From: Methanobacteriota archaeon
GTDB taxonomy: Archaea; Thermoplasmatota; Thermoplasmata; RBG-16-68-12; JAFNFQ01
Assembly: GCA_017885655.1 (NCBI GenBank)
Contig: JAFNFQ010000023.1
Location: 1 to 33,429, forward strand
Reading direction: 5' to 3'
Length of the DNA stretch: 33,429 bases
Part shown: positions 1 to 33,429 of the stretch, one piece after another
How positions within the stretch are numbered: the stretch's first letter is position 1
Layout of the letters: every line of letters begins with the position of its first letter
Translations under genes and position numbers: made by a program
Notes under the pieces: model-generated
Database searches by the model: none
The model's input: the letters and a program-made list of their open reading frames with translations, nothing else
What the model was told of the DNA's origin: nothing

Positions 1-82
1 TAGGCAGGCAGGCCGATTTAAGCTTTGTCGAGAGTGGCGTCCCCGCCCGCGCGGCAGGCAGGAACGTCGAGGCGCCGGATGC

Positions 83-3000
83 CTACCGGCCCGGCGGCGA
101 AGGGGGAGGCGGTGGCGGTGGTGGATATTGGGCGGGCTGCGGCGGAGCCTGTTGTGACGGCACCTGCTGCAGTGGCATCTGAGGCGGTGGCGGGGGCGGC
201 ATTGCTCCCTGAGGCATGGCCTGCTCCGCTGGCTTCTTCCTCCTCTTCATCATGATGGCGACAAGCGAGACAACGATCGCGATGACCACGACGATCAGGA
301 TGATCCACATCCACGGTAACTCTCCCGCTTGGCTCTTCTTCGTCAAGGAGATGATGCCCGCGTCTTTGTTGGCGAAGGCGTTGATCACCGCGGATTTCTC
401 ATTCGACTCGTAGCCGTCCTTGCTCGCCCGGATCGTATATGTGCCCGGGCTCAGGTCGCTGAAGCTGAACGCGCCATCCGCGGCGGTGGTCGCGGTATCG
501 ACAACGGTTCCGGTGGAATCGAGGATCTCCACGGTCACATCGGCAAGCGGTTGCCCTTCGCTCTCGACAGTCCCGTTCACGCTTCCTTTGTCGGTCACGG
601 TCGCCTGGCCGTACGCGGACTTATCTGAGTGGTTGGCCCACTGGTTGACTGCCTCGACCTTGTAGTAGTACGTCCCGGGCGCGAGATTCGTGTCGTCGAA
701 CTCAGTCAGGTCTGTCGAGGTCGGCGTGATCAGCGCATATATGCCGGCCGGCGCGTCAGAGCGGAACACCAAGTACCTCAATGGACCGGTTATCGCGGAA
801 CCATCGGTGTTCTGCGTCGGGGCGATCCATGTCAGCGTCACCGTGCTTGCAGCGGTCTGGGTTCCCGTAACGTTCGTCGGCGGGTTTGGCTTCGGCGGGT
901 AAGTGACCGTGACCGTCATCGTGTCGGTGTCGGTCAGCGAGACCGTGTCGGTGACGGTCAGGGTGACAGTGTACACCCCAGTGATGTCGAACCTGTGGGA
1001 CGGCTGCTGGCCGGTCAGGGTCACGGGCCCCGTGCCGTCGTCGAAGTCCCATTGCCACGATGCAAGTTGGTAGTTGTCCACGGATGCTGTGCCGTCGAAT
1101 TGGACTGTCGTGCCGTTGGGGACTGTCTGGTCTGGGCCCGCGTCCGCCAAGGGAATCGTCGTGTCCTGGACGACGAAATTCCCCGCACCGAATGCAGTGT
1201 TGCTATCGGTGTCCACGGCCCATACAGTGAAGGGGTATGTCCCCAGGCCGGGATAGGAGTTGAGCGTGTACTCATACTTGCCCGAGATTGCATTCAGTGT
1301 CATCGAGAAATTGCCGATGGGGGGCCCGCTCGGGGCCATGATCTCGACGTCGACCGATGCGATCGGCGACGAATCGTTGACCCAGGCCGAGATGGTTACA
1401 GGGCTGTAGTACTCGGCAGGGTTGGGCGTCGCGCCCTGACCCTCGACTATTGGCGGTATGATGGCTAAATCTCCGATCAGGACGTCGATCCACACATATG
1501 CCCCGAGGCCGCTGGGGTCGAGCTGCGGATCTATGACGAATGTGCCGGTGCCGAAACCGGTGTATGAGATGTTGGGGTCAGGTGTCGCGCTGATCACGCC
1601 CCATCCCGGCGGGAGAAGGATCGTTGTCTTCGATTTCTCGAGGTCGAGGTCCAGCGTGACATTGAGCCTTGCAGTGTGCATCGGTGCTGAGGGCAATGTC
1701 GAGTTCGATGTCAGATAACTTATGGTGCTCAGGCTCGCGGGAAGGCGGGATACGATTGGCCCGCTCAGATCGATGACGTACTTGTTGCTCGCGTAATCGT
1801 AGGGATAGTAGAAGATGCCGTCCATGTACATGATGTCGTCTGTGTCGTCGAACGTTGCAATGGCGCCGAACACACTCAGCAGTAGCGCCATCTCGGAAGC
1901 TGAGGCGATGCCATCTTTGTTGCCGAATTGCCAGTCGACCATCATCTTCATGGCGGCGACGCCGTCCCACATCAGTCCATTGGTGCTCACGGTCATGGTG
2001 CTCAGATCCGACATGACCACCGTCACGTTGTTGTAACCAGGGCTCGGCGCCCTAAGAATGAAGTCGACAGTAACGAGCCCGGTCACAGTGATGTTCTCGG
2101 CGTAGTCCCCTTGAGTCCCGCCGGTGTCAACTATCACGGTGTAATTGCCAGGGTACAAAGAAGCGGTGTAGTCCCCCGCTGGGCCGGTTGTTGCAGTTGT
2201 TTGGAAGAGGTCGGTGTAGTTAGAGAAGACGACATCCGCCCCGGCGACCCGCCCACCGAGCGAGTCGGTCACGGTCCCGACCACCGCCATCAGCGTTCTC
2301 GTCTGGAAGTCTGCAGCCAGGTAAGCTCCGGTGTTGTTGAGGTTCTGGGAGATGATTACAGGCCCAGCACCGAACAATGCCATGAGCATATCGACCGCGA
2401 TGTACGGACCGTCAATCCCGGAAGAGGAGATGTCTATTCCGCTGAAAGACAGTTCATGATCGTAGAGGCCCGAGGCAAGGTCAGCCGCCCCAAACGTCAT
2501 GGCGAATATCGAGGGCGGCATACCACCCGCAAGTCCGCAAATGACTATGTATTGCCCCGCTTCGGTGACGTTGATGGGTACGCTGATGTGCAACTGGTTG
2601 AACAGGCCGTCGGCAGGTACGTCCAGGTCGACACCGTAATCGCTGAATGGGGGCCCAACTGTGGCGGGCGGCTCCTCGAAGTCCGTCGCCACATGGGCTG
2701 CCGTCGTTGCGCTCGGATAGGCGACGTCCGCGTTTTGATCGTTCTGCACCTGGACTGAGACGACGTACGGGCCATTCACGCCGCTGACATTGATCAAGTA
2801 ACCCGGCACGATCATTTGCATCACATGCGTCCCGGCCAAGTAGTACGTGCTGTTCGTCGCGTACGCTATGTCTGTGGCGTTGAGCGAATCCCTGATCGTG
2901 AGGTCGAAGGTGAAGACATCTTGGACGGTCACGTCCAGCGTTACGTTCACCCACACGCTGTTGATGAGCCCGTCTCCGTCACCGTCGAGCATCCAGAGGT

Positions 3001-3142
3001 CGAGGGGCACGCTCACGTCGCCCTTGCCATGCAGCGCCTTCGCGGTGAACGCAAACCCCGCGAACGCGGACAGCAGGAGCGCGGACACAACAGTCAAACT
3101 CACAAGCCTGCTCTTTCCATCTTCAAATATCACATCTATCAC
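83..3142 (-). CDS. Secreted, membrane-anchored PKD/fibronectin-III surface protein with proline-rich tail
   Basis: A 1019-residue cell-surface protein. The GTG start is followed by a basic stretch and a hydrophobic signal segment (about residues 14-35). Visible domains in order: beta-rich N-terminal repeats; a carboxypeptidase-regulatory-like fold (about 287-357); a region with an EF-hand-like acidic stretch (NKDGIASASE); a PKD domain (about 664-746, DAGPDQTV then WDFDDGT); a fibronectin-III domain (about 750-835, ending YYYKVEAVNQW); and a second carboxypeptidase-regulatory-like domain (about 848-932). A single transmembrane helix (about 943-965) is followed by KRRKK, a stop-transfer signal that puts the C-terminus in the cytoplasm. 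That tail of about 50 residues is mostly Pro and Gln, with runs of six and eight prolines. Function is unknown; adhesion or S-layer association is an inference. The start is not certain because GTG also occurs at codon 4. Confidence 0.85.
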   Translation of the reverse strand: MIDVIFEDGKSRLVSLTVVSALLLSAFAGFAFTAKALHGKGDVSVPLDLWMLDGDGDGLINSVWVNVTLDVTVQDVFTFDLTIRDSLNATDIAYATNSTYYLAGTHVMQMIVPGYLINVSGVNGPYVVSVQVQNDQNADVAYPSATTAAHVATDFEEPPATVGPPFSDYGVDLDVPADGLFNQLHISVPINVTEAGQYIVICGLAGGMPPSIFAMTFGAADLASGLYDHELSFSGIDISSSGIDGPYIAVDMLMALFGAGPVIISQNLNNTGAYLAADFQTRTLMAVVGTVTDSLGGRVAGADVVFSNYTDLFQTTATTGPAGDYTASLYPGNYTVIVDTGGTQGDYAENITVTGLVTVDFILRAPSPGYNNVTVVMSDLSTMTVSTNGLMWDGVAAMKMMVDWQFGNKDGIASASEMALLLSVFGAIATFDDTDDIMYMDGIFYYPYDYASNKYVIDLSGPIVSRLPASLSTISYLTSNSTLPSAPMHTARLNVTLDLDLEKSKTTILLPPGWGVISATPDPNISYTGFGTGTFVIDPQLDPSGLGAYVWIDVLIGDLAIIPPIVEGQGATPNPAEYYSPVTISAWVNDSSPIASVDVEIMAPSGPPIGNFSMTLNAISGKYEYTLNSYPGLGTYPFTVWAVDTDSNTAFGAGNFVVQDTTIPLADAGPDQTVPNGTTVQFDGTASVDNYQLASWQWDFDDGTGPVTLTGQQPSHRFDITGVYTVTLTVTDTVSLTDTDTMTVTVTYPPKPNPPTNVTGTQTAASTVTLTWIAPTQNTDGSAITGPLRYLVFRSDAPAGIYALITPTSTDLTEFDDTNLAPGTYYYKVEAVNQWANHSDKSAYGQATVTDKGSVNGTVESEGQPLADVTVEILDSTGTVVDTATTAADGAFSFSDLSPGTYTIRASKDGYESNEKSAVINAFANKDAGIISLTKKSQAGELPWMWIILIVVVIAIVVSLVAIMMKRRKKPAEQAMPQGAMPPPPPPQMPLQQVPSQQAPPQPAQYPPPPPPPPSPPGR

Positions 3143-3194
3143 CAGATATATCGCTGGCCATGGGGCCGAAAAGACAGGCTGAAATGATATGGGT

Positions 3195-3210
3195 GCTTAA
3201 ATAATATTCC
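3195..3210 (-). promoter_or_regulatory. Putative TATA region of the PKD surface protein gene
   Basis: Read on the minus strand, this AT-rich block (GGAATATTATTTAAGC) is the only such block upstream of the gene. A start about 25 nt downstream would give a leader of about 35 nt before the GTG. Position and composition are the only evidence. Confidence 0.4.
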
Positions 3211-3249
3211 CCTCTCGATATCAGTGACAGAAGGCACCCGGAGAGCGGT

Positions 3250-4479
3250 CTATGCGCCGAACTTGACGTTCCTGCCAGCGAGGTCGAGCATCAGTGGCAG
3301 CAGGTCGATCCCCCTGAGCCTCCCGAGCCCGCCCTTGGCGCATGCGATCTCGTCGAAGGTCTGCACGTCGTCGACGCGCACGCCCTCGCCGAAGATGAGC
3401 ATCGGGACAGGGTCGCCCGTGTGGTTCCTCACCGCGCAGGGCGTCGAGTGATCCGACGTGACCGCGAGGACCAAGCTCTCGGTCATGTGATCCCTGATGT
3501 AGCCGAGCATCTGGTCCGCCCTCTCGACCACCTTGACCTTGTCCATCGGCCTGCCGTCGTGCCCGCAGATGTCGGCGGCCTTGACATTGATCAGCACGAA
3601 GTCCTTGTCGACGAAAGCATCCATGGCGGCCTTGGCCTTCGCCATCATGTCGGTGTCCAGGCCTCCCGTGGCGCCCTTCACCTCCAGCACCTCCATGCCG
3701 ACAGAGCCGCAGATGCCCTTGATCAGCGCGACGCCGGCGACGACGGCCGACTTCATGTTGTGCTTCTCCTCGATGCTCTTCAGGTGCGGGAAGATCCCGC
3801 CGCCGCGGATGAGGACGGCGTTGGCGGGCACCACGCCCTTCTCCTCTCTCTCCCTGTTGACAGAGTGCTGCCTTAGCGTATCATGCGCGATGCGTGAGAA
3901 CTCGTTGATTATCCTCGCGGTCTTCTCCGCCCCGGGCTGAATCGCCTTGCATTCGAGGATGTTGCTGCCTTCCTCATGAGGGTCGGTGTCGCTGACGTCG
4001 GCGGAGAGCCCGGGCCCCCGGAGGACCAGGGCAGCCCTGTGCTCGGTCCCCGCCTTGAAGAGTATCCTGACCCCCTCGATCTCCAGGCCGTCAAGGCTCT
4101 TCGCGAGCTCGACGGTGCCCTGCTTGATCCTTCCCGCCCTCCTGTCGAGCACCCTCATGTCCCTGTCCACGGTAGCGAAGTTGCACCTGAACGCGACATC
4201 GCCGCCCTTGACCGCGATGCCCGCGCCAGCGGCCTCGAATGGTCCCCGCCCGGTGTAGACCTGGAACGGGTCGTAGCCGAGGAGAGAGAGATGCGAGGTG
4301 TCGCTGCCCGGGCACACGCCAGGTGCTATCGGATCGAGTATCCCGCAAGCGCCGTTGGAGGCGAGCCAGTCCAGATTGCTCTTGGCGGCGAGCTGGAGAG
4401 GCGTCTTGTTCCCTAGGTCCTTTATCGGACGGTCCCCGAGCCCGTCGAGGACGATGAGCAACAGCTTCCTGCCTTCCAT
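3250..4479 (-). CDS. apgM: 2,3-bisphosphoglycerate-independent phosphoglycerate mutase, archaeal type
   Basis: Interconverts 3-phosphoglycerate and 2-phosphoglycerate in glycolysis and gluconeogenesis in the cytoplasm. This is the archaeal ApgM branch of the alkaline phosphatase superfamily. At 409 residues it has the usual family length. The N-terminal LLLIVLDGLGDRP supplies the first metal-binding Asp (Asp12). GSDTSHLSLLGYDP carries the expected nucleophilic Ser (about Ser59). VLAVTSDHSTPCAVRNHTGDP near the C-terminus gives the Asp-His metal ligands. The ATG directly follows GGAGG on the minus strand, which is unusually close for a ribosome binding site, so translation may instead be leaderless from the AT-rich stretch at 4498-4510. 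It is preceded on the same strand by the coiled-coil gene, 59 bp away. Confidence 0.95.
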   Translation of the reverse strand: MEGRKLLLIVLDGLGDRPIKDLGNKTPLQLAAKSNLDWLASNGACGILDPIAPGVCPGSDTSHLSLLGYDPFQVYTGRGPFEAAGAGIAVKGGDVAFRCNFATVDRDMRVLDRRAGRIKQGTVELAKSLDGLEIEGVRILFKAGTEHRAALVLRGPGLSADVSDTDPHEEGSNILECKAIQPGAEKTARIINEFSRIAHDTLRQHSVNREREEKGVVPANAVLIRGGGIFPHLKSIEEKHNMKSAVVAGVALIKGICGSVGMEVLEVKGATGGLDTDMMAKAKAAMDAFVDKDFVLINVKAADICGHDGRPMDKVKVVERADQMLGYIRDHMTESLVLAVTSDHSTPCAVRNHTGDPVPMLIFGEGVRVDDVQTFDEIACAKGGLGRLRGIDLLPLMLDLAGRNVKFGA

Positions 4480-4538
4480 CCTCCGTCGGAAAGGCCCCTA
4501 ATTAGATATTCCTTTGCCATGGTGCGGCGGCTTCCGGA

Positions 4539-6788
4539 CTAGAGCTTTCTGAGGGCCCGCCTGAGCATCTCGAGGTCCTTGAGGCGCCGAACGTCTCTCC
4601 GCGCCCTCCTCTGCAACTCGACCTCGCGCGTGTCGAGTTCCTCCTCTCTGGCGGCAATCGTCTTTTCCCTCTTCGCATGCTCGGCCTCTCTCTCCTTCAT
4701 CCGAGCCGCCGCCATCGCGACCTGGTGCATCGCGGCTGCGACGGCCTTCCGCTTCTGCTCGGCCGCGGCTAGTTGCTCTCCGCTTCTGCGTGCGGCTTTC
4801 GCCGCCTCCGATTCCAACGCGGCTGCTGTCTTCCTCATCGCTGCTTCCTGCTCGCGCACCTTCTCCAGCCGCGTTGCGGAGTCTTGCTCCCAAGAGGCGA
4901 TCTCCTGCTCTCTCTGCACGATCCTGCTTTCCCGCCGCGCGGCTGCAATCCGCATTCTTTCAGCTTTCTCCTCAACCGCCCTCTCCGACGCCTCGAGTCT
5001 CCTTTCGTAATCGACCAGTCTGCGCTCCCTCAGGGCGCTCTGCTTCGCCCGCGTGATCAGCTCGTGCTCGAGAGCGATGAGCTTGTCGCGAAGCTGCATG
5101 GTGCCATCCCTCGCCTCACTGGCGGCCGCGAGGGCTCTTGCGAGTTCCTCTTTCTTCCGTTCCAGCTCTTCCGTCTGTTCTCGGTGCCTTTGTCTCGCTG
5201 CATGGCTCTCTGCCCCGACTTTCTCACGCGCCGATTCAAGCTCGTTCTTGAGCTTCTTGACTTCCTGTTCCTTGGCGGCGAGGTCCAGTTCCCTTGCTTC
5301 GAGTCGTTCCTTCAGGAATGCAAGCTGATCTTTCTCGACGGCGAGGTCGTCTGAGCTTGACTTGAGTTCGGCATTTCGAAGGGCGACATCTCCGAGTTTC
5401 TTCTTCAGCGCGGCATCGAGCCGTCTGTGCTCCTTCAGCTTGCGAGTGAGAGCCTGTGATTGCGCGGCGGATTGCCTCTTTGCGGTGGCGAGGGCCTTCT
5501 CCTTTGCGATTAAATCCGCGGACCTTTGTTCCAAGATTCCTTCGTGAACCCTGAGCCCCCTCTCCGCCTTCGCCAGCATTTCGGACTTGACTCCGAGCGA
5601 TTTCGATGTCCGCCCGAGCTTATGCTCCATAGCTGTCAGCTCCTTTTCCCGGGCAGACAGCTTCTCATCCCTCTCCAGCAAGTCAGAAGTCACCGACTCA
5701 AGGCTCCTACGATCTGCCGCAAGCTGGCGGTTCAGCTCGGCGTGAGCGCGCCTCTCCTTGTCGAGAGTCTTCTCCTCGTCTCTCAGCATTCTCTCGGACC
5801 GCGACAGCTTCTCCGCGCGCTTGTCGAGAGCCGATGTTTGAACCTTCAACGAATCGCCTAGCTCCGCGAGCTTCCTCTCCCTCATCCCGCATCCGGTCTC
5901 TGCCGCCTTCAGTCCCTTCTTCCCAGCGGTCAGTCTGCTCGATTCCTCCTTCAGGTCTGCCCACATCTCCTGGATTCGTTTCTTCTCGCCTTCGAGGGCT
6001 CGGCGGGAATCCTCAGCGGCGCTCTTCACGGCCACGAGCGCCTCTCTCGTCTTGTCGAGCTTGTCCAGTCTCCCCGCCAGTTCCGCCTTCTCCCGATCCA
6101 GCTGAGCCGCCATCGCGTCCAGCTCGCCTCGCCGCCTCTCCATCTCCCGCCACGCCTCGGCCAGCCGTGCGCGCCTCTCGGCGATGTTCGGCCCCGCCAT
6201 CAGCTTCTGCACCATCGCGGTCCCCTGGAGCCTGAGGTCCTCGAGTTCACGGCTCATCGCCCTCATGGCCTCGGACTGGAGCCTCGCGGCGATCTCGTCC
6301 TCATGGAGATGGACAGACTCCTGCTGGAGTTGTGACTGCCGTTCTCGCTCCATCTCGGAACTTCTTGCGGCGTCCTCGTCGGCGATTCTCTTCGTCTCCT
6401 CGCTCTTCACCTCTTCGATTGCGGTGGCTGGATCGAAACCCTCTCCGAGGACGCAGGTCGGGCGGGAATTTGTCAGCTGCGCTACGCTGATTTTAGAGTT
6501 GTGATAGGCGTAGGACCGGACCTCCAGTGCACATCTCGGGCTGAGCGTGTCCCTCGCTAATTCCCTGAACGCGTCAGGTCCCCCGTGCGGGTTCACAGAA
6601 CTGTGCTGCGCGACGATGGGCCTCCCCCGCTGGATCAACAGGTGGCCCGTGGCTGGAGTCCCTGCCCTGATAACGCTCGTGCTCACGATGCCCGTGAACT
6701 TCTTAGGGTTGAGCTCTTCCAGCACGGACTTGAGGACTTCAGGCCCGCCGCTGAGCAGCTGCTCCGCCCTGCCAGGCGGAAAATCCAT
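4539..6788 (-). CDS. Long coiled-coil protein with a small N-terminal globular domain
   Basis: A 749-residue protein. Residues 1 to about 125 form a globular domain containing PATGHLLIQRGRPIVAQ, a pattern reminiscent of the PatA-N/DUF4388-type fold (glycine-turn, hydrophobic strand, G-x-I-x-A). From about residue 125 to the end it is almost uninterrupted Ala/Glu/Lys/Arg/Leu heptad-like sequence, so a very long alpha-helical coiled coil is expected. There is no signal peptide or membrane segment. SMC, Rad50 and similar ATPases are excluded because no Walker A motif is present. A cytoskeletal, scaffold or chromosome-associated role is only an inference. The last residues (RRDVRRLKDLEMLRRALRKL) are strongly basic. 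A TATA-like element sits 23-34 nt upstream of the ATG. Confidence 0.8.
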   Translation of the reverse strand: MDFPPGRAEQLLSGGPEVLKSVLEELNPKKFTGIVSTSVIRAGTPATGHLLIQRGRPIVAQHSSVNPHGGPDAFRELARDTLSPRCALEVRSYAYHNSKISVAQLTNSRPTCVLGEGFDPATAIEEVKSEETKRIADEDAARSSEMERERQSQLQQESVHLHEDEIAARLQSEAMRAMSRELEDLRLQGTAMVQKLMAGPNIAERRARLAEAWREMERRRGELDAMAAQLDREKAELAGRLDKLDKTREALVAVKSAAEDSRRALEGEKKRIQEMWADLKEESSRLTAGKKGLKAAETGCGMRERKLAELGDSLKVQTSALDKRAEKLSRSERMLRDEEKTLDKERRAHAELNRQLAADRRSLESVTSDLLERDEKLSAREKELTAMEHKLGRTSKSLGVKSEMLAKAERGLRVHEGILEQRSADLIAKEKALATAKRQSAAQSQALTRKLKEHRRLDAALKKKLGDVALRNAELKSSSDDLAVEKDQLAFLKERLEARELDLAAKEQEVKKLKNELESAREKVGAESHAARQRHREQTEELERKKEELARALAAASEARDGTMQLRDKLIALEHELITRAKQSALRERRLVDYERRLEASERAVEEKAERMRIAAARRESRIVQREQEIASWEQDSATRLEKVREQEAAMRKTAAALESEAAKAARRSGEQLAAAEQKRKAVAAAMHQVAMAAARMKEREAEHAKREKTIAAREEELDTREVELQRRARRDVRRLKDLEMLRRALRKL

Positions 6789-6810
6789 TGGGTCATCGAG
6801 GCCGCCTCTC

Positions 6811-6822
6811 TCGATAAATAGG
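6811..6822 (-). promoter_or_regulatory. TATA-like promoter of the coiled-coil gene
   Basis: The minus strand reads TATTTATCGA here, centred about 28 nt upstream of the ATG at 6788. This matches the leaderless spacing seen at several other genes in the window. Confidence 0.5.
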
Positions 6823-6828
6823 TATTCG

Positions 6829-7008
6829 GGTCGTTATCTGACTTGAGAACGAGCTGGAAGGCGAAGAGGCCCCGCGGACCGATGAAGCCGCAAGGCGCCA
6901 GGTCGCATCTGAATGCTGGCAGCTCTCTCCCGCCGCCAGAAGAAAAAGCCGTCCAGGCGTCACCGACATTCCGGCTCGCCCGCCAAGGTGACGGATCATC
7001 CAAGTAAG
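6829..7008. other. Non-coding stretch between the coiled-coil promoter and the 21-bp array
   Basis: I see no convincing gene or RNA here. The open frames are short and lack a promoter or ribosome binding site. The 21-bp phase of the following array cannot be followed clearly before about 7009. Confidence 0.5.
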
Positions 7009-7616
7009 TCTCCCGACGGAATGTCTAATGCCGCAATCCGGACGGATTGCTCCTCCATTCGGGACGACCCATCCTGCGTCCGGATGGAATTCGCCTCGAC
7101 CCTCACGGAGACAGCGCGATTCCAGGCTCAGGTCGTGAGCACGCTCGCAGACCACCCGCCAACGGTTCCTGAGTCCTCCTCGATTCAGACATACCTCCCC
7201 TCGATAGTTGCGGAATCGCCCTCGATCCGGGTGGACCCTGCCTCGGTGTGGGAGGACCTCTCCTACGCGTAGGAACCGTTCTCCTACGGCGGGACGGACA
7301 TTTCCTACATCCGAATGGAACCTTCCTACGTGTAGGAGGACTCCATCCGGGTCATCTACACCCCATCAGACCGGGGACAGGTTCCTCCTACGTGTAGGAG
7401 GACCTTGTCCAAACATAGGAGGCTCCCTCCTGCGCGTAGGAACATGTCTCCTACGTGTAGGAGGACTCCGTCCAGACGCGATTCGGGCCGTCAGCATGGT
7501 TTAGACCCTGGTCAGAGTGAGGACGACCCTCTCCTACGTGTAGGAGGACTCCTCCTCGGCGTAGGAGGACCTCGCCTACATGTAGGAAGATTCCGTCCCG
7601 GAGGTCCTCCCCATAG
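7009..7616. repeat. Degenerate tandem array, strict 21-bp period, about 28-29 units (array 1)
   Basis: Units start at 7009, 7030, 7051, 7072, 7093 and so on, every 21 nt; in the later half clear unit starts are 7261, 7282, 7303, 7324, 7386, 7428, 7449, 7532, 7553 and 7574. The early units resemble TCCTCGATCCGGGTGGACCC. The late units resemble TCCTACGTGTAGGAGGACTC and contain a near-palindromic core (TCCTAC-GT-GTAGGA). Read in phase from 7009, the first 12 units encode heptads such as SSIRDDP, PSIRVDP and ASVWEDL. The TAG inside the later core closes this frame at 7270-7272. No spacers are present, so it is not a CRISPR. Whether it is a decayed coding repeat, a protein-binding array or a minisatellite cannot be decided from this window. 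Confidence 0.85.
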
Positions 7617-7640
7617 AAGCGGTCGAGGAGCGGGCGCGTC

Positions 7641-7735
7641 GAAAGTCGTTTATCTCGGCGGCGCAATGGTATTTCCGCGTCTGTGATGCGAAGAGGGTCA
7701 GCTGATCATCGTGATTGACCATATGAGTGCTGAGA
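7641..7735 (+). repeat. Left copy of a ~95-bp direct repeat flanking the abiE cassette
   Basis: Aligns without gaps to 9561-9655 at an offset of exactly 1920 nt. By hand count 77 of 95 positions match, with 44 of 46 identical in 7690-7735. It holds a promoter-like element (GAAAGTCGTTTATC, 7641-7654) and the C/D box RNA described separately. Confidence 0.85.
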
Positions 7736-7738
7736 TGC
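7677..7738 (+). ncRNA. Box C/D sRNA candidate, copy 1 (D guide matches tRNA-Met C34)
   Basis: Elements in order: 5-bp terminal stem strand GCGTC (7677-7681); C box GTGATGC (7683-7689, one deviation from RUGAUGA); 12-nt D' guide (7690-7701); D' box CTGA (7702-7705); 5-nt spacer; C' box GTGATTG (7711-7717, degenerate); 12-nt D guide ACCATATGAGTG (7718-7729); D box CTGA (7730-7733); closing strand GATGC (7734-7738, one G-U pair). A BRE/TATA-like element at 7641-7654 would start transcription at about 7676, the base of the stem. In the D guide, the fifth base before box D pairs with C34 of a tRNA-Met anticodon loop (CUCAUA). The imperfect C box suggests this copy may be weaker than copy 2. The identification is by inspection only. 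Confidence 0.65.
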
Positions 7739-7818
7739 CTTGCCGTCGAGTCATTGTGAGCACGGAGTCTGAGATTGGGGCTTCCATGTCCTCGTCAGCT
7801 GATTGGCGGAACGCAAGT

Positions 7819-7866
7819 CATAAATACATTCATGTCATAACATCCCAATAATAGGGACATTATGAC
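7819..7866 (+). promoter_or_regulatory. abiE promoter with a palindromic operator overlapping the start codon
   Basis: A TATA-like CATAAATAC lies at 7819-7827. It is followed by inverted arms GTCATAACATCCC (7834-7846) and GGGACATTATGAC (7854-7866), which pair at 11 of 13 positions around a 7-nt spacer. The right arm covers the antitoxin ATG at 7862. AbiEi antitoxins are known to repress their own promoter by binding inverted repeats, so this is the likely autoregulatory operator. Confidence 0.65.
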
Positions 7867-8497
7867 TGAAATGAATACTCCTGCCATATGGAAGAAACTG
7901 CTCGTCGAAGGGCGCAGGATGGTCACCTCGGGCGAGATAATGGAGCTTGCCGCCCAGGCGGGGAAAAAGGGGGACCGCAGCCTGCGATACCTCATCGAGC
8001 ACGGCTACATCGCCCGCATCCTCCGGGGCATCTTCTACGTGCGCAGCGCGGACGAGCGCGAGCGCGGCTACACTGAACGCTCGACCTTCGAACTGGTGGC
8101 GGAAGCCCTGGTATTGAAGGGCGTGAAGCGCTGGTACTTCGGCATGGAGACCGCCCTCAAGCTCAACGGCATGACCCATGAGTACTTCGCGGTCGACTCG
8201 GTCGTCACCGATTCCTTCAGGACCACGAAGGTCATAGGCATCCTCGGTTCGAAGTTCCAGTTTCACAGGTGGAGCGCCGACCGCTTCGGCTTCGGTTCCG
8301 TTCGAAAGGGCCGCCTGACGTACTCGGATCCCGAGAAGACAGTCCTCGACATGGCTTACAGGACGCACCGCCAGGGAAAAGGTTCGCCGAGGGACGTCAT
8401 CATGGAGCACATAGAGAGGTTGAACATGGACAAGCTCCGAAGGTACCTTGCGCGCTACTCGATGCGATTCCGGGAGGCCATGGGAGAACTGCCATGA
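7862..8497 (+). CDS. AbiEi-type antitoxin / transcriptional repressor of a type IV toxin-antitoxin pair
   Basis: A 211-residue protein upstream of, and overlapping by 4 nt (ATGA), an AbiEii nucleotidyltransferase. The N-terminal ~60 residues form a winged helix (RMVTSGEIMELAAQAG, then LIEHGYIARILRGIFYVR, the wing typical of AbiEi N-terminal domains). The remainder is the AbiEi effector domain, including KRWYFGMETALKLNG, the phrase that usually reads as 'y.g...Al.lhG' in the family. It should counteract the toxin and repress the operon. The start is at ATG 7862; a second in-frame ATG at 7871 is possible. The island lies between repeated C/D RNA genes, which suggests acquisition. Confidence is high for the family and moderate for the antitoxin role in this host. 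Confidence 0.85.
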   Translation: MTEMNTPAIWKKLLVEGRRMVTSGEIMELAAQAGKKGDRSLRYLIEHGYIARILRGIFYVRSADERERGYTERSTFELVAEALVLKGVKRWYFGMETALKLNGMTHEYFAVDSVVTDSFRTTKVIGILGSKFQFHRWSADRFGFGSVRKGRLTYSDPEKTVLDMAYRTHRQGKGSPRDVIMEHIERLNMDKLRRYLARYSMRFREAMGELP

Positions 8498-9420
8498 AGG
8501 ATTTCTTCGAGCGCCTGAACGCCCTGGGGAAGCCGCGGAGGACCGACATCATTGAGAAGGACTTCCACCTGCACCGGCTTCTCCACGCCATGTCCCTGGA
8601 CACGCACCTCAGGAAGAACCTCGCCTTCAAGGGCGGGACGTGCCTCATCAAAGCCTACCTGGGCTACTACCGCTTCTCCGAGGATGTGGACTTCACCTGG
8701 CGCGACTCGGCGATCTGGAAAGGGAGAAGCCTGTCGGAGACTAGGCGGCGGTGCTCGAAGGAAATTGACGAGGTCCTGAGGCGGGTCAAGTCCATCTCAG
8801 GGGACCTGGGCTTCAGCTTCGAGGGCGACAAGTCGGACAAGAGCGAAGTGCATATCAGCAGCGGCGGCAGGATGGTCCTCCTCTGGCTCGGGTACGATTC
8901 GGAGGTCCTCGGAGTCCCGTCCAAAATCAAAGTCGAGGTCAATCTAGTCGACAAGATGCTCTTTCCCATTGTGGAAAGGAAGGTGCACAGCTATGTCGAG
9001 CAGCTGGAATCCAGGGAACTCGCCTTCCTCTACGAGAAACCCTGGAAGGAATACTCGGCGAAGATAGAGCTCCCCTGCTATAATGCGCGCGAGATATTCG
9101 TCGAGAAATGCAGGGCAGCGCTGACCAGGAAAGTCCGCAAGCTCAGGGATGTCATCGACATCGTCTACATGGGCGAGAAGCTCGACTTTGCGATTTCCGA
9201 TTTCGTGCCGCAGATTCTCGACAAGGTCCGATTCATGCTGGAGACCTACGAGCGGTATCGCGACAACATCGAGCTTCCGAAGGGGTCGATGCCTGACATC
9301 GGAGGCGCCGACGAGATGCGTTTGGTCCTCGGAGAACCCCTGGCGGGCATCGCCAGCAAGATAAGGAGAGTCAATGAGCATCTGGAGGGAATGCGGAAGA
9401 AGCTGTTGTCGGACAGGTGA
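8494..9420 (+). CDS. AbiEii-type nucleotidyltransferase toxin
   Basis: A 308-residue predicted nucleotidyltransferase of the type IV toxin-antitoxin AbiEii/DUF1814 family; the better-studied members are growth-inhibiting NTP transferases. Landmarks: EKD (21-23); FKGGTCLIK (45-53, the GG-S/T motif and Lys53); YRFSEDVDF (59-67, with Asp64 and Asp66 as metal ligands); the later EKCRAAL segment (about 203-209); and RDVIDIVY (about 217-224), matching the usual 'EK..AL...R..RDl.Dl' block. All catalytic positions look intact, so the enzyme is probably active. ATG 8494 overlaps the antitoxin stop as ATGA, indicating translational coupling. An in-frame extension upstream to 8269 exists but lies within the antitoxin gene and is not needed. 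Confidence 0.9.
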   Translation: MKDFFERLNALGKPRRTDIIEKDFHLHRLLHAMSLDTHLRKNLAFKGGTCLIKAYLGYYRFSEDVDFTWRDSAIWKGRSLSETRRRCSKEIDEVLRRVKSISGDLGFSFEGDKSDKSEVHISSGGRMVLLWLGYDSEVLGVPSKIKVEVNLVDKMLFPIVERKVHSYVEQLESRELAFLYEKPWKEYSAKIELPCYNAREIFVEKCRAALTRKVRKLRDVIDIVYMGEKLDFAISDFVPQILDKVRFMLETYERYRDNIELPKGSMPDIGGADEMRLVLGEPLAGIASKIRRVNEHLEGMRKKLLSDR

Positions 9421-9560
9421 CGGTAGGATGATGGTGTTCGGCATCGCCAGCAGCCTCGCAACCGTCGAGGACGCCAGGTAAATGCGCTAGTTCGGTCGTT
9501 GAGGCGCGAAGGCAGATTCGTGAGCACCCGACGGCTGGCCTCGCCGCGTGGAAGCAAGCC

Positions 9561-9655
9561 GAAAGCCGTTTATCCCGCCGCCATGATGAGGTCCTCGCGT
9601 CGATGATGAGAAGAAGGTCAGCTGATCATCGTGATTGACCCTATGAGTGCTGAGA
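9561..9655 (+). repeat. Right copy of the ~95-bp direct repeat flanking the abiE cassette
   Basis: Ungapped partner of 7641-7735. The promoter-like block GAAAGCCGTTTATCCCGCCG (9561-9580) matches the left copy at 17 of 20 positions, and the RNA part at 44 of 46. Confidence 0.85.
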
Positions 9656-9658
9656 CGT
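9597..9658 (+). ncRNA. Box C/D sRNA candidate, copy 2 (D guide matches tRNA-Met C34)
   Basis: Terminal stem strand GCGTC (9597-9601); perfect C box ATGATGA (9603-9609); 12-nt D' guide GAAGAAGGTCAG (9610-9621); D' box CTGA (9622-9625); 5-nt spacer TCATC; degenerate C' box GTGATTG (9631-9637); 12-nt D guide ACCCTATGAGTG (9638-9649); D box CTGA (9650-9653); closing strand GACGT (9654-9658). The 12-4-5-7-12 spacing is that of archaeal C/D guide RNAs. By the N+5 rule the D guide targets the C in CACU-C-AUA, which is C34 of a tRNA-Met anticodon loop. A box C/D RNA guiding this modification is known in Haloferax volcanii. A TATA-like element at 9561-9574 fits a start at about 9596. CTTTTC at 9671-9676 may help termination. 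The D' target is not identified. Confidence 0.72.
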
Positions 9659-9884
9659 TCCAGCATTGGGCTTTTCATGGTCGCGGAGCTCCAAGGAGGG
9701 GTGGTGGGACGGTGCCGAAGCCTAGGCAGAAGCGGGCGATAAGAGTCCTACGGCAACCTCCGCAGTCATGTCGCGCCCGGTCAATCCGTTATTAGCTTCG
9801 CTTTATCGTTCGCGATTCCGACCCTCACGACTTGAAACCCGCAAAGGGCGCACTGGCGACTCCTGGAGAAGAAGGTTCACGCCA
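9659..9884. other. Intergenic stretch without a recognisable gene
   Basis: Nothing convincing on either strand. A TATA-like CGCTTTATCG at about 9795-9804 could drive a short transcript, but no open frame or RNA signature follows. Confidence 0.4.
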
Positions 9885-9928
9885 GGGAAAAAATGAGAAA
9901 AGAAAAAAGAAAAGAAAGGAGAAAGAAG
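9885..9928 (-). terminator. T-rich transcription terminator of the small secreted protein gene
   Basis: Just downstream of the minus-strand gene ending at 9938, the minus strand carries repeated T tracts, one six T's long. Archaeal intrinsic termination uses such T-rich tracts without requiring a hairpin. Confidence 0.6.
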
Positions 9929-9937
9929 TGGTTGCGC

Positions 9938-10366
9938 TCAGTCGAGAGAGACCACGAAGTTCTCCATCAGTGTCGTGCTGCCGACGACCACGTTTATCGT
10001 GATGGTCGAAGGCGGTGAACCGGGTCCTGCAGGTAGCGGCTTGGTGCTCAGGTTATAGATATATGTCTGCGTCTTCAGATCGAACCTGAACGTGTTCCCC
10101 ATGTTGGAATTCCCGCTACTGGTGCCTGGCTGGCCATTCACCCATACTGTGGCCATGGCGTCGCTGATTGTTTTCCCATTGGAGTCGAACAGCTGGAACT
10201 TCAACGGTATGACGGCTCCCCCATAGAAATCGGTCCGCTTCGAGATGGGGGGCATCGCCACGAACTGAATCCCGTTGTCTGCCCTGGCTGGAGTGGCCAG
10301 GATCACCGGCGCTATAGCCAACACCGCAATGCTCAATGCCAATATCGATACGTTTGCTCGATTCAT
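9938..10366 (-). CDS. Small secreted Ig-like (PxKF-type) protein
   Basis: A 142-residue exported protein. I chose the internal ATG at 10366 because GGAGGT sits 6 nt upstream and the protein then begins with a clean signal peptide (MNRANVSILALSIAVLAIAP, cleavage likely near ATPARA). An upstream extension of 12 codons to 10402 would bury it. The mature part holds GGAVIPLKFQLFDSNGKTI, then FRFDLKTQTYIYNLSTKPL, matching the PxKF-type Ig-like domain found in bacterial and archaeal secreted proteins ('ip.KF.l.d.nG', then 'f..d....Y.ynl.tk.l'). There is no membrane anchor at the C-terminus, so it is probably secreted or held non-covalently. The specific role is unknown. Confidence 0.75.
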   Translation of the reverse strand: MNRANVSILALSIAVLAIAPVILATPARADNGIQFVAMPPISKRTDFYGGAVIPLKFQLFDSNGKTISDAMATVWVNGQPGTSSGNSNMGNTFRFDLKTQTYIYNLSTKPLPAGPGSPPSTITINVVVGSTTLMENFVVSLD

Positions 10367-10567
10367 CTTTGGACCTCCTAATTTCCCTGGGCAAGCGTCC
10401 ATTATATGTCTTTGCGATTGGACAACTCAGGGAGCGGGTGTCTTCAACTAGCGCGCCCTGTCGTCAGATACCCCGCGCCAATTCTGAGTGCCTCAATTCC
10501 TCAAGCTGTGAATGCTGAGACACTTCAGCGTGGATATCGAGAAATAACCGCCAATGGCACTGGGCAG

Positions 10568-11389
10568 TCATCGGATTCTCTCATCCCTTCTTGGCGGTGA
10601 TTCATGTTCTGCCTCCTCAATCCCCTTCTGCATCGGAGGGGCGCTTATCGTGGAAATCTTGACACGTGCGGCTGCGACTGCTGCCATGCCGAGCCCCAGT
10701 GCCAAAATGAACAAGAGAAAGGAGATGCAGGGCCCGGGGTCGGTCGGAAAACCGCAGTCGGTAAAGATTCTACCTGGCTCCGACCACCCTTCTTGGGCAT
10801 AGTCTGAATAACCGCCACCGCCGCAGTCTGCATAGCCATAGTGGCTATGGGTTGTGTGCGAAATGAAGCCCTCCACATATATCGAAGATGAAGGGTCGGC
10901 GCTCTTGCGCCAGACTTCGAAGCTGCTACTGCCGTTCCGTCCAGAGTAATCGACATTCCCGAAGATGTAGTTGACCGGAGCTTCCGCCGCCATGATGTTG
11001 CGGCGTGATGTTCGATCGAAGATCACGTGGCCCCTACCGGTGATATTGTCCATCTGCCCGTACTGCGTATCTACGGTCCATATGGAGTAGATCGTCCCGG
11101 TCGTCTCAGTATTCATTTGAATCGACGGCCGCGGGATCCAAAGAGTCCAATCGAGCGCATACGGGGCGTCTACCTCGACGTAATATCCGTCCTCCAGAAT
11201 CAGATTCTGCGAGTCAACGATGACGAAGACCGCGCTGGCACCGAGGATGATGCTTGCGACGAGAAACGCCCTCCACATTATCTTCCTGCGTTTGCTCAGA
11301 TCCACGGGACCTCGAAGGGCTCTCCCCGGACATAGCGTTTTCCCCGACATGTGATGATGCATTCGCTCCCATCCCGGACCTGATGTCAT
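10568..11389 (-). CDS. Membrane protein of unknown family with N- and C-terminal transmembrane helices
   Basis: About 273 residues from ATG 11389. The reading frame also allows TTG 11398 and ATGs at 11362, 11350 and 11278. I prefer 11389 because it lies about 33 nt from a TATA-like GTATATCA on the minus strand. A basic segment (SKRRK) precedes the first helix (WRAFLVASIILGASAVFVIV). A long external region rich in Gly, Ser, Tyr and His follows (HTTHSHYGYADCGGGGYSDY). The second helix (ISFLLFILALGLGMAAVAA) is followed by a short basic cytoplasmic tail. This arrangement suggests an extracytoplasmic sensor or surface domain tethered at both ends. I do not recognise the family. It is divergent from the 911-residue secreted protein and probably shares its promoter region. 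Confidence 0.65.
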   Translation of the reverse strand: MTSGPGWERMHHHMSGKTLCPGRALRGPVDLSKRRKIMWRAFLVASIILGASAVFVIVDSQNLILEDGYYVEVDAPYALDWTLWIPRPSIQMNTETTGTIYSIWTVDTQYGQMDNITGRGHVIFDRTSRRNIMAAEAPVNYIFGNVDYSGRNGSSSFEVWRKSADPSSSIYVEGFISHTTHSHYGYADCGGGGYSDYAQEGWSEPGRIFTDCGFPTDPGPCISFLLFILALGLGMAAVAAARVKISTISAPPMQKGIEEAEHESPPRRDERIR

Positions 11390-11417
11390 TTGAAACAATG
11401 ACGACTAGCTCGAAAGT

Positions 11418-11425
11418 ATGATATA
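11418..11425. promoter_or_regulatory. Palindromic TATA-like element between divergent genes
   Basis: TGATATAC reads as a TATA-like box on both strands (the minus strand gives GTATATCA). It is about 43 nt from ATG 11465 and about 33 nt from ATG 11389, so it could serve both genes. Confidence 0.4.
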
Positions 11426-11464
11426 CTCGGGGGATAATCTCAGGCCAGTAATGGAGGAGGCAAC

Positions 11465-14200
11465 ATGAGAACCTCCGGTTTACAACTGTGGGCAATAGTG
11501 TTAGCTTGTATGTTCTTGGGCTCTGCGGCAGCCGCGAGCGTGAGTAAGAATGTCGTGAAGAGCGAGTCGGTCGAGCCGAAGCCGATGGCGGGCACAAGCC
11601 AGAGGACCGTCCTCATAGAGATGTTCACGGGGACGTGGTGCACGTGGTGCGGGGTGATAAAGCCCGCAATCAGTAGGATGCTGGACGAGTTCGGTCCTGA
11701 CAAACTCCTGATGCTCGCGTACCACAACGGCGACACGATGACAGACTCCACCTTGGACGTGTCGCGGCGGGCATTCTACCAGCAGCCGTTCGGCGGTTTC
11801 CCGACAACAGTGATAGACGGCGGTGGATACACCACTGGCCTCAACCTCTTCATCGTCGGTTCCTATGGCAGTCCAAATCCGCCGGGCATGTCCTCACAGG
11901 ATTATGACGCCTTCAAAACCAAGATCCAGGGAGAGTTATTGCCCGCAAAGTATACCAACATGCAGATTACCCTCTCGGGAGACCTCACGCCTACGACAGC
12001 ATCGGTCACGGCATCGGTGACGGCGACAGATCCTGTGACAGAGACAGCTCTGAAGATGCGTTTCGCGCTCTACGAGGACACCCTCTATGATTCGCTCCAA
12101 GTCAACGGCCCACCGGTCCACAAGTACGTCGTCAGGGGACTGGTCGAGACACCATTCACTATCACCCCGGGCCAGACGCTCACTTTCAGCCACGACTTCA
12201 CCCCGAATCCTTCGTGGGACAAGAACCGGATGGGCGTGGTCGGGTTTGTGCAGGACGACGCGAGACGATCCTACACTTGCTTCACCACGCGCACCTGCTA
12301 CAACAGCCCGGTAATCCAGTCTGCGAGGTACCATTTCGTCAACCCGAGCACATTGTACGTCAGGGATGACGACGTCACGAACATGGACACCCCATCAATG
12401 CGCGGCGAGTACATGGAGGCCGCCCTGTCCCAGGCAGCCAGACCCTTCGACGTCTGGAACACCCTCGACATGATGGATACGGGCACCAACGACATCCGCG
12501 GATCCCCGAACCTCCTGAAGATGGAGGAATACGGTACGATCATTTGGTCCGCTGGTTCCGCGACTTCGATACTCACCCCCAGCAACGTTGCGGACCTGAG
12601 CGAGTACCTCGATGGGTATGGCAGCCTGTACATCCATGGAGAGAACGTCGCCTCAGACCTCTCAGCCAACAATCCGACGTTCCTGGACGGATACCTGCAT
12701 GCGGCACTTGGCCCTTCCTCCACCGCCGCGACCTTCATGAACGGAGTGGCGAGTGACCCGATAACCGGCGCATGGACCGCTACCAACCTGGCGTTCGTTG
12801 GCACATCTCCCGACAACGTGGACCCCACCGCAACCGGCGTGACCATGCTGAACTATCCCGGCCTGATCAGCGCCGGAGTCCGTGCGACGCACGATGCCAA
12901 CTCAAGGGTCGTCACGTCTGGCCAGAATTACTTCCAGGGGACGGACACTCGCAGAGCAACAATGGTAGGCAATGTGCTGGACTGGCTTGACGGGGCCGGA
13001 GGGCCCAGGGTGACCCTCATCACGCCCAACGGCGGGGAGGAATACAGCCCAGGCGACAACGTCGCTATCAAGTGGTCGGCGATCGACGTGGAGATTCCAG
13101 TCAATGCAGTCGACATCTCCTTCACATCGACCCTGTCGACCCCTTCGTGGCAGCTTTTGACGTCTAGCGAGCCGAACGACGGAGTCTATTGGTGGTCTGT
13201 CCCGTCGGTCAACACGAACGACTGCGGCATACAGATAGTCGTCAGAGATGGCGACCCGATGACGCCTGATGGGATCGCGACAAGCGCCGCCCCATGCACG
13301 ATAGGCTACCCCGATGTTTCCATGACGAAGATTATAAGCAACCCGATCCCACAGGCAGGCGAGGTCATCACCTACACGATCACCCTGACGAACGCCGGCC
13401 CGCTCGCAGGATATGCGACGGTCACCGACGCGCTGCCGGCGGGGGTCACCTACGTAAGCGATGACGGAGGTCTGACCGGGGTGTCCGCCTACTTCGCGGG
13501 CAACACCACGGCGGTCTGGACCGGCATAGTGCCTCCTCTCTCCAATGTGATATGGCACATCGACGCGACAGTCTTGGCGGGGCCGCCCGGAACAGTCGTC
13601 AAGAACTGGGCGTTCTTCAATTCGACAAGCAGGCTCGGCGGTTCGCCGCAGTCTGGCAACAGCAGAGCCGACTTCATGATACCCGCGCTGGAGAACTGGC
13701 AGCTCAACCTGCCCATAGGGAAGCGGTTGGTGTCGATACCGATACTCCTCTCGGACTACAGGATCGAGGTCGTCCTGGCCTCCATAGCGACAAGGTACAG
13801 CTACGTCAGACAGTATCAGAGGAGCGATTCCGCGAGCCCGTGGAAGACCTATGTGCCAGGAAGGGCGTACAACACACTGACTCACCTGAGGCCGGAGACG
13901 GGCTTCTGGATCGAGATAACGAGCCCCGCGGTCCTGAACTTGGTCGGCGCGAGGGGGGGAAGCACACCCATATTGCTGGAGGACGGATGGAATATGGTCG
14001 GCTACCCGTCTTTGGCAATAGGCTTCACAGTCGCGCAAATGAAGGCCAGCATCGCGCTGCCAAACATCGTCGTCGAGGGCTACGACCCGAACAGCCCGCC
14101 GTACAACCTCTGGGTTCTGCCCGACACCTACGTGCTGAAGGACGGAGAGGGATACTGGCTCTACGTCCCCTCGGCAGCGACTTGGCATGTCGTAGGATAG
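11465..14200 (+). CDS. Large secreted protein: thioredoxin-like CxxC domain, DUF4350-like, DUF11, conserved C-terminal domain
   Basis: A 911-residue exported protein. ATG 11465 is preceded by GGAGGAGG. The signal peptide covers about residues 1-25. Residues about 40-260 resemble the Omp28/thioredoxin-like fold with LIEMFTGTWCTWC (Cys59-x-x-Cys62), a redox or disulfide-exchange motif. Residues about 297-515 look like a Rossmann/GATase-like (DUF4350-type) domain. A segment starting VTLITPNGGEEYSPGD (about 518-620) resembles a Kre9/Ser-Thr-rich beta domain. DUF11 (TYTITLTNAGPLAG) follows at about 617-722. The last ~165 residues contain the 'LVSIPI', 'SPWKTYVPGRA' and 'GWNMVGYP' blocks and end EGYWLYVP; they match the end of the 1213-residue protein at 17480-21121. 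There is no C-terminal membrane helix, so surface attachment, if any, may use this domain. Confidence 0.85.
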   Translation: MRTSGLQLWAIVLACMFLGSAAAASVSKNVVKSESVEPKPMAGTSQRTVLIEMFTGTWCTWCGVIKPAISRMLDEFGPDKLLMLAYHNGDTMTDSTLDVSRRAFYQQPFGGFPTTVIDGGGYTTGLNLFIVGSYGSPNPPGMSSQDYDAFKTKIQGELLPAKYTNMQITLSGDLTPTTASVTASVTATDPVTETALKMRFALYEDTLYDSLQVNGPPVHKYVVRGLVETPFTITPGQTLTFSHDFTPNPSWDKNRMGVVGFVQDDARRSYTCFTTRTCYNSPVIQSARYHFVNPSTLYVRDDDVTNMDTPSMRGEYMEAALSQAARPFDVWNTLDMMDTGTNDIRGSPNLLKMEEYGTIIWSAGSATSILTPSNVADLSEYLDGYGSLYIHGENVASDLSANNPTFLDGYLHAALGPSSTAATFMNGVASDPITGAWTATNLAFVGTSPDNVDPTATGVTMLNYPGLISAGVRATHDANSRVVTSGQNYFQGTDTRRATMVGNVLDWLDGAGGPRVTLITPNGGEEYSPGDNVAIKWSAIDVEIPVNAVDISFTSTLSTPSWQLLTSSEPNDGVYWWSVPSVNTNDCGIQIVVRDGDPMTPDGIATSAAPCTIGYPDVSMTKIISNPIPQAGEVITYTITLTNAGPLAGYATVTDALPAGVTYVSDDGGLTGVSAYFAGNTTAVWTGIVPPLSNVIWHIDATVLAGPPGTVVKNWAFFNSTSRLGGSPQSGNSRADFMIPALENWQLNLPIGKRLVSIPILLSDYRIEVVLASIATRYSYVRQYQRSDSASPWKTYVPGRAYNTLTHLRPETGFWIEITSPAVLNLVGARGGSTPILLEDGWNMVGYPSLAIGFTVAQMKASIALPNIVVEGYDPNSPPYNLWVLPDTYVLKDGEGYWLYVPSAATWHVVG

Positions 14201-14239
14201 GCGCATTCCGCGGTCCGGGAACATCGTGTCAGGACAGAG

Positions 14240-14252
14240 CGAAAGCCATATC
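14240..14252 (+). promoter_or_regulatory. BRE/TATA promoter of the acetyltransferase gene
   Basis: CGAAAGCCATATC combines a BRE-like purine run with a TATA-like box. Its box centre is about 31 nt before ATG 14279 and only about 13 nt before ATG 14261, which favours the downstream start. Confidence 0.55.
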
Positions 14253-14278
14253 TCGGGCTAATGATCCGAGGACTCCCG

Positions 14279-15139
14279 ATGAACAAGGCTCGCTTCGAGG
14301 TCAGAGTCGCGACGCGTGCCGACAAGCGCGAGATCCTGAGCCTGTGCAGGCGGGCGGTGAGGCGCGATTATGTCCCGATGTTCCTTGACGAGTTCATAAG
14401 GGACGGCAGCCTCTTCGTAGCGTTCGACCAGGGGCGGGCGGTGGGGATCGTCAATTACACGCGATGTCTGGGCGGAGACGGCTGGCTGGGGCAAGCGAGG
14501 ACGGATCCGGACTACAGGCGCGGCGGGGTCGCGACAGCGATCGTTCGGGCATGTTGCCGCCATGCCGCGGTACATGGCGCGAAGTACGTCAGGCTGTGGA
14601 GTCTTAGGACGAACACGCCGGCGCAGATCACGGTCAAGTCGATCGGATTCAGGGAGGTCGCCGTGTTCAGGCGCCTGATGAAGCGGGCCGGACGGCGAAC
14701 GGGAGAGTCGCATCTCATTGTCCAGAGGAGACCCGAGGGTGCGTGGAGACTCGCGAGAGGCTCGGAACTCCTGCGGGAATCATCCGGATACGCGTCGATG
14801 GGCACGGAGTTCGTCAAGGTCGGTCCAAAGGTGTTCTCTGAAGCGGTAGCCGCCAAGAAGCTAGCAAGGGTCGGCGACAACGTCTGCTACATAGACGACA
14901 ACGTGTGGGGGGACAAGTGGAAGGCGCCGCTCGAGTTCACAGGGTTGGCGGGGGACGTCGGCCTGATGCTCGATGAGGCCGAGCGTTTTGCGGGAATGAA
15001 AGGAAAGAGGGAAGTCCACACCTATTTCGCCGTGGGCTCCAAATCTCTGAGGACGGCGAGGCGGAAGGGGTACAAGATCGTGGACTGGGGAAAGGAGGCG
15101 GTCTTGTTCGAGAAATCGGTCCGCCCATCGAGAGCCTGA
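14279..15139 (+). CDS. GNAT-family N-acetyltransferase with a C-terminal extension
   Basis: A 286-residue cytoplasmic protein. The N-terminal ~160 residues are a GNAT acetyl-CoA-dependent transferase: FEVRVATRADKREILSLCRR opens beta1-alpha1, and ARTDPDYRRGGVATAIVRAC (about 72-91) is motif A with the R-x-x-G-x-A pyrophosphate-binding loop. SLRTNTPAQITVKSIGFREV gives the motif B region. The C-terminal ~125 residues, from about residue 160 (including NVCYIDDNVWGDKWK), do not match a domain I recognise and may form a second, degenerate GNAT fold. The substrate is unknown. An in-frame ATG at 14261 is less likely because of the promoter position and the family's usual start. Confidence 0.8.
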   Translation: MNKARFEVRVATRADKREILSLCRRAVRRDYVPMFLDEFIRDGSLFVAFDQGRAVGIVNYTRCLGGDGWLGQARTDPDYRRGGVATAIVRACCRHAAVHGAKYVRLWSLRTNTPAQITVKSIGFREVAVFRRLMKRAGRRTGESHLIVQRRPEGAWRLARGSELLRESSGYASMGTEFVKVGPKVFSEAVAAKKLARVGDNVCYIDDNVWGDKWKAPLEFTGLAGDVGLMLDEAERFAGMKGKREVHTYFAVGSKSLRTARRKGYKIVDWGKEAVLFEKSVRPSRA

Positions 15140-15274
15140 GCTCTTGGAGAATGGAAAACGGTCGAGGACGGCGGGAGCATCCAGCTCCACACAGGCCGTC
15201 CGTCGATAGCGTGTGCTTGAGGTTGCGTCGCAGCCTGGCCACGCCAGCGGAGTATTCCCGGTCTAGGTATATCC

Positions 15275-16531
15275 ATGCGTCGGTTTCATGAACTTGAAAG
15301 ACATATCCCCGCCGGTGTGAGAGTGGACGACGTCGAGACGAGTGTTCTGCGACATCTTCTGAGCGTCAAGCGAAGCGCGATGTCGAAAGCCGATTGCGAG
15401 TTCGAATGCACTCTCACCAGCATCGCTCTCCACGCGAGATGCACCCAGCAATACGTCGGTCGGCTGATGGCAGGCAAGCTGATTCCCGCAGGTCTTGTGA
15501 CGCGTAGGATTGCAGAATCGGGACTGGAGGGAGAGGGCCGGTATCACCTGAGGAAAGGGACAGCGGTCTACGTCCTGACCAGGGAAGGCGAGGGGAGAGC
15601 GAAGGCACTCCCCCCGGAGAAACTGCAGAGGAAGAAGGCAGCGAAGGACCCCACCTACGGGCGCCGGTGGAGCGATTCCTCATTGAACGCTGCGTGGCAG
15701 GCGGAACGGCAGGGGCTCTATGACAGTGCCGAACGCATCTACAAGCGCGCGCTTTCCTCCGGCGGCGGGGCTGTAAAGCGAGCTTGGATTGTGACGCGTC
15801 TCGCCGCGATAGATTACTGCAGATCAGACTTCAAGGGGGCGCTGCGCCTGCTTTCTCAAGCGGAGGAGTTGCAGAGGAGGGAGAAGGGGTCCTTGATCGC
15901 GACCGATTGCGCGATCGTCCGCGCGGTCTGCTACATCAGCTTGTTTCGGACAGCTGAGGCGGCGAGGCTGCTTCGCCCCGCGGCGAGGGAATATGCACGC
16001 CACGGAGATCTCTTGGGCGAGGGCGTGGCCAAGCATAACCTCGGGTTCAGCCTGGCTTATGACGGGAGGACGACCGAAGCGATCGAAGAATTCAGGGCGG
16101 CCCTGGGGCTGTTCGAAAGGGCGGGGGAGAGGGAATGGATCGCGATCGCTTGTCTCACCCTAGCCAGCCAGCTCAACAAGATGAGCGAGAGCAAGGAGGC
16201 AATGGCGTTTGCCGAGCGAGCCCTCGACATGGCGGCGGAGCTGAAAAACGACCTGACAAAGTCCAGGGCTTTGACCTCGAAAGGCGAGATACTCCAGGCG
16301 ACCGGTGACTCGAAGGCCGCCGAGGTGTGCTTCAGGCGGGCTTTGAGTGTCGCCTTGCCGCTCAACGACCGCAGGGCGATAGTGGACAACGTGGTTTGGC
16401 TCACGCGGCTGGCGGCGCTTTCCGGTGATTTGCAGCTAGCGGGGAAGTGTCTCGACCGCCTTGCGACCCTGGCGGCCCACCCGGACTTCAAGCCGACAAA
16501 GAGGTGGATGGAGACCGGAGCGCTGAGGTAA
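15275..16531 (+). CDS. Winged-helix plus TPR-repeat protein
   Basis: A 418-residue cytoplasmic protein. Residues about 18-100 look like a winged helix-turn-helix: VETSVLRHLLSV, then LTSIALHARCTQQYVGRLMA, then YVLTREGEGRAKAL, a MarR/archaeal-regulator-like order. From about 130 to the end there are repeated helix pairs with TPR character (for example AAWQAERQGLYDSAERIYKR and KHNLGFSLAYDGRTTEAIEE). The order resembles archaeal regulators that combine DNA binding with TPR protein contacts; the target is unknown. The ATG 15275 start is uncertain: the TATA-like TAGGTATATCC lies immediately upstream, so GTG 15317 is an alternative leaderless start. It is followed by the flavin reductase gene 48 bp downstream, which has its own promoter. 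Confidence 0.75.
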   Translation: MRRFHELERHIPAGVRVDDVETSVLRHLLSVKRSAMSKADCEFECTLTSIALHARCTQQYVGRLMAGKLIPAGLVTRRIAESGLEGEGRYHLRKGTAVYVLTREGEGRAKALPPEKLQRKKAAKDPTYGRRWSDSSLNAAWQAERQGLYDSAERIYKRALSSGGGAVKRAWIVTRLAAIDYCRSDFKGALRLLSQAEELQRREKGSLIATDCAIVRAVCYISLFRTAEAARLLRPAAREYARHGDLLGEGVAKHNLGFSLAYDGRTTEAIEEFRAALGLFERAGEREWIAIACLTLASQLNKMSESKEAMAFAERALDMAAELKNDLTKSRALTSKGEILQATGDSKAAEVCFRRALSVALPLNDRRAIVDNVVWLTRLAALSGDLQLAGKCLDRLATLAAHPDFKPTKRWMETGALR

Positions 16532-16549
16532 TAGGGGCATCGACCATCC

Positions 16550-16557
16550 TTTTACAT
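16550..16557 (+). promoter_or_regulatory. TATA-like promoter of the flavin reductase fusion gene
   Basis: TTTTACAT is centred 27 nt before ATG 16580, so transcription should begin at or next to the start codon (leaderless). Confidence 0.55.
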
Positions 16558-16579
16558 CCTTGAAGCGATTCCCGCCATC

Positions 16580-17353
16580 ATGATAGACCCGCGAAGGGAA
16601 GCGGCCGGGGCATTCACGACCACCGTGGCTTTCGTCACCACTAGCGGAAAGAGAGGGCCCAATGTCATGGCGGCAGAGTGGACGTTCACTGTCTCCCGCA
16701 ATCCTTTCCTGATATCCGTTCATCTATCGCCCAAAGATGCAACCCATGACGCCATCGTGGAGAAGGGCGAGTTCGGGGTCAGCCTGGTCGGCGAAGACCA
16801 GGTGGCGGCGATGGGCTTCGCGGGGCACTTCACGCATCACGAGACCGACAAGCTTTCGAGCGAGCTCTTCGAGACCTATCCCGCCAAGAAGATCGATGCC
16901 CCAATGATCAAAGGCTGTCCCGTGAACCTGGAATGCAAGTTGGTTCAGAAGGTTTTGATGGGCGATCACACGGCGTTCGTCGGCGAGGTGGTCGAGATCG
17001 CGATCGACCCGGCGAAAAGGCCGATTGCGTACCGACACGGAGCATATCAACTCGGTCCCCGCATCGAGCGGGCGCATGGCATTGGAGTCGCGGTGACACC
17101 GAGGGTGTGCAAGCCCGGCTCCGACATCGCCATCGATGGAGAACTCACCTGTCTGGAGAGGGCGGGGAGAGATGTCATCGTGTCTCTGGAATCTGGTGCT
17201 GGTGTCAAGCTGGTGGCGGGGAGCTCTCGCACCGATGAGCACGGATTCTTCGAACTGAAGTTGAAGGTTCCCGTAGAGGTCAGCAAAGGCGAGTACAGGA
17301 TAGCCGCCCGCCACGAGACCTCCGAGGGCTGTGCACGACTCACTGTGAACTGA
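16580..17353 (+). CDS. Flavin reductase-like domain protein fused to a C-terminal beta-sandwich
   Basis: A 257-residue protein. Residues 1 to about 165 belong to the flavin reductase-like (FMN-binding split-barrel) family: FTTTVAFVTTSGKRGPNVMAA, SVHLSPKDATHDAIVEKGEF, GCPVNLECKLVQKVLMGDHT and VGEVVEI are the usual blocks. These proteins bind FMN and reduce flavin or substrates with NAD(P)H. Residues about 175-257 (DIAIDGELTCLERAGRDVIV, then TDEHGFFELKLKVP, then GEYRIAARHETSEG) look like an Ig/transthyretin-type beta-sandwich usually found outside the cell. No signal peptide is present, so the fused protein should be cytoplasmic. I have not seen this pairing as a standard architecture. Confidence 0.85.
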   Translation: MIDPRREAAGAFTTTVAFVTTSGKRGPNVMAAEWTFTVSRNPFLISVHLSPKDATHDAIVEKGEFGVSLVGEDQVAAMGFAGHFTHHETDKLSSELFETYPAKKIDAPMIKGCPVNLECKLVQKVLMGDHTAFVGEVVEIAIDPAKRPIAYRHGAYQLGPRIERAHGIGVAVTPRVCKPGSDIAIDGELTCLERAGRDVIVSLESGAGVKLVAGSSRTDEHGFFELKLKVPVEVSKGEYRIAARHETSEGCARLTVN

Positions 17354-17396
17354 CCCGGAGCCGCACCCTTGCGATGCCGCGAGTATGGCGGCAACA

Positions 17397-17406
17397 GCTA
17401 AATATG
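17397..17406 (+). promoter_or_regulatory. TATA-like promoter of the FG-GAP/transglutaminase protein gene
   Basis: GCTAAATATG, preceded by GGCGGCAACA. A start about 25 nt downstream gives a leader of about 50 nt ending in the purine-rich GGAGGATGGAG before ATG 17480. The flanking GCGGCAAC and GCTAAAT recur at 32925-32943, upstream of the gene at 33058. Confidence 0.45.
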
Positions 17407-17479
17407 CAGAACCCCACTCTGAGGCTGACAAAGCCGGAATAGATTCGGGGTTGTCAACATCGGTTCGGAGGATGGAGCA

Positions 17480-20400
17480 ATGGCCGCAAGGCGATGCGCG
17501 TGTGTGCTCGCGGTTGTGATCGCGTTCATGGCTGTCCAGGGAGCGAGCGTTCTTGTCTCGCCAGCCGGACGGACCGCCATTGTCGACTCGCCACTGTCCT
17601 GGAGTGGGGCAGACGCGGGCGGGAGCCCGCAGGGGCTCGTGCCGATCCAGAACATGAGCCTCCAGGTACGGGTCCCGCCGGGCAAGTCGTTCTACCTCTA
17701 CTTCGATAAAGAGACGGAGACTCTCAAGGCCATGAGGCTCCCCGACGAAACCGCAGGTCTGCCGCCTGAGGCGATCTCGGCCATAGACCGCTCTCCGAAC
17801 TGGATAAAGGACAACCTGACGAGGATGTTCGCCCGCCTTTCCCAGCTGGTGATAGATCCGACCGCGACTGATGACTTCACCGCCCCCGCATTCGCGGACA
17901 TGAACGGTGACGCCGCAATCGACTTGGTTCTGGGTGATTCATCAGGGAAGCTCACCTTCTACGAGAACATCGATCCCGCCATCCATTACACCGAGGGGTA
18001 CGACACCTACATCAACGCAGTCTATGTGAAGGACGACACCTTCTTCCCCTCCAGTGTGCAATCGGTAGGCGGCTTCGCCCATCCCGCCATCGGGGACCTC
18101 AACGGGGACAACCTCCCCGACATCGTTCTTGGCGGCGGGGACGGCAAGGTCTATGTGTTTGAAAACGCGGGCCCGGCCGGCAACCCCGCGTGGACTGCGA
18201 AAGGGGCCGTGCCGCTCATCAACGTGGTGGCGAATTCCGCACCCGCACTCGGAGACTTAGACAGGGATGGGGATCTGGACATGATTGTCGGCAGCGCCTC
18301 GGGGATGTTGTACAAGTCCATCAACAACGGGCCGAACCCCAAGTACGTCTCGGACGGAGACCCGACCACGGTCACGAACCCGGTCTGGGCACCTGTCGTG
18401 ACAATCGACCTCGGCACTCCATCCTTCTCCACTCCCGCGCTCGCGGACACGAACGGCGACGGCGTCTTGGAGATGGTCGTGGGCGAGGGCGGCGGCATGA
18501 TGAGCCACTATCATGTCGTCGGGAGCTCGTGGATCAAGGACACGTCGATGCTGAGCGGCTTCACCGCCGCCGCGAGGTCGGCACCCGCACTGGTCGATAT
18601 GGACGCGGACACGCTTCCTGACCTGGTGACGGGATGCACTGCCGGGCCGCTGAGGTACTACGCGAACGTGGGCACCGGAGCCGCCGCGAAGTTCATGCTG
18701 TGGCAGAACTACACGATGAACTTCGACAATGTCAACTTCAACCAGTACTACTGGGACGCGAATCACGTCTACCTGACCCAAAGGAGTGCGACGCAGAGGC
18801 TGATCGAGTACTCCAACATAATCAACACCGCTCCTCAGAAGATGGTCGACGAGATCGCCTTCTCCATCGCGAATGCGAACGCCGCATCGCTCCTGAATCC
18901 GGCGGCCTTCCCGGAGGTCTATCTCAACAACACGGACAGCCTGTACTTCAATTCGCAGTTCACTTCCTACGCGCAGATCATGGACTACGGCCTCGGGACC
19001 CCTGACCAGTGGTCCACCGTGCGCTACCTGATGAACGACAGCGGGAACATGGTCTGGTACGAGTACCCGCGGGACATCTACTACTGGTGGCTCGTGTCGC
19101 CGAAGGGCACCGACGAGATGGCGACTTTCATCAACCCGACACTGATGTACGACGGGCACCAAGGGGCACGGAACCAGAGCAACGGGGGCGTTTTCTGGCG
19201 ATGGGCGGCGTTCAACCTTGCGTCGCCGAGCTGGCCCGCCGATCCGGGTGCGCGCGGGTATCCGAAGGAGGAACCCCCGCCAGTGCTCAGTACGAAGATC
19301 GTCAACGCGACGGTTCTATGGAACAACCAGACATATTCCCTCGGGCAGATTTACAACGCGACAGGCTGGTTCGTCCGGGACGCGGGCGGAAACATCACGC
19401 AGCCGTGGAACGCGACCAATCAAGCGGTGGAGATAGTCGATCATTGGGTTGCGTCGACTGTACCGCTGAACGCGGGGGCGGGCCTGGATGCCAACAGGCC
19501 CCGCCAGCCAGTCAGGATACAATGGGAGCACAACGGCAACTGCGGCGAGATATCCGACATGCTATGGGCAGGTCTCCGCTCCGCGCTCATTCCCGCCAGG
19601 GGCATTTGCGGCTACGGCGGCGACCATTGCTGGGGCGAGTTCTACGAGCGGGGATGGCACCAGATAGACGAGTACTGGGACTCGAGCGCGAGGATCATCG
19701 CGAACAACGACAACTATCACTACGGCTGGAACCGCGACTGGTCAGGACTCATGACGATGAGGGGCGACGGCTTGGCGGTCGACGCGGTGAGCAACTACCA
19801 CAAGACCTGGGATGCGAGCGACGACGCGGGCTTCACGCCGGAGAACGAGGGACTGATCGACAGGGCGAACGTCACGGTAGTCGTCGTCGACGCCTTCGGC
19901 AACCCGTTGGACGGCGTGAAGGTGGGCCTGGGAGACTATCGGTACCTTGCCCCCAGCTGGCAGTCATTCGGAACGCAGTGGACGTTCACCGATGCCGAGG
20001 GCAAGGCTTACCTCACGACGAGCGAGGCGCGCCAGAACAACAACCCGTCGAATCCAAGCGCGAGCGACACCTTCGATGACGGAATCGCAATCTTTGTGAT
20101 CAGCAAGATGGGGACTGTGTCCCTCGGCGACAACTACGCCGAAAGGGCGATGCCGTCCCATGGAGACGTTTACAACCCGCGGAACGCCCCGATGAACTAT
20201 TACAACTTCAGCCTCGGGGGCAGACTGCCGAGACCGATGTTGCCGATGAGCGAGGTGCCCCCGCCTCTGGGAGGGATCTACACGCTCAATGTGAGCTTCA
20301 GCGTCGAGCGGGCGGCGCAGCATCCCGCAGTCGGTGCGCGGTGGAATGAAGGCCTCGCCTACCATGAACTCGAACTGAGCACGGGCATGCGCGTGACTTC

Positions 20401-21121
20401 CTTCTTTGCGGGAGAGACCGAATTCAAGAAGTTCATGCAGTGGCGGCAGTTCGAAGCATCGGATGCGGGTCACAACGTCACAGGGGCAGACCTGTCGCTC
20501 GGGATACCTCCGGGCCAGGATTGGTACTATGTGATCTCGAACCCCGGGACACTGGAGACGACGCAGGTCGTGAGAGTCTCGGCGACGCTGCTGAAGCCGC
20601 CGCCAGAGCAAAGGACATTCACTGTGACCCCGGCCATGGTCGGCAAGCACCTGATGTCGATTCCGCTCAGGCCGGTGAATACAGACATAGGGTCGGTCCT
20701 CGGCGGGATTCTCGGAAGTGTGGGCTATGTGCGGTGGTTCGACTCTTCCGACGCGGTGAGTCCCTGGAAGTCCTACGCGCCCGGGAGGGCACAGAACGGC
20801 CTCCTGCAGCTCGACGAGACCATGGGGTTCTGGATAGAGTTCACCGACCCCTGCACTTGGACCATCACGGGCTTCCCCGCCAACAGCACTTCGATCATGC
20901 TGCGCTCCGGATGGAACCTGGTGGGCTATCCGTCATCCTCGGCCACGTACACGGTCGGCGACTTGAGGGCTGATGTGGGCCTGGCGGGAGTGAAGGTCGA
21001 GTCGTTTGACGATAAATCCCCGCCATACGACCTGTGGGTTTTGCCCGACACGTATGCGCTCAAGACGAACGAGGGCTACTGGATATACGTCCCGCAGGAT
21101 TGCATCTGGCTCGTCTCGTAG
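17480..21121 (+). CDS. Giant secreted FG-GAP repeat / transglutaminase-like protein with conserved C-terminal domain
   Basis: A 1213-residue exported protein with a Sec-type signal peptide at about residues 1-30. Residues about 132-400 hold five FG-GAP/VCBS repeats, each with a calcium-loop motif (DMNGDAAIDLV, DLNGDNLPDIV, DLDRDGDLDMI, DTNGDGVLEMV, DMDADTLPDLV), expected to form a beta-propeller. Residues about 650-790 form a transglutaminase-like cysteine-enzyme core: NGNCGE (Cys688), GGDHCWGEFYERGW (His716) and HQIDEYWD (Asp730). All three catalytic positions are present. A carboxypeptidase-regulatory-like segment (VVVVDAFGNPLDGVKVGLGD) follows at about 795-850. The last ~165 residues match the end of the 911-residue protein at 11465-14200. 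No membrane anchor is seen. It may cross-link or cleave cell-envelope polymers, but this is inferred from the fold alone. Confidence 0.85.
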   Translation: MAARRCACVLAVVIAFMAVQGASVLVSPAGRTAIVDSPLSWSGADAGGSPQGLVPIQNMSLQVRVPPGKSFYLYFDKETETLKAMRLPDETAGLPPEAISAIDRSPNWIKDNLTRMFARLSQLVIDPTATDDFTAPAFADMNGDAAIDLVLGDSSGKLTFYENIDPAIHYTEGYDTYINAVYVKDDTFFPSSVQSVGGFAHPAIGDLNGDNLPDIVLGGGDGKVYVFENAGPAGNPAWTAKGAVPLINVVANSAPALGDLDRDGDLDMIVGSASGMLYKSINNGPNPKYVSDGDPTTVTNPVWAPVVTIDLGTPSFSTPALADTNGDGVLEMVVGEGGGMMSHYHVVGSSWIKDTSMLSGFTAAARSAPALVDMDADTLPDLVTGCTAGPLRYYANVGTGAAAKFMLWQNYTMNFDNVNFNQYYWDANHVYLTQRSATQRLIEYSNIINTAPQKMVDEIAFSIANANAASLLNPAAFPEVYLNNTDSLYFNSQFTSYAQIMDYGLGTPDQWSTVRYLMNDSGNMVWYEYPRDIYYWWLVSPKGTDEMATFINPTLMYDGHQGARNQSNGGVFWRWAAFNLASPSWPADPGARGYPKEEPPPVLSTKIVNATVLWNNQTYSLGQIYNATGWFVRDAGGNITQPWNATNQAVEIVDHWVASTVPLNAGAGLDANRPRQPVRIQWEHNGNCGEISDMLWAGLRSALIPARGICGYGGDHCWGEFYERGWHQIDEYWDSSARIIANNDNYHYGWNRDWSGLMTMRGDGLAVDAVSNYHKTWDASDDAGFTPENEGLIDRANVTVVVVDAFGNPLDGVKVGLGDYRYLAPSWQSFGTQWTFTDAEGKAYLTTSEARQNNNPSNPSASDTFDDGIAIFVISKMGTVSLGDNYAERAMPSHGDVYNPRNAPMNYYNFSLGGRLPRPMLPMSEVPPPLGGIYTLNVSFSVERAAQHPAVGARWNEGLAYHELELSTGMRVTSFFAGETEFKKFMQWRQFEASDAGHNVTGADLSLGIPPGQDWYYVISNPGTLETTQVVRVSATLLKPPPEQRTFTVTPAMVGKHLMSIPLRPVNTDIGSVLGGILGSVGYVRWFDSSDAVSPWKSYAPGRAQNGLLQLDETMGFWIEFTDPCTWTITGFPANSTSIMLRSGWNLVGYPSSSATYTVGDLRADVGLAGVKVESFDDKSPPYDLWVLPDTYALKTNEGYWIYVPQDCIWLVS

Positions 21122-21143
21122 TGACCCAGAGGAATTCGTTCAG

Positions 21144-21156
21144 CCGAAAACCTTAT
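21144..21156 (+). promoter_or_regulatory. BRE/TATA promoter of the DtxR-family gene
   Basis: CCGAAAACCTTATC has the same form as the other promoters in this window. It lies about 40 nt before the TTG start at 21192. No clear operator dyad is visible. Confidence 0.45.
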
Positions 21157-21191
21157 CGTCACTCCCGCCTTGAACTGCCCAGGTCGAAATC

Positions 21192-21653
21192 TTGGAGACA
21201 AGGAAGTTCACCGAGAACGTTGAGATGTACCTCAAGACGATCTACCTCCTCGAGGTGGAGACGAAGGCCCCCGCGAGGACCGGCGCGATATCGAAGCAGC
21301 TAAGTATCTCTCCCGCCAGCGTCACGGAGATGCTCGACCGCATGCAGGAAGTCGGCCTCGTGAGGCACCGCAAGTACAGGGGGGTCGTGACGACAGCGAA
21401 GGGCAGGAACATCGCGCGACGCATCCTCCAGAAGCACTGCCTGATTGAAAGGTTCTTGATCGAGGCTCTCGGGGTCAAGGACACCGCAGTGGTCCATGAG
21501 CAGGCCGATGCGATGGAGCACATCCTCCACGACGACATCGCGATGAGGCTGCACAGGATCGTGAAGGTCCCGAAGGAATGCCCCGACTGCTACGACCTCG
21601 AGTCGGAACTCTGCGGGAAGCTGGCAGCTCGAGGGAAGCGCGGAGCGCGCTAG
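21192..21653 (+). CDS. DtxR-family metal-dependent transcriptional regulator
   Basis: A 153-residue protein with an N-terminal winged helix (EMYLKTIYLLEVETK, then GAISKQLSISPASVTEMLDR as the recognition region, then YRGVVTTAKG as the wing). A dimerisation/metal-binding domain follows. Met12 occupies the DtxR Met10 position; His82 and Glu86, and Asp106, Glu109 and His110, correspond to the two metal sites, with Asp where DtxR itself has Cys102. CPDC near residue 130 is an extra Cys pair. The SH3/FeoA-like domain is absent, giving the short form common in archaea. The expected ligand is Fe2+ or Mn2+, and the expected targets are metal uptake genes, none of which is adjacent. The start is TTG. 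Its stop shares the tetranucleotide CTAG with the stop of the convergent larE-like gene. Confidence 0.9.
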   Translation: METRKFTENVEMYLKTIYLLEVETKAPARTGAISKQLSISPASVTEMLDRMQEVGLVRHRKYRGVVTTAKGRNIARRILQKHCLIERFLIEALGVKDTAVVHEQADAMEHILHDDIAMRLHRIVKVPKECPDCYDLESELCGKLAARGKRGAR

Positions 21654-22462
21654 ACGCGCCTGTTCATGCTCCCCTGGCGGTAGCCTTGAGTGTCCACGGT
21701 GACTGAGAGGAAGCCGAGCCCCTTGAGCTTGTTCTCGACCTCATCGAAGGTCGAAATCTCGGTCAACCTTGGTACGTCTTCCTTCGAGACCTCGATGCGC
21801 GCCGCGCCCCTGATGTTCCGCACCCGGACCAGCCGGTAGCCCATGTCGTGCAGCAGGTCCTCGCCCGCCTCGATCATCCGGAGCTTTTCTTCGGTGATGC
21901 GCTCTCCCGTCATGATCCGCGAAGAGAGGCACGGGGAACTCGGCTTGTCGTGCCACGAGAGGCCGAGGCCCCCAGTCATCGCCCTGACCATCTCTTTCGT
22001 CAATCCGAACTCAATCAATGGGTGCCAGAAGCCGCTCTCGTCAGACGCCTTCATGCCCGGCCTGTAGTCGCCCAGATCGGAGGCGTTCGCGCCGTCAGCG
22101 ATCGTGTTGAATCCATCCGATGCCGCGATTGCCCTCAGCTCCCGCCCAAGCTCGGTCCTGCAGAAGTAGCAGCGCAGCCCTGAGTTCTCGAGGTAGTCCT
22201 CTCTTTCCATCTCGTGGAGACGGAGAACCTTCAAGCGGGCGCCTATCTCGCCCGCCATCTTCCTCGCCGCCTCGAGTTCCCGCCGCGGGAGTGACGGAGA
22301 GTCAGCGATCACCGCGAGGCATTCATCTCCGATCGCGTCGTGAGCGAGTCTCAGCACGAGGCCGCTGTCGACGCCGCCGGAGAATGCGACAAGGATGCGT
22401 CCCCGTTCACGCATTGCCGTGACGATGAGGTCGCGCTTTTCGTCGATGTTGTCGTCCGACAT
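21650..22462 (-). CDS. larE: ATP-dependent sacrificial sulfur transferase, LarE family
   Basis: A 270-residue PP-loop ATP pyrophosphatase. FSGGVDSG (27-34) is the AMP/PPi-binding loop. LRCYFCRTELG and DGANASDLGDYRPGM are the family's second and third blocks. KPSSPCLSSRI places Cys178 at the position that donates its sulfur in Lactobacillus plantarum LarE. LarE sulfurates the pyridinium-dicarboxylate mononucleotide to build the nickel-pincer cofactor of lactate racemase. Neither larB, larC nor larA is present in this window, so the pathway assignment rests on the family. Many archaea carry LarE homologues apart from the other genes. Transcription converges with the DtxR-family gene. Confidence 0.88.
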   Translation of the reverse strand: MSDDNIDEKRDLIVTAMRERGRILVAFSGGVDSGLVLRLAHDAIGDECLAVIADSPSLPRRELEAARKMAGEIGARLKVLRLHEMEREDYLENSGLRCYFCRTELGRELRAIAASDGFNTIADGANASDLGDYRPGMKASDESGFWHPLIEFGLTKEMVRAMTGGLGLSWHDKPSSPCLSSRIMTGERITEEKLRMIEAGEDLLHDMGYRLVRVRNIRGAARIEVSKEDVPRLTEISTFDEVENKLKGLGFLSVTVDTQGYRQGSMNRRV

Positions 22463-22517
22463 CGCGTGTTGAAGATTGCTCGTCCCGAAGATAAACCTGC
22501 GGAAGGAAGGCCGTCGG

Positions 22518-22525
22518 TTTCATAA
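22518..22525 (+). promoter_or_regulatory. TATA-like promoter of the threonine synthase gene
   Basis: TTTCATAA is centred 27 nt before GTG 22549. This supports a leaderless transcript beginning at the GTG codon. Confidence 0.5.
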
Positions 22526-22548
22526 GGGGGAGGCGTTTCCGCCCAACC

Positions 22549-23721
22549 GTGTCCGAGGAAGGCGGCGGCTGGAAGACGAGGTTCACGCACCTCGAGTGCT
22601 TTAGCTGCGGCAAAAACTACCGGCCCCGCCCGATCAACGTCTGCACGTGCGGGAAACCCCTCCTCGCCCGCTACGACCTGAGGAACCTGGAGCGGGATGA
22701 GCTGCTCGGCAGACGCGACCTGTGGCGGTACGCGCCGCTTCTCCCGGTCGCGAAGGGGGAGAACATGGTGACGCTCGGAGAGGGCGGGACCCCCCTGACC
22801 CGGGCAGAGAAACTGCCAGGGATCCTCGGAGTCAAAGAGGTCTTCGTGAAGGACGAGGGCGTCAACCCGACAGGGACATTCAAGGCGAGAGGGATGGCTG
22901 TCGCTGTCTCGAAGGCGAAGGAATTGGGACTCACCAAGCTGGCGGTCGCCACGACAGGCAGCGCCGGCTCTGGGCTGTCGGCGTATGCGAGGGAGGCTGG
23001 ACTCACCGCATTCATCGCCTTCGCGAAAGGCACGTCACCGGTTCACATCAGGACTTCGAAGTCGTACGGAGCAGAGATCAAGATATGCAAGGGCTTCATG
23101 CCGGATGCCATCGCGGCGGTACAGAAGCTCTGCGACGATGAAGGCTACTTCAACATCGCGACGATGCGCGAGCCCTATCGCGTCGAAGGAAAGAAGACGA
23201 TCACGATGGAGATAGCGGAGGAGCTCGGGGACCTGCCCAATGCGATCGTTTTCCCGGTCGGCGGCGGGACTGGGATTGTGGCGGGATGGAAGGCGTGGCT
23301 CGAGATGAAGGAACTTGGCTGGGTCGAGAACGATCCAAGGCTGTACTTCGTCCAGGCGCAGGGCTGCGCGCCAGTCTACGCCGCGTGGCGGGACGGGAAA
23401 GACAAGTGCGAGATGTGGCCCGATGTGCGCACCAAGGCCCATGGTCTGGCCATCCCCAAACCATTCGCCGACGAGCTGATCCTGAGGTCCGTCAAGGAGA
23501 CCAAGGGCGGCGGCGTCGCGGTGAGCGACGAAGAGATGATTGTCTCGATGAAAGAATTCGCGGAGCAAGAGGGCATCTCAGCCTGCATCGAAGGTGCCGC
23601 GACGCTTGCGGGAGCGAAGGAACTTGTGAAGCAGGGTCTGATACGGTCCGACGACCGCGTCGTTCTGGTCAACACCGGAATCGGACGCACTAGGATCCCG
23701 CGGCCCGCTTCATCGCCGTGA
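22549..23721 (+). CDS. thrC: Threonine synthase (PLP-dependent)
   Basis: Converts O-phosphohomoserine to threonine in the cytoplasm; a 390-residue fold-type II PLP enzyme. The N-terminal zinc ribbon HLECFSCGKNYRPRPINVCTCG is typical of archaeal and plant-type ThrC. TLGEGGTPLTRA is the substrate loop. NPTGTFKARG gives the PLP lysine (Lys112). PVGGGTGIVAGWKAW is the phosphate-binding loop, and VLVNTGIGRTR closes the fold. One oddity: the usual S/T-x-G-N segment that contacts the PLP ring reads TTGSAGSGL, with Ser in place of Asn, so a related lyase with a different substrate is possible. Its 3' end overlaps the convergent gene by 32 nt. The GTG start is chosen by the promoter spacing and by the zinc ribbon that follows. 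Confidence 0.88.
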   Translation: MSEEGGGWKTRFTHLECFSCGKNYRPRPINVCTCGKPLLARYDLRNLERDELLGRRDLWRYAPLLPVAKGENMVTLGEGGTPLTRAEKLPGILGVKEVFVKDEGVNPTGTFKARGMAVAVSKAKELGLTKLAVATTGSAGSGLSAYAREAGLTAFIAFAKGTSPVHIRTSKSYGAEIKICKGFMPDAIAAVQKLCDDEGYFNIATMREPYRVEGKKTITMEIAEELGDLPNAIVFPVGGGTGIVAGWKAWLEMKELGWVENDPRLYFVQAQGCAPVYAAWRDGKDKCEMWPDVRTKAHGLAIPKPFADELILRSVKETKGGGVAVSDEEMIVSMKEFAEQEGISACIEGAATLAGAKELVKQGLIRSDDRVVLVNTGIGRTRIPRPASSP

Positions 23722-24511
23722 GCATCTCCGTGTGCTTCTTGCAGAACCTGTCTCCGTGCAATTGCGCTTCTATCAGCTCCGATTGCCAGTGTGCGTCGAA
23801 CAGCCTGCACTTGCGATTCCCGCAGAACGGCTCCCCGGCAATCGAATGGACCATGCATTGCAGTGCATAACCCTTGAGCACTTCCGTCATCCTCGGGTCA
23901 TCGTAGTCGATGAACTGACCTGAGAATCGCTCCTTGAGCAGTTCGAAGGGCACGGCATCTCCCGCCTGCATGAATCGTTGCTTCATGACGTAGTATTCCC
24001 TGGGCTTGGCGGGGGCTTCGACGGCGCCCGAGGTCGAGATGATCGATGGATACCCGCACAGGTTCACATGCGCGTGGTACCTTCCGTCCCTTTCGAACGT
24101 CCCGATCATCCTGCTGGTGAAGACGATGTGCTGCACCCTTGAGGTTCTCATCTTTCGAGGCAGCAGCTCCCGGAGAAGTTTCTCGAGTCGCAGGCCGTCG
24201 TAGAGCACACCGGGCACCTTCTTGGCCGGGCCCTCGAGGAAGCGCAGTTCGAATGCGATCTCTCCATACGCCGCCTCCTCTATTTCGAATGGCTTGTCCA
24301 CGTTCCTCACTCTGGCTTCAGCGATTCTCTCAGCGATGCGTCGCAGGTCTCCTCGGCCATATTCTTTGAGGAAATCCTGCTTCGTCTCAGTCGGGATGCC
24401 GAGGGTTTCTTGCAGATATGCGGCGATCTCGCCGACATCAAGGCGCGGCGTGCTCTCATCCCTGTAGAGCACCAGCCTGCCGGGGATGTTCCACAAGTGA
24501 GACACTGTCAA
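23690..24511 (-). CDS. Archaeal conserved protein, DUF6775-like putative metallopeptidase family
   Basis: A 273-residue cytoplasmic protein. I recognise the conserved archaeal block HVNLCGYPSIISTSGAVEAP followed by AKPREYY, and the C-terminal cysteine cluster FCGNRKCRLFDAHWQSELIE with FCKKH, giving potential metal ligands Cys230, Cys235, Cys257 and His260. This pattern fits the family called DUF6775, described as a putative metallopeptidase and reminiscent of archaemetzincin C-termini. No HExxH motif is visible, so enzymatic activity is unproven. The start is probably TTG 24511 or GTG 24505; a TATA-like GCTTATCTA on the minus strand lies about 30-40 nt upstream. Its 3' end overlaps thrC by 32 nt. 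Confidence 0.7.
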   Translation of the reverse strand: MTVSHLWNIPGRLVLYRDESTPRLDVGEIAAYLQETLGIPTETKQDFLKEYGRGDLRRIAERIAEARVRNVDKPFEIEEAAYGEIAFELRFLEGPAKKVPGVLYDGLRLEKLLRELLPRKMRTSRVQHIVFTSRMIGTFERDGRYHAHVNLCGYPSIISTSGAVEAPAKPREYYVMKQRFMQAGDAVPFELLKERFSGQFIDYDDPRMTEVLKGYALQCMVHSIAGEPFCGNRKCRLFDAHWQSELIEAQLHGDRFCKKHTEMLTAMKRAAGS

Positions 24512-24603
24512 TTCGACTCCATTGCGGCAATCGCCGAATGCGTAGATAAGCGCTGGCTCCGCTTACGGGTGCGGTGACTGGACGGGGTGCCGAGCATCAC
24601 TCG

Positions 24604-25386
24604 CTACTTGCCGATTTCCTTGAGCGCCGCCTCTGCGGCCCTCTTCCCGCTCAGGAGCATCGCGCCGAATGTCGGGCCCATGCGCGGCAGTCCGTAGGTG
24701 GCTGAGACCGCCATCCCCGCCACGATGACGCCGGGGTAGGCGACGCCGGTATGCTCGACGACCGCGTCCTCCGACTTCTCGACCCACATGCCGCCCTCGC
24801 CGATTATCTTCGCGAGTCCGCGCTTCTTCAGGGACTGCATGACCTCTGCCTGGTGTCCGGTCGCGTCGATCACGACCTTGCACTCGAGGGCTATCGGGTC
24901 CACGCAGGTGATCTCGCGAGGCAGGGTGTGGACGGGCGTCCAGTTGATGACGACGCCGCCGACCCTGTTCTTCTCGCGGATGACGACGTCCTCGAATGAG
25001 GTCATGTTCTGTATCTTCGCGCCGGCGTCACAGGCAGCAGCGATCAGCTTGCTGCAGGCGTGGGGACCCGGAGTAACGAAGAGGTTCTTCGAGAACTCTT
25101 TGTAGGGGCAGCCGATCTCGTCGAGGACCTTCTGGGCGGGCGCCCTGACCGTGATGGTGTTCATCAGGAAGCCGCCGATCCAAAAGCCGCCACCGAGGTA
25201 GTTGTTCCTCTCCATGACGACGACCTTGACTTTCTTCCTCGCGAGGTCGCGCGCGGCCATGAGCCCGCTCGGCCCGCCGCCGATTATGATGACCTCGGTC
25301 TCAGCGTACTCCTCAAAGTCACGTGTGAATCCGGCCAGGATTGCCCTGGTTACGTCCGCCTCGCCGGCCTTCTGGAATATGGGCAT
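24604..25386 (-). CDS. thi4: Thiamine thiazole synthase Thi4 (ADP-thiazole synthase), with Cys at the sulfur-donor position
   Basis: Makes the ADP-thiazole precursor of thiamine from NAD, glycine and a sulfur source. A 260-residue protein with the Rossmann motif [15 protein letters not shown] (about 33-47), [12 protein letters not shown], and the glycine-rich C-terminus [20 protein letters not shown]. The segment [20 protein letters not shown] puts Cys161 directly before V-D-P, where yeast Thi4 has its sacrificial Cys205 (SCMDP) and Methanocaldococcus-type sulfide-using enzymes have His. This predicts a Cys-type, possibly suicide, enzyme rather than the sulfide-dependent archaeal one. The ATG 25386 start lies about 34 nt from a TATA-like CAAATATCAAC (minus strand, 25415-25425). 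No TPP riboswitch fits in the short leader. Confidence 0.92.
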
Positions 25387-25414
25387 TATCGCACCTTTGC
25401 TGTCCTAAGTGGAG

Positions 25415-25425
25415 TTGATATTTGA
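25415..25425 (-). promoter_or_regulatory. TATA-like promoter of thi4
   Basis: Minus-strand CAAATATCAAC, about 34 nt upstream of the ATG. The predicted 5' leader is under 10 nt, too short for a riboswitch. Confidence 0.45.
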
Positions 25426-25520
25426 CTCTTGGCATTTGGACTGTCAATCGATGGGCGGTGTTGCAGAAACCGTCATCAGCCCGCAGAGTGGAACCGGGAG
25501 GGTTGCCTACGTCAGAATCA

Positions 25521-25527
25521 ATATATA
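25521..25527 (+). promoter_or_regulatory. TATA box of the amino acid ABC transporter operon
   Basis: ATATATA is centred 26 nt before ATG 25550, predicting a leaderless transcript for the first gene of the operon. Confidence 0.6.
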
Positions 25528-25549
25528 GAAACTGGAAGATGTTGCCGCC

Positions 25550-26431
25550 ATGGCCGAAGGACAAGTTCTGCCTCCGCAAGCGATCAGGTCGGGGGCGAAG
25601 GGTTCGACTGTGGCGGTGTTGGTGGTCGTATTCTTGGTGATCGGTTTCGTCGCCGGTGGGTACATCGGTGCCCCCTTATTCGGGTGGGAGAAACCCGGGA
25701 CAACGCAGGAGAAGACAACCGTGGTCGTGGGCACGAATACCCCGTTCCCTCCGATGGAGTTCCGTGATCCGACGAGCGGGGCGCTGGTGGGTCTTGACAT
25801 TGACTTGATGAATGAGATCGGCACGCGCAGCAATTGGACGGTAATCTGGCGGGATTTCCAGGACTGGGACGCGCTTCTCGCTGCCATCAAGTTCAGAGGA
25901 GTGGACATCGGTGCATCCTCGATTACGATGTCAGGAACTGTCGGCGCTGATAGGAACGCCTCGTTCGACTTCTCCAACCCATATTATGAATCTGATCAAG
26001 CGATACTTGTGAAAGTAGGGTCGGCCGCCGTCGACTGTGCCGTCACTGAATGCACGGTGGACGAGCTTGCAAACCACACGGTCGCGGTGCAGACTCTGAC
26101 GACGAGCTACTGGTGGATCCTGGGCAACCTCGTAGACACGGGAAAGACTCCCGCAAGCATGGTTTCGGACTTCGGGGACCTCAACTCTGTCATTCAAGAA
26201 CTCGTCAACGGCAATGTCGAATGGGTCCTGGTCGACAAGCCCATCGCCGAGAACCTTGTCGCGGGGAATGCCCAGCTGAGGATCGAGGGCACCATCGAGA
26301 CCAACGAGCTGTACGGATTTGCGACTGCGGACGGAGACCCGAACCATTTGATCCCCAAGATCAACATAGCGCTGGCCGCGATGAAGGCCGATGGCAAGTA
26401 CGCGGAAATCATGCAAAAGTGGCTGGGCTGA
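25550..26431 (+). CDS. Polar amino acid ABC transporter, membrane-tethered substrate-binding protein
   Basis: A 293-residue extracytoplasmic solute-binding protein of family 3 (polar amino acids). A single N-terminal helix (STVAVLVVVFLVIGFVAGGY, about 19-38) anchors it; no lipobox is seen, which fits an archaeal uncleaved anchor. Mature-domain landmarks: VVVGTNTPFPPMEFRDPTSG, VGLDIDLMNEIG, DWDALLAAIKFRGVDIGAS, FDFSNPYYESDQAILV and YAEIMQKWLG, all standard for the GlnH/HisJ group. The loop AAVDCAVTECTVDEL carries a Cys pair that may form a disulfide. The ligand cannot be named from sequence. It is the first gene of a four-gene operon. Confidence 0.9.
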   Translation: MAEGQVLPPQAIRSGAKGSTVAVLVVVFLVIGFVAGGYIGAPLFGWEKPGTTQEKTTVVVGTNTPFPPMEFRDPTSGALVGLDIDLMNEIGTRSNWTVIWRDFQDWDALLAAIKFRGVDIGASSITMSGTVGADRNASFDFSNPYYESDQAILVKVGSAAVDCAVTECTVDELANHTVAVQTLTTSYWWILGNLVDTGKTPASMVSDFGDLNSVIQELVNGNVEWVLVDKPIAENLVAGNAQLRIEGTIETNELYGFATADGDPNHLIPKINIALAAMKADGKYAEIMQKWLG

Positions 26432-26477
26432 AATCACGTCAACTCCACAGGGAAGAGACGCAGGCCGGTACCGCCGG

Positions 26478-27341
26478 ATGCGGATGGGCATGGATGCCCG
26501 ACGGAATCGCGCAGCTTCCGGAAGGAAGGCGAGGATTCCCCGCTGGATTTCGGCCCATCCGCGATCGTCGCGGGCAATCTTCGCCATCTCAACCATCTTG
26601 ATCCTTTTTGGCATCCTCGGTGTCGCTCGAGTGACGGGCAGCATCGACCCGCGATTGTGGAATTTACTTGAGCTGCCTCTGGTGGAGGGCACCAAGAATA
26701 CGATGATATTCTCAATCACCATCATACCGCTCGGCCTCTTGATGGGATTCGCGGTCGGGTGGGCGCGGTTCTCCCGTCATCCCTATCTCTCATGGCCTGC
26801 GACGGTGTATGTGGACTTCGTTCGCGGTGTCCCTCCGCTGATAATGGTCATGTTTGCATTCTTCTGGCTGCCGACGCTGTTCAAAGGTGAGACGTTCCAA
26901 CTGGGCTTGGCCTTCGCTGTATTCGCGCTTGCGGTGCACACCAGCGCCTATCAGGCAGAGATATTCAGGGCCGGATTCCAATCCATATCGCGAGGTCAGA
27001 TCGAGGCTGGAGAGGCGATGGGACTGACCTATCTGCAGATCATGAGAAACATCATACTCCCCCAGACATTCCGCGTGACATTGCCGGCGCTCGGCAACGA
27101 ATTCGCTCTGATCATCAAGGACTCGTCGCTGCTCGCGGCTGTCGGGGCCGCTGAACTGGTGTATTGGGGCCGGAATTCCGCGCAGTTCGCGCTCACCAAC
27201 TATGGAATCATCGAGTGGGTGATGATCACGTGGGTCATCATCGCGCTCGTGTACTTCGTGATAACATATCTTGTGACGCAGACAGTCGCGGCGGTCGAAC
27301 ACTCGTTCCGCGTACCCGGTCTCGGGAGCGTGGCTTTCTGA
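26478..27341 (+). CDS. Polar amino acid ABC transporter permease (first)
   Basis: A 287-residue inner-membrane permease of the HisM/GlnP group. After a basic N-terminal stretch ([15 protein letters not shown]) there are about five transmembrane helices starting near residue 33. [16 protein letters not shown] is the typical family phrase. [21 protein letters not shown], continuing [20 protein letters not shown], contains the EAA loop that contacts the ATPase. The frame stays open back to 26391 inside the previous gene; clustered ATGs at 26478, 26484 and 26490 are the likely starts, and the exact one is uncertain. It overlaps the ATPase start by three bases. Confidence 0.88.
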
Positions 27342-28063
27342 TCCGCGTCGAGGGGGTTCACAAGTGGTTCGGCAATCTGCACGTCCTGAAAGGTGTCAGT
27401 CTTTCCGTGGCCAAGGGAGATGTACTGGTCGTGGCGGGCCCTAGCGGGTCCGGCAAGAGCACCCTTCTGCGGTGCATCAATCTTCTCATCAGCCCCGACT
27501 CCGGGGACATATATCTCGACGGTGTGAAGGTCAACGCTCCGAACATCCGCCCAGAATGGGTGCGTCAGCAAGTCGGGATGGTGTTCCAGCAGTTCAACCT
27601 CTTTGCCCATCTGACCGCGCTGAACAATGTCACACTTGGCCTGCGCCGGGCCCTGAAGATGTCCCGACCGGAAGCGGAGAAAAAGGGAAGGGAACTGCTG
27701 ACGCGGGTGGGGCTGGGCCACAAGGCTGACGCATACCCTGCAGAGCTGTCTGGTGGCCAGCAACAGCGCGTGGCAATCGCGCGCGCGGTCGCCATGGATC
27801 CGAAAGTCGTCCTGTTCGACGAGCCCACCAGCGCCTTGGATCCAGAATTCATCAAGGAGGTGCTTGACACAATCACGCAGCTAGCTCGCGACGGCATGAC
27901 GATGATAGTCGTCAGCCACGAGATGTCTTTCGCGAGGAACGTCGCCAGCCGAGTCGTCTTCATGGACGATGGTGTGGTCCTGGAAGAGGGGACGCCGGAG
28001 CAGGTCCTCGTCCATCCCACCCATGAACGGACGAAAACCTTCGTGGACAAGATACTGGAGTGA
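27338..28063 (+). CDS. Polar amino acid ABC transporter ATP-binding protein, apparent CTG start
   Basis: A 241-residue ATPase of the GlnQ/HisP group, energising uptake with the two flanking permeases. Walker [10 protein letters not shown] (34-42), Q-loop [20 protein letters not shown], signature LSGGQQQR (from 137), Walker [13 protein letters not shown] (Asp161, Glu162) and the H-loop VSHEM are all intact. Family members begin with 'MI.v..v.K.FG', and here the matching residues are [12 protein letters not shown]. No ATG or GTG lies nearby in frame; the nearest upstream is GTG about 130 nt earlier inside the permease. The start is therefore probably CTG 27338, overlapping the permease stop as CTGA, with GGGAG (27324-27328) nine bases upstream as ribosome binding site. 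Confidence 0.88.
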
Positions 28064-28066
28064 GCC

Positions 28067-28978
28067 ATGGGAACCGAGGCCCGACCCCGACAGAGTCGTT
28101 TCTACCAGATATGGGAGAAGGTGGCAGCCGTGGCGATAATCATCCTTGCCGCTGGCGGGTTCCTATTCCTCCTGAACTACACGAGCCCGATAAAGTGGGA
28201 CTACATCATCGAGAAGTTCCCCAGCTTCTTGTCGCCAGCCGCTCTCACCCTAATGATCACGGTAGGTTCATACGGCGTCGGCATGGCGATCGGTTTCTCC
28301 CTGGGCATGCTGCGCACGGCGAAGTTCCGGCCCGTCCGCATTCTGGCCACCGGCTGGGTCGAGGCGATACGCGGGACGCCTTTGTTTGTGCAGATACTCC
28401 TCCTATTCGCCTTGTTCAGCTACTACAATCCGGGCGACCTCGCGCTCCCCACGCGTCTATTGGTCACAGGCTTCCTCGCGATGATGATCAACACGGGTGC
28501 ATACCAGGCAGAGATTTTCCGTGCGGGTCTGCAATCCGTCGCCGCAGGACAGGTCGAGGCTGCACGGGCGGTCGGCCTGGGATACTGGGGAACAATGCGC
28601 AGTGTCGTGTTCCCACAGGCGTTCCGGGTTGTGATTCCGCCTCTGACCAACGAATTCATCCTGATGCTCAAGGCCTCGGCTCTTCTGTCCATGATCAACG
28701 TCAAGGAGCTGACCTACTTTGCCAAGATCGAAACGTTCACCGGCAACCTGGTGGAAGTCTACATGATTGTCACGGTCCTTTACCTCATAATGACAGTCCC
28801 CCTCGCCAAAATCATCGCGCATCTGGAGCGGCGGTACAGGATTCCGGGGCTGGGGATGCAGCAGGAGACACGCGCCCGCCAGACGAGGAGTTCTCAGTCA
28901 GTCACTGTCCGAATCGCCGGCCTTGACCTATCGCAAGTTCGGCGCGGCTTGCCTGGCCGGGAACGCACATTCATCTGA
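28067..28978 (+). CDS. Polar amino acid ABC transporter permease (second)
   Basis: A 303-residue membrane permease, HisQ/GlnP group. Helices start at about residue 19 (AVAIIILAAGGFLFLLNY). WVEAIRGTPLFVQILLLFAL is the family phrase, and [20 protein letters not shown], continuing ARAVGLGYWGTMRSVVFPQAF, holds the EAA loop. It is clearly paralogous to the first permease, with which it probably forms a heterodimer over a shared ATPase dimer. A hydrophilic C-terminal tail of about 40 residues (from about 263) extends past the usual end RRYRIPGLG. It starts 3 bp after the ATPase stop, which indicates tight operon coupling. Confidence 0.88.
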   Translation: MGTEARPRQSRFYQIWEKVAAVAIIILAAGGFLFLLNYTSPIKWDYIIEKFPSFLSPAALTLMITVGSYGVGMAIGFSLGMLRTAKFRPVRILATGWVEAIRGTPLFVQILLLFALFSYYNPGDLALPTRLLVTGFLAMMINTGAYQAEIFRAGLQSVAAGQVEAARAVGLGYWGTMRSVVFPQAFRVVIPPLTNEFILMLKASALLSMINVKELTYFAKIETFTGNLVEVYMIVTVLYLIMTVPLAKIIAHLERRYRIPGLGMQQETRARQTRSSQSVTVRIAGLDLSQVRRGLPGRERTFI

Positions 28979-29010
28979 GGGAATTCGGCTGTCACGCCAA
29001 GGAGGGAAGA

Positions 29011-29018
29011 GTTAATAC
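29011..29018 (+). promoter_or_regulatory. TATA-like promoter of the acyl-CoA dehydrogenase gene
   Basis: GTTAATAC about 38 nt before ATG 29052, following a purine-rich stretch (GGAGGGAAGA) that could be the BRE. Confidence 0.45.
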
Positions 29019-29051
29019 TCATCCTCGCTTTCGCTCCGCGGGGCTAGGATC

Positions 29052-30197
29052 ATGGAGTTCGAATACAACGAGACCCATCAGATGATCAAGAAGTCTGTCA
29101 GGGAGTTTGCCGAGAAGGAACTTGCGCCTGAGAGCGCGCACTACGACGAGGTCCAGGAGACGCCTGTGCACTGGATGAAGAAGATGGCGGAGATGGGCCT
29201 CACGGGCATGGCAATCCCGACGGAGCTTGGCGGGGCGGGCCTCGACTACATCTCCTACTCGATCGCGATCGAGGAGATATCGCGCATAGACGCCTCGGCG
29301 GGCGTCATGCTAGGAGTGAACAACGGCCTGGCCTGCGAGCCGCTCTACAAATGGGGGACCGAGGAGCAGAAGAAGAGGTACCTGACAAAGGTGGCGAGCG
29401 GGGAGTGGGTCGGGGCGTACGCATTGACCGAGCCGGGCGCGGGCTCCGATGCCGCCGCCCTCACATCGACCGCCGAGCTCAAGGGCGGGGAATGGCACCT
29501 CAACGGCTCCAAGATCTTCGTGACGAACGGCTACATGGCGAAGCTCCTCATCACCTACGCGCGGACTGATCCGGGCACGGGGCCGAAGGGGATTTCCGCT
29601 TTCATCGTCCCAGATTCATCTCCAGGGTACCAGCGCGTCAAGAAGGAGAACAAGCTGGGCATCAGGGCCTCAGACACCGAGCTCATCGCCTTCGATGACT
29701 GCAGAATCCCTGAGGACCACCTGCTCGGCACGAGGGGCGAGGGTTTCAAGATCGCGATGGCGACGCTGGATGTTGGCAGAATCGGAATCGCATCGCAAGC
29801 ACTCGGCATCGCTCAGGCCGCCATGGAAGCCGCCATCAAGTACTCCAAGGAAAGGAAGGCCTTTGGCGGGCCGATAAGCAACCTGCAGGCCATCCAATTC
29901 AAGCTGGCCGACATGGCCACCCAGATAGATGCAGCCAGGCTGCTCACTCATCGGGCCTGTTGGATGAAGGACCAGGGGATCAAGCACACGACGGAGTCGA
30001 GCATGGCGAAGCTGTTCGCCTCGGAGGCGTGCAAGCGCATAGTCGACCAGGCGCTGCAGATACACGGCGGGTACGGGTTCGTCAAGGACTATCCCGTCGA
30101 GAGGTACTTCAGGGACCAGAAGATCACGGAGCTCTACGAGGGGACGAGCGAGATACAGAGGCTTGTTATTGCAAGGAGCCTATTGCGGGGAAGCTAG
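29052..30197 (+). CDS. Acyl-CoA dehydrogenase (short/branched-chain type)
   Basis: A 381-residue FAD enzyme oxidising an acyl-CoA to the 2-enoyl-CoA, passing electrons to ETF. Blocks in order: ELAPESAHYDE; IPTELGGAGLDYISYSIAIE; the FAD/substrate segment YALTEPGAGSDAAAL (about 122-136); FVTNGYMAKLLITYART; DVGRIGIASQALGIAQAAME; ALQIHGGYGFVKDYPVERYF; and YEGTSEIQRLVIARSLL. Glu363, in YEGT, is the usual catalytic base of the short-chain and butyryl branch. Length and motifs are standard. The chain-length preference cannot be fixed. No ETF or thiolase genes are adjacent. A short relic of a related 3' end occurs at 30588-30632. Confidence 0.93.
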   Translation: MEFEYNETHQMIKKSVREFAEKELAPESAHYDEVQETPVHWMKKMAEMGLTGMAIPTELGGAGLDYISYSIAIEEISRIDASAGVMLGVNNGLACEPLYKWGTEEQKKRYLTKVASGEWVGAYALTEPGAGSDAAALTSTAELKGGEWHLNGSKIFVTNGYMAKLLITYARTDPGTGPKGISAFIVPDSSPGYQRVKKENKLGIRASDTELIAFDDCRIPEDHLLGTRGEGFKIAMATLDVGRIGIASQALGIAQAAMEAAIKYSKERKAFGGPISNLQAIQFKLADMATQIDAARLLTHRACWMKDQGIKHTTESSMAKLFASEACKRIVDQALQIHGGYGFVKDYPVERYFRDQKITELYEGTSEIQRLVIARSLLRGS

Positions 30198-30210
30198 GCG
30201 ATTGCGCGCG

Positions 30211-30468
30211 CTACTCGGCCCTCCTGTACCACTGGAGAGACCGTGTAACCAAGTACACCCCGAAGATAAGACCGATTATCAGCAATACTGCGATTGGGAC
30301 ACGGCTCCTCTCGAAGCTGGGTGATAGCGGCGTTTGAATCCAAAGGACCAGCCATAGGAAGAACCCGACAGTTGCCGACAAACCTCCGATGAGAAACACC
30401 GCCGCCCATGCTCTCCACCTATCCAGTGCGGAAGCAGTCGCATCGGGCGTATCCTCCTTTCCCCTCAC
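30211..30468 (-). CDS. Small two-helix membrane protein
   Basis: An 85-residue protein from GTG 30468, with CGGAGG nine bases upstream on the minus strand. A hydrophilic N-terminus is followed by two hydrophobic segments (WAAVFLIGGLSATVGFFLWL and IAVLLIIGLIFGVYLV) and a short basic end (QWYRRAE). The fold resembles small hairpin membrane proteins. Function is unknown. It converges with the acyl-CoA dehydrogenase gene, 13 bp apart. A TATA-like AATATTAA (minus strand TTAATATT) lies at about 30514-30521. Confidence 0.65.
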   Translation of the reverse strand: MRGKEDTPDATASALDRWRAWAAVFLIGGLSATVGFFLWLVLWIQTPLSPSFERSRVPIAVLLIIGLIFGVYLVTRSLQWYRRAE

Positions 30469-30587
30469 TCGAGGTAATCCTCCGTAAGATTGTCGAGACC
30501 ATCATAGTTCTTGAATATTAATGGTTTCACCTCCAGGGAATCCCGAATGCGGACATCCTCACATTCGCAATGCATTCTGCGATTCGA

Positions 30588-30632
30588 CGAGATACAAAGG
30601 CTGATCACTGCGACGAGCCTGCTGAGGGAAGC
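30588..30632 (+). pseudogene. Relic of an acyl-CoA dehydrogenase 3' end
   Basis: This stretch resembles the 3' end of the intact gene (30149-30194) at about three quarters of positions with one gap. In frame it reads EIQRLITATSLLRE against EIQRLVIARSLLRG. Nothing before or after it matches, so only the last ~15 codons remain. Confidence 0.5.
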
Positions 30633-30707
30633 GTTTCAAGATTCCTCCGATGGAAGGGCACCGAGAGACAGCGGATCGCGTGGATGTGCCAGGGACCTTC
30701 TAGGGAG

Positions 30708-31165
30708 TGGGGCGTGCGCACGGAGTCCTTCGCGGTCTGGACGGACTCCTTCGCGGTCGAGAAGGAACCTTTCGCGGTCGAGAAGGAGCCTGGGAAGGCA
30801 GAATCGGCTTTCGCGGTCGAGAAAGACGTCTTCTCGAAGGTTCCCTGGTCATGGTTCAACGCGCACGGTGCCTTTCTCTGTCCGGAAGAAATGTTTCGCG
30901 GTTGAGAAGGATCTCTTCGCGGTGCGGAAGGAATCTTTCTCTGTAGAAACATTTCTTCCCGGTTGAGCGCGGACTCAGCCCGACAGAGATGAAATCCATG
31001 CGCATCGAGAGATTATTCTTCTCGGTTGAGAAACTGTCCTTCGCGGTCGAGACGACGCCCGCCGCGACATCGGCGGTGTCCGCGACATTCCGGCAGGATT
31101 CGGTTCGGGCTCATCTCCTGTGTGCTCGCGTCGCGACATGATCGGTGCGCGACGACCTCGCACCC
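30708..31165. repeat. Degenerate tandem array, 21-bp period, about 22 units (array 2)
   Basis: Clear unit starts (TTCGCGGTCGAGAAGGAACC and variants) fall at 30729, 30750, 30771, 30810, 30831, 30874, 30895, 30916, 30937, 31019, 31040, 31061 and 31082. Most steps are exactly 21 nt, with small slips near 30800 and 30956. Read in phase, the units give FAVEKEP, FAVEKDL, FAVRKES and FSVEKLS. A TGA at about 31139 and several slips break any long frame, so I do not call a gene. Unit consensus and phase match array 1 at 7009-7616 at 13 of 21 positions (comparing TCCTCGATCCGGGTGGACCC plus T with this unit). No spacers are seen, so it is not a CRISPR. Confidence 0.8.
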
Positions 31166-31473
31166 AGACATCTCTGGCGGTTGTGCAGGCTTGCCGCATC
31201 GATTTCCCGGCCGCCCTGGACGAAGTCGATTCGGGTCGCGAACCACGACATCCAAGTGTGAATCGATTAGAGACGGGTCTGCACTGGAAGAAATGACACC
31301 AATCTCTCAACCGATACCTCGGGTCCTGAGGTCAATGCAGGCGCTGGCCGTTCCCCGCCAACGACATCTCATGATCCAAAAACCGCCATGCCCTCGACGC
31401 CGAGTCCATGATGCACTCTCGCAGCCGCCGCATTCACCGCCCTCCCCTGCCAAAGGTCACGCCATCCTCTTGT
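31166..31473. other. Non-coding stretch between array 2 and the first 22-nt dyad
   Basis: No gene is supported on either strand. The plus-strand frame from 31026 has a composition unlike the genes here and crosses the array. No RNA signature is seen. Confidence 0.4.
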
Positions 31474-31495
31474 TATACCTACTTAGGTATAACAA
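31474..31495. repeat. 22-nt dyad motif, copy A
   Basis: TATACCTACTTAGG followed by TATAACAA. Extended to 31470-31495 it is a perfect inverted repeat: TTGTTATACCT, loop ACTT, AGGTATAACAA. It matches copy B at 21 of 22 positions. Confidence 0.7.
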
Positions 31496-31581
31496 TGGAA
31501 CTGGGATGCGGGCTCGCGACGAAGATGGTGCACGGCAGGCGATATCTTTACTTTTGGCGCGACTGAGACTCCGTTCAGGAT

Positions 31582-31815
31582 TCAATCCATGAACGTTGAC
31601 GTTCCCATGAACCGCCTCCACCCTGACGGTGTAGACGAGGGGTAGTCCCCCCAGAAGTCTATGTCTGTCTCGGCGGTGAACCTCTGCGTGCCCGCCCCGC
31701 CGAACGAACCATCAGGAAACCGACGGGAAATGCGTGAATGATCACCCCCCAGGAGTAGCCGTGCTGGCCACCCGCAATCCCCATTGAAGTGTAAGAATAT
31801 GGAGACTAGGGGCAC
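31582..31815 (-). CDS. Possible small protein or gene remnant of unknown function
   Basis: A 77-residue open frame from GTG 31815. It begins with a hydrophobic run (PLVSIFLHF) that continues upstream in frame (HLLVTLVFV), as if the true N-terminus had been lost; no start codon is available there before an in-frame stop. It ends FTAETDIDFWGDYPSSTPSG then WRRFMGTSTFMD. No ribosome binding site or known family. It may be the tail of a decayed membrane protein, or not a gene at all. Confidence 0.3.
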   Translation of the reverse strand: MPLVSIFLHFNGDCGWPARLLLGGDHSRISRRFPDGSFGGAGTQRFTAETDIDFWGDYPSSTPSGWRRFMGTSTFMD

Positions 31816-31945
31816 GAAGACTAGGGTGACGAGTAGGTGACTGCGAGCGCGAAGCCAAGCTCATAGGTAGCTTCGTTTGGCTGCGGTATTTCTATCCAGG
31901 AATACGGCGGCAGACAGGAGATGATTCTAGGCCCTCGCTGATTCC

Positions 31946-32380
31946 CTAGTCCGTGACACCGAACAGGAGCCACCCTCGTTTCTGGACCTCCTCGATGAAT
32001 TCCCGGATCCCATCAAGTCCCGCCAACGCCTCTTCGACAGACAGACCCTGAAGATTGTATGATGGATTGACTTTCCGGACTTCAGCCGCAAACTCACGCA
32101 GCAGAGTTGCCGCTCGGCCTGAATCGCGTTGATGGGTGATTCGCTCTGCGAGCAATGCGGTTTCCCTCTTGAGTGAATCCTGGCCTTCCCGGTTCAATTC
32201 AAACTCTCCTTCATCTTTGTATTGATAGCGGATTATTGGAGTGAGGAGTGGATAGCTCGTTTCCTGCCCCTTGATGAACGCCCAGATCGACACGTTCTCG
32301 GCTGGGGCTATCTGGTGGCCGATGCCGGCCGGTCCTGTCTCGAACTCCTTTCGGCTTGGCGCTCCCACTAGGTTAGACAT
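31946..32380 (-). CDS. Hypothetical protein, unknown family
   Basis: A 144-residue protein from ATG 32380 (TTG 32392 also possible). The frame stays open upstream to 32887, but that part is low in sense and overlaps an opposing frame, so I exclude it. The C-terminal half is helical (SLKRETALLAERITHQRDSG, then LLREFAAEVRKVNPSY, then LSVEEALAGLDGIREFIEEV). No signal peptide, membrane helix or recognised motif. Codon use is more AT-rich than in the neighbouring metabolic genes, which suggests acquisition. A palindromic TATA-like element at 32411-32422 lies about 36 nt upstream. Confidence 0.55.
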   Translation of the reverse strand: MSNLVGAPSRKEFETGPAGIGHQIAPAENVSIWAFIKGQETSYPLLTPIIRYQYKDEGEFELNREGQDSLKRETALLAERITHQRDSGRAATLLREFAAEVRKVNPSYNLQGLSVEEALAGLDGIREFIEEVQKRGWLLFGVTD

Positions 32381-32410
32381 CAGCCCAACCAACTCGGAAT
32401 ACCCGGGAAC

Positions 32411-32422
32411 TGGGTAATAACC
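32411..32422. promoter_or_regulatory. Palindromic TATA-like element, possible divergent promoter
   Basis: GGGTAATAACCC reads similarly on both strands and lies about 36 nt from the minus-strand ATG 32380 and about 40 nt from the plus-strand ATG 32457. Confidence 0.4.
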
Positions 32423-32456
32423 CTTCCGAAGATTGGGTCCACGACTACACTGCCGA

Positions 32457-32714
32457 ATGTCTGGGGGCCCCACGGCCCGATACCGGTCATACCCTTGGGA
32501 AATCCATATCCGACAACTCGATTCATGTCGCCGGTACGACAGGCTGAACGGCAGGAGCGAGAAGGTGGATAGGTACGTCGGTCCGGTCGGATCGACGGGG
32601 ACGGGCGAGAAGGCGGTCAGAATGCTGCTGGAGCAAGCGATGAACGCGAAGGCGGAGGTTGACCTGCGCGTGGCGAGGTATAGGAGGGCATTGGAACGGA
32701 TGAGGAGATTCTGA
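32457..32714 (+). CDS. Small basic protein, possibly a fragment
   Basis: An 85-residue frame from ATG 32457. The second half has the codon choice of real genes here and reads RRYDRLNGRSEKVDRYVGPV then a helical basic end (VDLRVARYRRALERMRRF). The 'YdRl.gRsekVdrYvGp' phrase resembles the N-terminal part of small proteins found next to phage integrases and mobile genes in other prokaryotes, but I cannot name a family. It could be intact and driven by the element at 32411, or a 5'-truncated remnant. Copy B of the 22-nt dyad lies 40 bp after the stop. Confidence 0.45.
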   Translation: MSGGPTARYRSYPWEIHIRQLDSCRRYDRLNGRSEKVDRYVGPVGSTGTGEKAVRMLLEQAMNAKAEVDLRVARYRRALERMRRF

Positions 32715-32754
32715 GCCGGAGGGACCGCCGCCACAGGATCCGCAGCGTCTTCGG

Positions 32755-32776
32755 TATACCTACTTAGGGATAACAA
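32755..32776. repeat. 22-nt dyad motif, copy B
   Basis: TATACCTACTTAGGG then ATAACAA. One mismatch to copy A; followed by CAGGACG. Confidence 0.7.
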
Positions 32777-32827
32777 CAGGACGGGTGGCCGTCGAGACGC
32801 CGCGGTGGTCTCCGCGTCCTTGATCAG

Positions 32828-32849
32828 TATCCCTACTTGGGGATAACAA
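32828..32849. repeat. 22-nt dyad motif, copy C
   Basis: TATCCCTACTTGGGG then ATAACAA. It matches copy B at 20 of 22 positions, keeps 6-bp arms (TATCCC/GGGATA), and is followed by GAGGACG. Copies B and C start 73 nt apart. Confidence 0.7.
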
Positions 32850-33057
32850 GAGGACGAGGGGCTGCATCGCAGCTTTCCGGCCGCCATGGCGCCATGGTCT
32901 GCTTCATCTCTTCCCGGAGTGATGGCGGCAGCAACTGCTAAATCCCCGCGAGCCGTTCACATTGGCGGTGAATTGAAGGGGGCGATAGCGTAGTCGGGTC
33001 GGGTGGAGTTGGAGGGAGAAAAAAAGAAGGCACCGGAGCACTCCGGTTTTGGAAGAT

Positions 33058-33429
33058 ATGGGCGAAAAGCGGCTGGAGGGGAGTTCGGTGATCATCAAGA
33101 ATCGCGCGATATGGGCGATTACCACGATGCAGCTTGCTCTGATTCTCTCCTTTCCAGCGGTCATCTGGTTCGGCCTCGTGATACTGGAGTTTCCAGTTTC
33201 CGTCGTTGGATTCACGATCACGTGGATAGGCCTGCTCGTTGTCTTGCAGTATTTTCCCAGTATTATCTTGGCGATTGAGTTTCAGGATGACAGATTGACC
33301 GCAATGTATAGACGCGGCGTGAAGAGTCTGCTGTGCCAAGACATCGTGCGGGTGGTCTGGAGAAAAGGGTTTGCGAGTGGGGGCCTAGGTGTGACATTGA
33401 AGAATGGCGATCTCGTCAGGATGGGGGCT
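33058..33429 (+). CDS. Membrane protein with PH-like domain, truncated by the window end
   Basis: Open from ATG 33058 to the last base (124 codons, no stop), with GGAAG 3 bases upstream. Two hydrophobic segments (MQLALILSFPAVIWFGLVIL and VVGFTITWIGLLVVLQYFPS) are followed by a beta-rich cytoplasmic part (FQDDRLTAMYRRGVKSLLCQ, then DIVRVVWRKG, then GLGVTLKNGDLVRM) that looks like the start of a bacterial PH-like (bPH) domain. Such proteins sit at the membrane; the role is unknown. A TATA-like GCTAAATCC at 32937-32945 may be its promoter. Overlapping frames of similar span in this region have poorer composition. Confidence 0.65.
   Translation, partial: MGEKRLEGSSVIIKNRAIWAITTMQLALILSFPAVIWFGLVILEFPVSVVGFTITWIGLLVVLQYFPSIILAIEFQDDRLTAMYRRGVKSLLCQDIVRVVWRKGFASGGLGVTLKNGDLVRMGA

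Follow-up and report, generated by a model that had tools for sequence, protein, structure and literature searches.

Archaeal box C/D sRNA guides carry boxes C, D', C' and D and contain two guides. The RNA gene described here has the same boxes and two guides, and the guide before box D' is complementary to 23S rRNA. It differs from the described sRNAs in that no Rfam family matches it at the gathering threshold and in that two diverged copies of it stand around a toxin-antitoxin (TA) cassette. The AbiE type IV TA system is bicistronic and consists of AbiEi and AbiEii, whose genes overlap by 4 nt (PMC3985639). Unlike the AbiE of that account, the pair studied here is archaeal and has sRNA copies on its flanks, and its closest homologues found are 57% identical and belong to the same order.

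Archaeal att sites lie in protein-coding genes and intergenic regions as well as in tRNA genes (PMC8371274), and genomic islands are known at tRNA and tmRNA genes, which they enter via tyrosine integrases (Islander, PMC4383910). Such islands resemble the present locus in that foreign genes stand between an intact RNA gene and its copy, and a tRNA gene in the same genome offers a direct parallel. The intact gene, the copy and, at the level of the order, the empty site in relatives are all found at the abiE cassette, whereas an integrase in or adjoining the element is not. Other differences from these islands are that none of the cassettes inspected here has an integrase, that the inserts measure 0.4-2.3 kb, that the diverged repeats may include a promoter, that many genes of one genome are targets, and that a C/D RNA gene is among them. 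T6SS clusters and Rhs loci undergo homology-facilitated illegitimate recombination, which leaves arrays of displaced immunity genes and 3' ends (PMC5361080). There, as we envisage it here, a homologous anchor brings in a module, an older 3' end can shift downstream, and repeated rounds give arrays. In the account of those loci the toxin gene itself is replaced, whereas here the anchor would be an ordinary host or RNA gene and the module an unrelated TA pair. Small variable segments in bacteria are also described in the literature that bears on an anchored route (PMC2884548). In full-text literature searches no listed work reported integration at a C/D RNA gene or TA cassettes between gene-end copies. 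We view the abiE/sRNA layout rather as belonging to a recurrent set in this genome, in which a gene end, a cassette and a second copy of the gene end follow each other.

An AbiE pair between two copies of an sRNA gene

The window is the whole stretch of DNA that was analysed (33,429 nt) and corresponds to C23:1-33429 of a 2.54-Mb genome in 86 contigs with a completeness of 94.2%. G-numbers denote genomes (G000 is that of this uncultured archaeon), C-numbers denote contigs and L-numbers denote sampled stretches. The features around abiE are as follows.

3250..4479, minus strand: gene that we take to be apgM, cofactor-independent phosphoglycerate mutase; conserved sRNA neighbour, with homologues of 55-64% identity beside the sRNA in relatives
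4539..6788, minus strand: gene of a coiled-coil protein (CC); in relatives it adjoins the sRNA in divergent orientation
7640..7735, plus strand: repeat copy 1, promoter-like part and box C/D sRNA (RNA at about 7678-7738, with GTGATGC as box C and CCATATGAGTG as guide D)
7862..8497, plus strand: predicted AbiEi antitoxin (PADLOC PDLC02273, 3.1e-42)
8494..9420, plus strand: predicted AbiEii nucleotidyltransferase toxin (PF08843, 9.6e-28; PADLOC PDLC02321, 4.6e-53)
9422..9473, plus strand: coaBC fragment from the 5' part of the coding sequence (identical at 42 of 52 positions to the intact coaBC and to a fragment on contig C25; E 5.9e-7)
9560..9655, plus strand: repeat copy 2, promoter-like part and box C/D sRNA (RNA at about 9598-9657; box C and guide D as in the consensus; guide D' departs from it once)

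A sequence-only reading of this DNA had reported a gapless repeat of about 81% identity at an offset of 1920, with 44 of 46 positions identical in the RNA, and realignment confirmed it. Within the window, copies 7640-7735 and 9560-9655 are identical at 78 of 96 positions (81%) without gaps (BLAST E 1.4e-20). The RNA core (7690-7735 and 9610-9655) has the 44 of 46 identities; with box C included (7678-7735) the count is 53 of 58, and the promoter part upstream (7640-7677) agrees with the other copy at 25 of 38 positions. Similarity is highest in the 3' part and stops at the RNA 3' end, and the flanks beyond the repeat are unrelated (29/100 identical on the left, 32/100 on the right). Chance similarity is ruled out as the source of the repeat, because a reversed-sequence decoy reached 3e-9 at best in 642,836 bases of this genome.

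Two further statements of that reading hold in part. Both copies were said to keep promoter, boxes and closing stem. Copy 2 has every element (box C RUGAUGA, box D CUGA, the closing stem, and D' and C' inside), but in copy 1 box C is GUGAUGC and has lost the final A that is retained in 22 of 25 alignment rows, while the closing stem is kept through a G-U pair. Guide D of copy 1 reads CCATATG and departs from the consensus. The abiE pair was also said to fill the space between the copies. It is present there but does not fill the space alone: the 52-nt coaBC fragment follows directly behind abiEii, and the pair is bordered by further sequence of about 125 nt and about 86 nt.

The two abiE genes overlap in ATGA at 8494-8497. 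An AbiEi-like protein and an AbiEii nucleotidyltransferase are thus encoded in one operon, and the pair is predicted to be an AbiE type IV TA system. Searches of ORFs, Pfam and PADLOC gave no integrase between the sRNA copies, and no inverted repeat pair was found at the cassette ends within the window. The closest AbiEii homologues found, at 57% identity, come from G002 and G018, where the AbiEii homologue is on another contig than the single sRNA. A viral origin of abiE was considered and rejected, as an AbiEii scan of viral contigs gave 11 pattern stretches and 0 relatives.

The sRNA gene and its surroundings in relatives

The box C/D reading is backed by conservation in an alignment of 25 sequences from the order and class. 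The conserved elements are boxes C and C', the closing stem and two guides, AAGAGGGTCAG ahead of box D' and CCCTATGAGTG ahead of box D. Of the order's 37 genomes, 30 carry the sRNA according to a sequence-only model. Full copies number one in 28 of the 30 carriers and two in G000 and G023. The second case was rejected as a tandem pair, its two copies lying on separate contigs, each adjoining CC, and two tandem full copies occur in this genome alone among the 30 carriers. By this distribution the gene is an old box C/D gene of the order.

Guide D' is complementary to 23S (A/C)TGACCCTCTT over 10-11 bp in 4/4 LSU loci covering the site, the archaeon's own included. The site presumably belongs to the helix 69 / C1920 region, and guide D' is a predicted rRNA-methylation guide for it. 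In copy 1 this guide has no internal mismatch to 23S, and in copy 2 it has one internal A.C mismatch. Each copy has hence lost a different conserved position, since box C and guide D are altered in copy 1 and guide D' is mismatched in copy 2. A search of the examined LSU sequence gave no target for guide D. By the box-adjacent register rule, wobble C34 of a CAU tRNA may be a target; the sole CAT tRNA in the scanned loci is of the initiator type and has no matching sequence. The linker TCATC is common to both copies and occurs in no other sequence of the alignment, which fits a duplication within this lineage, whatever the route.

Partial sRNA copies were also seen elsewhere in the order. On contig C27 of G001 (L043) the 3' half of the sRNA is repeated at 3996-4021 and 8083-8145 beside tandemly duplicated large secreted-protein genes, and on contig C47 of G006 (L044), a genome of the same genus, a partial copy at 4997-5022 also lies beside duplicated large secreted-protein genes. 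The G001 copy was considered as an att site and rejected, a segmental duplication of the large gene together with the sRNA 3' half being more likely. Segmental duplication therefore occurs too.

The earlier reading had predicted that relatives would show an empty site with the RNA and no abiE. At the level of the order this was borne out: none of 30 relative loci with a full sRNA has abiE (at least 2 kb downstream is covered in 23 of the 30), and 28 of 30 carriers are single-copy. A single sRNA without abiE is the pattern that insertion predicts. The closest genomes compared are of the same order and none is of the same genus or family, so the empty site is an order-level one. When genome contigs were scanned with apgM for closer relatives, the 34 loci obtained reached at most 60% identity and none was near. 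In 25 of the 30 relative loci apgM, CC or both lie on the 5' side of the sRNA and divergent from it, as in the window. Among the other five, the sRNA lies 17-1,423 nt from a contig end on its 5' side in four, and L100 has neither gene in 2.3 kb.

The distance from CC to copy 1 is 890 nt in the window and usually about 110-260 nt in relatives, which lack the extra stretch. More DNA was thus gained on the CC side of copy 1, and copy 1 is not cleanly in the ancestral position, since a stretch of about 850 nt absent from relatives separates it from CC. This interval contains, at 7230-7600, repeats built on the palindrome TCCTACGTGTAGGA, with CCTACGTGTAGG at 7325, 7387, 7450 and 7533. A 12-mer of these repeats was found in none of the other stretches of the genome examined and in none of the controls.

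The same layout at other gene ends

Gene ends elsewhere in the genome are duplicated in the same way. On contig C9, the promoter of coaBC and its first 28 codons recur as a 133-nt copy (86%) at 1.7 kb upstream of the intact gene, with two ORFs between, and the 3' end of the gene after coaBC is repeated (126 nt, 80%) beyond another ORF. We take that gene to be pantoate-kinase-like (PK), and both ends of this pantothenate-pathway operon are affected. All 29 relative loci compared have coaBC directly beside the kinase gene and no second coaBC copy in the examined flank. A tRNA gene with an intron is duplicated as a whole (122 nt, 94%). The 3' end of an 847-aa gene is duplicated (118 nt, 81%), the remnant has stop codons, and the two ends enclose a ParE-like toxin and a ribbon-helix-helix (RHH) protein. 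The promoter and 5' end of a presumed GNAT gene are duplicated over 155 nt (83%). An array on contig C4 consists of a gene 3' end and, behind it, three remnants of that end (71%, 85% and 90%), separated by NYN, Fic and other genes, and contig C12 has a 101-nt pair of 93%. The 3' end of an E2 acyltransferase gene is present in three copies that enclose PIN and YafQ-like genes, and a further three-copy array encloses two wHTH/nucleotidyltransferase-like pairs (named by eye; Pfam gave a weak wHTH only). These last two arrays come from stretches chosen for another reason and lie outside the sample described below. Pieces of coaBC and of the sRNA are captured in other cassettes as well: contig C25 has a 165-nt coaBC fragment beside two 46-nt repeats containing the sRNA 3' half. 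The window has a second, weak case near its right end.

30149..30189, plus strand: 3' end of a gene (29052-30197) that is presumably acyl-CoA dehydrogenase-like (41 nt, 76%, E 0.04; EIQRLVIARSLLR vs EIQRLITATSLLR)
30588..30628, plus strand: remnant-like copy of the end of the 29052-30197 gene; an ORF at 30211-30468 (minus strand) is enclosed between the two ends

Across the cases the duplicated ends measure 46-155 nt, are 71-97% identical and vary in length. TA genes (ParE/RHH, PIN, Fic and NYN) are found in several cassettes; to say that cassettes are mostly TA is valid for the named genes only, since a number of the cassette genes match no family. General family searches of the tested cassette genes showed neither a transposase nor cas1. 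The whole genome (94% complete) gave a single tyrosine recombinase match (PF00589), on contig C1, with no gene-end cassette in the surrounding 18 kb. No common core is evident among the targets, which are the sRNA, the tRNA gene, and 3' and 5' ends of coding sequences.

The recurrence was counted in a repeat-blind sample of 642,836 bases of this genome (L141-L160 and L181-L200) at a cut-off of E <= 1e-15. Eight repeat loci passed and five were retained as gene-end cassettes: the tRNA gene, the 847-aa gene, the GNAT gene, the C4 array and the C12 pair. Region L151 carries six of the passing pairs, which amount to two of the five loci. In 1,131,067 bases of relatives seven loci passed the same cut-off and one was retained, or two if L215 is added (109 nt, 100%, G028), which is no gene end and is ambiguous. 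Two weaker repeats (L160 and L197, 50 and 64 nt) stand outside the five. Paralogous genes or segmental duplications (L143, L157, L159, L183, L102, L176, L204, L115 and L121) were taken off the count, and the window, L137, L138 and L263-L269, picked for their matches, were left out of it. Some stretches of the sample (contigs C9, C60, C4, C23 and C26) and of the controls lie on contigs that earlier searches had touched. At E <= 1e-3 the controls gave 1 pair in 200 kb of G017, 5 in 200 kb of G001, 5 in 392,364 bases of other relatives and 8 in 338,703 bases of synteny loci. Only stronger pairs were trusted, because the reversed-sequence decoy itself gave 13 matches at E <= 1e-3 in the sample from this genome and 10 in 792,364 control bases (best 4e-10). 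The enrichment of gene-end cassettes over relatives is suggestive and not established, since a binomial computed by hand on the retained loci (5 in 643 kb against 1-2 in 1,131 kb) gives about 0.06.

Several other repeats were recorded. Stretch L181 (G000:C1) opens, at the start of its contig (1-2828), with a tandem array whose unit recurs about every 61 nt; it was rejected as a cassette and taken off the count. In L216 (G008:C11), 6774-6869 and 8957-9052 duplicate the 3' end of a 134-aa uncharacterised gene of the same family as the C4 array gene. This gene end, duplicated in two families of the order, is a possible recurrent hotspot. In L262 (G017) a 244-nt copy of the coaBC 5' end (90%) at 6494-6737 lies far from the intact gene and starts an open frame of 176 codons. 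The motif TATACCTACTTAGG followed by [G/T]ATAACAA is common to window positions 31474 and 32755 and to L138 at 10343, and is possibly an operator or repeat element.

Routes of insertion and their meaning

The sequence-only reading had offered two routes: insertion that duplicates its target, or recombination of tandem paralogues. The empty sites and the recurrence favour the first and weaken the second, and we consider it probable that abiE entered at the sRNA gene and that the sRNA was duplicated in the process, as one case of a recurrent gene-end-duplicating insertion. Insertion with duplication is favoured because the same architecture is found at other gene ends. From these layouts we infer an order of events, a recombination route and mobility. 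An AbiE type IV TA cassette of about 1.8 kb would have entered at an old box C/D sRNA gene present once, and abiE would then have had the sRNA gene and its promoter on each side, so that the host would never have lost the RNA. In general, small cassettes, often with TA genes, would join host gene ends together with a 46-155-nt duplicate of the end. Incoming or excised circular DNA would carry part of the target gene beside the cassette. Recombination through this part, either by a Campbell-type single crossover or by homology-anchored illegitimate joining behind the anchor, would give the order intact gene, cassette, remnant.

Homology-anchored integration of foreign DNA is the most likely mechanism. 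It is preferred because the targets are diverse, because promoters are included (sRNA, coaBC and GNAT) and because the single PF00589 match has no cassette within 18 kb. The coaBC and sRNA pieces in other cassettes hint that portions of former targets travel along with cassettes, and could also be by-products of rearrangement. A fuller scheme of recombinase-free capture, which would be new for this archaeal lineage and in which small, mostly TA-bearing circles or fragments with a host-gene end would integrate at the matching gene, duplicate 46-155 nt of any end so that this gene survives, and take pieces of former targets with them as they move, is offered tentatively and is less likely than not. 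Differences between gene-end copies fall on codon positions 1, 2 and 3 in the numbers 27, 32 and 55; this third-position excess is not specific to a foreign copy, because selection acting on the intact copy alone would produce it as well. At the PK end some majority residues are kept by each copy. Most departures of the coaBC remnants are at positions in which the intact gene and its relatives agree, the pattern expected of decay.

The cassette could instead have been integrated site-specifically by a trans-acting recombinase, of the tyrosine or another type, with the 3' part of the sRNA as att site. The rise of similarity toward the RNA 3' end, where it stops, would suit such an enzyme, as would the like use of a tRNA gene. 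The successive remnants at one gene 3' end on C4 resemble tandem island accretion, and the 3' end of the C4 array gene is also duplicated in another family (G008). However, the inspected cassettes are without an integrase in a genome with one tyrosine recombinase match, the sRNA, tRNA and both kinds of coding-sequence end have no evident core in common, and the repeats span the promoter in the sRNA, coaBC and GNAT cases. We therefore regard such a recombinase as unlikely. The likeness to integrative elements at tRNA genes, which the earlier reading had drawn, does not extend to the integrase or to a common target sequence. That reading had also singled out the C/D RNA gene as an unusual insertion site. 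The idea of a special att site was abandoned, since a tRNA gene and the 5' and 3' ends of coding sequences are duplicated likewise, which leaves the C/D gene as one target among several.

The sRNA could also have been duplicated first, with abiE landing later, by unrelated means, in the safe gap between tandem paralogues. Similarity over the whole gene and promoter is what gene duplication gives, the lineage-specific TCATC linker is common to both copies, and the segmental duplication in G001 includes the sRNA 3' half, with a similar partial copy in G006. Against this, no relative has two tandem full copies, and independent duplications would not be expected to give the same layout at several unrelated genes. 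The first of these points only weakens the paralogue reading, as no relative closer than the same order was compared; on balance we find it improbable. Transposition of the IS or casposon type with target-site duplication would account for foreign genes bounded by direct repeats, and is very improbable given repeats of 46-155 nt that vary in length, are bound to gene ends and are 71-97% identical (at abiE 96 nt and 81%, where a short exact duplication is expected), no inverted repeat pair at the cassette ends in the window, and no transposase or cas1 in general family searches of the tested cassette genes.

The abiE/sRNA case does not prove that C/D RNA genes are integration sites. One result at this locus is a duplicated predicted rRNA-methylation guide, each copy short of a different conserved position. 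TA and defence genes move often between archaea, and how small recombinase-free ones enter harmlessly is poorly known. If insertion with gene-end duplication is true, it would be a simple answer, as the target gene keeps working. The remnants would then date and order insertions, cassettes could be found by a plain repeat search, and guide-RNA genes would be marked as possible landing sites.

Follow-up and report, generated by a model that had tools for sequence, protein, structure and literature searches.

The segment 9597-9658 of the window, by which we mean the whole 33,429-nt stretch of DNA that was analysed, is, judged from its sequence, an archaeal box C/D sRNA gene. The RNA encoded here (copy 1) almost certainly directs methylation of C34 of elongator tRNA-Met before the intron of this tRNA is removed. 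We hold it very probable overall that copy 1 is a guide for Cm34 of pre-tRNA-Met, that it belongs to a Thermoplasmatota family whose members usually carry two guides, with the D' guide most likely aimed at C1920 of 23S rRNA, and that copy 1 and a neighbouring paralogue (copy 2) are probably dividing these two jobs between them.

The features by which archaeal box C/D sRNAs are recognised, namely boxes in the order C-D'-C'-D, guides of 10-13 nt and a terminal stem, are all present in copy 1 (Table 1). Each element of the layout that had been proposed in the initial annotation was found in its place, that is the boxes, both 12-nt guides, the 5-nt spacer between boxes D' and C' and the 5-bp terminal stem, in which one pair is G-U; the C' box is a weak match. 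The BRE/TATA-like promoter element which had also been anticipated at a suitable distance begins 37 nt upstream of the stem, and the TTTATC within it 28 nt upstream. The gene is intergenic, lying downstream of the AbiEii gene, and the genome of the window encodes the sRNP proteins fibrillarin (7.2e-72) and Nop5 (Nop 4.9e-54). An origin of the element as a tRNA intron or as a single gene was rejected, as ARAGORN reports no tRNA in the window.

Table 1. Positions in the window of the predicted sRNA genes, their parts and the neighbouring genes
Feature	Position	Strand	Basis or remark
Box C/D sRNA copy 1, terminal stem to terminal stem	9597..9658	+	GCGTC 9597-9601 / GACGT 9654-9658
Copy 1 promoter, BRE/TATA-like CGAAAGCCGTTTATCC	9560..9575	+	TTTATC at 9569-9574; sequence and identity with copy 2 promoter
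Copy 1 box C, ATGATGA	9603..9609	+	sequence; columns conserved in alignment A1
Copy 1 D' guide, 12 nt, GAAGAAGGTCAG	9610..9621	+	A-C mismatch at guide position 7 against 23S
Copy 1 box D', CTGA	9622..9625	+	sequence
Copy 1 box C'-like, GTGATTG	9631..9637	+	sequence
Copy 1 D guide, 12 nt, ACCCTATGAGTG	9638..9649	+	pairs with elongator pre-tRNA-Met over 11 contiguous bases, fifth position facing C34
Copy 1 box D, CTGA	9650..9653	+	sequence
Box C/D sRNA copy 2 (paralogue)	7677..7738	+	stem GCGTC/GATGC; 92% identity over 60 nt, E 1.9e-18
Copy 2 promoter, BRE/TATA-like CGAAAGTCGTTTATCT	7640..7655	+	sequence and repeat comparison
Copy 2 box C, GTGATGC	7683..7689	+	last base departs from consensus
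Copy 2 D' guide, GAAGAGGGTCAG	7690..7701	+	10 contiguous pairs with 23S UGACCCUCUU, C1920 at fifth position
Copy 2 box D', CTGA	7702..7705	+	sequence
Copy 2 box C'-like, GTGATTG	7711..7717	+	sequence
Copy 2 D guide, ACCATATGAGTG	7718..7729	+	first intron base mismatched; longest pre-tRNA-Met run 7
Copy 2 box D, CTGA	7730..7733	+	sequence
AbiEi/AbiEii type IV toxin-antitoxin genes	7862..9420	+	AbiEi 7862-8497, AbiEii 8494-9420; neighbours, outside the guide system

A guide of this class pairs over about nine or more bases with a stable RNA and places the base to be modified opposite the fifth base upstream of box D, and copy 1 does both. The elongator tRNA-Met gene of the window genome (G000:C85:2901-3007) contains a 31-nt intron, its exon ending in GACTCATA and the intron starting with GGGT. 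With ACTCATAGGGT of the precursor (ACTCATA/GGGT across this junction) the D guide of copy 1 forms 11 contiguous Watson-Crick pairs, the sole mismatch falling on the guide base that adjoins box D; four of the 11 pairs lie within the intron, and the duplex energy is -18.2 kcal/mol. The proposal that the fifth guide position faces the wobble base C34 is thus borne out in the organism's own gene, and the check that the initial annotation had called for, alignment of the guide to this gene with its intron, shows that the pairing holds outside CUCAUA as well. Shuffled guides never gave a Watson-Crick run of at least 10 bp in the pre-tRNAs (0/400; observed 11), and 16S rRNA and the available 23S sequence were rejected as targets of the D guide, with longest contiguous runs of about 8 as compared to 11 in pre-tRNA-Met.

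Three tRNAs of the window genome carry a CAU anticodon, and from their acceptor and anticodon-stem features we take them to be elongator tRNA-Met, initiator tRNA-Met (AGCGGGG..., which has an intron too) and tRNA-Ile2 (GGGCCCGTAGC...). Since spliced tRNA-Met, initiator pre-tRNA-Met and tRNA-Ile2(CAU) each pair with the D guide over a run of only 7 (about -8), the substrate would be the unspliced elongator precursor. The intron adds both stability and specificity to the pairing, the four pairs within it separating the elongator pre-tRNA-Met from initiator and Ile2, which argues for methylation before splicing. We envisage that the copy 1 RNA would assemble with L7Ae, Nop5 and fibrillarin into an sRNP and that this particle would 2'-O-methylate the wobble C34 while the intron still resides in the precursor.

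The element is widely conserved. A 106-nt query found homologues in 29 of 61 relatives, the window genome counted, and the covariance model R1, built from 29 sequences, has matches in 154 of 300 genomes of the class and in 57 of its 89 genera; in the window genome it scores 75.5 bits for copy 1 (G000:C23:9596-9660) and 71.8 bits for copy 2. The window genome is the single representative of its own family in the sample. All six pairs of the terminal stem change on both sides, and the covariation score of the stem is 0.455; shuffling gives 0.225, none of 500 shuffles reaching the observed score, and sliding the stem gives 0.053-0.258. Pairing with the target is kept as well: among 21 relatives, these being the ones in which sRNA and tRNA-Met were both recovered, each of the 22 sRNA copies matches the pre-tRNA-Met of its own genome in a run of 10-12 contiguous pairs, G-U included, and the sole short D pairing among the 24 copies compared, a run of 7, is that of copy 2 in the window genome. 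By our own tally, which ignores phylogeny and treats families that are non-independent samples, the tRNA-Met intron starts with GGG in 38/38 guide-bearing genomes versus 2/11 from families f14, f15, f22 and f29, and a box-pattern search of these four families revealed nothing convincing as a D guide. In an exact scan of 84,980 GTDB species the pattern AAGAGRGTCA...CCCTATGAGTNCTGA occurred in 84 stretches, a pattern that variants in other phyla would escape. For the 80 loci listed, the titles refer to Thermoplasmata, Poseidoniales, DHVE2/Aciduliprofundum, Methanomassiliicoccales, unspecified Euryarchaeota, an unspecified archaeon and one bacterium; the last is probably misbinned, and apart from it the two-guide form so far appears limited to Thermoplasmatota among the GTDB matches listed.

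What, then, would the second guide of this RNA address? The consensus D' guide of the family, AAGAGGGTCA, persists in many families of the class and pairs without a break over 10 bases of 23S UGACCCUCUU. Its fifth position faces a base that we take, from the helix 69 sequence and the known pseudouridine positions, to be C1920 in E. coli numbering. C1920 of helix 69 is the most likely target of the D' guide. The UGACCCUCUU stretch sits within the 23S match of the window genome; 21 of 48 genomes yielded it, and the bases to be paired differ in one of these only, G111, which belongs to f12, a family without the C1920 D' guide. Helix 69 is a hotspot of predicted archaeal methylation (PMC4644070), and C1920 is a site of the bacterial enzyme TlyA (PMC5778110). 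The two guides also occur apart in the class, families f11, f12, f17, f18 and f20 keeping the tRNA guide only and f29 the rRNA guide only. In the f29 genome G282 an sRNA at L194 77-148 carries the conserved C1920 D' guide together with a different D guide, GAGACCTTCTAGG; the tRNA-Met intron of this genome begins with AGG, not GGG. The A at D' position 7 by which copy 1 departs from the consensus also occurs in the single-copy relatives G006, G002, G012 and G024. A compensating U1922 in 23S was considered and rejected, as the 23S is unchanged in G000, G002 and G006. Possibly the duplex tolerates this mismatch, or the organisms can do without the rRNA job; because the A is present in single-copy relatives, and the paired 23S bases of G002 and G006 are unchanged, it appears that the rRNA guide can decay alone.

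Copy 2 emerged when the genome of the window was itself searched at the DNA level, with matches at two places, 9575-9680 and 7676-7735. The two copies lie about 1.9 kb apart as parts of a 96-nt direct repeat that includes the promoter (7640-7735 and 9560-9655, spacing 1920). They are identical at 16/18 positions of the promoter and 55/60 of the RNA, as against 7/18 of the linker and about 30% of the flanks, which is near background; both RNAs therefore look selected, since promoters and RNAs stay similar while linker and flanks have diverged. Copy 2 departs from the family consensus by an A at position 9 of the D guide, and thus the D guide CCCTATGAGT is intact in copy 1 only and the D' guide AAGAGRGTCA in copy 2 only, a reciprocal change that amounts to one substitution per copy. 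The duplex energies follow the same division: with pre-tRNA-Met copy 2 reaches -11.6 as compared to -18.2 for copy 1, and with 23S copy 1 reaches -11.0 as compared to -17.6 for copy 2. A second tRNA-Met gene with a TGG-starting intron that would suit copy 2 was not present among the pattern matches listed, and retargeting of copy 2 to initiator pre-tRNA-Met was rejected because the 8 pairs, one of them G-U, are unconvincing. The pattern suggests that the duplicates may have become subfunctionalised. In the course of events that we propose, the sRNA gene would have been duplicated together with its promoter, leaving copy 1 with the tRNA guide and copy 2 with the rRNA guide, and the jobs are probably now being divided.

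The kind of guide to which copy 1 belongs is already known, archaeal C/D RNAs for Cm34 of tRNA-Met existing in haloarchaea and in Pyrococcus. The precursor tRNA-Met that serves as target in Haloferax has its intron present. The haloarchaeal RNA is sR-tMet (RF02163), which answers to the Haloferax C/D RNA for C34 invoked in the initial annotation; it directs Cm34 of elongator tRNA-Met, in Haloferax on the precursor tRNA (Joardar et al. 2011, as cited in PMC4033218). Like copy 1 it is a box C/D sRNA, its D guide containing CCCUAUGAGUGC, and the D guide of the window, complementary around C34 and reaching into the intron, follows the logic that has been reported for the Haloferax RNA. However, the D' guide of sR-tMet is unlike that of the window family and its D'-C' region is shorter, whereas the D' guide of the latter has a conserved match in 23S rRNA, and the window genome has two paralogues; copy 1 scores 26.2 bits, short of the 50 bits at which the gathering cut-off is set. 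For Pyrococcus, a C/D sRNA has been reported for position 34 of tRNA-Met (PMC7994747). sR41 (RF01126), another archaeal box C/D sRNA, shares the D guide core GCCCUAUGAGcgCUGA and the overall size, and f11 members of the class (L188 and L190) reach its gathering score, but copy 1 attains 27.1 bits against a cut-off of 54, and the D' half of sR41 is unlike AAGAGGGTCA. The best Rfam match of copy 1 is to sR3 (RF01133; 31.3 bits, under the cut-off of 41), whose gathering score is reached by four relatives (L032, L037, L059 and L196); the likeness stems from the boxes and from a shared portion of the D' guide (GGGUC), whereas sR3 has a D guide of its own, CCGUUGGAGC. An Rfam search of the window at the gathering threshold returned nothing. 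The covariance comparison with archaeal C/D models that had been proposed as a check therefore places some relatives in sR41 or sR3 but copy 1 below the cut-offs of sR-tMet, sR41 and sR3, and for this reason we file copy 1 as a box C/D sRNA that would work like sR-tMet and not as a member of that family.

Two more distant systems invite comparison. The classical C/D RNA of the tRNA-Trp intron guides Cm34 and Um39 of tRNA-Trp. It shares with the window RNA the methylation of a wobble C on an intron-containing precursor, and its f19 version has the AAGAGGGTCAG D' guide in common, but it forms the intron of the very tRNA that it targets, whereas the window RNA is a free-standing gene that would act in trans. 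This D' guide (AAGCGGGTCAG in G088) is found within the tRNA-Trp intron C/D RNA at L164 71-118, L166 71-117 and L167 74-121 (genomes G088, G308 and G209, respectively), and in two of the three the intron guide can form a 10-base pairing with 23S at C1920. In human cells two guide RNAs, SNORD97 and SCARNA97, cooperate for Cm34 of elongator tRNA-Met (PMC6601510), which is likewise RNA-guided but eukaryotic, and we claim no sequence relation. What is new is the predicted Thermoplasmatota family with its paired tRNA and rRNA guides and its reciprocal duplicate.

Could the features at 9597-9658 be a mere chance likeness within an intergenic region? The element is very short and matches no Rfam model at the gathering threshold, but the homologues in 154/300 genomes, the covarying stem and the pairing kept with each genome's own pre-tRNA-Met make this virtually inconceivable, and chance resemblance was ruled out on grounds of conservation. 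The second guide leaves more room for alternatives. In Pyrobaculum, tRNA-directed C/D sRNAs have a single targeted guide and a second one without target (review, PMC7994747), and the window RNA could in the same way be a guide for tRNA only, with the D' half as a scaffold that has no rRNA target. The mismatch in the D'/23S duplex of copy 1 would fit such a scaffold, as would the five families that retain the D guide without the D' guide. Yet AAGAGGGTCA is kept in many families as the exact complement of a near-constant 23S stretch, which counts against a scaffold since a scaffold needs no conserved guide, and f29 (L194) retains the D' guide beside a different D guide, so that we regard a tRNA-only role as improbable. 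It is also quite improbable that the D' guide aims at nucleotide 39 of pre-tRNA-Trp rather than at 23S rRNA. The D' core GGGTCA does fit this position in some relatives, and the three f19 genomes have the D' guide, identical or with one base different, inside the tRNA-Trp intron, where it has a 6-7-base pairing with the 3' exon of that tRNA. However, guide positions 8-11 (AAGA) are conserved and match U1923-U1926 of 23S, the f19 tRNA-Trp exons have a G opposite position 8, and for two of the three intron guides of f19 the match to 23S is better than that to tRNA-Trp (10 versus 6). We prefer 23S over tRNA-Trp because the conserved positions 8-11 fit the former and not the f19 exons of the latter.

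As to the duplication, there might instead be no division of labour at all, the copies being redundant or copy 2 being in decay. We think this unlikely, though it deserves real weight: box C of copy 2 is off consensus, its D guide is mismatched, and partial copies of the family exist elsewhere in the window genome and in relatives. Then again, the contrast of the linker with the RNA and promoter indicates that copy 2 was retained while unconstrained sequence changed, and copy 2, alone of the 24 copies in having a short D pairing, has a perfect D' guide. The fuller version of our proposal, in which one bifunctional Thermoplasmatota RNA for the pre-tRNA-Met wobble position and C1920 would have been split here by duplication and reciprocal guide loss, is a serious possibility which we stop just short of calling probable.

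The surroundings of the two genes deserve mention in their own right. The sRNA repeats (7640-9655) enclose just a complete AbiEi/AbiEii operon (Pfam AbiEii 9.6e-28; PADLOC AbiEi 3.1e-42 and AbiEii 4.6e-53), an arrangement which looks as though the operon had entered the sRNA gene by insertion or had been duplicated along with it; AbiE genes were not seen beside homologous sRNAs at the homologous loci examined. Short palindromic repeats of the TCCTACGTGTAGGA type cluster directly upstream of copy 2 (7250-7600), and a 21-nt tandem array lies at 7531-7594. Elsewhere in the genome, the D guide with D box and GACG stem recurs exactly or almost exactly at two further places some 770 nt apart, G000:C25:9487-9498 and C25:10258-10269 (L115, about 989 and 1758); these have no recognisable C box, and a CTCA before the guide gives a small CTCA/TGAG hairpin. 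Two relatives, G001 and G006, carry a duplicate of the sRNA's 3' half (C', D guide, D and stem) behind an unrelated 5' half (L116, minus strand 5486, and L117, minus strand 985).

A two-guide Thermoplasmatota family would break the generalisation drawn for tRNA-directed C/D sRNAs (PMC7994747) that only one guide is targeted, and it would couple a tRNA mark that is critical for decoding with a conserved match in helix 69, an intersubunit helix of 23S rRNA, across much of the phylum. If the division of labour is true, the duplicate pair would offer a natural test, on a small scale, of the way in which an RNA gene with two functions comes to be split, and what each copy should do is clearly predicted. 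Finally, the intron-dependent pairing would explain how three tRNAs with the same CAU anticodon are distinguished, and it may be a reason why the intron of tRNA-Met has been retained.
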